From: Terriglobia bacterium
GTDB lineage: Bacteria; Acidobacteriota; Terriglobia; Bryobacterales; Bryobacteraceae
Direction: 5' to 3'
Length of the DNA stretch: 64,000 nt
Assembly (NCBI GenBank): GCA_021325235.1
Contig: JAJPHN010000044.1
Location: 1-64,000, forward strand
In this document: positions 1 to 64,000 of the stretch, piece after piece
Position numbering within the stretch: position 1 is the first letter of the stretch
How the letters are laid out: every line of letters begins with the position of its first letter
The notes under the pieces: model-generated
What the model was told of the DNA's origin: nothing
What the model saw: the letters and a program-made list of their open reading frames with translations, nothing else
Databases searched by the model: none
Program-made: the position numbers and the translations under genes

Positions 1-398
1 AACTCAGCCTCCGCTCCGAAGTAAGCCGTATCCGCGATTCCGCTGTTCTTTAGATGCAGTTCGGCTTTCTTGGCAATCCAGCGCGGATCCCGGTCGTAAT
101 GCTGCCGCGTGATCGGATCCAGAATGTCGCCCACCATCACCAGCGTGCGCGTCTCGGCGAACGGATCCATGAATGCGGTCGAGGGATCCGGAATAATCAG
201 CATGTCGCTTTCGTTAATCGCCGCCCAGCCGCGAATGCTCGAGCCGTCGATGCCGAAGCCGTCTTCAAACGAGCTTTCCTCCAGCATGCTGATCGGATGC
301 GAGATGTGCTGGCTCAAGCCAGGCAGATCGGTGAAGCGCAGATCGATTTGCCGGGCATCGTTCTTCTTGGCGAATTCAATGGCTTCGGGTCCTGTCAT
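1..398 (-). CDS. glnA: Glutamine synthetase type I, N-terminal part (cut by window edge)
   Basis: The first 132 codons read as the N-terminal beta-grasp domain of glutamine synthetase I, which makes glutamine from glutamate, ammonia and ATP in the cytoplasm. The reading begins MTGPEAIEFAKKNDARQIDL and contains FTDLPGLSQHIS, the family signature FEDGFGIDGSSIRGW, and the loop DMLIIPDPSTAFMDPF, all in the expected order. The catalytic domain lies outside the window to the left. The ATG at 396-398 has no clear Shine-Dalgarno (CTTCCTTT precedes it). The adenylylation site is C-terminal and cannot be inspected. Assignment of the family is secure; GSI-alpha versus beta is not decided. Confidence 0.94.
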   Translation of the reverse strand, partial: MTGPEAIEFAKKNDARQIDLRFTDLPGLSQHISHPISMLEESSFEDGFGIDGSSIRGWAAINESDMLIIPDPSTAFMDPFAETRTLVMVGDILDPITRQHYDRDPRWIAKKAELHLKNSGIADTAYFGAEAE

Positions 399-411
399 AA
401 AGGAAGCCGCT

Positions 412-441
412 AGAATATCGCAGCCGCTGCGCTTTGCGCAA
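412..441 (-). promoter_or_regulatory. Possible glnA promoter
   Basis: On the minus strand a TTGCGC (441-436) and a TATTCT (417-412) lie 18 bp apart, just upstream of the glnA start. A start site near 405 would leave a leader of only a few bases, which fits the missing Shine-Dalgarno. Each box matches consensus weakly (3/6 and 4/6), so this is only a candidate. No sigma-54 element or NtrC site was recognised. Confidence 0.25.
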
Positions 442-510
442 TACTTTGCCGATGCAACCCGGCGTAGAGCCTCCCGAAACGATAGCTCATGGCCTCAGCT
501 GCGCCGCCTC

Positions 511-819
511 TCACAACGTATCCTGCTCGATGACCACGTTCTCCCGCACAATCAGCCGTCCCGGAGCCAGCTCCCGCAGCTTCGGCAGCACCCGGCTGAC
601 ATGCTCCTCCCGATCCACAAACACAAGCACCACCGGCAGATTCCCGCCCGCTTCGATCAAGCCCGACGTATGCACCCGATTCCTGCCATTGAATCCGCCG
701 ACCGCATGGAATGCGCTCGCCCCCGCCACATTCTCCTGACGCAGCATATGCAGGATCTGCTTCCACTTATCCGATTCATTCAGGTAAACCGTGACCTGTA
801 CCGCCGTATCCATGGTCAT
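511..819 (-). CDS. DUF190 family protein downstream of crcB
   Basis: A 102-residue soluble protein of the DUF190 (PF02641) type: VTVYLNESDKWK near the N-terminus, then a central IEAGGNLPVVLVFVDREE strand-turn-strand and a C-terminal VIEQDTL, a PII-like ferredoxin fold. Members are commonly encoded beside, or fused to, CrcB fluoride channels, and here the gene starts 18 bp after crcB ends on the same strand. A role in fluoride response is inferred from that neighbourhood and from sharing the riboswitch-controlled transcript; its biochemical function is unknown. ATGs at 819 and 813 are both possible starts and neither has a good Shine-Dalgarno. Confidence 0.85.
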   Translation of the reverse strand: MTMDTAVQVTVYLNESDKWKQILHMLRQENVAGASAFHAVGGFNGRNRVHTSGLIEAGGNLPVVLVFVDREEHVSRVLPKLRELAPGRLIVRENVVIEQDTL

Positions 820-837
820 AATCTACATGGACCAAAT

Positions 838-1215
838 CTACAGCTTCCGCGCCAGCCCCGCCCCCAGCACCACCGCCACGAAGCAGACCACATTCGTCAC
901 AATCAGATTCAGCGCCGCCAGCGAAAAGCGCCCCTTCTCCATCAGTGCGAACGTCTCAAAAATGTAGCTTGAATATGTCGAATAGGTCGCACAAAAACCG
1001 ACCGCGATGAAAATACGCCAGCGCGGATCGGCCAGCACCCGCTCGCTCGTCCAGATCACGAAAAAGCCTAGAATAAAGCTCGCGGTGATGTTGATCACGA
1101 GCGTGCCAAACGGGAAACTCGACGGAACAATCCTCGCAACGCCCTGCGCCACGAAATAGCGCAGATTGGCCCCCAGAATCGCGCCGAGTGAGATGAGCAG
1201 AACCGTTCGCAGCAT
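838..1215 (-). CDS. crcB: Fluoride ion channel/exporter CrcB (Fluc)
   Basis: This 125-residue protein has four hydrophobic segments and the Fluc signatures GAxLGANLRY near the N-terminus, PFGTLVINITASFILGFF in TM2 and GFCATYSTYSSYIFE in TM3 (the family GfcGxxTTfSTf motif). It is a small inner-membrane channel that acts as an antiparallel dimer to let fluoride leave the cell. I chose the ATG at 1215 because GGAG lies 4 bases upstream; the in-frame TTG at 1224 would place that Shine-Dalgarno inside the gene. The gene follows a fluoride riboswitch and precedes a DUF190 gene, giving a complete fluoride-response operon. Confidence 0.95.
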   Translation of the reverse strand: MLRTVLLISLGAILGANLRYFVAQGVARIVPSSFPFGTLVINITASFILGFFVIWTSERVLADPRWRIFIAVGFCATYSTYSSYIFETFALMEKGRFSLAALNLIVTNVVCFVAVVLGAGLARKL

Positions 1216-1237
1216 AGACTCCAACCGAATGTTATTT

Positions 1238-1291
1238 GGTAGGAGTCATCAGCCCGGACGGGCGGTTTATGGCGAACTCCATCGCCGCAAC
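1238..1291 (-). promoter_or_regulatory. Fluoride riboswitch (crcB RNA motif)
   Basis: The minus strand immediately upstream of crcB carries the conserved pieces of the crcB motif in order: GGCGATGGAGTTCGCC (P1/P2 side, 1286-1271), ATAAACCGCC (loop/pseudoknot, 1270-1261), and GCTGATGACTCCTACC at the 3' end (1253-1238). This is the known fluoride-sensing aptamer in front of its usual target. The 3' end includes GACTCC (1247-1242), complementary to GGAGTC (1222-1217), which contains the crcB Shine-Dalgarno; three further pairs (ACC/GGT) follow after one T-T mismatch. I infer that without fluoride this pairing hides the ribosome-binding site and that ligand binding frees it. Confidence 0.93.
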
Positions 1292-1425
1292 CCAAGTCTA
1301 GCAATTTCGTTCATAGCCAATCGGCAAAAACTTTTTCGTGTTTATTGCCGTGCCTGCAATAACTTCCACCAACCCGGCCAAGGAATATAGTTCGTTTTCG
1401 CGTTCCCGCATGCTATATCCTCGGC

Positions 1426-1584
1426 ATGTCCACTCCCGCTCAGATCAAAGTAAACCGGGCCAATAGTCAGCTTTCCACCGGTCCCAAGACCCAGGAAGGT
1501 AAAGCCAAAGTCGGCCGCCGCGAAGCCGAACAGTACGCCGAAGAGCGTGCCAATGAGCTCCGCGCCGCCCGTCTCGCCGCCTGA
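1426..1584 (+). CDS. Small protein with ANSQLSTGPKT motif (possible remnant)
   Basis: A 52-codon reading frame beginning MSTPAQIKVNRANSQLSTGP and continuing KTQEGKAKVGRREAEQ, then a charged Ala/Glu/Arg helix. The N-terminal RANxQ-STGPKTxEGK stretch is a motif I recognise at the start of many hypothetical proteins in Acidobacteriota and Planctomycetes, where a longer chain usually follows. Here it ends early, so it is either a free-standing short version or the 5' end of a decayed gene. The gap downstream is only 4 bp before the converging aminotransferase gene. No strong Shine-Dalgarno is visible. Confidence 0.45.
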   Translation: MSTPAQIKVNRANSQLSTGPKTQEGKAKVGRREAEQYAEERANELRAARLAA

Positions 1585-1588
1585 CAAA

Positions 1589-2986
1589 CTATGCCCGGAG
1601 CGCGCCCTTCGCCAGTCCCGTGAACGTCGACCACACATTCCCCGGGATCCGCTGCACATCCGCGAGCACCTGTTCCATCGCCGACAGGAACCAGTCCAGG
1701 TCCTCTTTTCCGATGATGAGCGGCGGCAGAAACTTGATCACTTCGGTGTGATAACCGGCTACCTGCGTCAGAATGCGGTGCCTGTGCAGCAGCGGCATCA
1801 CCAGCATCTGGCTGAACACGCCGAAATTCAAGGTATGCAGCGTGTCCCACGCCGCCTTGAGCCGCAGCGAATTCTCCGGGCGCTTGAAATCGATGCCGAA
1901 CATCAGCCCGCGCCCGCGCACCTCCGAAACGAACGGGCAGCTTTCACCCAGCGCCGTGAGCCGTTCCATCACATAGCGTCCCATGCACGCCGCCCGCTCC
2001 ACGATGCGCTCTTGTTCCATCACATGGAGGGTCCCGAGTGCCGCCGCCATCGCCAGATCGTTCTGCCCGAACGTGTTCGAATGCACCACGCAGCGTTCCA
2101 TGCTGTTGAACACCGAATCCATAATCTTCGGATTCGTAATCACTGCGCCCACCGGCACATAACCGCCCGAAAGCGCCTTCGCCGTGCACACGATATCCGG
2201 CTCGACTTCGGGCCAGTGCTGATACGCAAACCATTTGCCCGTACGCCCGAGCCCGCACTGCACTTCATCGGCCACCAGCAGCGCCCCGGCCCTCCGGCAC
2301 AATCGCTGCGCCTCGGCCAGATAGCCCTCCTTCACCACTTCGCAGCTCTTGCCCTGTACCGGCTCGATCACAAACGCGGCCACATCCTTGCGGTGCAGCG
2401 CCTGCTCGAGCGACACCAGATCGTTGAACCGCACCGCGGAGGTGCCCGGCATCAGCTCACCGAAGCGCTCGCGAAAAAATTCCGCGCCGTTCAGCGAGAG
2501 CGAGCCCGTCGTCAAGCCGTGAAACGCATGATCGCAGTACAGAATCCGGCTCTTGCCCGTGTGGCAGCGCGCGAATTTGATCGCCGTCTCGATCGTCTCC
2601 GTCCCCGAATTGCAAAAGAACACGCGCGAGAGCCCGTTTGCGCCATCTAGTTCCGTGTGCCGCGTCAGCTTCTCCGCCACCAGTCCCGAGAGCAGCGAGC
2701 AATCCATCCGCACCAGATTCGGCATCTCGCGCGACAGCACATGCTCGAGAATTTCGCGCACCCGCGGATGATTGCGTCCCAGCGCAAACACACCCCAGCC
2801 CGTCAGCATGTCCAGATACCGCTCGCCATGCCGGTCGTAGAGGTAGCAGCCTTCGCCGCGCACGTACTGCTTATCGAAGCCGATGGTGCGCAGCATCTTC
2901 ACGAACACCGGGTTTATGTGCTCCGAATGGAGTTCATACTGCCGGCCCTGCTGCGCTTCCAGCCAGCTCAGAAAATCACTGCTCAC
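1589..2986 (-). CDS. Class III (PLP-dependent) aminotransferase
   Basis: This 465-residue protein belongs to fold-type I, class III aminotransferases (acetylornithine / GABA / putrescine aminotransferase group). Visible landmarks are CNSGTETIETAIKFAR (phosphate-binding GTE region), DHAFHGLTTGSLSLNG, the EPVQGK segment, LVADEVQCGLGRTGKWFA with the cofactor-binding Asp, and TAKALSGGYVPVGAV with the Schiff-base lysine. The C-terminal VRGRGLMFGIDF is also typical. Substrate cannot be fixed from sequence: the AVITNPKIMD stretch and the length fit ornithine- or putrescine-type enzymes better than ArgD. It is followed closely by no co-directional partner; galactarate dehydratase lies 52 bp upstream on the same strand. 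Confidence 0.88.
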   Translation of the reverse strand: MSSDFLSWLEAQQGRQYELHSEHINPVFVKMLRTIGFDKQYVRGEGCYLYDRHGERYLDMLTGWGVFALGRNHPRVREILEHVLSREMPNLVRMDCSLLSGLVAEKLTRHTELDGANGLSRVFFCNSGTETIETAIKFARCHTGKSRILYCDHAFHGLTTGSLSLNGAEFFRERFGELMPGTSAVRFNDLVSLEQALHRKDVAAFVIEPVQGKSCEVVKEGYLAEAQRLCRRAGALLVADEVQCGLGRTGKWFAYQHWPEVEPDIVCTAKALSGGYVPVGAVITNPKIMDSVFNSMERCVVHSNTFGQNDLAMAAALGTLHVMEQERIVERAACMGRYVMERLTALGESCPFVSEVRGRGLMFGIDFKRPENSLRLKAAWDTLHTLNFGVFSQMLVMPLLHRHRILTQVAGYHTEVIKFLPPLIIGKEDLDWFLSAMEQVLADVQRIPGNVWSTFTGLAKGALRA

Positions 2987-3038
2987 TCGGTAACCCTAGC
3001 TGTGGTGGACCCCATTACAGTCGATTGTGCCACGCGCT

Positions 3039-4565
3039 TCAGGTTACGGGCCCCGGATTGAACGGAACCAGAGCATTGCCGAGTCCCCAATGCTCGGCCC
3101 AGGTTTTCTTTCGCCCGCTTGCCACATCGAGCACGAACTCAAAGATCTCGCGGCCCACGTCATCGATCGTGGCTCGTCCCGTTGCGATGCGGCCCGCGTC
3201 AATGTCGATCAGGTCGTGCCACTTTTCAGCCAGCGCTGTACGCGAAGAAATCTTCACCACCGGAACCATTGAGAGCCCGTACGGACTGCCCTCGCCTGTC
3301 GTAAAGATATGCAGATTCATCGAGGCCAGTTGCTCGGTGCCGCAGATGAAATCGCTCGCCGGTGTCGCCGCAAAGATCAGTCCTCGTTCCTGCACCCGTT
3401 CGCCGTGGCCCACAACCCCGCAAATTGCGCTCGAGCCGGCTTTGGCGATGGAGCCCAGCGCCTTTTCGACAATATTCGCCAGCCCGCCGCGCTTGTTGCC
3501 CGGCGTAGGATTCGCGCTGCGGTCCGCCGAGCCGCGCGCCAGGTATTGGTCATACCAGCGCATCTCGCGAATCAGTGCGCGCGCCACATCCGCATTGATG
3601 CAGCGCGGCGTGAGCAGATGAATCGCATCGCGCACTTCCGTCACTTCGGAAAACAGCACGGTCGCTCCGGCACGCACCAGCAGATCAGCTGCCCGCCCAA
3701 CCGCCGGATTGCAGGTGACCCCCGAAAACGCATCGCTGCCGCCGCACTGCAATCCCACAATCAGCTGCGATACCGGGCACGGCTCTCGCCGTCGCCGGTT
3801 CAGAATTTCCAGCTTTCGTTCGGCAGCGCGCAGAATCTGCGCCACGCTTTCCGCGAAGCCATGCGCATGCTGCAAACGAATCACATCTTCCAGTACCGGC
3901 AGGTCCGGCGACAACAAGCGCCCCGGCTGCAGCTTCTCGCAGCCAAGACTCACCACCAGCGACTCACCGCCGAAATTTGCATGCCGTGCGATGTGCCGCA
4001 GCGTGCGAATCGGAATGGCTGCATCCGGCGCGTCGATCGCCACCCCGCAGCCATACCCATGCGTCACCGCAATCACGTCATCCACGTTCGGATAACGCGG
4101 CAGTATCTCGCTCTTGATCCGCCGCACCGCATACTCCACCGTCGGCGCCACGCACTGCACAGTCGTCGTAATCCCCAGCAGATTGCGCGTTCCGGCGCTG
4201 CCCTCCGCATTGCGATAGCCCTCGAACGTGTAGCCGAACGTGTCTCCATCCACCGGCGGCAAAGGTGCGGGCACCGCCGTAGCAAGCGGCAGATCGTCAA
4301 GCGAAGGCGCCGCGGGCAGATCGATCATCTCCTCCCGCACCCAGCGCCCCGGCTCGATCACACGATTTGCATAGCCGATCGTCTGTCCATAGCGGACCAG
4401 CGGATCGCCCGCCGAAATGCTTGTGAGCGCGACCTTTTGCGCCTGTGGAATGAACTCGCGTACGGTCAGACCGCCGCCATCGCGAGCCCCGGCCCGTACT
4501 CCTTCCGCGTCTACAATGATCGCGACATTGTCATCGCTGTGAGCGCGGAGATACAACGGAACCAC
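3039..4565 (-). CDS. garD: Galactarate/altronate dehydratase family (GarD-like)
   Basis: The 508-residue protein has an N-terminal SAF-type domain (about 1-90) and a long UxaA/GarD catalytic part. Matches to the family include [20 protein letters not shown] near residue 115, [34 protein letters not shown] and [20 protein letters not shown]. The conserved cysteines in GYGCG, GCEK and QCGG are the kind used for metal binding and catalysis. These enzymes dehydrate a hexarate (galactarate, or altronate in UxaA) to a 2-keto-3-deoxy sugar acid. Length and the single-chain SAF+catalytic layout favour GarD, though altronate dehydratase is not excluded. Start is GTG at 4565 with no obvious Shine-Dalgarno. 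Confidence 0.85.
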
Positions 4566-4610
4566 ACGTGGATTTTACTCTGTAGAGCGCGCGCGAAATG
4601 ACGTGACGAG

Positions 4611-6074
4611 TTAACGGCGCCGGCCGAACCCGCGCCCGAAACTCTTTCCCGCGCCGCGGCCGAAACTGCGCCCGGCATTTCCGCCAAAACGTTTTCCAGC
4701 CTCGCGCTCGCTGTAGAAAGATGTGGCGCGTGGTGATTGCGAGGAGGAAGAGTTGAAACGATGCGAAGCGTATGCGGAGCTGCCGAACCCGCCCGATTGG
4801 ACATAGCGGCTGCTGGCATAGCTGCGCTGGGTGAAGCTGCCGTGTGTGCCGTACTTGGGCGCGGCAGTTGTGGCATTCGTGCCGTAGTACGTCTTTCCCG
4901 CGCTCTCCGCGACCCGGTAGCCCCGATATTCATCGAGCACCACCGGCCGGTAAGCGTGATTCCAGAGCAGCTCGCGAAGGATCAGGTATTGCGGCAGCCA
5001 GTTCCAGACGCTCTCGCCGTGGTCGTGCGTCCAGTAGCCGTACTGATTGCTGCCCACGCTCTCCGGCGCAATGTACGCGAAGCCCGCGGGTTCTGGTGTT
5101 GTGTTTGCTTCGGAATCGAACAGCCCGGCGTCTTTGTGCGCGATCGCCATCCCGAGGTCGTTCTTTACCGATTCAAACTGCGGTTTCGATACCGACGTCC
5201 ACGCCTCCGAGCTGGAGGTCTCGCTCTGATGCGCGGCCAGATCGGTGATGTGTGTGCGAACCGTGCGGATGCGCTCGCGATAGTCATCGTCGCGATCGTC
5301 CAGATCAACCAGAATCTTGTCCCAAGACGTGTAGAGCTGATCATAAAGTGCGCTCAATTCGTTTTCTTGTGAATGAAAAGCTGCCGCATCCGCCGCGAGC
5401 GAATCATCCGCCTCGATCAGCGTGGCTGTTTCGGCTCCGGTGAGTTTGCCGCTCTCGAGATCGCTGCGTGCTTCTGCCGTGCGCTGCCAGATACCATTGG
5501 CGTCTTTCGCAAGGTTCAGCACGCCGTTGTAGCGCGTTTCGAGCGCTTGCTTCTTGGCGGGCCAGTCGTGCTCGGCCTGTTCGATTCTCTTCGAGAGCGC
5601 GTCGGCGTCGCTCCCGTGCAGCTGGTTGTAGGCGGTCTTAAGCTCCGCTTCATGCGACCGCGGATCGTTCTTGAACGCGATCCATTTGCCGGCCGCTGTT
5701 TCGGCGTTTTGCGCCTCCGTGCGCGCCTGTTCTTCGAGCTGATTCGCGCGACCGATCAGTCCGATCGCGCGGTTGCGTTCGTTCCGGCGGTCGGCGCGAG
5801 CGATCTGGTCCAGTTCGCGGTCGAGCTGTGCGGCCTGTGCGAGCTCCTGCTGTGCCTCGCCGATCTCGCTGTTCCATTTGGCCGGTTCCGGCCGGTTGGC
5901 GAAGAGATCGGAATTCCCCGCAAGCTGTTTTCCAAGCTCGCTCTGTTCCGCCGAAACGCTCTGCCGGACATCTTCAAGATGCCGGTGCTCTGCCGCGATC
6001 TGTTTACGGACGGACGAGGGCAGGCCGCAGCTGACGAGCGCCGCAAGACATGCGATTACAACAAAACGTTTCAT
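4611..6074 (-). CDS. Large lipoprotein with coiled-coil body and Ser/Arg/Gly-rich tail
   Basis: The start at 6074 gives MKRFVVIACLAALVSCG, a lipoprotein signal with lipobox LVSC (Cys16), so the 487-residue product should be membrane-anchored. Residues about 20-270 are charged and heptad-like (long helices/coiled coil). A Trp/Tyr-rich stretch, GYWTHDHGESVWNWLPQYL, follows near 330, then a Ser/Tyr-rich region with GGFGSSAYASH, and finally an Arg/Gly/Phe tail (GRSFGRGAGKSFGRGFGRRR). The gene overlaps the DUF2491 gene as ATGA, so they are co-translated. The C-terminal layout recalls DUF1190 lipoproteins (YgiB/YjfM), found with the same partners in enterobacteria; this resemblance is by eye only. 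Confidence 0.85.
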   Translation of the reverse strand: MKRFVVIACLAALVSCGLPSSVRKQIAAEHRHLEDVRQSVSAEQSELGKQLAGNSDLFANRPEPAKWNSEIGEAQQELAQAAQLDRELDQIARADRRNERNRAIGLIGRANQLEEQARTEAQNAETAAGKWIAFKNDPRSHEAELKTAYNQLHGSDADALSKRIEQAEHDWPAKKQALETRYNGVLNLAKDANGIWQRTAEARSDLESGKLTGAETATLIEADDSLAADAAAFHSQENELSALYDQLYTSWDKILVDLDDRDDDYRERIRTVRTHITDLAAHQSETSSSEAWTSVSKPQFESVKNDLGMAIAHKDAGLFDSEANTTPEPAGFAYIAPESVGSNQYGYWTHDHGESVWNWLPQYLILRELLWNHAYRPVVLDEYRGYRVAESAGKTYYGTNATTAAPKYGTHGSFTQRSYASSRYVQSGGFGSSAYASHRFNSSSSQSPRATSFYSEREAGKRFGGNAGRSFGRGAGKSFGRGFGRRR

Positions 6075-6637
6075 CACGCACCGCGATATACCGTGATATC
6101 CGCAGGATCGAGCTTGGTCCAAAGTAATCCGAAAAACGGCTCGCCTTCAAACTTCCGGATCTGCAGATATCGCTTCGAATCCTGCTCCTGAAACTCCCAG
6201 CAGTAAAAGCCGCGTCCGATGGCATTCGGGTTCGTGAACAGGCCGATCTCGCGGCTGAAGCGATAGAGCCAGAACTTCCCGTTGTAATCGAAGAAATCGG
6301 CCTGGTTCTGGCGCTGATCGATCTCCGCCAGATCGTCTTCGGAAACGCCAAGCTCGTCGAGTGTGATTCTGCGGCCGTCGAAATTCCCGAAAACTTCGAG
6401 CGTCTCCTGCGCGTGCACTTCGAGCGCGACGCGGATATCGCGCCACATCCCGCTCAGCTCCCACCAGCGCCGAGCACCGGCCTCGAAGTATTCCACCCGG
6501 TCGACGTTGAAGTCGATGTCGCTGAAATCGGGTGCGGCTCCCGCAATCGAAAGCGCATCGCCGATACGCGCATCGCTGACTTTCAGATTCGCGAGATCGG
6601 GAACGGCTGCTGCCGCCGGTTTGCGATCGAAAAACAT
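6074..6637 (-). CDS. DUF2491 (YjfK-like) protein
   Basis: A 187-residue soluble protein without signal peptide. It begins MFFDRKPAAAAVPDLANLKV and has the DUF2491-like features of paired aromatic-acid strands: VEYFEAGARRWWELSG, DLAEIDQRQNQADFFDYNGK and RGFYCWEFQEQDSKRYLQI. In Escherichia coli YjfK (DUF2491) is encoded beside YjfI (DUF2170) and YjfJ (PspA/IM30), and here all three sit in the same order, which supports the assignment. Function is unknown. It starts 7 bp after pspA ends and its stop overlaps the lipoprotein start. Confidence 0.78.
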   Translation of the reverse strand: MFFDRKPAAAAVPDLANLKVSDARIGDALSIAGAAPDFSDIDFNVDRVEYFEAGARRWWELSGMWRDIRVALEVHAQETLEVFGNFDGRRITLDELGVSEDDLAEIDQRQNQADFFDYNGKFWLYRFSREIGLFTNPNAIGRGFYCWEFQEQDSKRYLQIRKFEGEPFFGLLWTKLDPADITVYRGA

Positions 6638-6644
6638 ACAGGAC

Positions 6645-7397
6645 TTATTTGGTCGATGTCGCGGAAGGCAGCTCTTTGGGTAAATCGATCGTCACGCCTT
6701 GCCGGGCAGGCCCGAGGCGTTCGCGTTTCAGTGCTTCCAGCTCAGCGTCCACCGTGTGGCCCTGCAACTGTGCGAACTCTGCTTCGAGGCCAGCGTCCTT
6801 GCCGGTTGAGGCGAGTTGATCGAATGCTTTCGCCGTCGCCTCTTCTTTGGCCACGGTCTCTTCAAAATGCGAGAGAGCCGCAAAGGCGTTGTCGGCTTTT
6901 CCCACTCCGGCCAGCGCTTCCGAGACTTTCCGCTGAGCCATGGCGGCGTTCTTGCGTGCCACCAGCGTGGTGGCGGTCCGTTCGCCTTCCTCGATCTTGT
7001 GCTTCAGCTCGGCCACCTGGTTCTTCAACGATTCGCTTGCCTGCCGCGCGCTCTCGACGGCGGCCTGCAAGGAGGCGACCTGCTTATCGCTCTCGGCCTT
7101 CTTGGCCAGTGCCTTCTTGGCCAGATCTTCATTGCCGGCATCGAGTGCCAGTCCGGCGCGATCTTTCCATTCGGCCGATTGCCGCACGTATTTCTGATAC
7201 TCGGCGTCCAGGCGGTTGTAGTTGCTCATCGCCATGGCCGAAGACTGCACCACTTTATTCAGCTCCGTCTTCATGTCGGCGATGGTCTGCCGGACGGTCG
7301 CCTCAAAGGTCGCATCCTCCATGGCGCTCACGGCCTGGTTAGCCTGCCCGCGGGCCACTCGCCCGGTGCGATTGAACAAATCAGAAAAGAAACTCAT
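6645..7397 (-). CDS. PspA/IM30 family membrane-remodelling protein (YjfJ-like)
   Basis: A 250-residue, almost wholly helical protein. It opens with the amphipathic MSFFSDLFNRTGRVARGQ and proceeds through the long coiled-coil hairpin typical of PspA/IM30 (ESCRT-III superfamily), with EQR/KAES-type charged heptads (AKKALAKKAESDKQVASLQA). Members coat and repair the inner membrane. The tail ends in a Pro-containing IDLPKELPSATSTK. Placed between a DUF2170 and a DUF2491 gene, it matches E. coli YjfJ rather than PspA itself; there is no PspF, PspB or PspC here. GAGAGAG 9 bases upstream of the ATG is a fair ribosome-binding site. Confidence 0.9.
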   Translation of the reverse strand: MSFFSDLFNRTGRVARGQANQAVSAMEDATFEATVRQTIADMKTELNKVVQSSAMAMSNYNRLDAEYQKYVRQSAEWKDRAGLALDAGNEDLAKKALAKKAESDKQVASLQAAVESARQASESLKNQVAELKHKIEEGERTATTLVARKNAAMAQRKVSEALAGVGKADNAFAALSHFEETVAKEEATAKAFDQLASTGKDAGLEAEFAQLQGHTVDAELEALKRERLGPARQGVTIDLPKELPSATSTK

Positions 7398-7419
7398 AAC
7401 AGTGCTCTCTCTCGCCTCT

Positions 7420-7839
7420 TTACTGTAAATCTGCTCCGATCAGATCGCGCGCGTGCAGCACATCCGCCAGCAGAAAGCTCACGCACGACAGAATGTCGTC
7501 TTCATCATCCGGCCCGAGTTCCTGCAGCTTGCAGAAATTGTTAAGGGTGATCGCGACCTGGCCGTCGTTCGTCTTATGCAGCCGGAAATAAGAAGTCGCC
7601 AGGCCGTTATCGGCCGCCAGCATCTTGCGCAGCAGGGCGGGCGTGATACGCGCCTCCGGAACGGTCGCGCATACCAGCGAGAAATAGACGATGTCGCCCT
7701 CGAGCACGGCCCTGAGCGAGATCCCGCTTTCGACCTCCTGGATCCGGAGCACGTTCTCGTCAACGTCTGTAACCGAATATCGTTTTCGGGCCAGCAGTTC
7801 ATGAATCTGGCCGAGGAAAGAAGCTGTCGTTTGCGCCAT
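7420..7839 (-). CDS. DUF2170 (YjfI-like) protein, first gene of the PspA-type operon
   Basis: A 139-residue acidic cytoplasmic protein. Its strands and turns (VTDVDENVLRIQEVESGISL, then VYFSLVCATVPEARI) and the helical C-terminus with ELGPDDEDDILSCVSFLLAD resemble DUF2170 proteins such as E. coli YjfI. It precedes the PspA-like gene by 22 bp and is the likely first gene of a four-gene unit. Type III secretion chaperones share a similar fold, so a chaperone or adaptor role is possible but not shown. The divergent promoter region with the SRPBCC gene is 131 bp. Confidence 0.78.
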   Translation of the reverse strand: MAQTTASFLGQIHELLARKRYSVTDVDENVLRIQEVESGISLRAVLEGDIVYFSLVCATVPEARITPALLRKMLAADNGLATSYFRLHKTNDGQVAITLNNFCKLQELGPDDEDDILSCVSFLLADVLHARDLIGADLQ

Positions 7840-7970
7840 ATCTCTCTTTGTATTTCCCTGTCAGGATACGCAAGTTCGTTTGAGCTTGTTCCCGGTACTG
7901 GGCGTTTTGCGTAAGAAACGCTCTGGGCATGGCGGCGTCATAGGGCCGTTGGAACACGAAGGGGATACGT

Positions 7971-8885
7971 ATGGCTTCAGAACAGAATGGCGGGATCTCG
8001 AGGCTGGTAGCCGGGTTGGGCTGGTTCAGCGTAGGACTGGGACTCACCGAGATGATCGCGCCCGGAACACTGGCCCGCATCATTGGATTACCCGATCGGG
8101 GTAAAAACCGGGCCTGGACACGATTCTATGGCGCGCGCGAAGTAGCTGCCGGAATCGGCATCTTGTCGCAATCGAAACCCGCGCCGTGGCTGTGGGCGCG
8201 CGTGGCGGGCGATGCGCTCGACCTCGCTTCCCTCGGCAAGACGCTGGCGAATGACGAGTCGAACCGTTGGAAGGCCGGGCTGGCCACCGCCGCCGTAGCC
8301 GGAGTCACCGCGCTGGACATCCTGGCCGCGAAAGCGCTCAACGAGGCTGCCGAAAACGACGGTGCCGTGGTGGAGGACGTGCGCGTCGTGCGGACGATCA
8401 TCATCGATCGCCCGCCGGAAGAGGTTTACAGCTACTGGCGCAACTTCGAGAATTTACCGCGCTTTATGAAGCATCTCGAATCGGTGCGGTCGATCGGAGA
8501 GCATCAGTCCCACTGGGTCATCCGGGCGCCGGGCGGCAAGCGAATTGAATGGAATGCCGAACTGGAGCACGATGAAACCAACCGGCGCATTGTCTGGCGC
8601 TCGCTGCCGGGTTCGGACATCGATCATGCCGGTTGGGTGCAGTTCGAGCGTGCTCCCGGCGATCGCGGGACGCTGGTGAAAGTGGAGGTCAACTACACGC
8701 CTCCGGGCGGAGTCATCGGTTCGACGCTGGCCAAACTGTTCGGCCAGACGCCGGGGCTGCTCATTCAGGAGAACCTGCGCACCTTGAAGCAACTCCTCGA
8801 AACGGGCGAAATTGCCAAATCGGACGCCAGCATTCACGAAGGAATGCACCCGGCCCAGCCGGAGCCGGAATCCGTTGTTTTGTAG
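7971..8885 (+). CDS. SRPBCC (polyketide cyclase/dehydrase-like) protein with N-terminal membrane part
   Basis: The first 120 residues are rich in small hydrophobics with Gly motifs (LVAGLGWFSVGLGLTEMIAP, GAREVAAGIGI, AGLATAAVAGVTALDILAA), suggesting three or four membrane segments of the DUF4267-like kind. Residues about 135-285 form an SRPBCC lipid-binding-type domain: TIIIDRPPEEVYSYWRNFEN, then LPRFMKHLESV and FGQTPGLLIQENLRTLKQLL. The ligand is unknown. AAGGGGAT 6 bases before the ATG is a good ribosome-binding site. It runs 15 bp ahead of a zinc alcohol dehydrogenase, a pairing often seen in soil bacteria. Confidence 0.84.
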   Translation: MASEQNGGISRLVAGLGWFSVGLGLTEMIAPGTLARIIGLPDRGKNRAWTRFYGAREVAAGIGILSQSKPAPWLWARVAGDALDLASLGKTLANDESNRWKAGLATAAVAGVTALDILAAKALNEAAENDGAVVEDVRVVRTIIIDRPPEEVYSYWRNFENLPRFMKHLESVRSIGEHQSHWVIRAPGGKRIEWNAELEHDETNRRIVWRSLPGSDIDHAGWVQFERAPGDRGTLVKVEVNYTPPGGVIGSTLAKLFGQTPGLLIQENLRTLKQLLETGEIAKSDASIHEGMHPAQPEPESVVL

Positions 8886-8900
8886 AAAAAGGGACATCAC

Positions 8901-10079
8901 ATGAAAGCGAATTGCTGGATGGGCAAGCGAGATGTGCGCGTGGAAACGGTGCCCGATCCCAAAATATTGAATCCGCGCGATGCCATCGTGAAGATCACGT
9001 CGACTGCGATCTGCGGCTCCGACCTGCACCTCTACAACGGCTACATCCCGAGCATGGAAAGCGGCGATATTCTTGGCCACGAATTCATGGGCGAAGTCGT
9101 CGAAGTTGGAAGCGGCGTCAAGAATCTACAGAAAGGCGATCGCGTGGTGGTGCCGTTCGCAATTGCCTGCGGCGATTGCTTCATGTGTAAGCGGCAACTC
9201 TACTCGGTCTGTGAGAACTCGAATCCGAATGCCTGGATGCAGGAGAGACTGTGGGGGCATGGGGGCGCCGGATTGTTCGGATATTCGCACATGTGCGGCG
9301 GGTATGCCGGTGGTCAGGCCGAGTATGCGCGCGTGCCTTTTGCGGATGTCGGGCCAATCAAAGTGCCCGAGAGCCTGACGGACGATCAGGTTCTGTTTCT
9401 CTCTGACATTTTCCCGACCGGCTATATGGGCGCCGATTTGTGCAACATACAGCCGGGCGACACCATCGCGGTCTGGGGCTGCGGGCCGGTGGGCCAGCTT
9501 GCGATTGCGAGCGCGCGCATGCTGGGCGCCGAGCGAGTGATTGCGATTGATCGCTTCCCGTACCGGCTGAACATGGCGAAAGAGAAGGCCGGAGCGGATA
9601 CGGTGCTCAATTACGAGCACGAAGATGTGCGCGACGCTCTCAAGGAAATGACCGGCGGGCGTGGACCCGATGCCTGTATCGACGCGGTCGGGATGGAAGC
9701 CCATGCTCCGGGCGCGGCGTTTCTATACGACCGGGCGAAGCAGGCCGCGATGCTCGAGACGGACCGCCCGATCGCCCTGCGCCAGGCCATTCTCGCCTGC
9801 CGGAACGGCGGGACAGTCTCCGTGATCGGCGTGTACGGCGGATTCATCGACAAATTCCCGATGGGGTCGGTGATGAATCGGTCCTTGACAATCAAGGCAG
9901 GGCAGACGCACATGCAAAAATACATGCGACCGCTGTTGGAGCGCATCGAGAGGGGTGACATCGACCCCAGCTTCATCATTACCCATCGCCTTCCGCTCGA
10001 GCAGGCGCCCCAGGGGTTCGAGACGTTTCTGCACAAGCAGCAGGACTGCATGAAAGTGGTGCTCAAGCCGGCTGCATAA
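8901..10079 (+). CDS. Zinc-dependent alcohol dehydrogenase (MDR family)
   Basis: A 392-residue medium-chain dehydrogenase. Catalytic zinc ligands Cys38 (AICGSDLH) and His60-Glu61 ([12 protein letters not shown]) are present, and the structural zinc lobe has Cys90, 93, 96 and 104 ([15 protein letters not shown]). The nucleotide fold is GCGPVGQLA followed by [11 protein letters not shown], where the Asp predicts NAD(H). The extra segment around [19 protein letters not shown] resembles glutathione-independent formaldehyde dehydrogenases. Its exact substrate is not evident. It follows the SRPBCC gene in the same unit and converges with the DUF4097 gene 6 bp downstream. Confidence 0.93.
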
Positions 10080-10085
10080 GGCGAA

Positions 10086-11561
10086 CTACATCCCGCCGCG
10101 CAGAATTTCAATCGCGCCATTGCCATTGCTGAGTTTCATCTCGCAATGACCGCTGCCGATGGTGCCGTCCAGGCTGTCGTTTGAGAGCGAACCCGAAACG
10201 CTGAGCGGGAAATCGCTGCGGATGTTTGCAAACGAAGTATGGGCGGACACGTGATAACTGGCCTCGCCCTGCAGGTGCACACGCAGTGTGGAGAAAGACG
10301 TGTGAATCGTAATGGGCTGGCATCCGCGCGCGCTGCTGGCCACGTCCACGGCCCCGTTCTGGTTCTGAACATCGATGGGCCCCGCGACGTCTTCCAGAAT
10401 GACTCCGCCGAAACTCGTACTCACGTTCGCGCCCCTCACGCGCGAGCCTTTCACCGAACCGTTGGAGTTGTGAACGGTCAGGAGACCATTAACGTCATCG
10501 GCCTCGACCGCGCCGAAGCTGGTTCGGATGTTTGCCGCGCCGGCGATTTTTTGCAGCCGTACTTCGCCGTTGCCCGATTCCACTCGCGCTTCGCCCTGCA
10601 CATCGTTCGCGATCACCGGTCCGAAGGAATTGATGACGGTGAGCGTGCCGCGGACGATGTTTCCTTCGATATGTGAATTGTTGGCTCGAATGGAGAGACG
10701 GCCGCCGATATCGGAAAAGCGAACTGCGCCGAAAGTGGTGTTCAGTTCAGCCGGGCCGGCTACATGTTCAGCCTCGACGGTACCATTGCTGTCATTCACG
10801 ATCAGATAGCCGAGGAAATTTCGGACGGTCACATTCCCGAATGAGTTCTTCACTTCGCCGCCGCCTCCGGAATCGGTCAGCTCGACAGTTCCGTTGCTGT
10901 TGTCGATCGTCACGCCTTTCGGCACGCGCGCTGCCGTTACATTCGCGAAGCGATCGCGGACGGCGAGTTTACCGCCGACATCGCTGACCTGCACCGCGCC
11001 ATTACCCGTTTCGATCGTCAGGTCGCCCTGAACGTTTGTCGCTTCGGTGCGGGCGAAGCCATTCTGCAGATGCGTCGTCCCCCGGCCATCACGGAAGATC
11101 AGATCGCCATTGGAGTTGGTAATATCCGCACCCGCTTTCAAACCGGATGCCTCGATCCGGCCAAAAGCATTGCGAATCGATACCGGCGAACTCTCCGGAA
11201 CCGTGACCTCATAGTGCACGGAATACGACACATTCTTCATGCCGAAAAAGGAGCGCGGCGTTTCGGGATAACGCGTCCGAATCGATACTCCGGAACTCTG
11301 CTCGACCAGAATGTCCACCCGGTTCGCATAATCTTTCGCCTGCTGCGCGTCGGAAGCGGATGCGCGGATCTCGGCATGAATGACGACCGTCTGCTCGGGA
11401 TGCGAATGAATCATCAGATCGCCGAACTTATGCTCGAGCCGCACGGGGTTACCGCTTTGCACGGTCAGAGTCCGATCGAAATTGCGCGTGTACTCCTCGC
11501 GCCCGCAAACCGGCAGAGCGGCCGCAAGGACAAAGGCGACCAGGCTAATTCTTTTGTTCAC
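10086..11561 (-). CDS. DUF4097 repeat protein (putative exported adhesin)
   Basis: Residues 1-21 (MNKRISLVAFVLAAALPVCG) form a Sec signal; the Cys near residue 20 is not in a clear lipobox. The remaining ~470 residues are a long series of short alternating beta units such as NSFGPVIANDVQGEARVESG and NSNGSVKGSRVRGANVSTSF, where SFG, NSNG and DVxG recur about every 20 residues. This is the DUF4097/DUF4098 right-handed beta-solenoid pattern. Start is GTG at 11561, overlapping the anti-sigma gene by 17 bases. Being third in a sigma/anti-sigma operon, it may be an envelope component of that stress circuit; that role is inferred. Confidence 0.88.
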   Translation of the reverse strand: MNKRISLVAFVLAAALPVCGREEYTRNFDRTLTVQSGNPVRLEHKFGDLMIHSHPEQTVVIHAEIRASASDAQQAKDYANRVDILVEQSSGVSIRTRYPETPRSFFGMKNVSYSVHYEVTVPESSPVSIRNAFGRIEASGLKAGADITNSNGDLIFRDGRGTTHLQNGFARTEATNVQGDLTIETGNGAVQVSDVGGKLAVRDRFANVTAARVPKGVTIDNSNGTVELTDSGGGGEVKNSFGNVTVRNFLGYLIVNDSNGTVEAEHVAGPAELNTTFGAVRFSDIGGRLSIRANNSHIEGNIVRGTLTVINSFGPVIANDVQGEARVESGNGEVRLQKIAGAANIRTSFGAVEADDVNGLLTVHNSNGSVKGSRVRGANVSTSFGGVILEDVAGPIDVQNQNGAVDVASSARGCQPITIHTSFSTLRVHLQGEASYHVSAHTSFANIRSDFPLSVSGSLSNDSLDGTIGSGHCEMKLSNGNGAIEILRGGM

Positions 11562-12186
11562 GGCTCAATAGCTCCTCTAATGTCTGCTGTTTTTCGCGAT
11601 ACAGGTCGGCCAGCGTGGTCTGCAGATGCACGTTGAAGCGATTGAGTTTCACGTTGGCGCGCGTCTCGTCGATAGCCGAATCGATGGCGAGCAGCTTCTC
11701 CTGCTCGTTCGCCACGTAAGGAGAGGCGGGCTTCTTGAGTTTCGCTTCGGCCAGCCGCGACAGCTTATCGATTGACTGCCGATACGCTGCCTCGTTCTTC
11801 TCTACTTCGGCGAGGGCCTGTTCGGTCAGGAAATCGTCGTCGCCGTTTGCTCCAGGTTGTGCATGGGACGCGGGAGTGTGTGCCCGCTGCCAGAGCAGCG
11901 GGGTCGCGATAAGAGCCAGCAAGATCGCCGCAGCAATAGCCAGAACCGGCCAACGCTTCCAGACGGGCGGAGCCGGCTGGATCCCCGCCTCGATAGTGCT
12001 GCGAATTCGCCCCCATAGCTCTGGCGTTTCCCACTCTTCATGCAGCGAACGCGCGGTGGAAGAAATCTGCAACCACAACTGATATTCGCGGCGGCACTCG
12101 GCGCAGAACCGCAGGTGCTCGCGCGCTTCCGGCATCAGCTCTGGCGTGCGCAGCGCCTGCTCCAGATCTCCACATTCAAACTTCAT
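11545..12186 (-). CDS. Zinc-finger anti-sigma factor, single-pass membrane protein
   Basis: The 213-residue protein begins with a ZAS-type zinc finger: His24, Cys28 and Cys31 in AREHLRFCAEC, the HX3CX2C signature of anti-ECF factors. A single membrane segment follows at about 80-99 (WPVLAIAAAILLALIATPLL). The outer part (about 110-213) is strongly helical and charged, probably a coiled coil in the periplasm. The start codon overlaps the sigma gene stop as ATGA, the standard arrangement for a sigma/anti-sigma pair held at equal levels. The periplasmic signal it senses is unknown; the DUF4097 protein encoded next is one candidate partner. Confidence 0.9.
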   Translation of the reverse strand: MKFECGDLEQALRTPELMPEAREHLRFCAECRREYQLWLQISSTARSLHEEWETPELWGRIRSTIEAGIQPAPPVWKRWPVLAIAAAILLALIATPLLWQRAHTPASHAQPGANGDDDFLTEQALAEVEKNEAAYRQSIDKLSRLAEAKLKKPASPYVANEQEKLLAIDSAIDETRANVKLNRFNVHLQTTLADLYREKQQTLEELLSREQKN

Positions 12187-12743
12187 CGTGCAGTCTCCGT
12201 GAGGATGCGTTTTAGTTGACTCTTGGCCTCAAATAACCAGCTGCGGCAGGTGCCTTCGGGAACTTCGAGGATGGCCGCGATCTCGGAATGCTTCAGGCCT
12301 TCCACTTCAAACATGAGGAAGACAATACGCTGCCGGTCGTTGAGCATCGCCAGAGCGCGTTCGAGTGCGAGCTTCAGCGGCAGCTTGCCGGGGGCGGGGA
12401 AGTCGCGCGCAGGCGCGGTTTCAGCCAGGCGCTCCCTTCGCCGCAACGCGTCGTAGCAGCAGTTGAGCAGGATGCGATAGACCCAGGTGGCAAGCGAGGA
12501 CTGACCCTCAAACCCGCGCACCGCCTTGTGTACCTTGAGAAAGGCTTCCTGAACGGCGTCTTCCGCATCCGCGCGGCTGCCCAGCATCCGGAAGGCCAGG
12601 CTCTTCATGCGCGAGGCATGCTGCTGGTAGAGCATCTCGAATGCGCGCAGATTGCCGCGCCGGCATTCGTCGGCAAGCTGGGCTTCAGTCGGATGTTCCG
12701 GCAGAGCCCCAGGAAAGCGCAGCGGCAACGCAATCTCCCACAC
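12183..12743 (-). CDS. ECF-type RNA polymerase sigma factor
   Basis: A 186-residue sigma-70 family protein with region 2 (CRRGNLRAFEMLYQQHASRM, GSRADAEDAVQEAFLKVH, STWVYRILLN with A for S) and region 4 (ALAMLNDRQRIVFLMFEVEG then HSEIAAILEVPEGTCRSWLF). Region 3 and 1.1 are absent, so it is an ECF factor. Start is GTG at 12743. The 80 bp upstream hold no promoter I could recognise; autoregulation is common for this class. The anti-sigma factor and DUF4097 gene follow in overlapping frames. Confidence 0.95.
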   Translation of the reverse strand: MWEIALPLRFPGALPEHPTEAQLADECRRGNLRAFEMLYQQHASRMKSLAFRMLGSRADAEDAVQEAFLKVHKAVRGFEGQSSLATWVYRILLNCCYDALRRRERLAETAPARDFPAPGKLPLKLALERALAMLNDRQRIVFLMFEVEGLKHSEIAAILEVPEGTCRSWLFEAKSQLKRILTETAR

Positions 12744-12823
12744 AATGATTCTCTGTTTCGCGCTTTAGACGCCGGCGCTGGGCCAAATGTTGGGCGCGCT
12801 GCAAGATATTTTCAAGCTGGGGA

Positions 12824-14068
12824 TTATGGCTCGGCCGGGATTAGTTCGGGTGCGGCCGATGCTTTTTCGAGCGCAACACCCTCCCAGCGCGCCACCACCG
12901 CGGTGGCCACGCAGTTGCCGAGCATGTTCACCGATGTGCGGCACATATCCATCAGCGCATCGACGCCGAGGATCAGAGTTATGCCCTCGAGCGGCAGATG
13001 GAAACTGCCAAGCGCCCCGGCCAGAATCACCAAGCTCGCTCTCGGAACGGCGGCTACGCCTTTACTCATCAGCATGAGCGTGAGCATCATCGTGAGCTGG
13101 GTTGAAATCGGCATGTTGACACCCGCCGCTTGTGCAACGAAGATCGAGGCGAGCGCCAGATAGAGGGTCGAGCCGTCGAGATTGAAGCTGTAGCCGGTGG
13201 GCAGCACAAAACCGACGATATGCTTCGGAACTCCGAAGAGGTTCATGTTCTCGAGCGCGATGGGCAGCGCGGCTTCACTCGAAGCTGTCGAAAAGGCAAT
13301 CAGAAACGGCTGCCGTGCGGCCTGGAAAAAGCGGCCGAACGGCACGCGTGCAATGGCCAGCGCTCCGCCGAGCACGCAGACGACAAAAACGGCTTCAGCC
13401 AGATACAAACTGCCGACCAGCTTGCCTAAGCCGAGTAGTACGCGCACGCCTTTCGAGCCGACGGTAACGGCAATCGCGGCACCCACTCCAAAGGGCGCCA
13501 GATACATCACGTAGCGGGTGTAGCGAAACATCACTTCGGCCACCGCGTTGGCAAAGGTGACCACGGGTTCTGCCTTTTTCCCGATAGCCGAGCAGGCGGC
13601 CCCGAACAGAAAGAAGAAAATGACCATCTGCAGCACGTCGTTCTGGGCTAGCGACTCGAAGATGTTTTGCGGTATGGCGTGCTCGAGGACCTGGTTGAAG
13701 GAAGCCGGGCGGGCGAGTCCGGAGATCGGCGATCCTGTCTCGCCCGCGAGTGTTAACCCCGCGCCGGGCTTGAGTATGTTGACCGCGGCGAGTCCGATGG
13801 CGAGCGCGATCGTGGTGGCAACTTCGAAGTAGACAATCGATTTGAGCGCAATGCGGCCCATGGTCTTCAGCTCGCCTGCGGAAGCGATTCCCGCGACGAG
13901 CGTGCCGAACAACAGCGGTCCGACGATGGACTTGATCAGCCGCAGAAAGATGTTGCTGACCGGTGCCAGCGCTTTTGCAAAACCCGGCGCAGCGACTCCC
14001 AGAACGACGCCCGCAACGAGCGCGACAAAGATCCAAGACGTGAGCGAGAGCCGCTTCAGATGATGCAT
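12824..14068 (-). CDS. Dicarboxylate/amino acid:cation symporter (DAACS family)
   Basis: A 414-residue inner-membrane protein of the GltP/DctA type with about eight membrane helices and two re-entrant loops. Diagnostic segments are SIVGPLLFGTLVAGIA, the serine-rich hairpin loop AFSTASSEAALPIALENM (SSxxTLP-like, with A for T), and VLPTGYSFNLDGSTLYLALA (NxDGtt motif). It takes up C4-dicarboxylates or acidic amino acids with Na+ or H+. The final ~25 residues (ARWEGVALEKASAAPELIP) are hydrophilic. It starts 10 bp after nadK ends, so it may be transcribed with the housekeeping genes. Substrate cannot be assigned. Confidence 0.93.
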   Translation of the reverse strand: MHHLKRLSLTSWIFVALVAGVVLGVAAPGFAKALAPVSNIFLRLIKSIVGPLLFGTLVAGIASAGELKTMGRIALKSIVYFEVATTIALAIGLAAVNILKPGAGLTLAGETGSPISGLARPASFNQVLEHAIPQNIFESLAQNDVLQMVIFFFLFGAACSAIGKKAEPVVTFANAVAEVMFRYTRYVMYLAPFGVGAAIAVTVGSKGVRVLLGLGKLVGSLYLAEAVFVVCVLGGALAIARVPFGRFFQAARQPFLIAFSTASSEAALPIALENMNLFGVPKHIVGFVLPTGYSFNLDGSTLYLALASIFVAQAAGVNMPISTQLTMMLTLMLMSKGVAAVPRASLVILAGALGSFHLPLEGITLILGVDALMDMCRTSVNMLGNCVATAVVARWEGVALEKASAAPELIPAEP

Positions 14069-14078
14069 GCGCAGGCGC

Positions 14079-14939
14079 TTATCGTTCGCCCCACTTCAGC
14101 TTTTCACGCAGCACGTCGAAGAAGAGTAGCTTCGGCGGACGGATCAACTGAATCGTCTTTGGCGACGAGCGGCAAACGACCAGATCGCCTTTGGACAGCG
14201 GCTCGCCGACTTGGCCGTCGATGGTCAGGTAGGTGCCGTCTTCGCCGTGCACAAGGATGTGAATGACGCTCGTATCGGGCACGATAACGGGGCGGTTGGT
14301 CAACATGTGCGGGCAGATCGGCGTGATACAGAAGGCTGCGACCGACGGAAAAATTACCGGACCGCCCGCCGAAAGCGAATACGCGGTCGAGCCGGTAGGC
14401 GTAGCGATGATCAGACCATCGGCCTTGTAGGCGGCGACGAAGTGATTATCGACATGGGTATCGAGATCGATCATGCGGGCCAGCTCGCTCTTGGTGATCA
14501 CGATGTCGTTCAGCGCAGAGTAGGAACCGATGGTTTTGCCGCCTCGGCGCAGCTCGCAATCGAGCATGCGCCTGCGCCCGATGCGATGCTGTCCGGCGAG
14601 CGCGCGCTCGAGCTCCGGATAGAGATCTTCGAGGGGTATCGAGGTCAGGAATCCGAGATGCCCCATGTTCACGGCAAACAGCGGAATGTCGCGGCCGCCG
14701 ACCACACGTGCCGCCGAAAGGAGAGTGCCGTCACCGCCCAGCACCACGATGAGGTCGCAGCCATCCGGTAGGTCGTTGCGGTCGAACCAGTCTTGGCGGC
14801 CGGCGTGGATCGCGGTTTCTTCATCCAGGCGGCACGTGATCCCGCGCTGCTCGAACCAGGCGAGAAGTCCGGACACCGTCTCGGCGGCATGCGGCATGTT
14901 CGGCTTCGAAATAATACCTACGGTCTCGATCGGAGGCAT
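14079..14939 (-). CDS. nadK: NAD kinase
   Basis: The 286-residue protein phosphorylates NAD to NADP. Motifs are VLGGDGTLLSAAR (GGDG), NMGHLGFLTS, NDIVITKSELARMIDLDTHV and the TPTGSTAYSLSAGGP substrate loop. The ATG at 14939 (MPPIETVGIISKPN) starts exactly at the Rossmann-like strand; upstream in-frame codons would add a poorly conserved, Arg/Ser-rich stretch. It lies in the run methyltransferase-xseB-ispA-tlyA-nadK, all on the minus strand. In many bacteria recN follows; here it does not. Confidence 0.95.
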   Translation of the reverse strand: MPPIETVGIISKPNMPHAAETVSGLLAWFEQRGITCRLDEETAIHAGRQDWFDRNDLPDGCDLIVVLGGDGTLLSAARVVGGRDIPLFAVNMGHLGFLTSIPLEDLYPELERALAGQHRIGRRRMLDCELRRGGKTIGSYSALNDIVITKSELARMIDLDTHVDNHFVAAYKADGLIIATPTGSTAYSLSAGGPVIFPSVAAFCITPICPHMLTNRPVIVPDTSVIHILVHGEDGTYLTIDGQVGEPLSKGDLVVCRSSPKTIQLIRPPKLLFFDVLREKLKWGER

Positions 14940-14979
14940 GCGTCGTGTATTAGGGCCAGTTGTTAAAGGATAGAGTAAT

Positions 14980-15714
14980 CTAGCGCCGGGCGTGCAGCAA
15001 AAACTCGCGGTTGCCTTCCGCGCCGGTGATGGGACTCGGCACGATCGCGGTGCGAAAGCCGAGCGCTTCGATTGCATCGGTCACCTTCCGGCAAACAGCT
15101 TCGTGCACTTGGGGATCGCGCACGATTCCTCCTTTACCGATGGACTCGCGACCGGCTTCGAACTGCGGTTTGATCAGAATGATCCAGTCGCCGCCCCTTG
15201 CAAGCAGCGGTGCAAGAGCAGGCAAGAGGAGCGTAACGGAGATAAAGCTGACATCGCAGGCGATCAGATCAACGGGCTCGCCGATCTCTTCGGGGCGCAG
15301 ATAGCGCGCATTGGTTTTCTCGTGCAGGATCACGCGCGGATCGGTGCGCAGCTTCCAGTCGATCTGACCGGCGCCGGTATCGACTGCGTGCACGCGTGCG
15401 GCTCCGTGCTGGAGCAGGCAATCGGTGAAACCACCGGTTGAAGTGCCGACATCGAGGCAAATCCTGCCGCTTACGCCGACTTGAAAGGCCTGGAGCGCCG
15501 CTTCGAGCTTGAGGCCGCCGCGGCTCACATACCGCAGCGGTTGAACGATCTCGATGCGGGCGTCGGGTGCGACGAAGTGTCCTGGCTTATCGGCCTTCTG
15601 CCCGTCCAGCGTCACCTTGCCGGCCAGAATGAGCGCCTGCGCCCTGGCTCGCGTTTCGGCCAGCTCGCGCTCCACCAGCGCAACATCGAGGCGCTGTTTG
15701 CCGCTCTGCTTCAA
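14980..15714 (-). CDS. tlyA: TlyA family rRNA (2'-O-) methyltransferase / S4-domain protein
   Basis: The 244-residue protein has an N-terminal S4 RNA-binding domain (RLDVALVERELAETRARAQA, then GKVTLDGQKADKPG) and a FtsJ-like methyltransferase domain with the SAM loop CLDVGTSTGGFTDCLL. Further matches are the DVSFISVTLLLPALAP strand, the lysine-containing LIKPQFEAGRE and GAEGNREFLLHA at the C-terminus. Actinobacterial TlyA methylates ribosomal RNA; older annotations call the family hemolysin. The start is TTG at 15714, whose bases overlap the ispA stop (TTGA), implying coupled translation. Confidence 0.93.
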   Translation of the reverse strand: MKQSGKQRLDVALVERELAETRARAQALILAGKVTLDGQKADKPGHFVAPDARIEIVQPLRYVSRGGLKLEAALQAFQVGVSGRICLDVGTSTGGFTDCLLQHGAARVHAVDTGAGQIDWKLRTDPRVILHEKTNARYLRPEEIGEPVDLIACDVSFISVTLLLPALAPLLARGGDWIILIKPQFEAGRESIGKGGIVRDPQVHEAVCRKVTDAIEALGFRTAIVPSPITGAEGNREFLLHARR

Positions 15715-16613
15715 GCCTTGCGCTGCACGATGAAATCGGCGATCTGCCGCAGCCGTTCGGCGCGATTGCCAAAGCTGGCGAGTGCGGCATGAGCGGCCAG
15801 CCGTTCTTCTTCCGCCATGATGCGCGAGCGCTCGAGTCCGTAGACAGCGGGGAAAGTGATTTTTTGCTGGGCCTGATCCTTGCCCGCGGTCTTGCCCAGC
15901 GCTTCGGAAGATTCCTCGATGTCCAGCACGTCGTCGATGATCTGAAACGCGAGCCCGATGTGCTCGCCGTAAGCCGAGAGTGCCGCCAGCTGATCCGGAG
16001 TTGCGCCCGCATAGATTCCTCCGATTCGCACGCTGGCGCGCAGCAATGCGCCGGTCTTGGCGCGATGAATGCTGTCGAGCAGCGCGGCGGTGGCTTTCTT
16101 GCGCTCGCCTTCGATATCGTTTACCTGCCCGCCGATCATGCCGCCCACCGTTCCGGCAGCGCGCGAAAGTTCTTCGACCATGCGGATCTTCTGTTCCGCT
16201 GAAATCGCAGGCAGACGGCTCAAAACTTCAAAGGCCAGTGTGAGCAGGGCGTCGCCGGCGAGTATCGCCATCGCCTCGCCAAAAACTTTATGACAGGTTG
16301 GACGGCCCCGCCGGAGATCGTCGTTATCGAGCGCGGGCAAGTCATCGTGGATCAGGGAATAGGTGTGAACGAGCTCGAGCGCACAAGCGGCATTTTCTAC
16401 TCCGCTAGTCTCGCCGCTTATCGAGGTAGCGGCAGCAATGGCGAGGATCGGCCGAATCCGCTTGCCACCCGCAAACAGGCTGTACCGCATGGCGCGATGT
16501 ATCGAGGATGGATCGACAGTTTCCTCGGGAACCCATTGCTGCAACGCGCTGTCAACCAGCTGGACTTGGGCGGCGAGGAATTCCTGGAGTCCGATCTCCG
16601 GCGATTGCGTCAT
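15711..16613 (-). CDS. ispA: Farnesyl/geranyl diphosphate synthase (polyprenyl synthetase)
   Basis: A 300-residue trans-prenyltransferase. The first Asp-rich motif is DDLPALD in HTYSLIHDDLPALDNDDLRR (DDx4D, the bacterial farnesyl diphosphate synthase form), and the second is DDVLD in FQIIDDVLDIEESSEALGK. FAGGKRIRP near residue 50 binds isopentenyl diphosphate. It supplies C15 or C20 diphosphate for quinones, undecaprenyl phosphate and possibly hopanoids. Start ATG overlaps the xseB stop (TAATG) and its stop overlaps the tlyA start. The dxs gene, often between ispA and tlyA, is absent here. Confidence 0.94.
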   Translation of the reverse strand: MTQSPEIGLQEFLAAQVQLVDSALQQWVPEETVDPSSIHRAMRYSLFAGGKRIRPILAIAAATSISGETSGVENAACALELVHTYSLIHDDLPALDNDDLRRGRPTCHKVFGEAMAILAGDALLTLAFEVLSRLPAISAEQKIRMVEELSRAAGTVGGMIGGQVNDIEGERKKATAALLDSIHRAKTGALLRASVRIGGIYAGATPDQLAALSAYGEHIGLAFQIIDDVLDIEESSEALGKTAGKDQAQQKITFPAVYGLERSRIMAEEERLAAHAALASFGNRAERLRQIADFIVQRKA

Positions 16614-16867
16614 TACGAATTCTTCTCGGGTTCGAAGGGCACCGCGACCATCTGCGAACCGCGCCGGATCAGCATTTCGACTTTACTCTCGGCTTGGTCG
16701 AGCTCGCGTTTGCACTCCGCGCTCAGTTTCATCCCGTTTTCGAAAAGAGCGAGCGATTGCTCAAGCGGAAGATCTCCCTTTTCGAGTTCTTTGACAATTC
16801 GCTCGAGCTCTTCGAGGCGCGCTTCGAAATTCGGCGCGGGTGTGCTCTCCTCGGGCATTCGACTCAT
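16613..16867 (-). CDS. xseB: Exodeoxyribonuclease VII small subunit
   Basis: An 84-residue helical protein with the XseB pattern: NFEARLEELERIVKELEKGD (two-helix hairpin), the turn LPLEQSLALFENGMKLSAEC and LDQAESKVEMLI. XseB binds the large subunit XseA to make the ssDNA exonuclease; xseA is not in this window, so the large subunit must be encoded elsewhere. It is the second gene of the unit, 13 bp downstream of the methyltransferase, and overlaps ispA. Confidence 0.93.
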   Translation of the reverse strand: MSRMPEESTPAPNFEARLEELERIVKELEKGDLPLEQSLALFENGMKLSAECKRELDQAESKVEMLIRRGSQMVAVPFEPEKNS

Positions 16868-16880
16868 TGTAACGAGCGGA

Positions 16881-17753
16881 TTACACCGCCTCGTTGTCGA
16901 GAATTTGTGCGCTCAAGAGACGGCCGGCGCGGCTGCGCAGTCCCAGACCATCGACACGGCCTTCGAAATAGCGGCGGTGGAGAGCGACGCCATCCAGATC
17001 GTCCGTAAGGTTCCAGCCGGCGCGAGCGAGTTCGGCTCGCACCTCGTCCGGCAGGAAGAATAGTCGGAACGGCTCGCCGGTTTGAGCCACGCGGGCGGCC
17101 AGATATTGCTGAAGAATTCGCTCTCTTTCTGTGAGCGCGTCGGCCGGGAGCGCGTAATCGAAGACGAGTCCACTACGTGCGGCGCAGGTTCCGAGGAAGT
17201 CGATCGTTTGCCGGAACGCCTGCAGGGTCATATACGGAACGACACCCAGCCAGCTGAAAAAGACGGGGACGGTTCGGTCGAATCCGGCCCGCGATAAGCA
17301 TGTGGCCAGCGAATCGTGTTCGAAATCGACGGGTACATAGCGCGTGTTGTCTGGTTTATCTAAGCCCGACGCGGCGGCGAGTTCGCATTTCCAGGCCTGT
17401 GTGGCCGGGTGATCAATTTCGAAGATTTGAAGACCGCTGTGGTGAAACGGATTGCGCCAGGCGAACGTGTCGAGACCGGCACCAAGCAAAACATACTGCC
17501 GAACGCCGCGCTCCACTGCGCCTGCCAGTTGGTCTTCGGCGAAGCGGCTGCGCACAACCATCCAGGAGCGCATTGCACGCGAAACCGGGTGATCGCCGTC
17601 GGTGTTGGCCCGCACTTCGGCGGCTGCTTCGGCGGGCAGCAGTCGCAGGGCGTAGGAATCTTCAAAGACGAGCGGAGATGCATCGTGCAACTGATGGGCG
17701 GCACGACGCATGGCGACGCGTAATGCTGTGCGGCTTGGAATACCGACCTGCAT
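16881..17753 (-). CDS. Class I SAM-dependent methyltransferase (leucine carboxyl methyltransferase-like)
   Basis: A 290-residue protein of the PPM1/LCMT-like (TIGR00027) group. Signatures are PSRTALRVAMRRAAHQ near the start, RSRFAEDQLAGAVERGVRQY, the SAM loop VLLGAGLDTFAWRNP, and IFEIDHPATQAWK with the acidic residue that binds the ribose. FFSWLGVVPYMT and VFDYALP are also typical. Such enzymes O-methylate small molecules or carboxyl groups; the substrate is not known. I start it at the ATG 17753 because the family's conserved sequence begins there; the upstream extension would cross the divergent Gfo/Idh gene. Confidence 0.88.
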   Translation of the reverse strand: MQVGIPSRTALRVAMRRAAHQLHDASPLVFEDSYALRLLPAEAAAEVRANTDGDHPVSRAMRSWMVVRSRFAEDQLAGAVERGVRQYVLLGAGLDTFAWRNPFHHSGLQIFEIDHPATQAWKCELAAASGLDKPDNTRYVPVDFEHDSLATCLSRAGFDRTVPVFFSWLGVVPYMTLQAFRQTIDFLGTCAARSGLVFDYALPADALTERERILQQYLAARVAQTGEPFRLFFLPDEVRAELARAGWNLTDDLDGVALHRRYFEGRVDGLGLRSRAGRLLSAQILDNEAV

Positions 17754-17787
17754 ACGTTCGATAGAATAGCCGCTTTGGAGGATTGCC

Positions 17788-19167
17788 ATGTCTGCTGATT
17801 CGCCCACCGGTTCCAATCCTGCTTCGCTGGACCGGCGTGATTTTCTGAAGCGGTCGGGAGCGCTGGGCGCGGGAATTGCCGTTGCGTCGAAGGCGTTCTC
17901 GAGGGCGAATAAAGTGAGTCCGAGCCGCGTGATCGGCGCAAATGATCGCATCAATGTGGCGCTCATTGGCTGCGGCGGACGCGGGCAATCGGATGCGCGC
18001 TCCTTCGCGAAATACGCGGAGAATCACAACAATGCGTGCCAGATTGTGGCAGTTTGCGACGTCTACGAAAAGCGGAAGCGCGAGACCGCCGAGCGCCATC
18101 AGGCGAAAGGCTACTCGGATTACCGGGAAGTGATCGCGCGGCCGGATGTCGATGCGCTGATCGTTGCCACTCCCGATCACTGGCACGCACGCATTGCGCT
18201 CGATGCCATGGACGCCGGCAAGGATGTGTATCTGGAAAAGCCGATGTGCCACACGATCGACGAAGCGAAGAAGCTGGTCGATACCACGCGGGAGACGCAG
18301 CGTGTGCTGCAGGTTGGCTCGCAGACGACTTCGGCCGATCAGTGGTGGAAAGCAAAAAAGGCGATCGCCGACGGGATGATCGGCAAGATGATCATGAGCC
18401 AGGGATCGTATCATCGCAACTCGATTGAGGGCGAATGGAACTGGCCGATCGACACAGCGGCGGGGCCGGATGCATCGGGAGACAATCACATCGACTGGAA
18501 CATGTGGCTTGGCTCCGCGCCGAAGCGCGCTTACGATGCCGATCGTTTCTTTCGGTTTCGCAAATACTGGGACTATTCGGGCGGCATTGCGACCGATCTG
18601 TTCTTCCACGTGGTAGCGCCGCTCAACATCTGCTGGAGCAAGCCGCAGTTTCCGACCAAGGTTTCGGCATCGGGTGGTATTTATGCGTTCAACGACGGGC
18701 GCGAGGTGCCCGACACGTTTCATCTGATTGCCGAATACCCGGAAGGTCACTCGCTCGTGCTCAGCTCCTCGATGGCCAACTCGCAGCACATTCCGGGCCT
18801 GATTCGCGGGCACGAAGGCACGATCATCATGGTGCCGCACGGCGAGTTCGAGGGTTCCACTCCTGAAATTCTGGTGAAGCCTGAGATTGTGGAACTTCCC
18901 AACAGCGACGACCGCGGGCCGTTTCCGGGCTACAAGTTTGGCAAGGACGAAATTCACATACCGGTTGAGCAGTACGACATGATGCAAGCTCACGTCGGCA
19001 ACTTCCTCGATTGCATGCGCACGCGGCAGAAGCCGCACCTCGATGTGGAGACGGCGGCGCACGCGCAGGTGCTGATCAGCCTAGCGGTGGATTCGTATCG
19101 CGATGGACGTGTGAAGTATTGGGACGAAGCCAAGTGGAAGGCTGCTGACCGGCCGGTGAAGGCATAA
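17788..19167 (+). CDS. Gfo/Idh/MocA family oxidoreductase with Tat signal
   Basis: The 459-residue protein begins with a twin-arginine signal, [20 protein letters not shown], so the folded enzyme with cofactor is probably exported. The Rossmann domain is [16 protein letters not shown] followed by [13 protein letters not shown]. The catalytic-region [16 protein letters not shown] and a long C-terminal beta domain ([20 protein letters not shown]) follow. Relatives act on sugars or cyclitols using NAD(P). Acidobacteria and Planctomycetes hold many Tat-exported paralogues with no known substrate. GGAGG 7 bases before the ATG is a strong ribosome-binding site. It diverges from the methyltransferase gene by only 34 bp. 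Confidence 0.93.
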
Positions 19168-19172
19168 TCGAA

Positions 19173-19203
19173 GCTGGGTGCCCGAGTGATTCGGGCACCT
19201 GGC
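19173..19203 (+). terminator. Strong hairpin between the Gfo/Idh and lhr genes
   Basis: GGTGCCCGA (19177-19185) and TCGGGCACC (19191-19199) form a perfect 9-bp stem around GTGAT, and four more pairs, two of them G-U, extend it to 19173 and 19203. It begins 6 bases after the oxidoreductase stop and ends 3 bases before the lhr ATG. No T-run follows, so it is not a classic intrinsic terminator. It may weaken read-through, protect the 3' end, or fold over the lhr initiation region. Confidence 0.45.
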
Positions 19204-19206
19204 ACG

Positions 19207-22200
19207 ATGCTCAAGCGAGCCAAAACCCACGACGTTCTCGATCTTTTTCACGAGCCTGTTCGCGATTGGTTCCGCGCTGTATTTGAAAAGCCCACGCGTG
19301 CGCAGGAGGCCGGCTGGCCCGCTATTGCGAAGGGCGACTCGGTCCTGATTCTGGCGCCCACGGGCAGCGGAAAGACGCTCGCTGCTTTTCTCTGGTGCCT
19401 GAACCGGCTACTCTTCGAGCCGCAACCGCCGAAGAACGAGCGTTGCCGCGTGCTCTACGTTTCGCCGATCAAAGCGCTGGCGGTTGATGTGGAGCGGAAT
19501 CTGCGCGCGCCTTTGGTTGGCATCACGCAGGCCGCCAGACGCGCCGGCATTCCGGTAATTGAGCCAGCGGTAGCGATACGCACTGGCGACACGCCGGCTG
19601 CGGAGCGAGCGCATTTCCTGCGAAATCCGGCAGACATCCTGATCACGACGCCCGAATCGCTGTATCTGATGCTGACTTCGAACGCGCGCGAGACGCTGCG
19701 ATCGGTCGAGACGGTGATCGTGGACGAGATTCACGCGCTTACACCGACCAAGCGCGGCGCACACTTTGCACTCTCGCTCGAGCGGCTGGAGGTGATGGCG
19801 AGACGGAAGCTGCAGCGCATCGGGCTTTCGGCGACGCAACGGCCGCTCGAGATTGTCGCGCAGTTTCTGGGCGGTGCGCAGGAGGGAAATGTCGCCGGTA
19901 CGCAAGCGGAGGCGGTGAACGACGGAGTGCTGCCGGAAATTGAAAAGTTCGCTTCACGGGCGCGGTTCCGATCCGTGACCGTTGTGGATGCGAGCGAACC
20001 GAAGCGGCTGGATCTCAAAGTGGAAGCGCCGCTCGAAGACATGGCGCGCGTAGATCAACTCGAATATCTGCCAAGCGGCCCGGCTTCGCAGGGACCAGCG
20101 CGCCCGTCGATCTGGACTGCGATTTATCCGAAACTGCTCGAACTGATCCGCGCACATCAATCGACGCTCATTTTTGTGAACAGCCGGCGGCTGGCGGAAC
20201 GTGTTTCGGGAGCAATCAATGAACTGGCGGGCGAGGTGCTGGTGCGCGCGCATCATGGCAGCGTCGCGGCCGAGCAACGGAAAGATATCGAAGAACGGCT
20301 GAAACTAGGCACGCTGCGAGGGCTGGTGGCGACTTCGTCTCTGGAACTTGGCATCGATATGGGTGCGATCGATCTGGTGATACAGATCGAAGCGCCCCCG
20401 TCGGTGGCAAGCGGATTGCAGCGGGTGGGGCGGTCGAGCCATCACGTGGGCGGCGTCAGTTCCGCCATTGTTTTTCCGAAGTATCGAGGTGATCTGGTGG
20501 CCTGCGCCGCGATCGGTAAAGCCATGTCGGACGGGCAGGTGGAAGCGGTCGATTACACGCGCAATGCACTGGATGTTCTGGCGCAGCAGATCGTGGCGGC
20601 GGTGGCGATGGACAGCTGGAACGCCAGCGAGCTGCTGGCAGTTTTGCGGCGGGCCGCACCATACGCGGAACTCTCACGCGGCGTGTACGAGGGCGTGCTG
20701 GACATGCTTTCCGGGCGCTATCCATCGGACGATTTTTCGGACCTGCGTCCGCGCCTTACCTGGGACCGGATTACGAATCAACTCACGGCGCGGCAGGGAG
20801 CGCGGCTGATGGCGATCGTGAATGGCGGAACGATCCCGGATCGCGGGTTGTACGGCGTGTTTGTGACTGGCGGCGCGAAGGGCTCGCGCGTGGGCGAACT
20901 GGACGAAGAGATGATCTTCGAGAGCAGCGCGGGGGACACGATCATTCTCGGCGCAAGCACGTGGCGCATCGATGAGATCACGCACGATCGCGTGCTGGTT
21001 TCGCCGGCTCCGGGCGAACCGGGCAAGATGCCGTTCTGGAAGGGCGACACGAGTCCGCGGCCGGCCGAGTTTGGCAGGCACATCGGGCAGATGACGCGGG
21101 AACTCATGGAACTGCCGCGCACGGCGGCGCTTACTCGGCTGATGGAGCAGCACAACCTGGATCAGCTCGCGGCCGAGAATCTGCTGCGCTATCTGGACGA
21201 CCAGAAAGCCGCGACCGGCAAGGTGCCGAGCGATCGCGATATCGTCATCGAGCGCTGCCGCGACGAGCTGGGGGACTGGAGAATCTGTGTGCTGACGCCG
21301 TTTGGCAGTGCGGTGCATGCGCCGTGGTGCATGGCGGCGACGGCGCGGCTGCGGGCTGAGCGGAATCTGGAGGCGGAGTCGATGTGGACGGAGGATGGCT
21401 TCGTCATCCGGCTGCCCGATATGGATCTCCCGATTGAAGGGGACACGCTGCTACCGGACGCGGCTGAGCTGCGGCAGTTGGTTGTTCAGCAACTGAGCAG
21501 CACGCCGCTGTTTGCAGCTAAGTTTCGCGAGGCAGCGGGACGCGCGCTGCTGCTTCCCAAACGGCGCGCCGGCATGCGGGCTGCGCTCTGGCAGCAGCGG
21601 AAGCGCGCGTCGGATTTGTTGAGCGTCGCCTCGCGCTTTCCGTCGTTTCCCATTCTGCTCGAAGCGTATCGCGAGTGTTTGCGGGATGTGTTCGATCTCG
21701 AGGCGGCGGTTCGTATTTTGAAAGATATTCAAACGGGCAAGATTCGGGTGACGAGGGTGGAGTCGCAGAAGCCATCGCCATTCGCCTCGGCGCTGCTGTT
21801 CTCCTATATTGCCAATTACATCTACGACGGCGATGCTCCACTGGCCGAGCGGCGCGCGCAGGCGCTTGCGATCGATCAGTCGCAGTTGGAGGAGATCCTC
21901 GGCAGCACCGATTTTCGCGAACTGCTCGATAAACGCATTCTGGATGAGATTGAGGCGCGCCTGCAGGCGACCGATCCCGAGTATCAGGCCAAACATGCAG
22001 ACGGGCTGCACGATCTGCTGCTGAAGCTGGGCGATTTGTCGGAGGCGGAGATCAGCGCGCGCACAACGTCGCAGGCGGTTGCGGGATCGATTGAGACGTT
22101 GGTGAAGGCGCGGCGCGCTCTGGCGGTTCGCATCGCAGGCGAGATGCGCTACATACCCGTCGAGTACGCCGGAAGGTACCGCGACGCTCTCGGGATTCCA

Positions 22201-23844
22201 TTGCCGCCGGGATTGCCGGAGGTGTTCCTCGCAACGGCGCCCAATGCCGAGGCTGAATTGATCCGGCGATATGCGCGAACGCATGGACCATTCACGACGC
22301 AGGATGTCGTGCGGCGATTTGGTCTTTCGCGGGCAGTGGTGCAGGCTGCGCTTTCCGCCATGCACGATGCAGGCGCGCTGTATGAGGGAGAATTTACGCC
22401 GGGCGGAGTACACCGCGAATGGATCGATCCGGAGGTGCTGCAGCAGGCGCGGCGGCGCACGCTCGCGCAATTGCGGCGGGAAGTTGTGCCGGCGGAAGAG
22501 CGGCAGTTCGCGCGCTTTCTGGCTCGCTGGCAGGGCGTGACTGCTCCGCGACGGGGGCTGGATGCGCTGCTCGATGCGATCGAAATTCTGCAGGGCGCTC
22601 CGCTGCTCGTTTCCGATCTGGAACGCGAGATTCTGCCGGCGCGAGTTGCCGACTACCGGCCCGAAGATCTCGATGCGCTGCTCGCTTCGGGTGAAGTGAT
22701 CTGGCTTGGCCGCGAGCCGGTGGGGGATCGCGATGGGCGGATCGCGCTGTATCTTTTGGACAGCGCCGATCGCCTGTTGCCGCCGGACGTAGCGGCTGCG
22801 GAAGATGCGCAACCGTTATCCGAGCGTGCAGAAAAGATTCTGGATGTTCTGCGGCGCCGGGGTGCGACGTTTTTTGGCGAACTGCATCGCGCCTGCGGCG
22901 GAAATTATCCGGGTGATACGCAGGATGCGATCTGGCAGCTCGTCTGGCGCGGGCTGATCACCAACGATACGTTCCACCCGCTTCGCAATCTGATCCGTCC
23001 TCGTGACAGCCGATCGCATCGCGGTATGCCTGGCGATGGCCGGCCGGGTTCGCCGGAATTTCTGCGGTCGCTGAGAGCGCGCGGGGTGCGGGGGCGTGCG
23101 CCGGAAGGCCGCTGGTCGTTGGTCGAACAACGGAGACCAAAGGAATCGATCACGTTCACCGAACACGCGGCGGCTGTGGCGCAGCAGATGCTGGTGCGCT
23201 ACGGGATCGTGATGCGCGAAGCGGCGCAGGGAGAAGAGATCGCGGGCGGATATGCGGCGGTCTATCCCGCATTGCGAACGATGGAAGAAAGCGGCTGGAT
23301 CCGGCGCGGGATGTTCGTGGCCGGACTGGGGGCGGCGCAGTTCGCAACGACGGCTGCGATCGATATGCTGCGCAACCTGAAGCATGCACCGGAACAGCCG
23401 GAGACGCTGCATCTGGCGGCGGCCGATCCGGCCAATCCCCACGGCACCATACTTCCGTGGCCACGCTCGGGAACAGAGTCAGAATCGGCAACGCACGGCA
23501 TGGCACGAGCGGCGGGTGCGAGCGTCGTGCTGGTGAATGGCGAACTGACTGCGTTCCTGCGACGGCGGAATCCTGCGATTCGCGTGTTTTTGCCTCCAGA
23601 AGAACCGGAGCGTTCGCATTTCGCCGCTGCGCTCGCGCGTAAGCTTGCCGAGATTGCAGGCATGAGGCAGGCGCGCCGGAGCGGTCTGCTGATCGCAACG
23701 ATCAACGACGAACCGGCTTCCCAGCACAGGCTCGCGCGCTTTCTGGAGGATGCCGGATTCGTTGCAAGCGTGGCGGGCTATCATCTGCGGCGTGCGGCTC
23801 CGGCCTTTGAAGACGAGGCCGAGGAAACGGCCTTCCATGCCTGA
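19207..23844 (+). CDS. lhr: Lhr family ATP-dependent DNA helicase (long form)
   Basis: A 1545-residue superfamily 2 helicase. The RecA-like core has RAQEAGWPAIAKGD (Q-like region), Walker A APTGSGKTLAAF, DEIHAL (DEIH box), SATQRP, and in domain 2 LIFVNSRRLAERV, ATSSLELGIDMG and QRVGRSSHHVGG. The Lhr winged-helix and core-CTD region follows to about 870. Beyond this is the large C-terminal extension with tandem winged-helix modules found in long Lhr proteins of actinobacteria and others (about 1500 residues). Lhr is a 3'-5' translocase linked to DNA repair. The ATG at 19207 is chosen over the GTG at 19186, which lies in the hairpin loop. It overlaps nei by 8 bases. Confidence 0.95.
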   Translation: MLKRAKTHDVLDLFHEPVRDWFRAVFEKPTRAQEAGWPAIAKGDSVLILAPTGSGKTLAAFLWCLNRLLFEPQPPKNERCRVLYVSPIKALAVDVERNLRAPLVGITQAARRAGIPVIEPAVAIRTGDTPAAERAHFLRNPADILITTPESLYLMLTSNARETLRSVETVIVDEIHALTPTKRGAHFALSLERLEVMARRKLQRIGLSATQRPLEIVAQFLGGAQEGNVAGTQAEAVNDGVLPEIEKFASRARFRSVTVVDASEPKRLDLKVEAPLEDMARVDQLEYLPSGPASQGPARPSIWTAIYPKLLELIRAHQSTLIFVNSRRLAERVSGAINELAGEVLVRAHHGSVAAEQRKDIEERLKLGTLRGLVATSSLELGIDMGAIDLVIQIEAPPSVASGLQRVGRSSHHVGGVSSAIVFPKYRGDLVACAAIGKAMSDGQVEAVDYTRNALDVLAQQIVAAVAMDSWNASELLAVLRRAAPYAELSRGVYEGVLDMLSGRYPSDDFSDLRPRLTWDRITNQLTARQGARLMAIVNGGTIPDRGLYGVFVTGGAKGSRVGELDEEMIFESSAGDTIILGASTWRIDEITHDRVLVSPAPGEPGKMPFWKGDTSPRPAEFGRHIGQMTRELMELPRTAALTRLMEQHNLDQLAAENLLRYLDDQKAATGKVPSDRDIVIERCRDELGDWRICVLTPFGSAVHAPWCMAATARLRAERNLEAESMWTEDGFVIRLPDMDLPIEGDTLLPDAAELRQLVVQQLSSTPLFAAKFREAAGRALLLPKRRAGMRAALWQQRKRASDLLSVASRFPSFPILLEAYRECLRDVFDLEAAVRILKDIQTGKIRVTRVESQKPSPFASALLFSYIANYIYDGDAPLAERRAQALAIDQSQLEEILGSTDFRELLDKRILDEIEARLQATDPEYQAKHADGLHDLLLKLGDLSEAEISARTTSQAVAGSIETLVKARRALAVRIAGEMRYIPVEYAGRYRDALGIPLPPGLPEVFLATAPNAEAELIRRYARTHGPFTTQDVVRRFGLSRAVVQAALSAMHDAGALYEGEFTPGGVHREWIDPEVLQQARRRTLAQLRREVVPAEERQFARFLARWQGVTAPRRGLDALLDAIEILQGAPLLVSDLEREILPARVADYRPEDLDALLASGEVIWLGREPVGDRDGRIALYLLDSADRLLPPDVAAAEDAQPLSERAEKILDVLRRRGATFFGELHRACGGNYPGDTQDAIWQLVWRGLITNDTFHPLRNLIRPRDSRSHRGMPGDGRPGSPEFLRSLRARGVRGRAPEGRWSLVEQRRPKESITFTEHAAAVAQQMLVRYGIVMREAAQGEEIAGGYAAVYPALRTMEESGWIRRGMFVAGLGAAQFATTAAIDMLRNLKHAPEQPETLHLAAADPANPHGTILPWPRSGTESESATHGMARAAGASVVLVNGELTAFLRRRNPAIRVFLPPEEPERSHFAAALARKLAEIAGMRQARRSGLLIATINDEPASQHRLARFLEDAGFVASVAGYHLRRAAPAFEDEAEETAFHA

Positions 23845-24679
23845 AGGCGATACGATTTTTCGCGCCGCTCGTACGCTGCAGACAGCGCTGGCGGGGAAAA
23901 CGATCACGGCATTTCAGACGGTTCTGCCCAAGCTGGCGCGGGTGAACGAAGATACGCCGGTTCCCGGCCGCATTGTGGAGTCGGTCGGAGCTTCCGGCAA
24001 GTGGATCGAGATGCGGTTCTCGGGCGATCTGATCCTGCTCACGCACATGCTGATGAGCGGAAGCTGGCATATCTACCGCGCGGGCGAAGCTTGGAAGCGA
24101 AGCCAGTACGACATGCGTATCGTGGTTGCGACGGCGGATTTCGTCGCCGTTGCGTTTCGCGTTCCGGTGGCGGAATTTCACAGCCCCGAGACGCTGCGGC
24201 GGCGGGCAGGATTCCGGGATCTGGGTCCGGCGCTTCTTCGCTCCGATTTCGACGGCGCGGAGGCGATGGCAAACCTGCGCGCGCAGCCTGAGATGGAAAT
24301 TGGCAGCGCGCTGATTCGTCAGTGGATTCTGGCCGGGATCGGCAATGTGTTTAAGAGCGAAGTGTGCTTCGCCGGGCGTGTGAATCCGTTTCGCAAGGTG
24401 GGCTCGCTCAATGACTCCGAACTGGGCACGATTGTTTCCGAAGCCGACCGGCTGCTGAAAGCGAACGTGCTGGATACGTCGGAAGACAAGATTCTCACGT
24501 ACACCGGTTTCCGCCGGACCACGGGGATGGCGGATGCTTCGGCGCGCTTATGGGTCTATGGACGCGCTCGCAGGCCTTGCCGTGTCTGCGGGACGGCCAT
24601 ACTGGCGCGCAGACAGGGCTCGGAGGCACGGCTGACATTCTGGTGCCCGCGCTGCCAGCCATTTGCTTTGCAGCCCTAA
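23837..24679 (+). CDS. nei: Endonuclease VIII-like DNA glycosylase (Nei/Nei2)
   Basis: The start at 23837 gives MPEGDTIFRAARTLQTALAG; the mature N-terminal Pro is the Schiff-base nucleophile and Glu the general acid. GKWIEMRFSGDLILLTHMLM holds the conserved Lys loop, the helix-two-turn-helix contains LAGIGNVFKSEVCF, and the C-terminal zinc finger is CRVCGTAILARRQ...CPRCQ (C4). It removes oxidised pyrimidines and nicks abasic sites. Its start lies inside the end of lhr (8-bp overlap), so the two are co-translated. The same lhr-nei pairing is known in mycobacteria, supporting a shared repair pathway. Confidence 0.94.
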   Translation: MPEGDTIFRAARTLQTALAGKTITAFQTVLPKLARVNEDTPVPGRIVESVGASGKWIEMRFSGDLILLTHMLMSGSWHIYRAGEAWKRSQYDMRIVVATADFVAVAFRVPVAEFHSPETLRRRAGFRDLGPALLRSDFDGAEAMANLRAQPEMEIGSALIRQWILAGIGNVFKSEVCFAGRVNPFRKVGSLNDSELGTIVSEADRLLKANVLDTSEDKILTYTGFRRTTGMADASARLWVYGRARRPCRVCGTAILARRQGSEARLTFWCPRCQPFALQP

Positions 24680-24701
24680 GCACCTGCTCGCGACGCGCTG
24701 T

Positions 24702-25274
24702 TTAACGTGCTTCCGACTCTCGCCACTGCAGGGCCTGCTTGCGATAAATCTCGTGGTCGCTCTGGCTGAACTGCACGAGTTTGACGACGCGAACGGAACC
24801 GGTATGGCTGCGAAGCCACACGGCAACGGTGCGGACGGCAATCTGTGCGGCGTCTTCGATTGGATATCCGTAGATGCCGGTGCTGATGGACGGAAAACTG
24901 ATGGTTTGGACGTCGCGCTCGGCGGCGAGATTCAGGCAGGTTGTGTAGCAGGAGGCAAGCAGCTCGCTCTCGCCGTGTTTTCCGTCGCGATATCTCGGTC
25001 CCACGGCATGGAATACGTAGCGAGCTGGTAAGCGGCCGGCACTCGTGACAACCGCGCTTCCCGTGGGGCAGCCGCCCTGCTCGCTGCGGATGGTATCGAG
25101 TTCCTGCAGGATCTCGGGACCGCCGGCCCGGTGAATGGCGCCGTCTACACCGCCTCCGCCGGCGAGTGCCGAGTTGGCGGCATTTACGATCGCGTCGACA
25201 TGAATCTGAGTGATGTCGCCTTTTAACAGCTGCAACTGGCAGAGACCGATCTGGAGCGAAAAATCGGAGGCCAT
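24702..25274 (-). CDS. Macro domain protein (ADP-ribose/O-acetyl-ADP-ribose deacylase type)
   Basis: A 190-residue MacroD-type protein, similar to YmdB. The ADP-ribose pocket is VDAIVNAANSALAGGGGVDG followed by AIHRAGGPEI, then GCPTGSAVVTSAGRLPARYV and HAVGPRY, and the distal loop ISFPSISTGIYGYPIEDAA. Such proteins hydrolyse O-acetyl-ADP-ribose and remove ADP-ribose from proteins. It converges with nei (22 bp between stops) and diverges from the glucoamylase-like gene, so it is probably its own transcript. Confidence 0.94.
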   Translation of the reverse strand: MASDFSLQIGLCQLQLLKGDITQIHVDAIVNAANSALAGGGGVDGAIHRAGGPEILQELDTIRSEQGGCPTGSAVVTSAGRLPARYVFHAVGPRYRDGKHGESELLASCYTTCLNLAAERDVQTISFPSISTGIYGYPIEDAAQIAVRTVAVWLRSHTGSVRVVKLVQFSQSDHEIYRKQALQWRESEAR

Positions 25275-25365
25275 ACGTCGATCATTTTAGAAGAGGTATT
25301 GACCTGGAACGAGAAATGCTGAGATTTTAAAATGCCAAGAGAACTACCGTAAAAAGGTTCGCGTC

Positions 25366-26769
25366 GTGTACCGCCCAGAGAGCCCCGAAATTTCGCGCCG
25401 CAGGTTTCTGGGCAAGAGTGCGGCGGCGCTGGTTGGGCTGGCAGGGGCTGGAACCGCAGCCAAAGCAGTAACCAAACGGCAGATTCCCGGGTTGCATGCT
25501 CCTCCCGAACTGACGCCGGAAGACGTTGCGTTTTTGGAGGATTACGAGAAACGCTGTTTCCAATATTTCTGGGAGCAATGGGACAGCCGGACAGGACTTT
25601 TCATGGACCGGGCGCGGGTGGACGGCGCGCCTTCCAGTCATGTGGCAAGTTCGGCAGCGACCGGCTTCGGTTTAGCGGCTTATTGCATCGGAGCCGAACG
25701 CGGCTGGGTACCTCGCGAACGAGCCCGGGCCCGCGTTCTTACGACACTTCGCTTCCTCTGGGCGCGCTCGTTCCACGACCACGGCTGGTTTTTGCATTTC
25801 ATGGATCCGCGCACCGGGCAGCGGCGCATGGATTCGGAAATTTCGAGCGTGGATACGGCGCTGCTTCTCGCGGGTGTTCTGACAGCGCAGGGATACTTCT
25901 GGAGCGATCACGAGATTCACCAGCTGGCGAAGCAGATATTTGAACGCGTCGATTTCGTCTGGATGCTGAACGGCAATCCGTACCTGCTTTCGCATGGTGT
26001 CCGGCCGGGCTCGGGCTTCATCAAATTCCGTTGGGATGCTTACAGCGAGGCGTCGCTGCTGTATCTGCTGGGGATCGGCGCCGCGCGGAACCCGCTGACC
26101 GCAGACAGCTGGTATGCATGGGTTCGTCCCGAAGTTCGTTACCAGAAATGGAAATTCATAGGCGGCGGCCCGCTGTTCACGCATCAGTATTCGCATGCCT
26201 GGGTGAATTTCCGCCACCAGACGGATGCCAACGGGACCAACTATTTCGAGAATTCGCGGATTGCCACCTATGCGCACCGGGATTTCTGCATCAGCCTGCA
26301 ATCGCGGTATGCCAGTTACGGGCCGAATATGTGGGGCATCACCGTTTCCGACAGCGCTACGGGCTACGTGAACTGGGGCGGACCGCCGGATGAAGGGCCG
26401 ATCGATGGAACGCTGGTGCCCTGCGCGGCGGCCGGTTCGCTGATGTTTACGCCGGATATCTGCCTGCCCGTCCTGCGCGAGATGCGCAAGCTTTACGGCG
26501 ACAAGATTTACCAGCGCTACGGCTTTACCGACGCATTTAATCCGAACTGGCAGGATCAGAAGCTCTGGGTCAATCCCGATGTGATTGGAATCGATGTGGG
26601 GATCTCGCTGGTGAGTATGGAGAATCTGCTCACTGGCAATGTATGGCGCTGGTTCATGATGAATCAGTACATCCAGTCCGGCATGGAGCGCGTGGGATTC
26701 CAGATTGCGACGCCGGGCATCGGAATCAAGCAGATTCGGGAGACACCGCGGAGCGCGCACTCCGTCTAA
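25366..26769 (+). CDS. Glucoamylase-like (PF10091/GH144-type) hydrolase with Tat signal
   Basis: A 467-residue secreted protein. The N-terminus has a twin-arginine signal SRRRFLGKSAAALVGLAGAG. The catalytic part shows FQYFWEQWDSRTGLFMDRA, GWFLHFMDPRTGQRRMDSEI then SSVDTALLLAGVLTAQGYF, GPLFTHQYSHAWVNFR and WGITVSDSATGYVNW, the (alpha/alpha)6-barrel pattern of PF10091, which includes GH144 endo-beta-1,2-glucanases. Beta-glucan cleavage is likely; linkage specificity is not determined. The start is GTG at 25366 with AAAAAGG about 10 bases upstream; the ATG at 25332 stops after six codons. It is followed 14 bp later by the DUF6438 gene. Confidence 0.87.
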   Translation: MYRPESPEISRRRFLGKSAAALVGLAGAGTAAKAVTKRQIPGLHAPPELTPEDVAFLEDYEKRCFQYFWEQWDSRTGLFMDRARVDGAPSSHVASSAATGFGLAAYCIGAERGWVPRERARARVLTTLRFLWARSFHDHGWFLHFMDPRTGQRRMDSEISSVDTALLLAGVLTAQGYFWSDHEIHQLAKQIFERVDFVWMLNGNPYLLSHGVRPGSGFIKFRWDAYSEASLLYLLGIGAARNPLTADSWYAWVRPEVRYQKWKFIGGGPLFTHQYSHAWVNFRHQTDANGTNYFENSRIATYAHRDFCISLQSRYASYGPNMWGITVSDSATGYVNWGGPPDEGPIDGTLVPCAAAGSLMFTPDICLPVLREMRKLYGDKIYQRYGFTDAFNPNWQDQKLWVNPDVIGIDVGISLVSMENLLTGNVWRWFMMNQYIQSGMERVGFQIATPGIGIKQIRETPRSAHSV

Positions 26770-26783
26770 GCAGAGCGAGACTA

Positions 26784-27290
26784 ATGTCCCGCTACGCTCT
26801 TGCCGTTCTTTTCGCCGTGTCCGCCTTGTTTGGGGCTGGGGGCGCGCAGGTTGCTTCTGCTCAGGAAATAATAAGAGCGGAGATTCCCGCGATTCACGAC
26901 TGGAGCACGCTGCGAATTGCGCTGACGCGTACCGGTTGCCTCGGCGCCTGCCCCGAGTACAGGGTCACGATCAGCGGAAACGGAACCGTCGATTTCGAAG
27001 GACAGGCGTTCGTGGCTTCTCCCGGACATCATCACGCACAGATCTCGCCGGGCCAAGTGCGCGAGCTCATGGCAGCATTCGCGCGTGCGGGATTTTTCAC
27101 TCTGCAGGATTTCTACTTTGGGCCGGTGATGGACCGCCCGGGCTGTATCCTTTCGGTTGCGTTCGACGGGCGAACGAAATCGGTGATGGACGTGGCGGGT
27201 GGTCTGGTTAGTATGCCGGAGAGAGTGCGGCGGCTGGAGAGTGAAATCGATCTAATCGCGGGTACCGCCCAATGGGTTCAGCCGCGCTAG
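26784..27290 (+). CDS. DUF6438 secreted protein
   Basis: A 168-residue protein with a Sec signal (MSRYALAVLFAVSALFGAGG, cleavage near VASAQ). The conserved DUF6438 features are LTRTGCLGACPEYRVTISGN with the CxxxCPxY motif, then GTVDFEGQAFV, LMAAFARAGFFTLQDFY and DRPGCILSVAFDGRTKSV. The two close cysteines may form a disulphide in the periplasm. Function is unknown. It is probably co-transcribed with the glycosidase upstream. Its TAG stop shares the palindrome CTAG with the stop of the converging hydrolase gene. Confidence 0.85.
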   Translation: MSRYALAVLFAVSALFGAGGAQVASAQEIIRAEIPAIHDWSTLRIALTRTGCLGACPEYRVTISGNGTVDFEGQAFVASPGHHHAQISPGQVRELMAAFARAGFFTLQDFYFGPVMDRPGCILSVAFDGRTKSVMDVAGGLVSMPERVRRLESEIDLIAGTAQWVQPR

Positions 27291-27928
27291 ATGGCAGCGA
27301 GGCTCAGGAACGGCGACACGATCTGTGCCGCCAGGTCGAATTTGCCGCGGTTCAGATCGTGACCGGCACCGTTTACGATGCTGAGCCGATGCGGAGCGCC
27401 AAGCGCGCTTAAAGCGGTTTCCATTTCGGCGGGTGTTCCGAACGGATCGTTGTCGCCGTGCACAAAAAGCGCCGGCGTCCGTACGGCGGCAAAGTGTGCC
27501 GTGCGGAGTTGTTCAGGCTTTCGCGGCGGGTGCAACGGATACGAGAGCAGGAGCAGACGCTCTGCTAGCTCCGGATGCTCGGCTGCGAGCATGCTTGCCT
27601 GCCTTCCTCCGTACGAGTGCCCGCCCAGGCAAACGCGCCCTGCGCTCACTCGGCGCAGTGCTTCCACGGCGCTGCGCAATCCCTCTCGATCTGCCGCAGC
27701 CTGGGACGGATGAGGCGGGCCGGATTTTCTGGCCTGGCGAAAGGCGAGATCGCAGCGTAGAACGTGGAAGCCGGCGGATTGAACGGCTTGAGCCACGGCC
27801 ACGAGCAAAGGTGATTGGCAGTTTGAACCTGCGCCATGCGTGAGCACCAGCGAAAAGCCGGCGTCATTTTGAGGGTGGTGCAGGAAGCCGTTGGTTCCAT
27901 CGAAGTGGAACGGCTCGAAGCTGGGCAT
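27287..27928 (-). CDS. Small alpha/beta hydrolase (KANL3/Tex30-type)
   Basis: A 213-residue alpha/beta-hydrolase: LVLTHGAGSNCQSPLL (oxyanion-hole region), VCLGGHSYGGRQASMLAAEH with the nucleophilic Ser in GHSYGG, VRTPALFVHGDNDPFGT with the acid, and IVNGAGHDLNRG with the catalytic His. The family is compact and largely uncharacterised. I start at the ATG 27928 (MPSFEPFHFDG), 14 bp after the GH127 stop; a GTG/ATG further up would overlap that gene. Its place as third gene after the TonB receptor and GH127 suggests co-expression, perhaps as an esterase acting on decorated sugars, which is inference. Confidence 0.82.
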   Translation of the reverse strand: MPSFEPFHFDGTNGFLHHPQNDAGFSLVLTHGAGSNCQSPLLVAVAQAVQSAGFHVLRCDLAFRQARKSGPPHPSQAAADREGLRSAVEALRRVSAGRVCLGGHSYGGRQASMLAAEHPELAERLLLLSYPLHPPRKPEQLRTAHFAAVRTPALFVHGDNDPFGTPAEMETALSALGAPHRLSIVNGAGHDLNRGKFDLAAQIVSPFLSLAAI

Positions 27929-27942
27929 AGGAGCGGCCGACA

Positions 27943-30387
27943 CTATTGGACGGTCCACTCTTCCAGGCCGGCGGAGTATCCGGGTTGCAGCTGCACTTCA
28001 AGGCGCAGCGCTCCCGTGGTGACGGGCTGGAAATGCACTGTATTGAACTGATCCAGAGAAAGGCCGTACGCATCGCTGGCGATTACCGGTTTCCACTCAT
28101 CTCCGTCGCGATATAGCAGACGCCACGAAGCCGGCGATTTCACTTCGCCGTTCTTTTCTGCGAACCAGAAGACGGCCGACTCCGATATGCGCGCCGGATG
28201 GGCAAACTCGTACTGAATCCATTCGCGGGTGCCTTTGTGCGGCCACCAATTGTAGGAGGAGCTGGAATCCGCCGAGGAGGTCGGAGTTTCCAGATCGGCT
28301 ACCATGTGGGGATCTTTGACGCCGTTCGGGGTGGTCTGATCGCCGGAGGCTGTCACCTTGCTCGTGCTGGCGAGCGTCGGATACGGTGTGGGATGGACCG
28401 CGTCCTGGCGATCCGCGATCCAGACTTCCATCTGCCCCTGTCCGCGATTGGCCCAGGCGTAATACGGAATGGCGCGGATGCTCTCTTCTGAGTGTTCAAT
28501 CTGTTTTTCTGCGTTGTAGCGGTATGCGACCACCTGGGTATCGATCGCTTCCACACCGCGCAGAAGATCCGGCTTCCAAACGGCATTCAGCCGGGCCGAT
28601 TCGGGCAGCAGCACGTTGCGCACATGCTTGTCCGGACTGTCGGGCCATTCGAGGCAATAGACAATCGGACCGCGTTCGAGCGCCACACGATCCCGGTCGG
28701 CTGCGACCCGCGGGTCCGCCACGACTCGCCTCACGGGCATGGGCACAGAGAGCTCAATTTTGTCGCCAGCGTGCCAGTCGCGAGTCAGCGTGGCGTATCC
28801 TTTATCGAGCTCGATCTTCTCCGCTCGCCCATTCACGCGAAGTTCGACCGGGGCATCGAGCGCAGCATTTTCAAATTTGTAGAGGCCACCTGGAATCGCC
28901 TCACCGCGAGCCCAGCCCGGGATGCGCACTTTGACCGTGAATGCGCCGTGGCCTTGCGGGTCGAGTTTAATCGTGATCCGGCCGTCCCACGGATAACGCG
29001 TCTGCTGGGAAATCTTGATCTCGCGGCCGTTGTCCAGCTTCACCTCGGCATCGTTGCTCATGAAGAGATTCACGTACAATTCGCTGCCGCGCTCCGCGTA
29101 GACATAGCCGGGAATGGACGGCATGAAACGCGTGATATTGCCCGGACAGCAGGCAACGCCAAACCAGGGACTGCGCCGGTGCTGGCCAATGGACTCGAGC
29201 GGATTCGGATAGAAATAGGTCTCGCCATCGAGCGAAACGCCATCGAGCAGGCCGTTGTAGAGGGTGCGCTCGAAGACATCGACGTAGCGCGCATCGCCGT
29301 GTAGCAGGAAAAGACGCTGATTCCAGAAATCTTCGCCCACGGCCGCGCAGGTTTCGTTGTAGGCGGACATGTTCGGCAGCTGATAATCCGCGCCGAAGCC
29401 CTCGATATTGCCGATCGCACCGATGCCGCCGGTGACATAGATTTTCCTTTCGACCAGGTTGTCCCAGATGGTGTCGATAGCCTTCACGTACGCTTTATCG
29501 CCGGTGAGGGCGGCAACGTCCGCCATGCCGGAGTACATATAGGTGGCTCGCACCGCGTGGCCTTCCGGCTCCGTTTGATCCACTACTGGAATATCGGCCT
29601 GGTTGTAGGATTCGCCTCCGCCGCGGCAATCGAGAAAGAATTTCGCGAGTTGGAGATACTGCTCGTTGCCGGTGACGCGATAGAGCTTCGCGAGGCCCAT
29701 TTCGACGATCTGATGCCCGGAATAAATGCGCCGCTTGCCGGGACCGAATGTACGGACCAGCAAATTCGCGCTCTTGATCGCCACGTCGAGCAGCGAGCGT
29801 TTGCCGGTCGCCTGATAGTAGGCCACCGCGGCTTCGTACAGATGGCCGAGGTCATAGAGTTCATGGCTGAGCACTTCTTCGTTCTGCCAACGCGCGGTTC
29901 CGGCCCAGGGGTGCGGATGCTGCGGGTCGATGGTGCGCGTGGTGTATAGATAACCGTCGGGTTCCTGCGCAGCGGCAATCTTCGCGATCAATCCATCGAC
30001 GTACGCTTCGAGCTTCGGGTCCGGATGAACCGCCAGCGTGTAGGACGCGCCTTCGATGACCTTGTAAGCGTCGGTGTCATCGAACGGATATCCGGGCGGA
30101 TGCTTATCGGCCAGATTCTCGCCCCGCAGCACTTCCGCAGCTCGCACGAAGTTTTCAATTCGTCCGGTGCGCTCGCATTGCTGGAACGCCGTGGGTATCG
30201 AAACCTTGCGATTGATTTCGATGCGCGGGCTCCAGAATTCGTCATGCACGTGGACGGCAGTAAACGGAACGGGCTTGATCGGATAATCGCGCTCCAGATT
30301 GGCTGGATGCGACGTTGTCTGGGCCTGAACGGCAGAGAAGGCGAGCAGCGCCGAGAGCGCCGCTCGCACGAGGTTTATAGCTTTCAC
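27943..30387 (-). CDS. GH127 family glycoside hydrolase (beta-L-arabinofuranosidase-like), exported
   Basis: The 814-residue protein starts at GTG 30387 with signal VKAINLVRAALSALLAFSAVQA. It then reads as GH127/DUF1680: VHVHDEFWSPRIEINRKVSI, AAAQEPDGYLYTTRTI, HELYDLGHLYEAAVAYYQAT and the (alpha/alpha)6 barrel segment MSAYNETCAAVGEDFWNQRL. The CCPGN segment near 420 holds the Cys cluster that, with a Glu (ETCA), coordinates zinc and gives the Cys nucleophile in GH127. The C-terminal ~150 residues form a beta-sandwich carbohydrate-binding-like domain. It follows the TonB receptor by 13 bp. Other sugars (GH127 paralogues act on Gal or Kdo linkages) are possible. Confidence 0.92.
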   Translation of the reverse strand: MKAINLVRAALSALLAFSAVQAQTTSHPANLERDYPIKPVPFTAVHVHDEFWSPRIEINRKVSIPTAFQQCERTGRIENFVRAAEVLRGENLADKHPPGYPFDDTDAYKVIEGASYTLAVHPDPKLEAYVDGLIAKIAAAQEPDGYLYTTRTIDPQHPHPWAGTARWQNEEVLSHELYDLGHLYEAAVAYYQATGKRSLLDVAIKSANLLVRTFGPGKRRIYSGHQIVEMGLAKLYRVTGNEQYLQLAKFFLDCRGGGESYNQADIPVVDQTEPEGHAVRATYMYSGMADVAALTGDKAYVKAIDTIWDNLVERKIYVTGGIGAIGNIEGFGADYQLPNMSAYNETCAAVGEDFWNQRLFLLHGDARYVDVFERTLYNGLLDGVSLDGETYFYPNPLESIGQHRRSPWFGVACCPGNITRFMPSIPGYVYAERGSELYVNLFMSNDAEVKLDNGREIKISQQTRYPWDGRITIKLDPQGHGAFTVKVRIPGWARGEAIPGGLYKFENAALDAPVELRVNGRAEKIELDKGYATLTRDWHAGDKIELSVPMPVRRVVADPRVAADRDRVALERGPIVYCLEWPDSPDKHVRNVLLPESARLNAVWKPDLLRGVEAIDTQVVAYRYNAEKQIEHSEESIRAIPYYAWANRGQGQMEVWIADRQDAVHPTPYPTLASTSKVTASGDQTTPNGVKDPHMVADLETPTSSADSSSSYNWWPHKGTREWIQYEFAHPARISESAVFWFAEKNGEVKSPASWRLLYRDGDEWKPVIASDAYGLSLDQFNTVHFQPVTTGALRLEVQLQPGYSAGLEEWTVQ

Positions 30388-30400
30388 TTGCACTTCAATT

Positions 30401-33400
30401 CTAAAATCGAATGGCCGCACCCAGCTGGATCCACCGCGGATTAAACTGCTGGGTCGCCCGGCCGAAGCTGCTGCTCGCCAGATCCGCATCGACGCCGTAC
30501 AAATTTGCCCGGTTGAAGACGTTGAAGATATCGAAGCGCAGTTGCAGATGCACCTGTTCGGTGATGAGCGTATCTTTGAGCAGGCTCACGTCGGTCTGGA
30601 AGAACATGGGATTACGGAACTGGTCGTACTTCTCGTTGCCCAGAGTTCCGAGCGCCGGGACAGGGAAATTGGCGGCGGTGAAAAGCCCGTTGAGAAATGC
30701 CTGACGGCTGTTCGATTGCGTGTAGCTGATGACGTTCGGAAAGTCGAAATTCACACCATCGGCATTGTAGTCTCCGCTGCCCGGAGCAAGTCCGATGATG
30801 GCTCCGCTCGCATTGCGTAGCGGACTGAAGGCAGCGTCTGTATAGACGTTGAACGGATATCCGCTCTGAACGATGGTCGTGCCGCTCAATTGCCAGCCGC
30901 CGGTTACGCGCCCGACAAAGCCGCGACCACCTGCCAACCCGGGAATCTGATAGGTGCCGTTCAGCGAAAAGCGATTCGGCACATCCCAGATGGAAGGACC
31001 ATACCAGAGCTGCGGATCGACACCGATCGGATAGACCTGCGTGTCGTCTTTCGAAGATGAGCGCGTGTAAGACATTGACAGCGTGCCGTTCTTTCCGAAG
31101 CGTCCGTTGAACGATGCGATGAAGGCGTTGTAGCGCGATTCGCGATCGTTTGAGGTGTAGTAGATCGGCCCGAAGCTATGGTTGATGCGCGTGGGTACGA
31201 GCGAGTTGTGAATCACGAGATCGTCGTTGAACCGGTTGATATCGGCGCCATAGCTCACGGCCGTGGTTTGTCCGCCTGCCGATAACAGCCGGTTGCCACG
31301 CGATCCGGAGTAGCCTGCGCTGACCGCGTAATTCACGCCGAGCCTGCGTTCTACCGTGCCCGCCCAGTTGTAAACGATGGGTGCCGACAGATAGGGATCG
31401 ATCGCTCCCACGGCGTTGTTGAGCCCTACGATTCCGCCTTGTGAATTGATCTGTCCGGGCGGGAGATACGGATAGGTGAAGCCGTATGGCGGCGTGGTGT
31501 TATTTGTGCCCATTGTGAGCAGGGGCGGATTGCTGGTATTGGCGTAAAAGGTCGGGAAGATCGCTCCGGGCGGGTTGCCGCGATACTCTTCCTGCACATT
31601 GGCCAGCGTGGGCCAGTTATGAAACACGCCCACACCGCCACGAATGGCCCAGGCACCCGAACCGCTCGGATCCCAGGCGATGCCGAGGCGCGGGCTCCAG
31701 ACATTCTTGATCGAGCTCAGCAGGGCGTGATTGCGGCGGATGAGAGAACCATCGGCCAGCGTCTGACCATAGGTATTTCCGACGCCGAAATAGAAATTCG
31801 AGAAAGCGGTGTTTTCGCTGCGCGAATACGGATTGCCGAAATCGTCCCAGCGCAGGCCGTAGTTGATGGTCAGCTTCTTGGAAGCCTGCCAGGTGTCCTC
31901 GACGAAGACTCCCCAGGTGCTCTCGGCGGCATTCCAGTCGTAAAGTATCGGCTTACCCGTGATCGGACTATAGGCGACGCCGCTTTCGGTGTAGGGCTTG
32001 TCCTCGACCAGATCGAGCAGATTGTTGAAAGTGAAGGTCGGCTGCGAATACGGGCCCTGGAACTTCTCGATGTCTTCTCCGAACCAGCCCTCGTAGCCGG
32101 CCTTGATTGAGTGAGACCCCTGGATGTGGCTCAGCACATCGCGCCAGTGGTAGTTGTGCTGGATGAAATCGCCGCCGGCGAATCCTGCACCAAATCCCTG
32201 ACCAAGCCCGGTGACGTTCACGACCGGAACCGAGAAGAGGCCCGTTTTGGGCGTAATGCCTTCGATATTGTTAAAGCCGAAGATCGCCTCGTTCAGCGTA
32301 GCGGGCGAAAATGTGTGGGTCTCGTTGACCTGTACCGCGCGCTGGATCGTATTGTTTGTGGTCGTGAACTGCGGCCTGACGGTGGAATTCCCGTAATCAA
32401 GCGTTGTGCGGTAGAACGTGCCGTAGAGCCGGTCCTTTTGAAAATATTTGTCGATGCGCACGTTGTACTGCAGGCCGTTTCGATAACTCGTGCTATTGAA
32501 GACGCCGCTGTCGATCAGCGGCAGGTTGCAGGGCAGGTACGACGCGGCGGCGGTTCCGCAGGTGGACGGAAACAATTGCGCCGCCGTCTGTGAGACACCC
32601 GTTGAGCTTCCGCCGGCCGGCTTGTAGGTGCTCAGCAGATTCGTGCCGAACGTGTTCGGGAAGTGCTGGGTGGCCCATTGCGTGAAGGCCGGATCCTCGA
32701 AGGTCGTCTGGCTGTTGCCGGTCGAATTCAACGACCACAAAGGTTCGATAGCAAAGAAGAAAAAGAACTGCTTGCCGGGCCAGATGGGGCCGCCGATATC
32801 CGCGGACATGTTGTTGCTGTGGAAGGGCGAATAGTTGTGAACGAACTCGGTGCCGGCCCAGAGTTGCTGGGTCGAATAGTAATCGCTCACGCCGCCATGA
32901 AAATGATCAGTGCCCGATTTAGTCGTCATGACCATCTGCAGCGAACTGGCACGGCCATAGTCGACGGTGAAAGTGTTGGTCTGGATGCTCGTTTCCTGGA
33001 TGGAATCGGGATTGGGGGTCAGGTTTAGCACGCCGGGACGAATGGCGCTCGTAATATCGAGGCCATCGACCACGTACAGGTTGCCGACACTGCCCTGGCC
33101 ATTCGCGCTGGCATCGACCTGCGTCTCGGTTGAGTAATTATCGACGGCTGATCCGGGGCTGCCTCCAGCCGCGGTGCCCAGACCGCTCACACCGGGGGCG
33201 AGTGTGACGAGCGAAATCATATTGCGGCCGGCGAGCGGCAGAGACGAGAGGGATTGCGTGCCAAGCGTGAGCTGCGTGCGCGTCTCGGCGGTGTTCACGA
33301 TGGGCACCTCGCCTGTGACTTGTACGGACTGGCTGGAGCCGGCTACGCTGAGAGCGATTACAACGTTCAAATTCTGATCGGTTTGGAGGTCCGCCGAGAC

Positions 33401-33661
33401 TTCGGCGGCTGCGAAACCCGCCGCCGATGCGGAAAGTCTGTAGGAGCCGGGCGGAATACTGGTGAACCGGTACTGGCCGTGTTCATCGGTTGTGCTCTGC
33501 TGTTTGATGCCGGTGGCGGTGTTGGTCAGAGTGACGGCTGCACGCGGTACGGAGGCACCGCTGGGATCATTGACAGTGCCCTGGATGCTTCCGCTGAATT
33601 GGGCCGATGCGAACAGCGGGAAGAGAAAAACCAGCGCAGGTGCAAGAGCTCTGAGGGACAT
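30401..33661 (-). CDS. TonB-dependent receptor, Oar-like with carboxypeptidase-regulatory domain
   Basis: A 1086-residue outer-membrane protein. Signal peptide MSLRALAPALVFLFPLFASA is followed by a CarboxypepD_reg domain (IQGTVNDPSGASVPRAAVTL ... DEHGQYRFTSIPPGSYRL), a plug (LSSLPLAGRNMISLVTLAPG) and a long 22-strand-type barrel ending in Phe (ELxAAIRF-like WIQLGAAIRF). This Oar-like form is greatly expanded in Acidobacteriota and imports glycans. The ATG 33661 is preceded by TGGAGG at 5-10 bases. Upstream is a clear sigma-70 promoter and a LacI-type palindrome. The GH127 gene downstream suggests an arabinose-containing substrate. Confidence 0.94.
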   Translation of the reverse strand: MSLRALAPALVFLFPLFASAQFSGSIQGTVNDPSGASVPRAAVTLTNTATGIKQQSTTDEHGQYRFTSIPPGSYRLSASAAGFAAAEVSADLQTDQNLNVVIALSVAGSSQSVQVTGEVPIVNTAETRTQLTLGTQSLSSLPLAGRNMISLVTLAPGVSGLGTAAGGSPGSAVDNYSTETQVDASANGQGSVGNLYVVDGLDITSAIRPGVLNLTPNPDSIQETSIQTNTFTVDYGRASSLQMVMTTKSGTDHFHGGVSDYYSTQQLWAGTEFVHNYSPFHSNNMSADIGGPIWPGKQFFFFFAIEPLWSLNSTGNSQTTFEDPAFTQWATQHFPNTFGTNLLSTYKPAGGSSTGVSQTAAQLFPSTCGTAAASYLPCNLPLIDSGVFNSTSYRNGLQYNVRIDKYFQKDRLYGTFYRTTLDYGNSTVRPQFTTTNNTIQRAVQVNETHTFSPATLNEAIFGFNNIEGITPKTGLFSVPVVNVTGLGQGFGAGFAGGDFIQHNYHWRDVLSHIQGSHSIKAGYEGWFGEDIEKFQGPYSQPTFTFNNLLDLVEDKPYTESGVAYSPITGKPILYDWNAAESTWGVFVEDTWQASKKLTINYGLRWDDFGNPYSRSENTAFSNFYFGVGNTYGQTLADGSLIRRNHALLSSIKNVWSPRLGIAWDPSGSGAWAIRGGVGVFHNWPTLANVQEEYRGNPPGAIFPTFYANTSNPPLLTMGTNNTTPPYGFTYPYLPPGQINSQGGIVGLNNAVGAIDPYLSAPIVYNWAGTVERRLGVNYAVSAGYSGSRGNRLLSAGGQTTAVSYGADINRFNDDLVIHNSLVPTRINHSFGPIYYTSNDRESRYNAFIASFNGRFGKNGTLSMSYTRSSSKDDTQVYPIGVDPQLWYGPSIWDVPNRFSLNGTYQIPGLAGGRGFVGRVTGGWQLSGTTIVQSGYPFNVYTDAAFSPLRNASGAIIGLAPGSGDYNADGVNFDFPNVISYTQSNSRQAFLNGLFTAANFPVPALGTLGNEKYDQFRNPMFFQTDVSLLKDTLITEQVHLQLRFDIFNVFNRANLYGVDADLASSSFGRATQQFNPRWIQLGAAIRF

Positions 33662-33707
33662 GACGGCCTCCAGACAAGGGAGTCGGCCAGCAAGTGGCTT
33701 GCTAACA

Positions 33708-33736
33708 GTCATACGTCAGATGGAGGCGCATGTCAA
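33708..33736 (-). promoter_or_regulatory. Sigma-70 promoter of the TonB receptor/GH127 operon
   Basis: On the minus strand TTGACA (33736-33731) matches the -35 consensus exactly and TATGAC (33713-33708) matches the -10 at 4 of 6, with a 17-bp spacer. A start site near 33701 gives a leader of about 40 bases to the ATG at 33661, with GGAGG in the leader. This is the best promoter seen in the window. Confidence 0.75.
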
Positions 33737-33744
33737 GCGAAATT

Positions 33745-33758
33745 TGTAGGCGCTTACA
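33745..33758. promoter_or_regulatory. LacI/GalR-type operator
   Basis: TGTAGGCGCTTACA is a 14-bp palindrome with one mismatch and a central GC/CG step, the classic LacI-family operator form (ideal TGTAAGCGCTTACA). Its centre lies about 51 bp upstream of the inferred start site and 9 bp above the -35 box, in the region between the TonB receptor and the P450 gene. No lacI-type gene is in the window. Its place above the -35 box fits activation or repression by looping rather than simple blocking. Confidence 0.6.
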
Positions 33759-33829
33759 TGAGCTTGGCGCGGCCACCGGGAGCCATGATCTCGTGTCACC
33801 GTGAGAAGACGAAACGATCTAACGTGTCG

Positions 33830-35200
33830 ATGCAGGAAGTCTTGAATACTCCGCTGAGCGCCGCGGACCCTGCGGCGCTGGAACAGTGCGTGCCGTCCGC
33901 GGGCGTACTGGACACGCTGGCGATCTTTGCCGACGTCCTCCTGCCGACGGTGGCGAAAGGCGTGATCATGCGGCGGCGTTCGGTCATGAACCTGGCCGAA
34001 CGGCTGCAACTGGATCGCCGGGCGATCCGCCGTATGCAGATGATTCGCAGCAAGTACGGAACCGGACCCATACTGCTGAGACTTCCGGGGCGGCGATTGG
34101 CGGTAGTGCTCGATCCGCGGCATGTGCATCGCATTCTGCAGGAATCGCCTGAACCATTCGCCACGGCGACACCGGAGAAGCGCGCTGCACTCGCTCACTT
34201 CGAACCGAAAAACGCGCTCATTTCGACGGGTGCGGAACGGGCCGACCGGCGGCGTTATAACGAGCAGGTGCTCGAGTCAGGATGTGCTGTCCATTCGCTG
34301 GTTTCCGATTTTGCGCGAATTGCAGACACCGAGGCGGCTCGGCTCTGCGTGCATGCGCGTGAAAGCGGCGAGCTCAACTGGCAACTCTTTTCCGATGCTT
34401 GGTTCCGTCTGGTGCGACGCGTGGTGTTTGGAGAAGCGGCAGCAGACGATCACGAACTATCGTCCGTTATGGCCCGCCTACGGCAGCGCGCGAACTGGGC
34501 CTTTCTCGCGCCCAGGCGGCCGGAATTGCGACAGGACCTCTTCGCTCGCATCGAAAAGTATCTGAACCGCGCCGAGCAGGGAAGTCTCGCAGGAGTGATG
34601 GCGCATATTCACGCAACGGCCGTCACCGAGCCCGTGCAGCAGGTTCCGCAATGGCTATTCGCGTTCGATCCGGCGGGCATGGCCACGTTTCGCACGCTCG
34701 CTCTGCTGGGCTCGCACCCGGATTATGCACGCCTGGTGCGGTCAGAAATCGGGGCCATTTCTGAGCAATTGCCATTCACGCGCGCGGCGGTGCTCGAATC
34801 GCTCCGCCTTTGGCCCACTACGCCGCTGATCCTGCGCGAAACGACGGAACCGACAGTCTGGGAGATGGGTACGCTTCCCGCGCAGACGGGAATGGTCATC
34901 TTCACACCGTTCTTCCATCGCGACAATGAGCGCTTGCTGTACGCGGACCGTTTCGCGCCTGAGCTGTGGAGCAATCCGGACCAGCCGCGCGATTCCGCTG
35001 CTCTTGTTCCTTTCAGCGAGGGGCCTGCGATCTGTCCTGGACGTAATCTGGTGCTGCTTCTGGCAAGTCTGATGATTACTGCCGTGCTCGAGAACACTCG
35101 CCTGCGCCTGAAAAGGCCGGCGGCACTCAGCGCTGCGCTTCCCCTGCCGGCGATGTTGAATCACTTCAACCTGCGCTTTGAACTGGCCGCGAGATCGTGA
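33830..35200 (+). CDS. Cytochrome P450
   Basis: About 456 residues from the ATG 33830 (MQEVLNTPLSAADPAALEQC). The heme loop is VPFSEGPAICPGRNLVLLLA (FxxGxxxCxG with the thiolate Cys), the K helix has ExxR in VLESLRLWPTTP, and DRFAPELW resembles the PERF region. The I-helix motif (A/G)GxD/ETT reads AGMATF: the acidic residue is Ala and the second Thr is Phe, while one Thr remains. No redox partner is adjacent. Substrate is unknown. The start is uncertain; ATGs at 33786 and 33757 are possible, the latter overlapping the operator. Confidence 0.9.
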   Translation: MQEVLNTPLSAADPAALEQCVPSAGVLDTLAIFADVLLPTVAKGVIMRRRSVMNLAERLQLDRRAIRRMQMIRSKYGTGPILLRLPGRRLAVVLDPRHVHRILQESPEPFATATPEKRAALAHFEPKNALISTGAERADRRRYNEQVLESGCAVHSLVSDFARIADTEAARLCVHARESGELNWQLFSDAWFRLVRRVVFGEAAADDHELSSVMARLRQRANWAFLAPRRPELRQDLFARIEKYLNRAEQGSLAGVMAHIHATAVTEPVQQVPQWLFAFDPAGMATFRTLALLGSHPDYARLVRSEIGAISEQLPFTRAAVLESLRLWPTTPLILRETTEPTVWEMGTLPAQTGMVIFTPFFHRDNERLLYADRFAPELWSNPDQPRDSAALVPFSEGPAICPGRNLVLLLASLMITAVLENTRLRLKRPAALSAALPLPAMLNHFNLRFELAARS

Positions 35201-35228
35201 AGCCTGGTTTGAAATCCGCGCGATTATG

Positions 35229-36029
35229 TCAGCGCCGGTTATCCGGGACTGCGATCCGTTCAAACTCGTCGGCAAGACGTGCCAGGGCGGCGGGAACCTC
35301 AGGCCCGGTAAGCGGCTTTCCGTGACCCGGTGCAACCGTAGTGGCATTTAAACTTGCAAGCTGCCGAACGGAGCGCCTGGCGGCATCCCAATCGCTTGTA
35401 AAATAAGCGGGCGGCCCATGTAGTTCGGGTGCCTGCGCAAGAGCCGCTTCGAAAAACGATTCCGGTTTGGTTGTGCAAAATGCATCGCCAGGCAATAACA
35501 CGCGGTCCGCTGCGCGAAAGAACGAGGCATGTCCCGGTGTGTGGCCTGGTGTGCGGACGATGTCCCATTGCGAAAGCTCGCGGAGTTGGCCAGAGTCAGG
35601 CAGCGGCTGGAGTCGCGCACCGAGGTCGATCGGACCCCGCGGATACAGCGGCGAAAGCATCGACATCAACCCGCCGCCGGCGCCGAGGTTTGGCGCCGGA
35701 TACGATTGCTGACCGGTCAGATACGGAAATTCGTCGGGGTGCGCGTAAATCGGAACACTCCAGTCATCAGCCAATTCGCGGGCCGCGCTCACGTGGTCGA
35801 AATGGCCGTGGGTCAACACAATCGCTTGCGGCGGTCGAAGCAGCGTCTCTTCGGCCCATTTACGGATGTGACCTGCGGTGAACGGCAGGCCGGCGTCGAT
35901 CAAAGTCCAGGAGCCGTCTGGTTGGGAGACTGCGAAAACGTTTACGAAAGCAATGCGTAAGCCGCGCACGCCTTGGGCAATCGCATCGAGTGGGATGACC
36001 TGCTCGGCAGGAATCGCTACGCCTTCCAT
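35229..36029 (-). CDS. Metallo-beta-lactamase-fold hydrolase
   Basis: A 266-residue MBL-fold enzyme. The zinc-binding HxHxDH is THGHFDHVSAARELAD; further ligands lie in VRTPGHTPGHASFFR (His), LLPGDAFC (Asp) and VAPGHGKPLTG (His). The N-terminus AFVNVFAVSQPDGSWTLIDA is the usual beta strand pair. Glyoxalase II-like or lactonase-like activities are possible, but the substrate is not evident. It is transcribed towards the P450 gene, converging 28 bp from its stop. Confidence 0.92.
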   Translation of the reverse strand: MEGVAIPAEQVIPLDAIAQGVRGLRIAFVNVFAVSQPDGSWTLIDAGLPFTAGHIRKWAEETLLRPPQAIVLTHGHFDHVSAARELADDWSVPIYAHPDEFPYLTGQQSYPAPNLGAGGGLMSMLSPLYPRGPIDLGARLQPLPDSGQLRELSQWDIVRTPGHTPGHASFFRAADRVLLPGDAFCTTKPESFFEAALAQAPELHGPPAYFTSDWDAARRSVRQLASLNATTVAPGHGKPLTGPEVPAALARLADEFERIAVPDNRR

Positions 36030-36077
36030 CGACTAGGAGACTCAGGTGCCTCGGTGCGCAGCCACTCGCAAAGCTAC

Positions 36078-37229
36078 TTATGCAACTCCGCTCGCGGCGA
36101 GTATTTGAGACGACTTGATCATCCTCTTCTGCTGAATGGCGAGCTCTTCTTCGAGAGGCCGGTAAATGGAGCGATTTCCGAACTCATCGCAATAGTCGAA
36201 TAATCCGGTGTGGCAGCATCGTTCGTCACTCCATCCGGGATAGTTCAGGATCGGATACAGGCAAATGCCCTCGACCGGCACTCCTCGCTCGATTGCGTAG
36301 CTCACTTCATCGCAGACATAGCGGAGCCATCCCGCCCGCCTGTCGTCTTCGATCCCCGTTTCTGCAAGGAACAGCGGACGGCGATATCGCCGGTACACTT
36401 CGCCGAGGATCTCGTGCAAGGGCCGGTAGCGCGGATCGGAGGCTTCGATGAATGCTCCTCCATACACCCACTGGTTATGCACATAGTAGTTCGCGCCGAC
36501 AATGTCGAGATACTCGGGCGCACCACCCAACTCTGGACATAAGCGGCCGGTCAACATGTCCCACGCATCGAATTGAGAGCGCTCATGCGCTCTGGCTGCG
36601 GCTTTCAGATCTTCGTCCATATCGTCGGAGGCGACGATGTTGATCAGTGGGTCCACTTGCACGAGACGCGCGTGTGGGATCTCCATTCGAATCGCTTCGA
36701 TCGCGGTCATGCAGGCGCGAACCAGATGCGCTTTTAATTCGTTTCCCCGGCAGTGCACAAATGGATAAAAGATTCCGACTTCGCCAGCAGCCCACGAGAA
36801 GAATGAGATCTCGTTCAACGGAATAAAGTACGGTGTGTGATCTGTCTCGCCGGCCACGACCCTGGCCAACTCGCGCGCAAACGAGCGAAAGCGCCTGAGA
36901 AACTCTGTGCTGAACAGATCGAGATCGTCTGGCCAGCCGTAATGAAAAACGTCCCAGATGACCTGCATCCCGAGCGTCCTCGCTGCTTTGAGCATCGGGC
37001 GCAGCGAGCCGAAATCGTAGTGATACGGCGCGCGCTCGATGAGGTGCCAGCGAACGCCATCGCGCACGGATTCAATTCCCAGATCGCGCAGCCGCGCGTA
37101 ATCAGAGACGCAATGCTGATCGTGTTTTGTCGCGGCGATAAGATCAAGCCGCTTTGTATCGCTTACTCGATGACTCGAGCATTCGAATCCCGCCAGAAAA
37201 AAACTCTGAAAATCGCAGTTACTCTCCAC
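36078..37229 (-). CDS. GH1/clan A-like beta-glycosidase family protein
   Basis: A 383-residue cytoplasmic (beta/alpha)8 protein without a signal peptide. IESVRDGVRWHLIERAPYHY and GMQVIWDVFHYGWPDDLDLF match GH1-type barrel strands. The putative acid/base is Glu140 in FIPLNEISFFSW and the nucleophile Glu290 in RRPLFLAETGIED. GANYYVHNQWVYGG and VEGICLYPILNYPGW resemble substrate-side strands. It is smaller than standard GH1 (~450). Start is GTG at 37229 with CGAGG upstream. It diverges from a glycosyltransferase and glf, a trio I have seen linked in other genomes, so a role in making or trimming a galactofuranose polymer is inferred. Confidence 0.8.
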   Translation of the reverse strand: MESNCDFQSFFLAGFECSSHRVSDTKRLDLIAATKHDQHCVSDYARLRDLGIESVRDGVRWHLIERAPYHYDFGSLRPMLKAARTLGMQVIWDVFHYGWPDDLDLFSTEFLRRFRSFARELARVVAGETDHTPYFIPLNEISFFSWAAGEVGIFYPFVHCRGNELKAHLVRACMTAIEAIRMEIPHARLVQVDPLINIVASDDMDEDLKAAARAHERSQFDAWDMLTGRLCPELGGAPEYLDIVGANYYVHNQWVYGGAFIEASDPRYRPLHEILGEVYRRYRRPLFLAETGIEDDRRAGWLRYVCDEVSYAIERGVPVEGICLYPILNYPGWSDERCCHTGLFDYCDEFGNRSIYRPLEEELAIQQKRMIKSSQILAASGVA

Positions 37230-37485
37230 CAGAACCTCGTGAAACAGCGTTCGCCATTCATCTAAAGCGAAGGCGGACTCTGGGTTAAGACGTTCAAGCG
37301 ACCCTTCCTTAGTTATACGAGATTTTACGTGTGTTACTTACAGCCACTGAAATGCTCTAACTAGCGACTTGTTGGCCAACGCACAGAAAGCGTTCGGATC
37401 AGAGTGCAGCACTGCGCTGCCGACTTCGCCTTTGGCATTCGGCCTTTTCTAAAGGCCACGGTTCGTTAGGAGATACAGCCGGTTT
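37230..37485. other. Divergent intergenic region (256 bp), GH1-like versus glycosyltransferase
   Basis: The largest gap in the window. It must carry promoters for both directions. The only structure I see is a small inverted repeat GGCCTTT-TCT-AAAGGCC at 37441-37457, about 28 bases before the glycosyltransferase ATG, and a TATAAC (minus strand, 37317-37312) without a clear -35. TAGGAG precedes the plus-strand gene by about 13 bases. No riboswitch or RNA gene was recognised. Confidence 0.5.
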
Positions 37486-38665
37486 ATGAACAGTTTTGGA
37501 CAAGATGTGGTGTGCTTTTCGCACCTCCGCTGGGGTTTTGTGTTTCAGCGGCCCCAGCATTTGATGAGCAGGTGCGCAAAGCGCGGCCGGGTATTTTTCA
37601 TCGAAGAACCAGTCATGGAAGGCGACTCCGCCCGCCTGCAATGCGCCACCTGTTCGCAAACAGGTGTTCATGTGGTCACGCCTTTTTTCCCTCGGAATAC
37701 GGAGCGGGAATCGGTTCCCACTCGCATGCGAGAGTGCCTCAAAGATCTGTTCCGGCAGGAACGGATACAGGACTTCGTTGCCTGGTATTACACGCCTATG
37801 GCGATCGAATTCACGGACGAACTGACACCCGCGCTGACAGTGTACGACTGCATGGATGAGTTGTCGGCATTTGCTCATGCGCCCACCGGAATGCTGGCGA
37901 ACGAAAACAAGCTGTTCCAGCAGGCCAACCTCGTTTTCACCGGCGGCCTCAGTCTGTATGAAGCGAAGTGTTCGCAGCATCCGGACGTGCATCTGTTTCC
38001 AAGCAGCGTGGATCGGGCGCACTTCGCGCGGGCAATGGAATCGATCGATGAGCCACCGGACCAATCGTCCGTACCGCACCCGCGAATCGGCTACGCAGGC
38101 GTGATCGACGAACGGATGGATTTGGATCTGCTTGCATTTCTCGCCGATAGCCGTCCGGAATGGCACATTGTACTGCTCGGCCCGGTGGTCAAGATCAATG
38201 TTGACGATATTCCCTCCCGCCCGAATATTCATCTGCTCGGCAAGAAACCGTACGAAGAGCTGCCCGCATATCTTTCCGGCTGGGATGTTGCCCTTTTACC
38301 CTTTGCGCAGAACGATGCGACGCGGTTTATCAGTCCGACGAAAACGCCTGAGTATCTGGCGGCCGATCTTCCCGTGGTATCGACTCCGATTCGCGACGTA
38401 GAGAGGCCATACGGGAAGCTGGGCCTGGTCAGCATAGGACGCACTCACCGGGAATTCCTCGAAGCCGTAGAACAACAGTTGCTTGATGGCCGCCCCGCGG
38501 AGTGGCGGACGGAGGTTGACAGCTTCCTGCGCGCATTGTCGTGGGATAAGACATGGGCAGAGATGGAACGGCTGATTTGCCGCGATCTCGACCGTTCACA
38601 GCGTGAGTCTGTCCAGGAGCAAACAGCGCCTCTGCCGATAGCAAAGCGCCGCGTGAGTGTGGCTC

Positions 38666-38673
<8 letters not shown>
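37486..38673 (+). CDS. Glycosyltransferase (GT4-like, GT-B fold)
   Basis: A 395-residue protein beginning with DVVCFSHLRWGFVFQRPQHL, typical of GT-B enzymes next to UDP-galactopyranose mutase. VYDCMDELSAFAHAP, VFTGGLSLYEAKC and the C-terminal donor domain (GVIDERMDLDLLAFLADSRP, GKKPYEELPAYLSGWDVALL, ISPTKTPEYLAADLPVVSTP) match the family; Lys and Glu in that last segment bind the nucleotide-sugar. Its stop overlaps the glf start by 8 bases. Given that partner, a UDP-galactofuranose donor is plausible but not shown. Confidence 0.9.
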
Positions 38674-39811
<1,138 letters not shown>

Positions 39812-39840
39812 GCAGGCACACGCTTTCGGGAGCTTGAAAC

Positions 39841-40116
39841 TTACCGGACTGAGAATCCAGCTACGCGGTCAACTTCCGCCTCGCGCTCGTCTACTCCGCG
39901 CACCTCGGCCATACGCGGCCCTTTGTGAAGAGCTCCCGCGAGTTCGGTCAGGCTTTTTTCATCTCCCGCGGCATAGACTTCCACCTCGCCGCTATCCAGA
40001 TTACGGATCCAGCCGTTTAAGCCCAGAGCCCTAGCTTCGCTCTGCACGAAATAGCGGAATCCGACGCCTTGCACGCGGCCGCGAACGATCCAGCGCTTTG
40101 CCTTCGCATCCTGCAT
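39841..40116 (-). CDS. acyP: Acylphosphatase
   Basis: A 91-residue enzyme that hydrolyses acyl phosphates. The active-site loop is GRVQGVGFRYFV, with the catalytic Arg in VGFR, and GWIRNLDSGEVEVYAAG holds the catalytic Asn. The fold is complete and ends with GFSVR. It faces away from the CocE-like gene with only 22 bp between the two starts, so the promoters must overlap each other's coding region. Confidence 0.94.
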   Translation of the reverse strand: MQDAKAKRWIVRGRVQGVGFRYFVQSEARALGLNGWIRNLDSGEVEVYAAGDEKSLTELAGALHKGPRMAEVRGVDEREAEVDRVAGFSVR

Positions 40117-40138
40117 ACACGTGTTATCGTAACCGTCG

Positions 40139-41896
40139 ATGATGAAACGGCGCAGTCTCTTCCTGCTTGCTCTGGCACTCCCGTTGTTTGCTCAGCAGAG
40201 CGAAGTGTTTGTTGAACACAATGCAAAGGCTGTTATGCGAGACGGCGCGGTTCTGTACGCGGACATTTATCATCCCAGGCACGAAGGCCGTTTCCCTGTA
40301 TTGCTGCAGCGAACGCCATACAACAAAGCTGGTGGTGCCAGCTTCGGTCAACGCGCCGCCGCGGCAGGTTACGTTGCGATCGTGCAGGATGTTCGCGGGC
40401 GCTATACATCGGAAGGCGAATGGTACCCGTTCAAGCACGAATCGGAGGACGGCTACGACACTGTTGAGTGGGTTGCCTCGCTCCCCTATTCGAACGGCAA
40501 AGTCGGCATGTGGGGCGGTTCTTATGTTGGTGCGACGCAGATGCTCGCCGCCATCGCGCATCCGCCGCATCTTGCGGGTATTTGCCCGGTTGTCACGGCC
40601 AGCAACTATCACCGCAACTGGACGTATCAGGGCGGTGCCTTTGAGCAGTGGTTCAACGAATCGTGGACGTCCGGGCTCGCGCAGGATACGCTTAATCGTC
40701 TCGTCGCGCAGAACACCAATGCCTTGAACGGCATCTGGAAATTGCCCCTGGGTTCTTATCCACTCTTTACGTTTCCCACCGGCGTGCCTCAACTCGACTC
40801 TCCGGCCGCGCTCGCGCCGTACTTCCTCGACTGGCTCGCGCATCCCGACTATGACGATTACTGGAGGCGCTGGTCGATCGAGGATCATTATTCAGAGATT
40901 CGCGTTCCGGCGCTGCATGTCGCTGCGTGGTACGACATTTTTCTTGGCGGCTCGCTGCGCAACTATGAAGGCTTGCGCGCGCATGCGGCCACCGAGGAAG
41001 CTCGTAAGGGTCAGCACCTGCTCGTAACCATCGGCGGGCATGCGGGGGGAGGAGAGCATATCGGCGAGGTGGATTTCGGGAAAGCCGCTGCTGAGTTCGA
41101 TGAGGATACCCTTACGCTCGCCTGGTACGACTATCTGTTCAAAGGCGTGCACAATTCATTCGCCGAGAAGCCGGTACGCATCTTTGTCATGGGCAAGAAC
41201 GAATGGCGCGACGAAGCGCAGTGGCCGCCACCGGCTCACATGACGCGATACTTCCTGCATTCCGGCACCGGCGCAAATTCTCTGCGAGGAGACGGTGCGC
41301 TTTCGGTCGATTCTCCTGCTGCTTCCGAGCGCGGAGATGAGTTCGTCTACGATCCCGAGAATCCGGTGCCCACGATAGGCGGTCCGCTGTGCTGCGATTC
41401 AAAGCATTTGCCTCCGGGGCCGCGCGATCAGCGCCCGGCTGAGGCACGCGACGACGTACTGGTCTACTCCACTCCCGCACTCGCGCGCGACCTGGAAGTC
41501 GCCGGTCCTGTTTCGGTAACGCTCTACGCCAAGTCATCCGCCGTTGATACTGACTTCACCGCAAAACTGGTTGATGTGTGGCCGAACGGCTTCGCGCAAA
41601 ATCTCACGGAAGGGATTTTGCGCGCGCGCTACCGCAATTCCGATGAGAAGCCCGAGCTGATGAACCCCGGCCAGATCTATAAGCTCGAACTCGATCTTTG
41701 GGCCACCAGCAACGTGTTTCGCGCCGGGCACAAGCTGCGGCTGGAAATCTCAAGCAGCAATTTCCCGCGCTTCGATCGCAATCTAAATACGGGCGAAGTG
41801 TTGGCATTTACGATGCGCGGTGTAAGCGCGAAGAATACGATTCTGCATGATTCCGAGCATCGGTCCGCTCTGGTTTTGCCCGTCATCGGACAATAA
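40139..41896 (+). CDS. CocE/NonD (X-Pro dipeptidyl-peptidase S15) hydrolase, exported
   Basis: A 585-residue protein with Sec signal MMKRRSLFLLALALPLFAQQ (start ATG 40139 or 40142). The alpha/beta-hydrolase domain has VMRDGAVLYADIYHP, VLLQRTPYNK, IVQDVRGRYTSEGEWY, and the nucleophile in VGMWGGSYVGATQM (GxSYxG). The catalytic Asp lies in the VAAWYDIFLGG region and His in TIGGHAGGGEH. The C-terminal jelly-roll (VAGPVSVTLYAKSSAVDTDF, LRLEISSSNFPRFDRN) is the PepX_C domain. Family members cleave esters or Xaa-Pro peptides. Substrate unknown. Confidence 0.92.
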   Translation: MMKRRSLFLLALALPLFAQQSEVFVEHNAKAVMRDGAVLYADIYHPRHEGRFPVLLQRTPYNKAGGASFGQRAAAAGYVAIVQDVRGRYTSEGEWYPFKHESEDGYDTVEWVASLPYSNGKVGMWGGSYVGATQMLAAIAHPPHLAGICPVVTASNYHRNWTYQGGAFEQWFNESWTSGLAQDTLNRLVAQNTNALNGIWKLPLGSYPLFTFPTGVPQLDSPAALAPYFLDWLAHPDYDDYWRRWSIEDHYSEIRVPALHVAAWYDIFLGGSLRNYEGLRAHAATEEARKGQHLLVTIGGHAGGGEHIGEVDFGKAAAEFDEDTLTLAWYDYLFKGVHNSFAEKPVRIFVMGKNEWRDEAQWPPPAHMTRYFLHSGTGANSLRGDGALSVDSPAASERGDEFVYDPENPVPTIGGPLCCDSKHLPPGPRDQRPAEARDDVLVYSTPALARDLEVAGPVSVTLYAKSSAVDTDFTAKLVDVWPNGFAQNLTEGILRARYRNSDEKPELMNPGQIYKLELDLWATSNVFRAGHKLRLEISSSNFPRFDRNLNTGEVLAFTMRGVSAKNTILHDSEHRSALVLPVIGQ

Positions 41897-41911
41897 GTAA
41901 GTAACCAAGCC

Positions 41912-42883
41912 ATGGCATTTCCGATTCACCGCGCGCGGCGATTGCGTTCTTCCGAGCGCATCCGACGCCTCGTGCGCGAAACACAACTTTCGCCTTCACA
42001 GTTCATCCTTCCGCTGTTTGTCTGCCCGGGCGAAGGCGTGCGAAAAGAGATTCGTTCCATGCCGGGCAATGCGCAGCTTTCGGTGGACCAGTTGGTCACA
42101 GAAGCCGAACAGTGCCGTTCGCTTGGTATCGGCGGCATCATTCTGTTCGGCATCCCCGATACGAAGGACGAATTTGCCAGCGGGGCCTACGACCCCGACG
42201 GCATCACGCAGCGCGCGGTTCGCGCTCTTAAGCGGCAGCTTCCGGATCTGCTGGTGATTACCGACGTATGCAACTGCGAATACACCAGCCATGGCCACTG
42301 CGGATTTATCAAGAACGGCGACGTAGACAACGACGCCACGCTCGATTGGCTGGCGAAAACGGCTGTGTCGCATGCGGCAGCGGGCGCCGATATCGTTGCA
42401 CCGAGCGACATGATGGACGGCCGGGTGGGCGCAATGCGGAAAGCTCTCGATGACGCCGGTTTCACTAACGTTCCGATACTCTCCTACGCTGCCAAATACG
42501 CCTCGGTGTTTTATGGACCTTTTCGCGAAGCGGCGGAATCGGCGCCCCAGTTCGGCGACCGGCGCTCGTATCAAATGGATCCTGCGAACAGCCGCGAAGC
42601 ACTTCGCGAAATCCGGGCCGATCTCGAAGAGGGAGCCGACATGATCATGGTCAAACCTGCGCTCGCCTATCTCGATATCATCCACGCGACGCGTCAGGAG
42701 TTCGACGTCCCGATTGGGGCCTATCAGGTCTCGGGCGAGTTCAGCATGATTATGGCAGGGGCGCAGAATGGCTGGCTCGATCTCGATCGAACAATTCTTG
42801 AGTCACTCACGAGCATCCGCCGCGCCGGAGCCGACTTCATCCTGACCTATTTCGCCAAAAGAGCGACCGAGTTGCTGGGCTGA
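41912..42883 (+). CDS. hemB: Delta-aminolevulinic acid dehydratase (porphobilinogen synthase)
   Basis: A 323-residue enzyme that condenses two 5-aminolevulinates into porphobilinogen in tetrapyrrole synthesis. The zinc cluster is [13 protein letters not shown] with Cys120, Cys122 and Cys130, so this is the zinc-dependent type. Schiff-base lysines are Lys195 in [14 protein letters not shown] and Lys248 in [30 protein letters not shown] is also diagnostic. It starts 15 bp after the hydrolase and is followed 2 bp later by xth, an unusual pairing. Confidence 0.97.
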
Positions 42884-42885
42884 AG

Positions 42886-43650
42886 ATGATCGTCGCAACC
42901 TGGAATATCAATTCCATCAATGCTCGTGCGCAACACGTGAAAGAGTGGTTGAATGCGGTTAACCCGGACGTGCTTCTTCTGCAGGAACTGAAGGCGAGCG
43001 AATTTCCGTCCCTGGTTTTTCGCGAGTTCGGGTACGAGAGTGTCGCGGTGACACAGAAGGCTTACAACGGTGTGGCGATCCTGTCGCGCCGCCCCATAGA
43101 AGTCGTGAGCACGGCTCTTGCCGGGGATGACGCCGATGAGCACGCACGTTTTCTCGAAGCCATGATCGACGGGATGCGTGTCGTGAACATCTATCTTCCG
43201 AACGGCAACCCGGTCGGGAGCGAGAAGTTCATTTACAAGATCACATGGATGAACCGGCTGCTGAAACAGATGCAAAGCTGGATCGCAGGGAGCACTCCGA
43301 CACTTGTCGCCGGTGATTATAACGTCATTCCGGAAGACATCGACTGTCATAAGCCGTCTTCGTGGATGCATGACGCCCTGTTCCAGCCCGAGCCGCGCGC
43401 GCTCTACCGCGCATATCTCGAACTCGGCTACATCGACGCGTTTCGTTCGCTGCATCCGGATGAAAAAGGTCAGTTTACCTTCTGGGACTACTTCCGCAAA
43501 GCCTTCGATTACAATCGCGGCATTCGGATCGACCATATTCTGCTTTCGCCTTCGCTTGGTGCGCGTCTTGAGCGCTGCGAAATCGACAGGAGCCCGCGGG
43601 GCAAAGAGAAGCCGTCCGATCACGCCCCCATATTCGTGAAATTGAGCTGA
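42886..43650 (+). CDS. xth: Exodeoxyribonuclease III (AP endonuclease family)
   Basis: A 254-residue EEP-family nuclease with IVATWNINSINARAQHV at the N-terminus, LLLQELKA (catalytic Glu), RVVNIYLPNGNPVGSEKF, LVAGDYNVIPEDIDC (Asp-Asn) and the C-terminal RIDHILLSPSL and SDHAPIFVKL (Asp-His). It cuts at abasic sites and degrades 3' ends. It begins 2 bp after hemB stops. Its last 31 bases overlap, on the opposite strand, the end of the NrfD-like gene. Confidence 0.95.
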   Translation: MIVATWNINSINARAQHVKEWLNAVNPDVLLLQELKASEFPSLVFREFGYESVAVTQKAYNGVAILSRRPIEVVSTALAGDDADEHARFLEAMIDGMRVVNIYLPNGNPVGSEKFIYKITWMNRLLKQMQSWIAGSTPTLVAGDYNVIPEDIDCHKPSSWMHDALFQPEPRALYRAYLELGYIDAFRSLHPDEKGQFTFWDYFRKAFDYNRGIRIDHILLSPSLGARLERCEIDRSPRGKEKPSDHAPIFVKLS

Positions 43651-44672
43651 GCGCGTTGAAGATGAAAGGATGCGCGCGGATCGCGGGCCGAAGCGAGCCC
43701 AGCCTTGTCCACGGCGAAGCGTAATGCGAGCGAGCCAAGCGTTCCCAGAATGCCGGCCGCGAATTTCTTCGCTCGCTTTTTGATTGGCAGCACGGTTACG
43801 AGTAAGCTGGAAGCGGCCAGAACTGCCGATGCGCGCCAGAGAAAACCGCTGAAGCCGCTTCGCAGGGGCCGCGCAACGCGCTCTATCCGCGCGACCTGCT
43901 TCTCCATGGCAAAAGCGAGTGCAATTTCTGCGATCTGTCCCGAGATGCGAAAAGTGCGTGCGACCGCAAACCCCCGCTGATCGCCCACCATTTCGAGGAG
44001 GCAGCCGGCGCTCGCCATCGCGGATGATCCAAACAGGATGGGCAACACACGGCGTGACTCCTGCCATACCGGAACGGCCGTATTCGCAACCAGCACGCCC
44101 GTGTAAGTTGCAAGGCCAAGTCCCGAAAGTCCGGCCGACAGACCGGCCAACTCGAAATCGAAAATGGCAGCGAGCGAAGATGCCGCCCCGACCTTCGACA
44201 GAATCCATGCGCCCACGTTCATCGGCGATGTGGGACGAAACACTCGCAGCATATTGAGAAAGCGCATGGGCCTGCCGAGGTCCGCCACCAGCAGGACTCC
44301 GCTGATGCACGCGCCGGCGAATCCGATCCAGCGGCACTGTCGAACGAGCGCGCGCAGATCGCGATCTGCGAATAGCTGGACCGCCGCACCGAGAGCGAGC
44401 GATGCACCCGTGACCCCGCCGACGTAATAGTAGGTCGGAATAGCCCAATGCCACACCGACTCGTTCAGCAGCGGCCGATCGTAATAGGTGGGATCGATAC
44501 GCGAAGCTTCAGGCAGCGCCTGCCAGCGCTCGGCCATCTCTGCAATATGTTCGTCGTGGGCACCGCGCGACCTCTGCTGTGCTCCCTCCCCGAGCAACTC
44601 GCCGATGTCGCGATCAATATCGCGCCCATCCGTGACAACAGGTTCCACCGAATCTCTATATCGAACAGCCAT
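43620..44672 (-). CDS. NrfD/PsrC-like membrane subunit of formate dehydrogenase
   Basis: A 350-residue polytopic protein with about eight helices: HWAIPTYYYVGGVTGASLAL, IGFAGACISGVLLVADLGRP (the DLGRP motif after TM2 is typical of NrfD), FLNMLRVFRPTSPMNVGAW and GLATYTGVLVANTAVPVW. NrfD subunits anchor molybdenum oxidoreductases and pass electrons to quinone without haem. The ATG 44672 comes 1 bp after the FdhB stop. The C-terminus beyond the last helix (about 30 residues) is encoded over the end of the converging xth gene. Confidence 0.9.
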   Translation of the reverse strand: MAVRYRDSVEPVVTDGRDIDRDIGELLGEGAQQRSRGAHDEHIAEMAERWQALPEASRIDPTYYDRPLLNESVWHWAIPTYYYVGGVTGASLALGAAVQLFADRDLRALVRQCRWIGFAGACISGVLLVADLGRPMRFLNMLRVFRPTSPMNVGAWILSKVGAASSLAAIFDFELAGLSAGLSGLGLATYTGVLVANTAVPVWQESRRVLPILFGSSAMASAGCLLEMVGDQRGFAVARTFRISGQIAEIALAFAMEKQVARIERVARPLRSGFSGFLWRASAVLAASSLLVTVLPIKKRAKKFAAGILGTLGSLALRFAVDKAGLASARDPRASFHLQRAQLNFTNMGA

Positions 44673-44673
44673 T

Positions 44674-45471
44674 TCAGCTTGCTCTCTCGCGGCCGCCCAG
44701 CAGAGCCGAGCCAATCGCGGCCAGAGCCAGCCCGAGCACTCCTACCGCCATCGAACCCCATGCAGCTTTCGCCGGTTTGGTCGGCACCGTTGGGTTCGGC
44801 GGCAGGTTGTACATCTCCGGTTTATCCACCAGCAGGAAAAAGGCGTTCAAGCCCTCAGTTCCCGGCTGCTGCGCCGCGTTCGCGCCGTATAGATATGCAC
44901 TGTTTAAGCCTTGCTCATGCAACTTCTCGACGCGCTTCTCAGCCCGTTCGCGCAACTCTGCTATTTCTCCGAACTGAATCGATTCCGTTGGGCAGGATTT
45001 GGCGCAGGCCGGCTGCATATCCGCGCGCAGACGGTCGTAGCAGAGCGTGCATTTCCAGGCGCGTCCATCTTCTTCACGACGATCGATGACGCCGAAGGGA
45101 CAATTCACGATGCAGTATCCGCAGCCGTTGCAGACATCGGGTTGCACGTAGACCGATCCGTACTCAGTCCGAATGATCGCGCCCGTCGGACAGCTTTCGA
45201 GACACCCCGCGCGCGCACAGTGTTTGCAGACGTCGGACGAAAACAGCCAGGAGAACGCGCCGTCGTTACCCGGTTTCATCGGAACGGGCCGCTCGACAAA
45301 CGCGACGTGACGCCAGGTGGATGCACCGAGATGAACCGTGTTGTCATACGACATGCCCGTGAACAGAAAGCCATCGTCGGGCAGCTGATTCCATTGCTTG
45401 CAGGCCACCTCGCAAGCCTTACAGCCAATGCAAAGCGTGGTGTCGGTGAAGAATCCTTTCTGCGCAGCCAC
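44674..45471 (-). CDS. fdhB: Formate dehydrogenase iron-sulfur (beta) subunit
   Basis: A 265-residue ferredoxin-type subunit with four 4Fe-4S motifs: CIGCKACEVACKQW, CKHCARAGCLESCPTGAI, CNGCGYCIVNCPFGVI, and CTLCYDR followed by ACAKSCPTESI. The C-terminus has one membrane helix, AAWGSMAVGVLGLALAAIGS, as in FdnH/FdoH. I place the start at GTG 45471, 1 bp after the alpha-subunit TAA, because AAGGAAGG sits 10-17 bases before it and the neighbouring NrfD gene has the same 1-bp spacing; an ATG at 45540 would overlap the alpha gene. It carries electrons from the Mo/W site to the membrane subunit. Confidence 0.92.
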   Translation of the reverse strand: MAAQKGFFTDTTLCIGCKACEVACKQWNQLPDDGFLFTGMSYDNTVHLGASTWRHVAFVERPVPMKPGNDGAFSWLFSSDVCKHCARAGCLESCPTGAIIRTEYGSVYVQPDVCNGCGYCIVNCPFGVIDRREEDGRAWKCTLCYDRLRADMQPACAKSCPTESIQFGEIAELRERAEKRVEKLHEQGLNSAYLYGANAAQQPGTEGLNAFFLLVDKPEMYNLPPNPTVPTKPAKAAWGSMAVGVLGLALAAIGSALLGGRERAS

Positions 45472-45472
45472 T

Positions 45473-48400
45473 TTAAACGTTGCCTTCCTTAGCTTCGAAT
45501 GCCTTGTAGCCGTGCTTGGTCTCCGGCTTGTTCTGGGCACGCGGCAGATCGCGATCCTTCTCGCGCGAGGGCAGCTTCTTCAGCTTGTAATGAGCTTTGC
45601 TGAGACGGCCCGGCTCAATCATCGCGGTAAAGGCCTTCGACTCCTGGATCGCAACATTCGGATCTGCGACGAAACCGATCAGATCGTTCGCCGCATCCCC
45701 GCGCACCAAGCCTTTCGTCGACCAGTGATAGGGGAGCCCGATCTGATGGAAAATTCGGCCCCGCATTCGTAGTGGCCGTATGCGCTCGGTCACGAGCACG
45801 CGCGCTTCGATTTCGCCTCGCATAGTGCGAATCGTTGCCCAGCCGCCGTTCTTCAAATTGCGCTCCATTGCCAGCTCCGGCGAGACCTCACAGAACATTT
45901 CGGGCTGTAACTCCGATAGCCATGAGAGCCAGCGCGACATCCCGCCTGCCGTATGATGCTCGGTGAGCCGGTACGTTGTCAACAGATACGGAAAGCGCGG
46001 ATCATCGAAGGGCTGGTGATACGGATTATCTTTGCGCAGCCATTCCATGCGTTCCGGATTGCATTGCTGCGGATAGAGCGGATTCGGCATTACCGATTCC
46101 TGCGGCTCATAATGCGTCGGTAGCGGACCATCCTGCAAGCCCGTCGGAGCAAAGATCCAGGCCTTTCCATCCGCCTGCATGACAAACGGATCGACTCCCG
46201 AAATCGTATCCTTTCCGCGTGCTTCCCTCGATGGACGATAGGAAGGCGGCCGCTCCACGATGAAGTCCGGGATATCGTAACCTTCCCAGCGCTGCTTCTG
46301 CGCATCCCACCAGACAAGCTTTTTGCGCTCCGACCATGGCCGGCCATCGGGATCGGCGGAGGCGCGGTTGTATAGAACACGGCGGTTGTGCGGCCACGCC
46401 CAGCCCCACTCCGGCGCTACCCAGTTCTGCTCCCAATGCGGTTTCCGCCGCGCCGCCTGATTCTCTCCATTCCGGTAAGCCCCCGAATAGATCCAGCAAC
46501 CGCAAGCGGTGGAACCGTCGTCCTTGAGCGAAGTGAAGCCTTCGACGGGCTTGCCGTCCGCCACGGTGTATCCGTTTATCTCATGCAGGACAGCCTCCGC
46601 ACTCGGCTCATTCAATATGCCTTCCGTCGGATAATCCCAGGTCAGATCCCGAATGGGCCAGTTGCGCGGCTGATCGTACTCATTCCGGTAAAGATTCTTA
46701 AGCCGTTGACCGAGTTTGAAAATGAAATCCAACTCGCTGCGGGTATCGCCCTTTGGCTCGATCGCTTTGTGGTGCCACTGCAATAGGCGCTGGGTGTTGG
46801 TGAAGCTGCCGTCCTTTTCCGTATGGGCGGCAGCCGGGAAGAAGAACACCTCGGTTGGAATCTCTTCCGGTTTCACCTCGCCGCGCACAACCTCAGGCGC
46901 ATCCCGCCAGAAATCGGCTGTTTCGGTGACCTGAAAATCGCGCACGACCAGCCAATCGAGCGCTCGCAGACCCTTCCTCTGCAACGCGCCATTCATCGAG
47001 CCGACACTCGGGTTCTCGCCCATGACGAAATAACCCTTCACCGAACCGTCCACCATGTCGACTACGGTGTTCATGTGCGAGTGATCGCCCGTTAGTGTCG
47101 GGAGATAGTCGTAGCACCAGTCGTTCTCTTCAGTCGCAGCCTCTCCGAACCAGGCCTTCATCAGCGAGATGAAGTATTTCCGATATTCTCCCCACCAGCC
47201 CGACGGCGATTCGTTGAGCTTCAGATACGTTTCGAGATCCACATCATGCTGTGCTTTGGGCATCGGCAGATAGCCAGGAAGGATGTTGTAGAGTGTCGGA
47301 ATGTCGGTCGATCCCTGAATCGACGCGTGACCGCGCAGCGCCAGGATTCCGCCGCCCGGCCGTCCCATGTTGCCGAGCAGCGACTGCACAATTGCCGCAG
47401 CGCGGATGAACTGGACACCCGTCGAGTGCTGTGTCCAGCCCACTGCATACACAAACGCTCCGGTGCGCTCGCGCCCGGAATTTTTGCAAAGCGTGTCCGC
47501 GACTCTGAGAAACAGCTCTTTCGAAATACCGCAGGCCTCTTCCACCATCTCCGGCGTATAGCGCGCATAGTGGCGCTTCAGGATCTGGAAGACACAGCGC
47601 GGATGCTGCAGCGTGGGATCTGTCTTCTCCGCCTGAATGGGCTGCCGCTGGATGGATTCGGCTTTCTTGCCTGCTTCCGATTCGCGCGCGCCACCAGCCG
47701 GCTCGGGATTTACGCCTTCGTACATCCAGGTACGCGTGTTGTACTGGCCTTTCTTTTCGTCCCAGCCGCTAAAGAATCCTTCGAGCTCTTCCGTGTCCCT
47801 GAAATCTTCGGTGATGATTGCCGCCGCGTTCGTATAGGTGACGACGTATTCCCTGAAATACTGCTCGGTCTCCAGGATGTGCCGGATGATTCCACCGAGG
47901 AAGACGATGTCGGAACCGGCACGTATCGGCACGTGCAGATTCGCAACCGCGCTGGTCCGTGTAAATCGCGGATCCACGTGGATGACCGTCGCGCCCCGCT
48001 CCCTCGCCTGCATCACCCAGCGAAACGCCACCGGATGGCACTCCGCCATGTTGGAGCCTTGAATCACAATCACATCAGAGTTGACGAGGTCACCGGGAAA
48101 ATCGGTGGCGCCGCCGCGTCCGAACGAGGTCCCCAAACTGGGAACCGTTGAAGAGTGTCAAATACGGGCCTGATTTTCTATCTGAACAATCCCCAGTGCC
48201 GTGAAGAGCTTCTTGATGAGATAGTTCTCTTCGTTGTCGAGCGTCGCTCCGCCCAGGTGAGCCATCGACATCGTGCGCCGGAGCGGCTTGCCCTCTTCGT
48301 CCTTGTCTTCCCAATGCTCGTCGCGCGCCTTCTTCATGCGTTCGGCCACCATGTCCATAGCGCGCTCGAGCGGAATCTTTTCCCACTCGGTGCCATACGG

Positions 48401-48706
48401 ACGCCTGTACAGAACATCGCTCACCCGGTGCGAGCCCGTTACGAGCTGAAAGGTCGCCGCGCCCTTGGGACAAAGGCATCCATGTGAGATCGGGGAGCGA
48501 GGATCACCTTCGAGATCGATGATCTTCCCGTTTTTCAGATAAACAAGCTGGCCACAACCGACCGCGCAATACGGGCAGACCGATGCGATGACCCGATCTG
48601 CTTTCGTGGTCCTCGCTTCGAGTTGTTCCGTTCGCTCCGAAGCGGCTGTACTTCCGAGACCGAGCACGTCGCCATTCTTCAACTGTTTGAGAACCGGCCA
48701 TTCCAT
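45473..48706 (-). CDS. fdhA: Formate dehydrogenase alpha subunit, selenocysteine-containing (UGA at 48158-48160)
   Basis: Reading the in-frame TGA at 48158-48160 as selenocysteine gives one 1077-residue molybdopterin formate dehydrogenase. The N-terminal part holds the 4Fe-4S site (Cys44, 47, 51, 77 in VCPYCAVGCG and GCLCPKG). Sec183 follows IENQARI and precedes HSSTVPSLGTSFGRG, exactly where FdnG and FdoG have Sec before a His. Downstream are the pterin domains, GDLVNSDVIVIQGSNMAECH, GWTQHSTGVQFIRAAAIVQ and the C-terminal MopD domain (VTERIRPLRMRGRIFHQIGL). No twin-arginine signal is present, so the catalytic side may be cytoplasmic, or the start lies elsewhere. A SECIS-like hairpin lies just past the UGA. 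Confidence 0.92.
48128..48160 (-). promoter_or_regulatory. UGA selenocysteine codon with SECIS-like hairpin
   Basis: After the TGA (48160-48158) and an 11-base spacer, GGTTCCC-AGTTT-GGGGACC (48146-48128) forms a 7-bp stem (one U-G pair) with a 5-base loop. Bacterial SECIS elements have a short stem-loop about 11 bases after UGA, recognised by SelB, so both spacing and size fit. SelA, SelB, SelC and SelD are not in the window and must be elsewhere. Confidence 0.8.
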
Positions 48707-48758
48707 CGCCAGTTAGATGCACAGGGCGGCGATGTGTCACACGTGAAGTTACGGACCT

Positions 48759-49694
48759 CTACTGCGGACCGCTCGCGCCCACGCCGCCGCCCTGCATTCC
48801 AACCAGCACCAATCCGGCAATGACCAGCGAAGTCGCAAGAGCTTTGGTCGCCAGTATCCAGGGGCGGAAGTCCTCGCGGAACCACGCCGGCCGCCAGCGC
48901 GTAATTGCATACGCGCCCAGGAAGACGATCACATAGCGAAGTCCGGAGATCGACTCCACTAGCGCCGGATTCGCGCGGCTCACTGCAAACACGACCAGAA
49001 ACGAGCCGACTCCGGCGATAAACCGGTTGATGAAGTACTGCGTTTTGCTCCGCGGCTCATCGGAACCGGAGTTGCGAACGATCTGACGCCGCCACGACGG
49101 GGGAACCAGCAGCGCCGTCGCACTCAGAAACGTCCCGATCGTGAAAAACACGTAACCGCTCACAAAGTTTGTCTGGTTGAAGACAGTCTTCTGGAGCACG
49201 TTCGTCATCCCAAAAGCCGCCGAAGCGATCAGGATTTTAGGCAGCATCTTGCGCAGGGAGCGCTTATCCGCGAAGAACATCACGAAACCGCCCGCGGTCA
49301 GAATTGAGAATCCCAGCAGCTGTCCGCCCAACGGCTTTCTCAGCAGCGGTATGCCGATGAGCGCGGTCGCCACCGGCGCAAAGCCTCCGATGGCGGCTAC
49401 TTCATCGGAGGCCTCGCCTGCCTTCAACGCCCAGTAGTAGAAGAAGGAAGCAACCAGATCGAGCGTGCCGGCAGCAAATGCGAGGCTCGCGACGCGGATG
49501 CCGGGCCAGCGGCAGCCGAAGGGAATGAGCACCAGACCAAACACGCTGATCGCTCCCAGCCAGAAAACGTACGAGACAAGATTCTGCGTGCCGCGCCTTT
49601 GCAGCAGCACTTTGTCCCAGACCAATGAGATTCCGATAAGTCCGTGCGCGACGATTGCAATCAGAATACCGTTCAGCGCAAATGCCGGGGTCAC
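48759..49694 (-). CDS. EamA/DMT-type membrane transporter
   Basis: A 311-residue protein with about ten membrane helices in two repeats: GILIAIVAHGLIGISLVWDK, SYVFWLGAISVFGLVLIPFG, VATALIGIPLLRKPLGGQL, FSILTAGGFVMFFADKRS and ILATKALATSLVIAGLVLVG. The (EamA)-type pattern fits drug/metabolite transporters; the substrate is unknown. The start is GTG at 49694, overlapping the upstream stop (GTGA), so it is coupled to the VKOR-like gene. It lies 52 bp before the formate dehydrogenase genes. Confidence 0.82.
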   Translation of the reverse strand: MTPAFALNGILIAIVAHGLIGISLVWDKVLLQRRGTQNLVSYVFWLGAISVFGLVLIPFGCRWPGIRVASLAFAAGTLDLVASFFYYWALKAGEASDEVAAIGGFAPVATALIGIPLLRKPLGGQLLGFSILTAGGFVMFFADKRSLRKMLPKILIASAAFGMTNVLQKTVFNQTNFVSGYVFFTIGTFLSATALLVPPSWRRQIVRNSGSDEPRSKTQYFINRFIAGVGSFLVVFAVSRANPALVESISGLRYVIVFLGAYAITRWRPAWFREDFRPWILATKALATSLVIAGLVLVGMQGGGVGASGPQ

Positions 49695-50086
49695 GGCCGA
49701 GTACGTGCCGCGAGGACGAGCGATACAACCGAAGCCGTTCCTGCCGCCAGCGAATAGATGGATAGTGCGTGTAGCCGGCGCCATCCAAAAATGCCGAAGC
49801 CCGCTGCCACCAGAGTGTCGAGAGCGGTTTTGGCAAACGTGAGGTGGCGCGCTCCGAGTTCGGCAAGTGCTGCTGTTGTGCCGTAGCTTGCCATCCCCAG
49901 AAGTCCATCGGGAACGCCGAAGAGGGCATACGCCTCGCGGGAACCATGCACTGTATCAGCGTCGAAAACCCCTCGTTTCGGTCCGGGCAAATGCTCGATC
50001 GCGCCAAGCTGGAAGGCCGTTACCATCCCGAGCACACCCACCGAAACAAGCGACAGCACGGCCACCGCGCGATTCGGCTCAGACAT
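49691..50086 (-). CDS. VKOR-like membrane protein lacking catalytic cysteines
   Basis: A 131-residue protein with four hydrophobic helices. YALFGVPDGLLGMASYG (about 53-69) matches the loop/helix of vitamin K epoxide reductase homologues (S.ya..fGiP..llG), and WRRLHALSIYSLAAGTASVV (102-121) aligns with the helix carrying the redox CxxC, here SIYS (Ser109, Ser112). No cysteine occurs anywhere in the protein. VKOR homologues reoxidise DsbA-like thiol oxidases using quinone, which this form cannot do by the usual chemistry. It overlaps the SDR gene by 8 bases and the transporter by 4. Family membership is by eye. Confidence 0.65.
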   Translation of the reverse strand: MSEPNRAVAVLSLVSVGVLGMVTAFQLGAIEHLPGPKRGVFDADTVHGSREAYALFGVPDGLLGMASYGTTAALAELGARHLTFAKTALDTLVAAGFGIFGWRRLHALSIYSLAAGTASVVSLVLAARTRP

Positions 50087-51089
50087 AGCGCTTCCAAAGA
50101 AACGTGCCGGCCGCGATCAGTCCGGCGAGCACCGCAGCCACCGGCGCCCGATGCAGATTAGCCCAGTTCTGCACGCTGTATGGCTTGGACGATGCGGTGA
50201 AAATACCATGCGCTGCGTAATCGCCCGGAACCGGCTCGAACAGGTTGTCGGGCCGGTCCGGCGAAACCGGGTCCGAGGTCTGCTGCGCGTCGTAGCCGTT
50301 CTTTGCCAGGTAACGATCGGCAAAACCGGGCGCCACGTCTTGTCCGTAAATCGCTACAGCCGTTGGAGCGCCGACGAATACTTCCCGGCGCCGGTGATGG
50401 GCTGCCCAGTAAACGGCGCGCGCGGCTACTTCCGGCTCAAAGATCGGCGGCACCGGCTGCGGATGACGCGGCAGCCGCGTGCGGCACCAGCTGAACTGCG
50501 GCGTATTCATGGCCGGCAGATGCACCACTGTGAGATGCACCTTGCTCTTCTGGTGAATCAGCTCGCAGCGCAGCGAATCAGTGAAACCCACGATCGCATG
50601 TTTCGCGCCGCAGTACGGCGATTGCAGCGGTATCGAACGATACGCCAGTGCGGATCCGATCTGCACAATCGTGCCACGATCGCGCGGCAGCATGCGTTTG
50701 ATTGCTGCCATCGTGCCATATACAAAGCCCAGATACGTGACTTCGGTCGCGCGTTTGAATTCGGCGGGCGTGATCTCGTGAAAAGGCGCAAAGATGGTGG
50801 TCATCGCGTCATTGATCCAGACGTCCAATGGTCCGAATGCATCTTCCAGTTGCTGAGCAGCGCTTTCGACCGCGTCCGCATCCGCCACATCCAGCGGAAG
50901 CACCAGGGCCCGTCCTCCGCAGGCCTCCACTTCCGCTTTGGCTGCTTCAAGGCGTGCCCGATCTCGCGAAATCAGCCCGATCGAAGCGCGCCCCCGCGCA
51001 AATTCCCGCACAATTGCGCGCCCCACACCGGCTCCCGCGCCCGTCACCATCACGACTTCCGGCTGATTCACCTCGCCATCGCCTCCCAT
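50079..51089 (-). CDS. Short-chain dehydrogenase/reductase with C-terminal membrane helix
   Basis: A 336-residue SDR: VVMVTGAGAGVGRAIVREF (TGxxxGxG cofactor loop), LPLDVADADAV, WINDAMTTIFAPF (NNA variant as NDA), and the catalytic Ser/Tyr/Lys in IGSALAYRSIPLQSPYCGAK. After about residue 250 comes a non-SDR extension ending in a hydrophobic stretch APVAAVLAGLIAAGTFLWKR, a likely C-terminal anchor. Substrate unknown. The ATG 51089 is usual, but GTG 51071 (VNQPEVVMVTG) has a better-placed GGGAGG. It is the third gene of the minus-strand run. Confidence 0.9.
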   Translation of the reverse strand: MGGDGEVNQPEVVMVTGAGAGVGRAIVREFARGRASIGLISRDRARLEAAKAEVEACGGRALVLPLDVADADAVESAAQQLEDAFGPLDVWINDAMTTIFAPFHEITPAEFKRATEVTYLGFVYGTMAAIKRMLPRDRGTIVQIGSALAYRSIPLQSPYCGAKHAIVGFTDSLRCELIHQKSKVHLTVVHLPAMNTPQFSWCRTRLPRHPQPVPPIFEPEVAARAVYWAAHHRRREVFVGAPTAVAIYGQDVAPGFADRYLAKNGYDAQQTSDPVSPDRPDNLFEPVPGDYAAHGIFTASSKPYSVQNWANLHRAPVAAVLAGLIAAGTFLWKRYV

Positions 51090-51116
51090 TTGGAGGATGC
51101 AGAATCCGCCGCCGCG

Positions 51117-51779
51117 TTACGCGGAATGCTGTGCGAGTAGCTGCTGAACTTCTTCGTCGGTGGTCTGTGAAAAATCCTCGTACCAGCTGCCGACCGCGAA
51201 AAATGGAGAGGGCGTAGCCACGCAGACCACACGATCGGCGCAGCGTTCGAGTTCGCGGCCGGTTTCACGCGCCGCAACCGGCACGGCAACAATGATTACC
51301 GCCGGGTGTTGCTCGCGCACGGCCAGGCACGCTGCCCGCATGCTTGCTCCCGTAGCCAGCCCATCATCTACCAGCACAATCGTTCGATCGGTGAGGTGCG
51401 CTGCCGCACGGCCGCCGCAATAAAACTGCTCTCGGCGGTGGAGTTCGATCCGTTCGCGCGCCGTGAGTTGTTCGAGTACGGTCTCCGAGAGATCCACTTC
51501 GCGTATCAAATCTTCATTCAGTACACGAATGCCGCCGCTCGCGATGGCTCCAATCGCCAGCTCTTCCTGACCAGGCAGGCCGATCTTGCGCACGATAAAC
51601 ACATCGAGCTCGGCAGCGAGAGCTTCGGCGACCTCGTATCCGACCGGCACGCCTCCACGCGGTAGCGCCAGGACCAGTACATCCCGCGCAGGCACGTACT
51701 CACGTACGCACTCGGCCAGTTTTCGTCCGGCATCGCGACGATCCTTGAATATCGGGTTGGGGCGGAATTTCGAAAACAT
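51117..51779 (-). CDS. Phosphoribosyltransferase family protein
   Basis: A 220-residue type I PRTase-fold protein: LVLALPRGGVPVGYEVAEAL (N-terminal strand/PPi loop), AIASGGIRVLNEDLIREVDL and the PRPP loop VLVDDGLATGASMRAACLAV. C-terminal FAVGSWYEDFSQTTDEEV is characteristic of the stand-alone family often fused to dienelactone-hydrolase-like domains. No base substrate can be given. Start at ATG 51779 (MFSKFRPNP), 5 bp after the previous stop. Confidence 0.9.
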   Translation of the reverse strand: MFSKFRPNPIFKDRRDAGRKLAECVREYVPARDVLVLALPRGGVPVGYEVAEALAAELDVFIVRKIGLPGQEELAIGAIASGGIRVLNEDLIREVDLSETVLEQLTARERIELHRREQFYCGGRAAAHLTDRTIVLVDDGLATGASMRAACLAVREQHPAVIIVAVPVAARETGRELERCADRVVCVATPSPFFAVGSWYEDFSQTTDEEVQQLLAQHSA

Positions 51780-51784
51780 CTTCG

Positions 51785-53275
51785 TCAGGGCGCAAGACAC
51801 TCGAAGCGAATGCGGTGCTGTCTATTCACCAGGTTCCAGCGTTCAACCGCACCCGTTGACAACGCCGCGCTCCTTAGCACTCCCGCGGATTCGAGGTGGT
51901 CGAGCGCGCTCGTCTCGAAACAGACCGGCACGTGCGAATTGCTGATGGCGTTTTGCAGCCACTCCGCTCCTGCTTTTGGCGGCAGGGATGTCCACACACG
52001 TCCCGGCGCGAAATACTCGAGATACCAGTCGTCTGAATCGAGGCTTGAGTAGTAAACCTTTGTACCGGGCGGCAGTTGACGGTCCAGCGTTCTCGCGAAA
52101 TTCAGTACGGGGTCGGCTGCCGGCTGGGCATGGGGAAAAATGAACGCTGAGAAATTCCACGCTGCAACGCCCGCTGCCAAGGCCGAGAAGGCGGCTGCTC
52201 GTGTTGTACGCCATTCGCTCTTAGAGATCCATACACAGATGATCAAAACCAGCGGCGGCCACAGATAGAGTTTGTGGAAAGCCGCTCCCGGCTCCCACCA
52301 GGCCAGAAACAGCGCATAGATTCCAATCCAGGCCAGCAGTACGACCCAGATCCGCCGCTCCGGTTTTATTGCCGTCTCTGGTTGCCGCCGCCGGAAAAGC
52401 CAAATCGCCAGAATCAATGCGCCGAGGCACAGTGCAAAGCCAAGATAAACGGGCAGAGACAAGAAGCTGCGCACCAGCGCCAAGCGTCCACCGAGAAACA
52501 ACTTGAGATAACTCGCAAAATACGAACCGACTACACTTACGAGCGAATGCCCCGGCTGCCAGTCCTTGGATTGCGTTAAGATCCAGGACGCCAGCGTCGG
52601 CGCCGACGTATGATCCACTTGCGCATATGCGAGCGCATACGCGATCAGAATCAGGCATGCGCTCGCCGTCACGTAAGCGCCGGCCATCCAGAACCGTTTC
52701 CCTCTCGGCCATACGGAACAAAGCACGATCGCGCAGACTGCCGGCACACACATAAACACCGCCAGTTCGTGAAACATCATGGCGATGACGAAGCAGATTC
52801 CTGAAGCAATGACTCTGGGCGGATCCTTGAGCAGCAGATAAATCGCTGCCGTCGCGAAGAGAACTGACACGATGTAGCTGTTCGCATCGGTTGAAAATTT
52901 CCACCAGGTCGCGCCGAAGGCGAACAGCTCCAAAGAGAACATTGCGATTCTACGCGATCCGGTTAGCTTGCGTGCGAAAACAAAAACCAGCGATGCTGTC
53001 ACGGCGCTGGCCACTATGTTCAACCCTTGCAGGATCGAGATCGCGCGTCCATGAAATCCCAGCACCGAGGCGAGACGAAACAGCAGATATCCAACCGCGT
53101 TGTAGAAAAGGTGGTTGGGATGGAACAGGACTGCTTTCGAGAACTCTCCCGTTGCAGCTTTCTCGATATAGAGCGAAAACAGCACGCCGTCCCAGTAATA
53201 GGTGCGGGTCGCGAAACCGATGTAAAGCGCCACAATGAGCGCGGTAAGCAGGAGGCGCGTTCTCGCCGGGGCCAT
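51785..53275 (-). CDS. Polytopic membrane protein, GT39/GT-C-like
   Basis: A 496-residue protein with about ten membrane helices and a soluble C-terminal domain. It begins MAPARTRLLLTALIVALYIG; the first loop has YYWDGVLFSLYIEKAATG with an Asp after two aromatics, where GT-C glycosyltransferases keep a catalytic Asp, and LFHPNHLFYNAVGYLLF is similar to their re-entrant region. The soluble tail (LPPGTKVYYSSLDSDDWYLE, APGRVWTSLPPKAGAEWL) may bind substrate. Assignment to GT-C is tentative. GGAG lies 4 bases before the ATG 53275. It is the first gene of the minus-strand run. Confidence 0.72.
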   Translation of the reverse strand: MAPARTRLLLTALIVALYIGFATRTYYWDGVLFSLYIEKAATGEFSKAVLFHPNHLFYNAVGYLLFRLASVLGFHGRAISILQGLNIVASAVTASLVFVFARKLTGSRRIAMFSLELFAFGATWWKFSTDANSYIVSVLFATAAIYLLLKDPPRVIASGICFVIAMMFHELAVFMCVPAVCAIVLCSVWPRGKRFWMAGAYVTASACLILIAYALAYAQVDHTSAPTLASWILTQSKDWQPGHSLVSVVGSYFASYLKLFLGGRLALVRSFLSLPVYLGFALCLGALILAIWLFRRRQPETAIKPERRIWVVLLAWIGIYALFLAWWEPGAAFHKLYLWPPLVLIICVWISKSEWRTTRAAAFSALAAGVAAWNFSAFIFPHAQPAADPVLNFARTLDRQLPPGTKVYYSSLDSDDWYLEYFAPGRVWTSLPPKAGAEWLQNAISNSHVPVCFETSALDHLESAGVLRSAALSTGAVERWNLVNRQHRIRFECLAP

Positions 53276-53364
53276 CTCGCTCCATTTTCCGCCATACAAA
53301 CGAATTGGCGAAGAAAAAGCGTAACAAGCCGCTTCCGGCGGAGTCCAGAGAATGAGGAAAGACA

Positions 53365-53760
53365 ATGCCTGCAGTAGAAGAACTCGAGAAAGACGAGATG
53401 ATGCGACATCTCATGAACGCGCTGGAGCAGGGCCGGGACATTGGCCACTACGGCCGTCTGGTCTTCGCGCTCGGCGCACGCCATTTCATGAGCCCGGATG
53501 AACTGCTCCAGTGGCTAACGAAAGACAGAGATTGCGACGAACAGAAAGCCCGGCTGCTGATCACGCAGGTGGAGCAGCGCAACTACAATCCGCCGCGCCG
53601 GGAACGTGTTCTTGAGTGGATGGAAAAACAGGGGTTCCCGATCTGTCCGAATCCCGAAGATCCGGATTCCTGCAATCTCTACAAGAGCTTCGAATTTCCG
53701 CACGAAGTCTACGAACACATCGGCAGCTACCGCGAGCAGAAGGCCGAATCGGAATCCTGA
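53365..53760 (+). CDS. Conserved-looking hypothetical protein upstream of ruvAB
   Basis: A 131-residue hydrophilic protein I do not recognise. It is helical to about 85 (MMRHLMNALEQGRDIGHYGR, PDELLQWLTKDRDCDEQKAR) and then has FPICPNPEDPDSCNLYKSFE followed by FPHEVYEHIGSY, where two cysteines sit 9 residues apart in a Pro/Asp-rich loop, possibly a metal or disulphide site. GAGGAAAG 4-11 bases before the ATG is a strong ribosome-binding site, and coding bias looks normal. It precedes ruvA by 46 bp, where ruvC would often stand. Confidence 0.8.
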   Translation: MPAVEELEKDEMMRHLMNALEQGRDIGHYGRLVFALGARHFMSPDELLQWLTKDRDCDEQKARLLITQVEQRNYNPPRRERVLEWMEKQGFPICPNPEDPDSCNLYKSFEFPHEVYEHIGSYREQKAESES

Positions 53761-53806
53761 GCGGCTAGCATTCGGTCGCTATGCTAGGGCTAGTACCAAC
53801 GGCCGA

Positions 53807-54409
53807 ATGATAGGTCATCTGCGGGGAACGATTCTCGAGAAACATCCAAACGAAGCCATAGTGGAAGCGGGCGGCGTCGGGTATGCCGTTCAGATTCCGA
53901 TCTCGACCTACACAACACTGCCCGACGCCGGCTCGAGTGTGGCGCTCCGCGTTCATACCCACGTCCGCGAGGATGCACTCGTGCTATTCGGCTTCGCTAC
54001 GCGGCTCGAGCAGACCGTGTTCGAAAGGTTGATTTCGGTCAGCGGAATCGGCCCCAAGCTCGCGATTACGGTCCTCTCCGGACTGGCGACGGCCGACCTC
54101 ATTGGCGCAATTCGGTCGGGGGACGTAGCAAAGCTGGTGCGCATTCCAGGTGTGGGTAAGAAGACTGCCGAACGCATCGTCCTCGAGCTTAAAGAGAAAC
54201 TGATCGGTATTGGACCGCCCGAAACGCCAGCCACTGCTGCGCCGGTTGCGGCCCATTTTTCCGCGCTCGAAGAAGATGTTCTCTCGGCTTTGCAGAACCT
54301 CGGCTGTTCGCGTGCTGCCGCTGAACAGGCCATCCGCAAAGTTGCCGAACGCGGCGCTCCCGACGACTTCGAGTCTTACTTCCGCGCCGCCATGGCGCAG
54401 GTGCGGTAA
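53807..54409 (+). CDS. ruvA: Holliday junction ATP-dependent DNA helicase subunit RuvA
   Basis: The 200-residue protein starts at ATG 53807: MIGHLRGTILEKHPNEAIVE. Domain I is an OB fold, domain II has two HhH motifs (LISVSGIGPKLAITVLSGL and LVRIPGVGKKTAERIVLELK), and the C-terminal domain III (EEDVLSALQNLGCSRAAAEQ) binds RuvB. It holds Holliday junctions for branch migration. ruvB follows 11 bp later; ruvC is not adjacent. Confidence 0.97.
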   Translation: MIGHLRGTILEKHPNEAIVEAGGVGYAVQIPISTYTTLPDAGSSVALRVHTHVREDALVLFGFATRLEQTVFERLISVSGIGPKLAITVLSGLATADLIGAIRSGDVAKLVRIPGVGKKTAERIVLELKEKLIGIGPPETPATAAPVAAHFSALEEDVLSALQNLGCSRAAAEQAIRKVAERGAPDDFESYFRAAMAQVR

Positions 54410-54420
54410 CGTGAAAGCCG

Positions 54421-55455
54421 ATGAGCGCTGAAGGACTGGTCTCGCGCAGACCGCAGGAAGGCGAGCGCGAATTTGAGGCAGCTCTGCGGCCCACCACGCT
54501 TGCCGAATTCGCAGGGCAGCCGCATGTGCGCGAGCTTCTCTCAATTGCAATCGAGGCGGCCAAACAGCGTGGCGAAGCCATGGATCACGTCCTGCTTTGT
54601 GGCCCCCCGGGTCTCGGCAAAACCACTCTGGCCGGCATCATCGCTCATGAACTCGGCGTTGGCATGGATCAAACCGCCGGTCCGATTCTGCAAAAAAAGC
54701 TGGATCTCTCGGGCATTTTGAGCAGCATTCGCGAGCGGCAGATCTTCTTCGTCGACGAAATCCACCGTCTGCTGCCCGAAATCGAAGAAATTCTCTACGG
54801 CGCGCTCGAAGACTTCCGTCTCGATATTTTAATCGGCACCGGACCCGGTGCTCGCACGCATTCGCTGCCGCTGCCGCGTTTCACAGTTGTCGGCGCTACC
54901 ACGCGCCAAGGCCTTCTCAGCGCACCGCTCCTCGGCCGTTTCGGCATCGTTCTCCGTCTGGAGCCCTACGATGAACAGACGCTCAGCAGTATTGTGGAGC
55001 GCTCGGCGCGTCTGCTCGGCGTGGAGATTACGCACGATGCGGCCCAGGAGATCGCGCGCCGGGGGCGGGGAACTCCGCGCATCGCCAATCGCCTGCTGCG
55101 GCGTGTGCGCGATTACGCCCAGGTCCGCGCGGGCGGCCGGATCGATTCCGGTGTGGCGCAAGCTGCGCTCGATCTGCTGAAAGTGGATCGCTACGGACTC
55201 GATGCCGTGGATCAGAAAATCATGCTGACCGTCATGGTGAAATATGGCGGCGGCCCGGTAGGCCTGAGCACGATCGCTGCCTCGATAGACGAGCAGCCAG
55301 ACACCATCGAAGAAGTCTACGAGCCCTATCTTATGCAGCTCGGTTTTCTCGATCGCACTCCCCGCGGCCGTATTGCCACCGAGCGCGCCTTCGAATACTT
55401 CGACGTGCCGCGGCACGCGCGTCTGGCCGGGAACTCGCAGCATCCGCTGTTTTAA
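54421..55455 (+). CDS. ruvB: Holliday junction branch-migration ATPase RuvB
   Basis: A 344-residue AAA+ motor: LRPTTLAEFAGQPHVRELL, Walker A CGPPGLGKTTLAGIIAHEL, Walker B FVDEIHRLLPEIEEILY, sensor 1 TVVGATTRQGLLSAPLLGRF with the Arg finger, and the C-terminal winged helix ending GRIATERAFEYF. It drives branch migration with RuvA. Start ATG 54421; folK follows 6 bp after its stop. Confidence 0.98.
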   Translation: MSAEGLVSRRPQEGEREFEAALRPTTLAEFAGQPHVRELLSIAIEAAKQRGEAMDHVLLCGPPGLGKTTLAGIIAHELGVGMDQTAGPILQKKLDLSGILSSIRERQIFFVDEIHRLLPEIEEILYGALEDFRLDILIGTGPGARTHSLPLPRFTVVGATTRQGLLSAPLLGRFGIVLRLEPYDEQTLSSIVERSARLLGVEITHDAAQEIARRGRGTPRIANRLLRRVRDYAQVRAGGRIDSGVAQAALDLLKVDRYGLDAVDQKIMLTVMVKYGGGPVGLSTIAASIDEQPDTIEEVYEPYLMQLGFLDRTPRGRIATERAFEYFDVPRHARLAGNSQHPLF

Positions 55456-55461
55456 ACGGAA

Positions 55462-55983
55462 ATGCCGCTCCGGCAGGTCTATCTTTCACTGGGCTCGAAT
55501 CTAGGCGACCGCCGCCAGAACCTCGCAAACGCACTCGACGCGCTCGAAGCCGAAGGCGTACACGTTCGTTCCTGCTCCTCGGTCTACGAGACGGAGCCGC
55601 AGGACGTCACCGATCAGCCCTGGTTTCTGAATATGGCCGTCCAATGCGAAACGTCGGTTCCTGCGCCCCAGCTGCTCGCTTTGACGCAAGAGGTTGAGCG
55701 CCGCCTCGGGCGCGTGCGTGAGGGCAAACCGCCGCGGGGTCCTCGGCTCATCGATATCGATATTCTTTTGTTCGGGGACGCGCAGATCGCAACCGGCGAA
55801 TTGGTGATTCCGCACCCGCGCATGCGTGAGCGCCGCTTTGTGCTGGACCCCTTGCTGGAAATCGCGCCGGATCTGCGCGATCCGTCAACAAACGAGCCGT
55901 TGCGGCAGTACCTGGCCCGAGTGCGCGAGCAGAAGGTGAAGCGTCTCGATCCCCTCGGCCGCGCACCCGCCGAACTGCCCTAA
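55462..55983 (+). CDS. folK: 6-hydroxymethyl-7,8-dihydropterin pyrophosphokinase
   Basis: The 173-residue enzyme makes the pterin diphosphate for folate synthesis. VYLSLGSNLGDRRQNLANAL, SSVYETEPQDVTDQPWFLNM and RLIDIDILLFGDAQI with the metal-binding DIDIL are diagnostic, as is VIPHPRMRERRFVLDPLLEI. Placed third after ruvAB, in a housekeeping run without other folate genes. It converges with the transaldolase gene, 2 bp between stops. Confidence 0.97.
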   Translation: MPLRQVYLSLGSNLGDRRQNLANALDALEAEGVHVRSCSSVYETEPQDVTDQPWFLNMAVQCETSVPAPQLLALTQEVERRLGRVREGKPPRGPRLIDIDILLFGDAQIATGELVIPHPRMRERRFVLDPLLEIAPDLRDPSTNEPLRQYLARVREQKVKRLDPLGRAPAELP

Positions 55984-55985
55984 CG

Positions 55986-56960
55986 TTATGCTCCGACTTT
56001 CTCCCGTACCTGGCTGCGCGCGTACTGCTCGAGCTTGCGCGCATCCGCGTTGAATTTGCGAATGCCCTCGGCCAGCTTGTCGGTGCCCATTGCGTCTTCG
56101 TTGTGCATCCAGCGGAAGCTCTTCTCATCGAGATGCAGCTTCTCGTCCTTGCTCGCCTTGGCGCCTTCGGGCGTCAGTGCCGCCGGAACTTCGCCCTGCG
56201 TCTCTTGCATTTTCTCGAGCAGGTCGGGGCTGATGGTCAACAGGTCGCAACCGGCCAGATGCGTGATTTGCTCCACCTTGCGGAAGCTCGCGCCCATCAC
56301 CTGCGTCTTGTATCCGTACTTCTTGTAGTAGTTGTAGATGCGCGTGACGCTCGCCACGCCGGGATCCTGTTCGATCGGGATGTCCTTCCCGCCGTTCTCT
56401 TTCTTGTAGTAGTCGTAAATGCGCCCGACAAACGGCGAGATCAGCGTCACTTTTGCTTCCGCGCACGCCACGGCCTGCGCGAAGCTGAATAGCAGCGTCA
56501 GGTTGCAGTGAATGTTTTCTTTTTCGAGCTGTTCGGCGGCGCGAATACCCTCCCAGGTACTCGCCACTTTGATCAGCACGCGCTTACGATCCGTGCCGTC
56601 CTTTTCATACAGGCTGATCAGCTCGCGTGCCTTGGCGATGGTGCTTTCGGTATCAAAACTAAGCCGCGCGTCTACTTCCGTCGAAACGCGGCCCGGAATC
56701 ACCTTCAGAATCTCGCGGCCGAAGCTCACGAACAGCCGGTCCATGAATGCTTCCGATTGGCGCTTCTCGTCGCCGCCCGCCTTTTCGGCGTGTTCCATCG
56801 CCTCTTCAACCAGGTGATGATATTCCGGGCGCTGCGCAGCGGCAAGCAGAAGCGACGGATTGGTCGTGGCATCCTGTGGTTTCAGGCGCTCAATAGCTTG
56901 AAAGTCGCCGGTATCGGCGACTACGATGCTGTGTTTTTTCAACGATTCGAGCAATGTCAT
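55986..56960 (-). CDS. tal: Transaldolase
   Basis: A 324-residue TalB-type enzyme of the pentose phosphate pathway. [14 protein letters not shown] near residue 30 and [20 protein letters not shown], where Lys forms the Schiff base, are diagnostic; [20 protein letters not shown] and [17 protein letters not shown] follow. It transfers dihydroxyacetone units between sugar phosphates. TAGGAG 6-11 bases before the ATG is a strong ribosome-binding site. It stands alone between folK (convergent) and the LolA-like gene (divergent). Confidence 0.97.
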
Positions 56961-57037
56961 GGGCTACTCCTATTTTATGAAATCCACACAAATGAGACCC
57001 GTGCCGGTATCTCGAACGTAGCAGATTTTCTTCCCGC

Positions 57038-58773
<1,736 letters not shown>

Positions 58774-58786
58774 GAAGCGGCTCCGC

Positions 58787-59638
58787 CTATAAGTTCGGGT
58801 CTCCCCGTTTCAGGGGCAGCGGTTTATCGGAGAGCTTCGAATCCGGAAAGCCGCGAATCAGCCGCAACGTGCGCGACCACCGGGTGCGCGTGAAGAAATG
58901 CGTGGCCAGATCCGTCATGTGCGAAAACAGCGAATCGACGCTCGTTCCCGCCAGGTCTTCGGTCGACGCTCGATACGACCAGTAGATCAGCAAAGGTTTG
59001 CCGATGATGTTATCGCGCGGCACAAATCCCCAGTAGCGGCTATCGAGCGAATTATCGCGATTGTCGCCCATCGCAAAATAACTGTCTGGCGGGACGACGA
59101 TTTCGCCGTTCACGACGTGATGCTCGAGCATGTCCCGCTGAAACTGCGCCTGCAGTCCCTCCGCAAAGGGCGAAGGCTCGCCCGGGAAGTTATCCCGCGC
59201 GGCATCGTACGGGAAATTGTGATACGTGTACGGCTCGTTCAGCTGCACGCCGTTCCGGTACACGATCCGGTTTACCATTTTCAGGTGGTCGCCCGGAACC
59301 CCGATCACGCGCTTCACAAACGTCTGCGTAATGTCGGCCGGATAGCGGAAAACAATAATGTCGCCGTGCTTCGGATTTTCGTACGGCAGAACATATTTAC
59401 TGATTGGACCGGAAGGCGCATAGGCCAGCTTGTCGACCAGTAGGTGGTCCCCGATCAGCAACGTGTCTTCCATCGAACCCGTCGGAATCACGAAGGCCTG
59501 CACCAGTGTGGTTGTGCCGAATAGCAGCAGCAGAATCGTAACGGCCCATTCCGCCACACTGTTGCGCACGCCCGCCGGACGTTTCTTCTTTTCTTCTGCT
59601 GTCTTATCCGGGGGAATTGTCGCCGTTCTTTCTGCCAT
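58787..59638 (-). CDS. lepB: Signal peptidase I
   Basis: A 283-residue (from ATG 59638) leader peptidase with one N-terminal membrane helix (AVTILLLLFGTTTLVQAFVI). The nucleophile Ser lies in PTGSMEDTLLIGDHLLVDK (box B) and the general-base Lys in FVKRVIGVPGDHL (box D); box E is YFAMGDNRDNSLDSRYWG. It cleaves Sec and Tat signal peptides. A TACAAT (-10-like, 59678-59673) upstream would exclude the TTG start at 59686. It diverges from the BON lipoprotein gene. Confidence 0.95.
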   Translation of the reverse strand: MAERTATIPPDKTAEEKKKRPAGVRNSVAEWAVTILLLLFGTTTLVQAFVIPTGSMEDTLLIGDHLLVDKLAYAPSGPISKYVLPYENPKHGDIIVFRYPADITQTFVKRVIGVPGDHLKMVNRIVYRNGVQLNEPYTYHNFPYDAARDNFPGEPSPFAEGLQAQFQRDMLEHHVVNGEIVVPPDSYFAMGDNRDNSLDSRYWGFVPRDNIIGKPLLIYWSYRASTEDLAGTSVDSLFSHMTDLATHFFTRTRWSRTLRLIRGFPDSKLSDKPLPLKRGDPNL

Positions 59639-59711
59639 TTCCGTCTGTTTCCGTACGATGCCCTGAAGAATTATTGTATCTTTCAATGTGAGGGGCTAAT
59701 AGGAGATCCCG

Positions 59712-60683
59712 ATGACTATCACCCGAACCTTGGCAATGGGCCTGGCAGTCGCCCTCTGCTTCGTCCCTGGTTGTGCCAATAAAGGCGCATCCGATCAGAG
59801 CCTGGCCGCTGCCGTTCAATCCAAGCTAGCCGCCGACGACACCACTAAGTCAGCCAACATCAAGGTAGATGCCAAAGGAGGCGTGGTCACCCTCTCCGGC
59901 GACGTGCCCAGCTCCGATGTCGAGCTCGAAGCGATGAAAGTCGCAAACGGCACCCAGGGGGTCGCACGCGTGGACGATCAGCTCAAGGTCAATGCCGCTA
60001 GCACGCCGCCTGCATATCCGGCCACGAGCGCTCCCGCTCCGGCAGCAAACGCGCCGGCTCCTGCTCCCGCGCCCGCTGCGGCTCCGCCAGCTCCGGCATC
60101 TGCTCCTGCGCCAGCTAGCGCTGCGGTTGCCGAGTCCACCCCGCCTGCCGCTCCCGTTCATCGCGAACCTCCCACAGTGACTGTCCCGGCTGGTACCCGT
60201 CTCCAGGTCCGCACCATCGACGCTATTGACTCGCGTAAGAATTCCGTGGGCCAGACATTTAACGGCACTCTCGATGCGCCGCTTGTGGTCGGCGACCGCG
60301 TTGTGGTCCCCGCCGGCGCGCCGGTTACGATCACGCTGGCCAACGCTCGCAGCGCGGGACGCATCAGAGGCTCCAGCGAACTGGCTGTCCGCGTGACCAG
60401 CCTCACCGCCAACGGGCGCACCTATGACGTGGATAGCGATGTCTACGACGAAGTCGGCAAAGGCAAGGGTAAACAAACCGCCGTGCGTAGCGGGATCGGT
60501 GCCGCTGCGGGAGCGCTGATCGGCGGCCTCGCTGGTGGTGGCAAAGGCGCCGCTATCGGTGCCGGCGCTGGCGCCGGCGCTGGTGTCGGGTACCAGTTCT
60601 TCACCCACGGCAGCCAGGTCAAAATTCCGTCCGAGTCCGTGCTGACGTTCCGCCTGGCAAGCCCGCTCCGCGTACGACGGTAA
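59712..60683 (+). CDS. BON-domain lipoprotein with Ala/Pro linker and glycine zipper
   Basis: A 323-residue exported protein. Signal MTITRTLAMGLAVALCFVPG ends at a lipobox-like VPGC (Cys21). A BON domain follows (about 28-95: NIKVDAKGGVVTLSGDVPSS, MKVANGTQGVARVDDQLKV), then about 60 residues of Ala/Pro repeats as a flexible spacer, a beta domain (VPAGTRLQVRTIDAID), and a glycine zipper (IGAAAGALIGGLAGGGKGAA, then IGAGAGAGAGVGY). BON binds membranes or peptidoglycan; glycine zippers insert in the outer membrane. Probably an envelope-stability lipoprotein. AGGAGATC precedes the ATG. Confidence 0.88.
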   Translation: MTITRTLAMGLAVALCFVPGCANKGASDQSLAAAVQSKLAADDTTKSANIKVDAKGGVVTLSGDVPSSDVELEAMKVANGTQGVARVDDQLKVNAASTPPAYPATSAPAPAANAPAPAPAPAAAPPAPASAPAPASAAVAESTPPAAPVHREPPTVTVPAGTRLQVRTIDAIDSRKNSVGQTFNGTLDAPLVVGDRVVVPAGAPVTITLANARSAGRIRGSSELAVRVTSLTANGRTYDVDSDVYDEVGKGKGKQTAVRSGIGAAAGALIGGLAGGGKGAAIGAGAGAGAGVGYQFFTHGSQVKIPSESVLTFRLASPLRVRR

Positions 60684-60719
60684 TGGGCCCGTCCCCGGAC
60701 CGGCTTTACGCAGAACCGG

Positions 60720-63353
60720 TTAGAAAATTCGCCCCTGCCGCTGCAGACTTCCAAACGTTCCCAGGTTCGCCACCGAGAACGAAAACAGATATTGGTTGTC
60801 GTTTCGGATGCCCAGGTTGAATTGCCGGATCTGGAAACTGAACCCGCAACAGTTCGTGTTGTACGAAAGCTGCACGAAATCATACAGCCGGTTCCCGTTC
60901 AGGCGGTTGATATCGTCAACGAAAGCCGCATTCCAGCCGGTACGGTTCGTGCTGCCGTAACCACCGCTGAGTATCATCTGATTGGCCTGCGGAAGCAGCA
61001 GCGGAGCCGACGGTATCGCGTTGGCGGTGAGTGCATTATCCGACACGCCTCCAAAAAAGAGCTTGTAGCGTCCGTTAATTCCGTATGTCTGCGCGACGAC
61101 TTTGCCTCGCTTCGGATCGTAATCCGCGCGCCAGTTGAATGAAATGAAGGAATAGGGGCTCACGCTCAGCATCGAGACCACCGGCGAATATCCGCGCGGG
61201 CCATACAGAAACGCGAAAGGCGTGAGTTCTTCCGCCTCTAGCACCACATTTCGATAGCCGGGACCCCCCGGCGTGCCCGCCAGTACCGCGCCGCCGAAAG
61301 TCGGATCGAAATAGCGCGATTGGGTTACACGCCAGCTGAAGAACTCGCTGACTTGCCCGCTCTTGTCTTTTCTAAGCAATCGGTTGGTAATCGCCAGAGT
61401 CAGTTGGTTCGTGTTCGCGAGGATATCGGTCGCGTCGAATCGAATCGTCTTTTGAAACTGGTTCACCCCGGTTACGTACTCGTACTGACCCTCTGCCTCG
61501 ATCACGTGTTTGACTTTTTGACCGAGATGCAGCCAGCCCGGCGGCATGTAGACTCGCTCGAGAGTGGGAATCCGGAAGTCCAGCACGAAATCCGCATCTT
61601 TGCGGAAGAGCACGCCGCCGCCATATGCGGCAGTTGTGGCGATATTGAGGCCCGGCGCCGAACAATTCGGCTGGGCTTGAGGACAAGAGAACGAATAGGT
61701 CGTTTGATTCACCGAATAGCGGTCGCTGTATGCGGTCGCGCCAAGGGTCAGGCTCGGCGTAAACGAGAATCCCGCAATGCGAAAGTTGGTCGCCACACGT
61801 GGTTCGAGATCCAGCCGTCCCATCCCGCCGCTGCTCAAAATGCCGTTCGAAGCTGCCGAATACGGTTCGCTGCGCGTGAGCAGGCCGGCGCTCGAATTGA
61901 ACGAAAACCACACCGGCAGCGGACCCGATACCAGGTCGCGGTCGCGTCCGGAAAATTCGATAGATGGCAGCTTCTGCAAGACCACCTGCTGCGGAGTTTG
62001 CGGCGCATACGTGATCGCTTCGAAAAACTGGTCGCGCTCCCCGACGATGCCGAGCGTGTACAGATCGTGCCTGAATCGCCGCTCCAGATACCCGATCGAA
62101 TACACTTCGCTCGAAATGGCGGTGGCAAACGAGTACGAAAAGGCTTGCCGGAACAGGTACGAGCTCAGGTAGTTGTAATCGATCTTGCCGGTAAAACCCC
62201 AGATATTCGTGCGGCCCGTGAGTTCAAATTGCGTGCCGCCTTCCGTGGTATTCGGGCATCTCCCGTTCACCGGTGTGTAGCCGTGGTCGCAGCTTCCGTT
62301 GGAAAATTGTGTGGTCGGCAGACCGCTGTCCTTCACGCTGTACAGATTGAAGTTGAAATCGCTGACCTCGTTTGGCTTACCGCGGAAATTGTATAGCAGC
62401 GCCGGGCCGCGCTGGGTGAAGTACTGTCCTTCGGCGGTCATATCGTAGCTGCGGCTCATCGCCCAGTAATAGCCGAACCCGTAGACATAGCCGAAGAGCG
62501 TTGTGTGTCCGATGCTGGGCGTGAGAAAACCGCTCTGGCGTGGATTCCGCCCGAGCGGTCTCCGGAAGTACGGCAGGTAAAGTATCGGAATGTGTTTCAC
62601 GCGGAAGAGCGCGCTTCGCGCCATCGCGTGATCGCCGGGCACGATCTCAAAGGTCGGCGCCTCGAACACCCACCAGGGCTTGGGCAGCTTACAGTCGGTG
62701 ACAAAGCCGTGGTGCAGAATGTAGCGGTTCTTGATGCGCTCCACCCACTGCGCCTGGAAATAAAACGGATTGCTGGTGGTGAGCTGAAACGGGTTGCTCA
62801 TCAGCTTCGGAGGCGCCGTTCCGGTGACACCATAGAAGCGGCCTTCGTCCGTTGCCAGATTGAACTCCGCCTTCTCGGCATTGATGATGTCGCCCGTCTT
62901 GTAGTACTCCATGCGCACATGGCCGCGCGCGTAGACCCAGTCGGTATCGGAGTTGAAGTCGATCTGATCGGCTGAAATGGACATCTCCGTGGTGCGCACC
63001 CGCGAAGCGCCCCGCAGATATCTCCACTCACTGTTGCTTTCCTGGTTGATTGCGCTGGTCCAGATCTCGTCCTGTTTCGGTGTGTCCGCGGCAGGCGGCC
63101 GCGTGGCGACCTGCGCTTTCAGCATGCCCGGCCACGCCAAAACCGTGCAAAAAACAGCCCAAAACAGAAGTTTTGCAAATTGTTCTGGACAAAATGCGCG
63201 TCTTCTGTTAGATACAGAAACTGGAACAGTATCGATTCCCGGTGAATCGGGAGCAGCGGACGGGCTCAACCGAAAACCGTAGCATGCCGCGCGCCGGCGG
63301 AGCAATAGTGTGTCGAGAGCATCGTTGAGAAGGATAACAGCCAGAGACCCCAA
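60720..63353 (-). CDS. lptD: LPS-assembly outer-membrane protein LptD
   Basis: Up to 877 residues. The OstA-type N-terminal domain reads MSISADQIDFNSDTDWVYAR, GHVRMEYYKTGDIINAEKAE and DEGRFYGVTGTAPPK. The barrel has LYLPYFRRPLGRNPRQSGFL, the LptD lead into strand 1, and ends in Phe (LQRQGRIF). It inserts LPS into the outer leaflet with LptE. The 5' end is uncertain: TTG at 63353 starts a chain with a disordered 55 residues before the hydrophobic signal (AKLLFWAVFCTVLAWPGMLK); an alternative start codon nearer that signal is likely, but only rare codons are seen. LPS in this organism is thus supported. Confidence 0.9.
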   Translation of the reverse strand: MGSLAVILLNDALDTLLLRRRAACYGFRLSPSAAPDSPGIDTVPVSVSNRRRAFCPEQFAKLLFWAVFCTVLAWPGMLKAQVATRPPAADTPKQDEIWTSAINQESNSEWRYLRGASRVRTTEMSISADQIDFNSDTDWVYARGHVRMEYYKTGDIINAEKAEFNLATDEGRFYGVTGTAPPKLMSNPFQLTTSNPFYFQAQWVERIKNRYILHHGFVTDCKLPKPWWVFEAPTFEIVPGDHAMARSALFRVKHIPILYLPYFRRPLGRNPRQSGFLTPSIGHTTLFGYVYGFGYYWAMSRSYDMTAEGQYFTQRGPALLYNFRGKPNEVSDFNFNLYSVKDSGLPTTQFSNGSCDHGYTPVNGRCPNTTEGGTQFELTGRTNIWGFTGKIDYNYLSSYLFRQAFSYSFATAISSEVYSIGYLERRFRHDLYTLGIVGERDQFFEAITYAPQTPQQVVLQKLPSIEFSGRDRDLVSGPLPVWFSFNSSAGLLTRSEPYSAASNGILSSGGMGRLDLEPRVATNFRIAGFSFTPSLTLGATAYSDRYSVNQTTYSFSCPQAQPNCSAPGLNIATTAAYGGGVLFRKDADFVLDFRIPTLERVYMPPGWLHLGQKVKHVIEAEGQYEYVTGVNQFQKTIRFDATDILANTNQLTLAITNRLLRKDKSGQVSEFFSWRVTQSRYFDPTFGGAVLAGTPGGPGYRNVVLEAEELTPFAFLYGPRGYSPVVSMLSVSPYSFISFNWRADYDPKRGKVVAQTYGINGRYKLFFGGVSDNALTANAIPSAPLLLPQANQMILSGGYGSTNRTGWNAAFVDDINRLNGNRLYDFVQLSYNTNCCGFSFQIRQFNLGIRNDNQYLFSFSVANLGTFGSLQRQGRIF

Positions 63354-64000
63354 ATGACCTGCCAGTATTGTCAGACTTGGATTTTAGACGACGACCACCG
63401 CTGTCCGCGTTGCGGCAGACGTGTGCGTGCGACGCCCGCTCGCATTTCTCCGGCCACTTACCCGATTGCTGCTACCGCCACCGCGCCCGCCTACGATTTC
63501 GAGCCCGAGACCGCGCCGATATCCCCCGAAGCAGCACCCGGCCAGCAGGCCGCGCTGTTTTCGGGAACAGCCGGCGAGCCGCGCGTCATCCCCTTCGCTT
63601 CGCTCACCTCACCTTCCGAACGCACTGCCATCCGGCGCCGCGCTGCCACATCCGCCAAAGCCGACCGCAAGCGTACTCGCGTGACACGCAGCGAAGTCGA
63701 GCAGAGCCGCTTTGACTTCCCCTCCGAGATTTCCGCCGCGGAAGCTGCCCAGGCCGATGCCCGCCTGAAGATGTTCTGCGAGACGCCGGTCGCGACGGCC
63801 GGTCCGCGTCTGCAGGCCGCGCTCTTTGATGCGCTGGTGATGGCCTGCGGCTGCGGGCCCGCGCTCGGTCTCTATTTCTATCTCGGCGGCCAGCTTTCGC
63901 TCGATAAGCACGTGCTTCCGTTCTTTTTCCTGGCGCTGCTCACCATTCCGCTCTATTACAAACTGTTATGGGCTCTCGCCGGCAAAGATACGCCCGGCAT
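63354..64000 (+). CDS. RDD-family membrane protein with N-terminal zinc ribbon (cut by window edge)
   Basis: The reading from ATG 63354 begins MTCQYCQTWILDDDHRCPRC, a CxxC...CxxC zinc ribbon. It continues through about 115 residues of Ala/Pro/Arg-rich linker (RAATSAKADRKRTRVTRSEV) and then enters an RDD-like membrane domain: RLQAALFDALVMACGCGPAL and LPFFFLALLTIPLYYKLLWA. The start falls 1 base past the lptD TTG; the two diverge with no space, which also argues that lptD starts further in. Function unknown. The C-terminus is outside the window. Confidence 0.82.
   Translation, partial: MTCQYCQTWILDDDHRCPRCGRRVRATPARISPATYPIAATATAPAYDFEPETAPISPEAAPGQQAALFSGTAGEPRVIPFASLTSPSERTAIRRRAATSAKADRKRTRVTRSEVEQSRFDFPSEISAAEAAQADARLKMFCETPVATAGPRLQAALFDALVMACGCGPALGLYFYLGGQLSLDKHVLPFFFLALLTIPLYYKLLWALAGKDTPG

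Follow-up and report, generated by a model that had tools for sequence, protein, structure and literature searches.

An in-frame TGA codon in a formate dehydrogenase gene of a Terriglobia bacterium supports a selenoprotein of the NF041513 family

The formate dehydrogenase (FDH) gene of this locus raises a simple question: does the TGA at its codon 183 terminate translation, or is it read as selenocysteine? The best explanation is that the gene encodes a selenocysteine-containing FDH core of the NF041513 family, a reading to which we assign a probability of about 0.95. The same reading was proposed in an earlier note made from the sequence, and it is supported because four lines of evidence agree: the alignment with the solved FDH chain 1h0h_A, the codon found in the best 80 of 447 homologous loci, the covariation of a downstream stem and the presence of a set of sel genes. 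Such an enzyme is ordinary, a further representative of an already described family of selenocysteine FDHs. In PMC1794560, FdhA and SelD rank as the bacterial selenoproteins found most widely, and the paper tabulated selenoproteins of Acidobacteria already in 2006. The features of the locus are collected in Table 1, with positions counted in the window, that is, the whole stretch of 64,000 nucleotides that was analysed.

Table 1. Features of the FDH locus in the window.
Feature	Position	Strand	Evidence
Alpha subunit (1077 aa) of a selenocysteine-containing formate dehydrogenase of the NF041513 family	45473..48706	-	Read-through frame with a single TGA; NF041513.1; TIGR01553; Pfam domains
TGA within the frame at codon 183, predicted selenocysteine codon	48158..48160	-	Alignment with residue X of 1h0h_A; codon in the best 80 of 447 loci
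Hairpin of the bacterial SECIS type; 48146-48139 pairs with 48135-48128 around a loop at 48138-48136	48128..48146	-	Covariation across homologues
FdhB-like ferredoxin subunit	44674..45471	-	TIGR01582, 194 bits (below the cut-off of 334.7); PF13247, 80.8 bits; junction sequence; Cys positions and hydropathy
NrfD-type membrane anchor	43620..44537	-	PF14589 at 48.6 bits and PF03916 at 45.3 bits, each exceeding its cut-off; ATG start proposed, mechanical ORF start 44714
EamA-like transporter gene, upstream of FDH	48759..49784	-	PF00892, 33.2 bits (cut-off 28.2)

Reading frame and relatives of known structure

The gene is a single frame of 1077 codons, and the TGA is its only interruption. Codons 1-182, starting with the ATG at 48706, share this frame with the remainder, which runs to the end of the stop codon at 45473. 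Read-through gives a product of 1077 residues with the segment IENQARI-U-HSSTVPSLG around the TGA. An in-frame TAA, read by eye, lies three codons 5' of the ATG. The earlier note had joined two same-frame open reading frames across the TGA in exactly this residue context; its coordinates are right, the read-through translation reproduces the context, and the strand, which it did not state, is the minus strand.

In a profile search the protein matches NCBIfam NF041513.1 with 1845.6 bits (cut-off 1400) over residues 2-1044, which is nearly its full length, and TIGR01553, the model of the FDH-N alpha subunit, with 1008.8 bits (cut-off 814.2). Three Pfam molybdopterin oxidoreductase domains are also present. 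NF041513 is named formate_DH_Act, 'formate dehydrogenase'; our guess is that 'Act' stands for actinobacteria. The earlier note had guessed that automatic annotation would likely yield two genes or a pseudogene; NCBI already has this family model for such a gene. The relatives among the best 80 of 447 loci resemble the protein described here in the site of selenocysteine, in having FdhB and NrfD genes as neighbours and in lacking a Tat motif, and nothing of substance was found that sets it apart from the family. No second FDH gene of this kind was found in the assembly, where the next match spans only 35-281 with 32% identity.

The top solved relatives are 1h0h (743.1 bits for 1h0h_A) and E. 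coli 1kqf (732.5 bits), and the best of them include the FDH alpha subunits of 1h0h and the 8cm4/6sdr series. In the one alignment displayed, the residue of codon 183 is placed opposite X, the nonstandard residue in FDH chain 1h0h_A. Further close solved chains carry the name selenocysteine-containing FDH. E. coli fdnG and fdhF also have a TGA, and the stretches after it, GGTAGCAAGTCTTGCTCC and GGTTGCAGGTCTGCACC, are comparable; in fdnG it stands before a His at the same place. Residue X and the matching context of the two E. coli genes bear out the earlier proposal that the TGA occupies the selenocysteine site of known FDHs.

Selenium machinery and FdhD in the assembly

The 5.03 Mb assembly (95.72% complete and 4.77% contaminated by the bin figures) contains selA (501.9 bits, cut-off 267.9), selB (377.2 bits, cut-off 242.25), selD (362 bits, cut-off 125) and the tRNA-Sec gene selC (73.1 bits, cut-off 47). 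The earlier note had made its reading depend on these four genes, and all are present, each over its cut-off; matches below the cut-offs are unspecific, since several of the sel searches also match in all 14 control genomes. ARAGORN calls a tRNA-Sec with anticodon TCA, and the predicted fold has an acceptor stem of 8 bp. Because selB, selC and selD lie on contigs other than that of the window, selA lies on the same contig about 150 kb from the FDH gene and the bin is 4.77% contaminated, it is probable, though short of proof, that all sel genes belong to the organism that carries the FDH.

The assembly also has a second copy each of selB and selD, diverged from the first. The second selB is cut by the end of a 9.7 kb contig and the second selD lies on a 15 kb contig; they show 59% and 78% protein identity to the main copies, and several of their neighbour genes, with ORFs judged by eye, are the same as those of the main copies. 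A duplicated selenocysteine system with two selB and two selD genes was set aside on these identities and the similar neighbours. More likely, the second copies lie on contigs that a related species contributed to the bin.

In a sample of 150 genomes from the order, 65 have an FDH match with an E value no higher than 1e-100. With an E value no higher than 1e-60, selA is found in 59 of these 65 and in 67 of the other 85 (Fisher p 0.07). It is detected in 14 of the 17 order-sample genomes with a close FDH homologue and undetected in the other 3. This co-occurrence is weakly consistent with the selenocysteine reading.

FdhD is the sulfurtransferase on which the activity of FDH depends in E. coli. 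It was not found in the assembly with the Pfam profile PF02634, which matches in 8 of 14 control genomes, nor with a protein query from a relative of the same genus, a search without its own positive control. PF02634 also leaves FdhD undetected in 33 of the 65 FDH-bearing genomes of the order, at least four of them listed as 98-99% complete. These absences would suit a selenoprotein that is made but is inactive or has another role, FdhD being missing. We consider this unlikely, since FdhD is present in all four sampled genomes of the same genus and is commoner in FDH-bearing genomes of the order than in the others (32/65 versus 21/85; Fisher p 0.003, uncorrected for relatedness). It is detected in 11 of the 17 order-sample genomes with a close FDH homologue. 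An antiporter-like gene, so judged by eye, stands near fdhD in two genomes of the genus and has only a 31% identical match in this assembly, which fits, weakly, a stretch missing from the assembly. The absence of FdhD here is likely an assembly gap. Slightly less probable even than an inactive or repurposed enzyme is the proposal that bis-MGD matures without FdhD in this FDH family and in roughly half of the order's genomes with an FDH, and that the cytoplasm-facing, NrfD-anchored complex couples formate oxidation to proton movement or runs as a CO2 reductase. A lack of FdhD would matter only if it holds in complete genomes.

The selenocysteine codon and the downstream stem among relatives

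Relatives in the genome collection comprise 447 loci, and the best 80 were retained for the counts of codon, hairpin and neighbours. The codon matching 183 is readable in all 80; it is TGA in 76, TAG in 2 and TGC in 2. Both TAG loci, from Blastococcus tunisiensis and Geodermatophilus sp. TF02-6, retain the hairpin, and they support the selenocysteine rule because PMC5330540 reports, for Geodermatophilaceae, a tRNA-Sec whose anticodon is CUA. The TGC loci, from Actinacidiphila and Sphaerisporangium, encode Cys versions and have a weakened hairpin. The matched stretch has an additional stop in just 5 of the 80, in 3 of them at its end. The other two frames contain an extra internal in-frame TAG, at codon 463 of the match in locus L069 and codon 640 in locus L074; these may be sequencing errors, pseudogenes or something else.

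The hairpin has 8 possible pairs and starts 11 bases past the TGA. In the single sequence it is not beyond chance. A 44-base piece has a z of -0.85, with 40 of 200 shuffles as good, and in 20000 synonymous resamplings all 8 pairs appear 244 times and an equally stable fold 1243 times. Significance from the single sequence was rejected on these results, and a comparative covariation test was used in its place. The comparison involves 79 selenocysteine rows, made up of the 76 TGA and 2 TAG loci from the best 80 of 447 and the window itself. All 8 pairs are retained in 41 rows and 7 pairs in 38; the outermost pair is poorly kept and the inner 7 are conserved. The innermost C-G pair changes to G-C in 4 rows, and another C-G pair changes to T-G in 8, to T-A in 4 and to G-C in 2, with a mismatch in 1. 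In 30 chosen rows, 99.5% of the cells of the 7-pair stem are paired, with compensatory changes, and the percentage paired, the double-changed cells and the covariation score all exceed every one of 500 shuffles. Other measures are less decisive: the number of pairs with a double change is reached in 144 of 500 shuffles and that of further pair types in 10 of 500. Compared with slid registers, the true register leads in every measure except double-changed cells (8 versus 9 at slide -1). The earlier note had held that a hairpin 11 bases after the TGA fits a SECIS; the hairpin exists, and its support comes from covariation among homologues rather than from the single sequence.

One Cys locus retains 4 of the 8 pairs and the other 6, and in both the loop changes from GT to GC. 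A SECIS model scores them at 20 and 26 bits, versus 43-69 bits for 49 selenocysteine loci outside model building. That contrast is not purely structural or independent, as coding conservation enters the model too and the 49 loci are relatives, of which some are near-identical to the building rows. E. coli fdnG and fdhF are not matched by the model at an E value of 1 or below. The same threshold, applied to the organism's own genome, gives the FDH element as the sole match among the 150 scored of 2180 first-look candidates, and such a scan with an FDH-type model would miss selenoproteins with other SECIS types.

Rfam at gathering thresholds finds no SECIS in the window. Its sole match there is a fluoride riboswitch (RF01734, 63.9 bits) at 1233-1295 on the minus strand, and the ORF directly downstream, 1224-838, resembles, by eye only, the fluoride channel CrcB.

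It is highly improbable that the TGA is a true stop, created by mutation or sequencing error, in a pseudogene or between two separate genes. The failure of the hairpin to exceed chance by itself and the missing FdhD would fit a true stop, but a stop-type codon, TGA or TAG, stands at this position in 78 of the best 80 of 447 loci, where further stops are rare, the stem after it covaries and the full sel set is present; a pseudogene or sequencing error was rejected on the codon conservation. Just as improbable is selenium-free decoding of the TGA by another tRNA or a reassigned code, which has no specific support and is opposed by the tRNA-Sec with anticodon TCA, by SelA, SelB and SelD, by the nonstandard residue of the solved relative at position 183 and by the neighbouring exodeoxyribonuclease III and porphobilinogen synthase, which, translated with the ordinary table 11, align with their families over almost the full length.

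Gene neighbourhood and the proposed complex

The genes for FdhB and the NrfD-type anchor directly follow the FDH gene on the same strand, as the earlier note had claimed for the locus. The proposed GTG start of FdhB is one base past the FDH stop, and the mechanical ORF start is at 45540. FdhB has 16 Cys residues and one strong C-terminal hydrophobic segment. The NrfD-type protein is 61% identical to the product of the downstream gene in one relative (L030) and shows only two hydrophobic segments at a strict hydropathy threshold. Both genes lie downstream in 59 of the 62 testable loci among the best 80 of 447, a locus counting as testable if it includes the end of the gene and more than 2.6 kb beyond it; the three exceptions have neither match. 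In tblastn, none of the best 80 of 447 loci, of which some carry little sequence upstream, matches the EamA-like gene that lies upstream here, and this gene is probably outside the FDH unit.

No twin-arginine pattern occurs in the first 48 residues of the FDH, in agreement with the earlier note, and the same pattern matches the motif of E. coli FdnG used as control. Among 76 homologous N-termini a loose RR pattern appears in 2, which are judged not to be Tat signals. An NrfD partner and no Tat signal is the rule among the relatives of this FDH.

One close comparison is with E. coli FdnGHI (FDH-N, 1kqf), whose alpha subunit is homologous over 37-1031. However, FdnG has a twin-arginine motif whereas the FDH here has no signal, so the Tat signal on the alpha subunit that marks the FDH-N type is absent. 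The E. coli operon ends in fdnI, with a product that we take to be a cytochrome b, and an NrfD-type anchor gene stands here instead. The FDHs of 1h0h and the 8cm4/6sdr series are presumably soluble periplasmic enzymes of Desulfovibrio; they differ in that an NrfD-type subunit gene follows the FDH gene here. A menaquinone-linked FDH is reportedly the topic of a published paper. The literature searched yielded no paper about this gene, nor any about an FDH-NrfD complex in Acidobacteria.

We expect SelB with Sec-tRNA(Sec) to bind the hairpin after the UGA, and selenocysteine would then be inserted at residue 183 as a ligand of the metal, Mo or W, in the bis-MGD site. These roles of SelB, the hairpin and residue 183 are assumed to carry over from the E. 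coli FDHs and from PMC1794560. The alpha subunit would stay on the cytoplasmic side because it has no Tat signal. FdhB may pass electrons through four Fe-S clusters, formed by its 16 Cys residues, to the NrfD-type subunit and then to the quinone pool, in the direction that we infer for the reaction. This cytoplasmic orientation and the quinone acceptor are likely, at odds of perhaps three to one.

For annotation, the gene should stay one selenoprotein of 1077 codons, and formate use in this bacterium would therefore depend on selenium.
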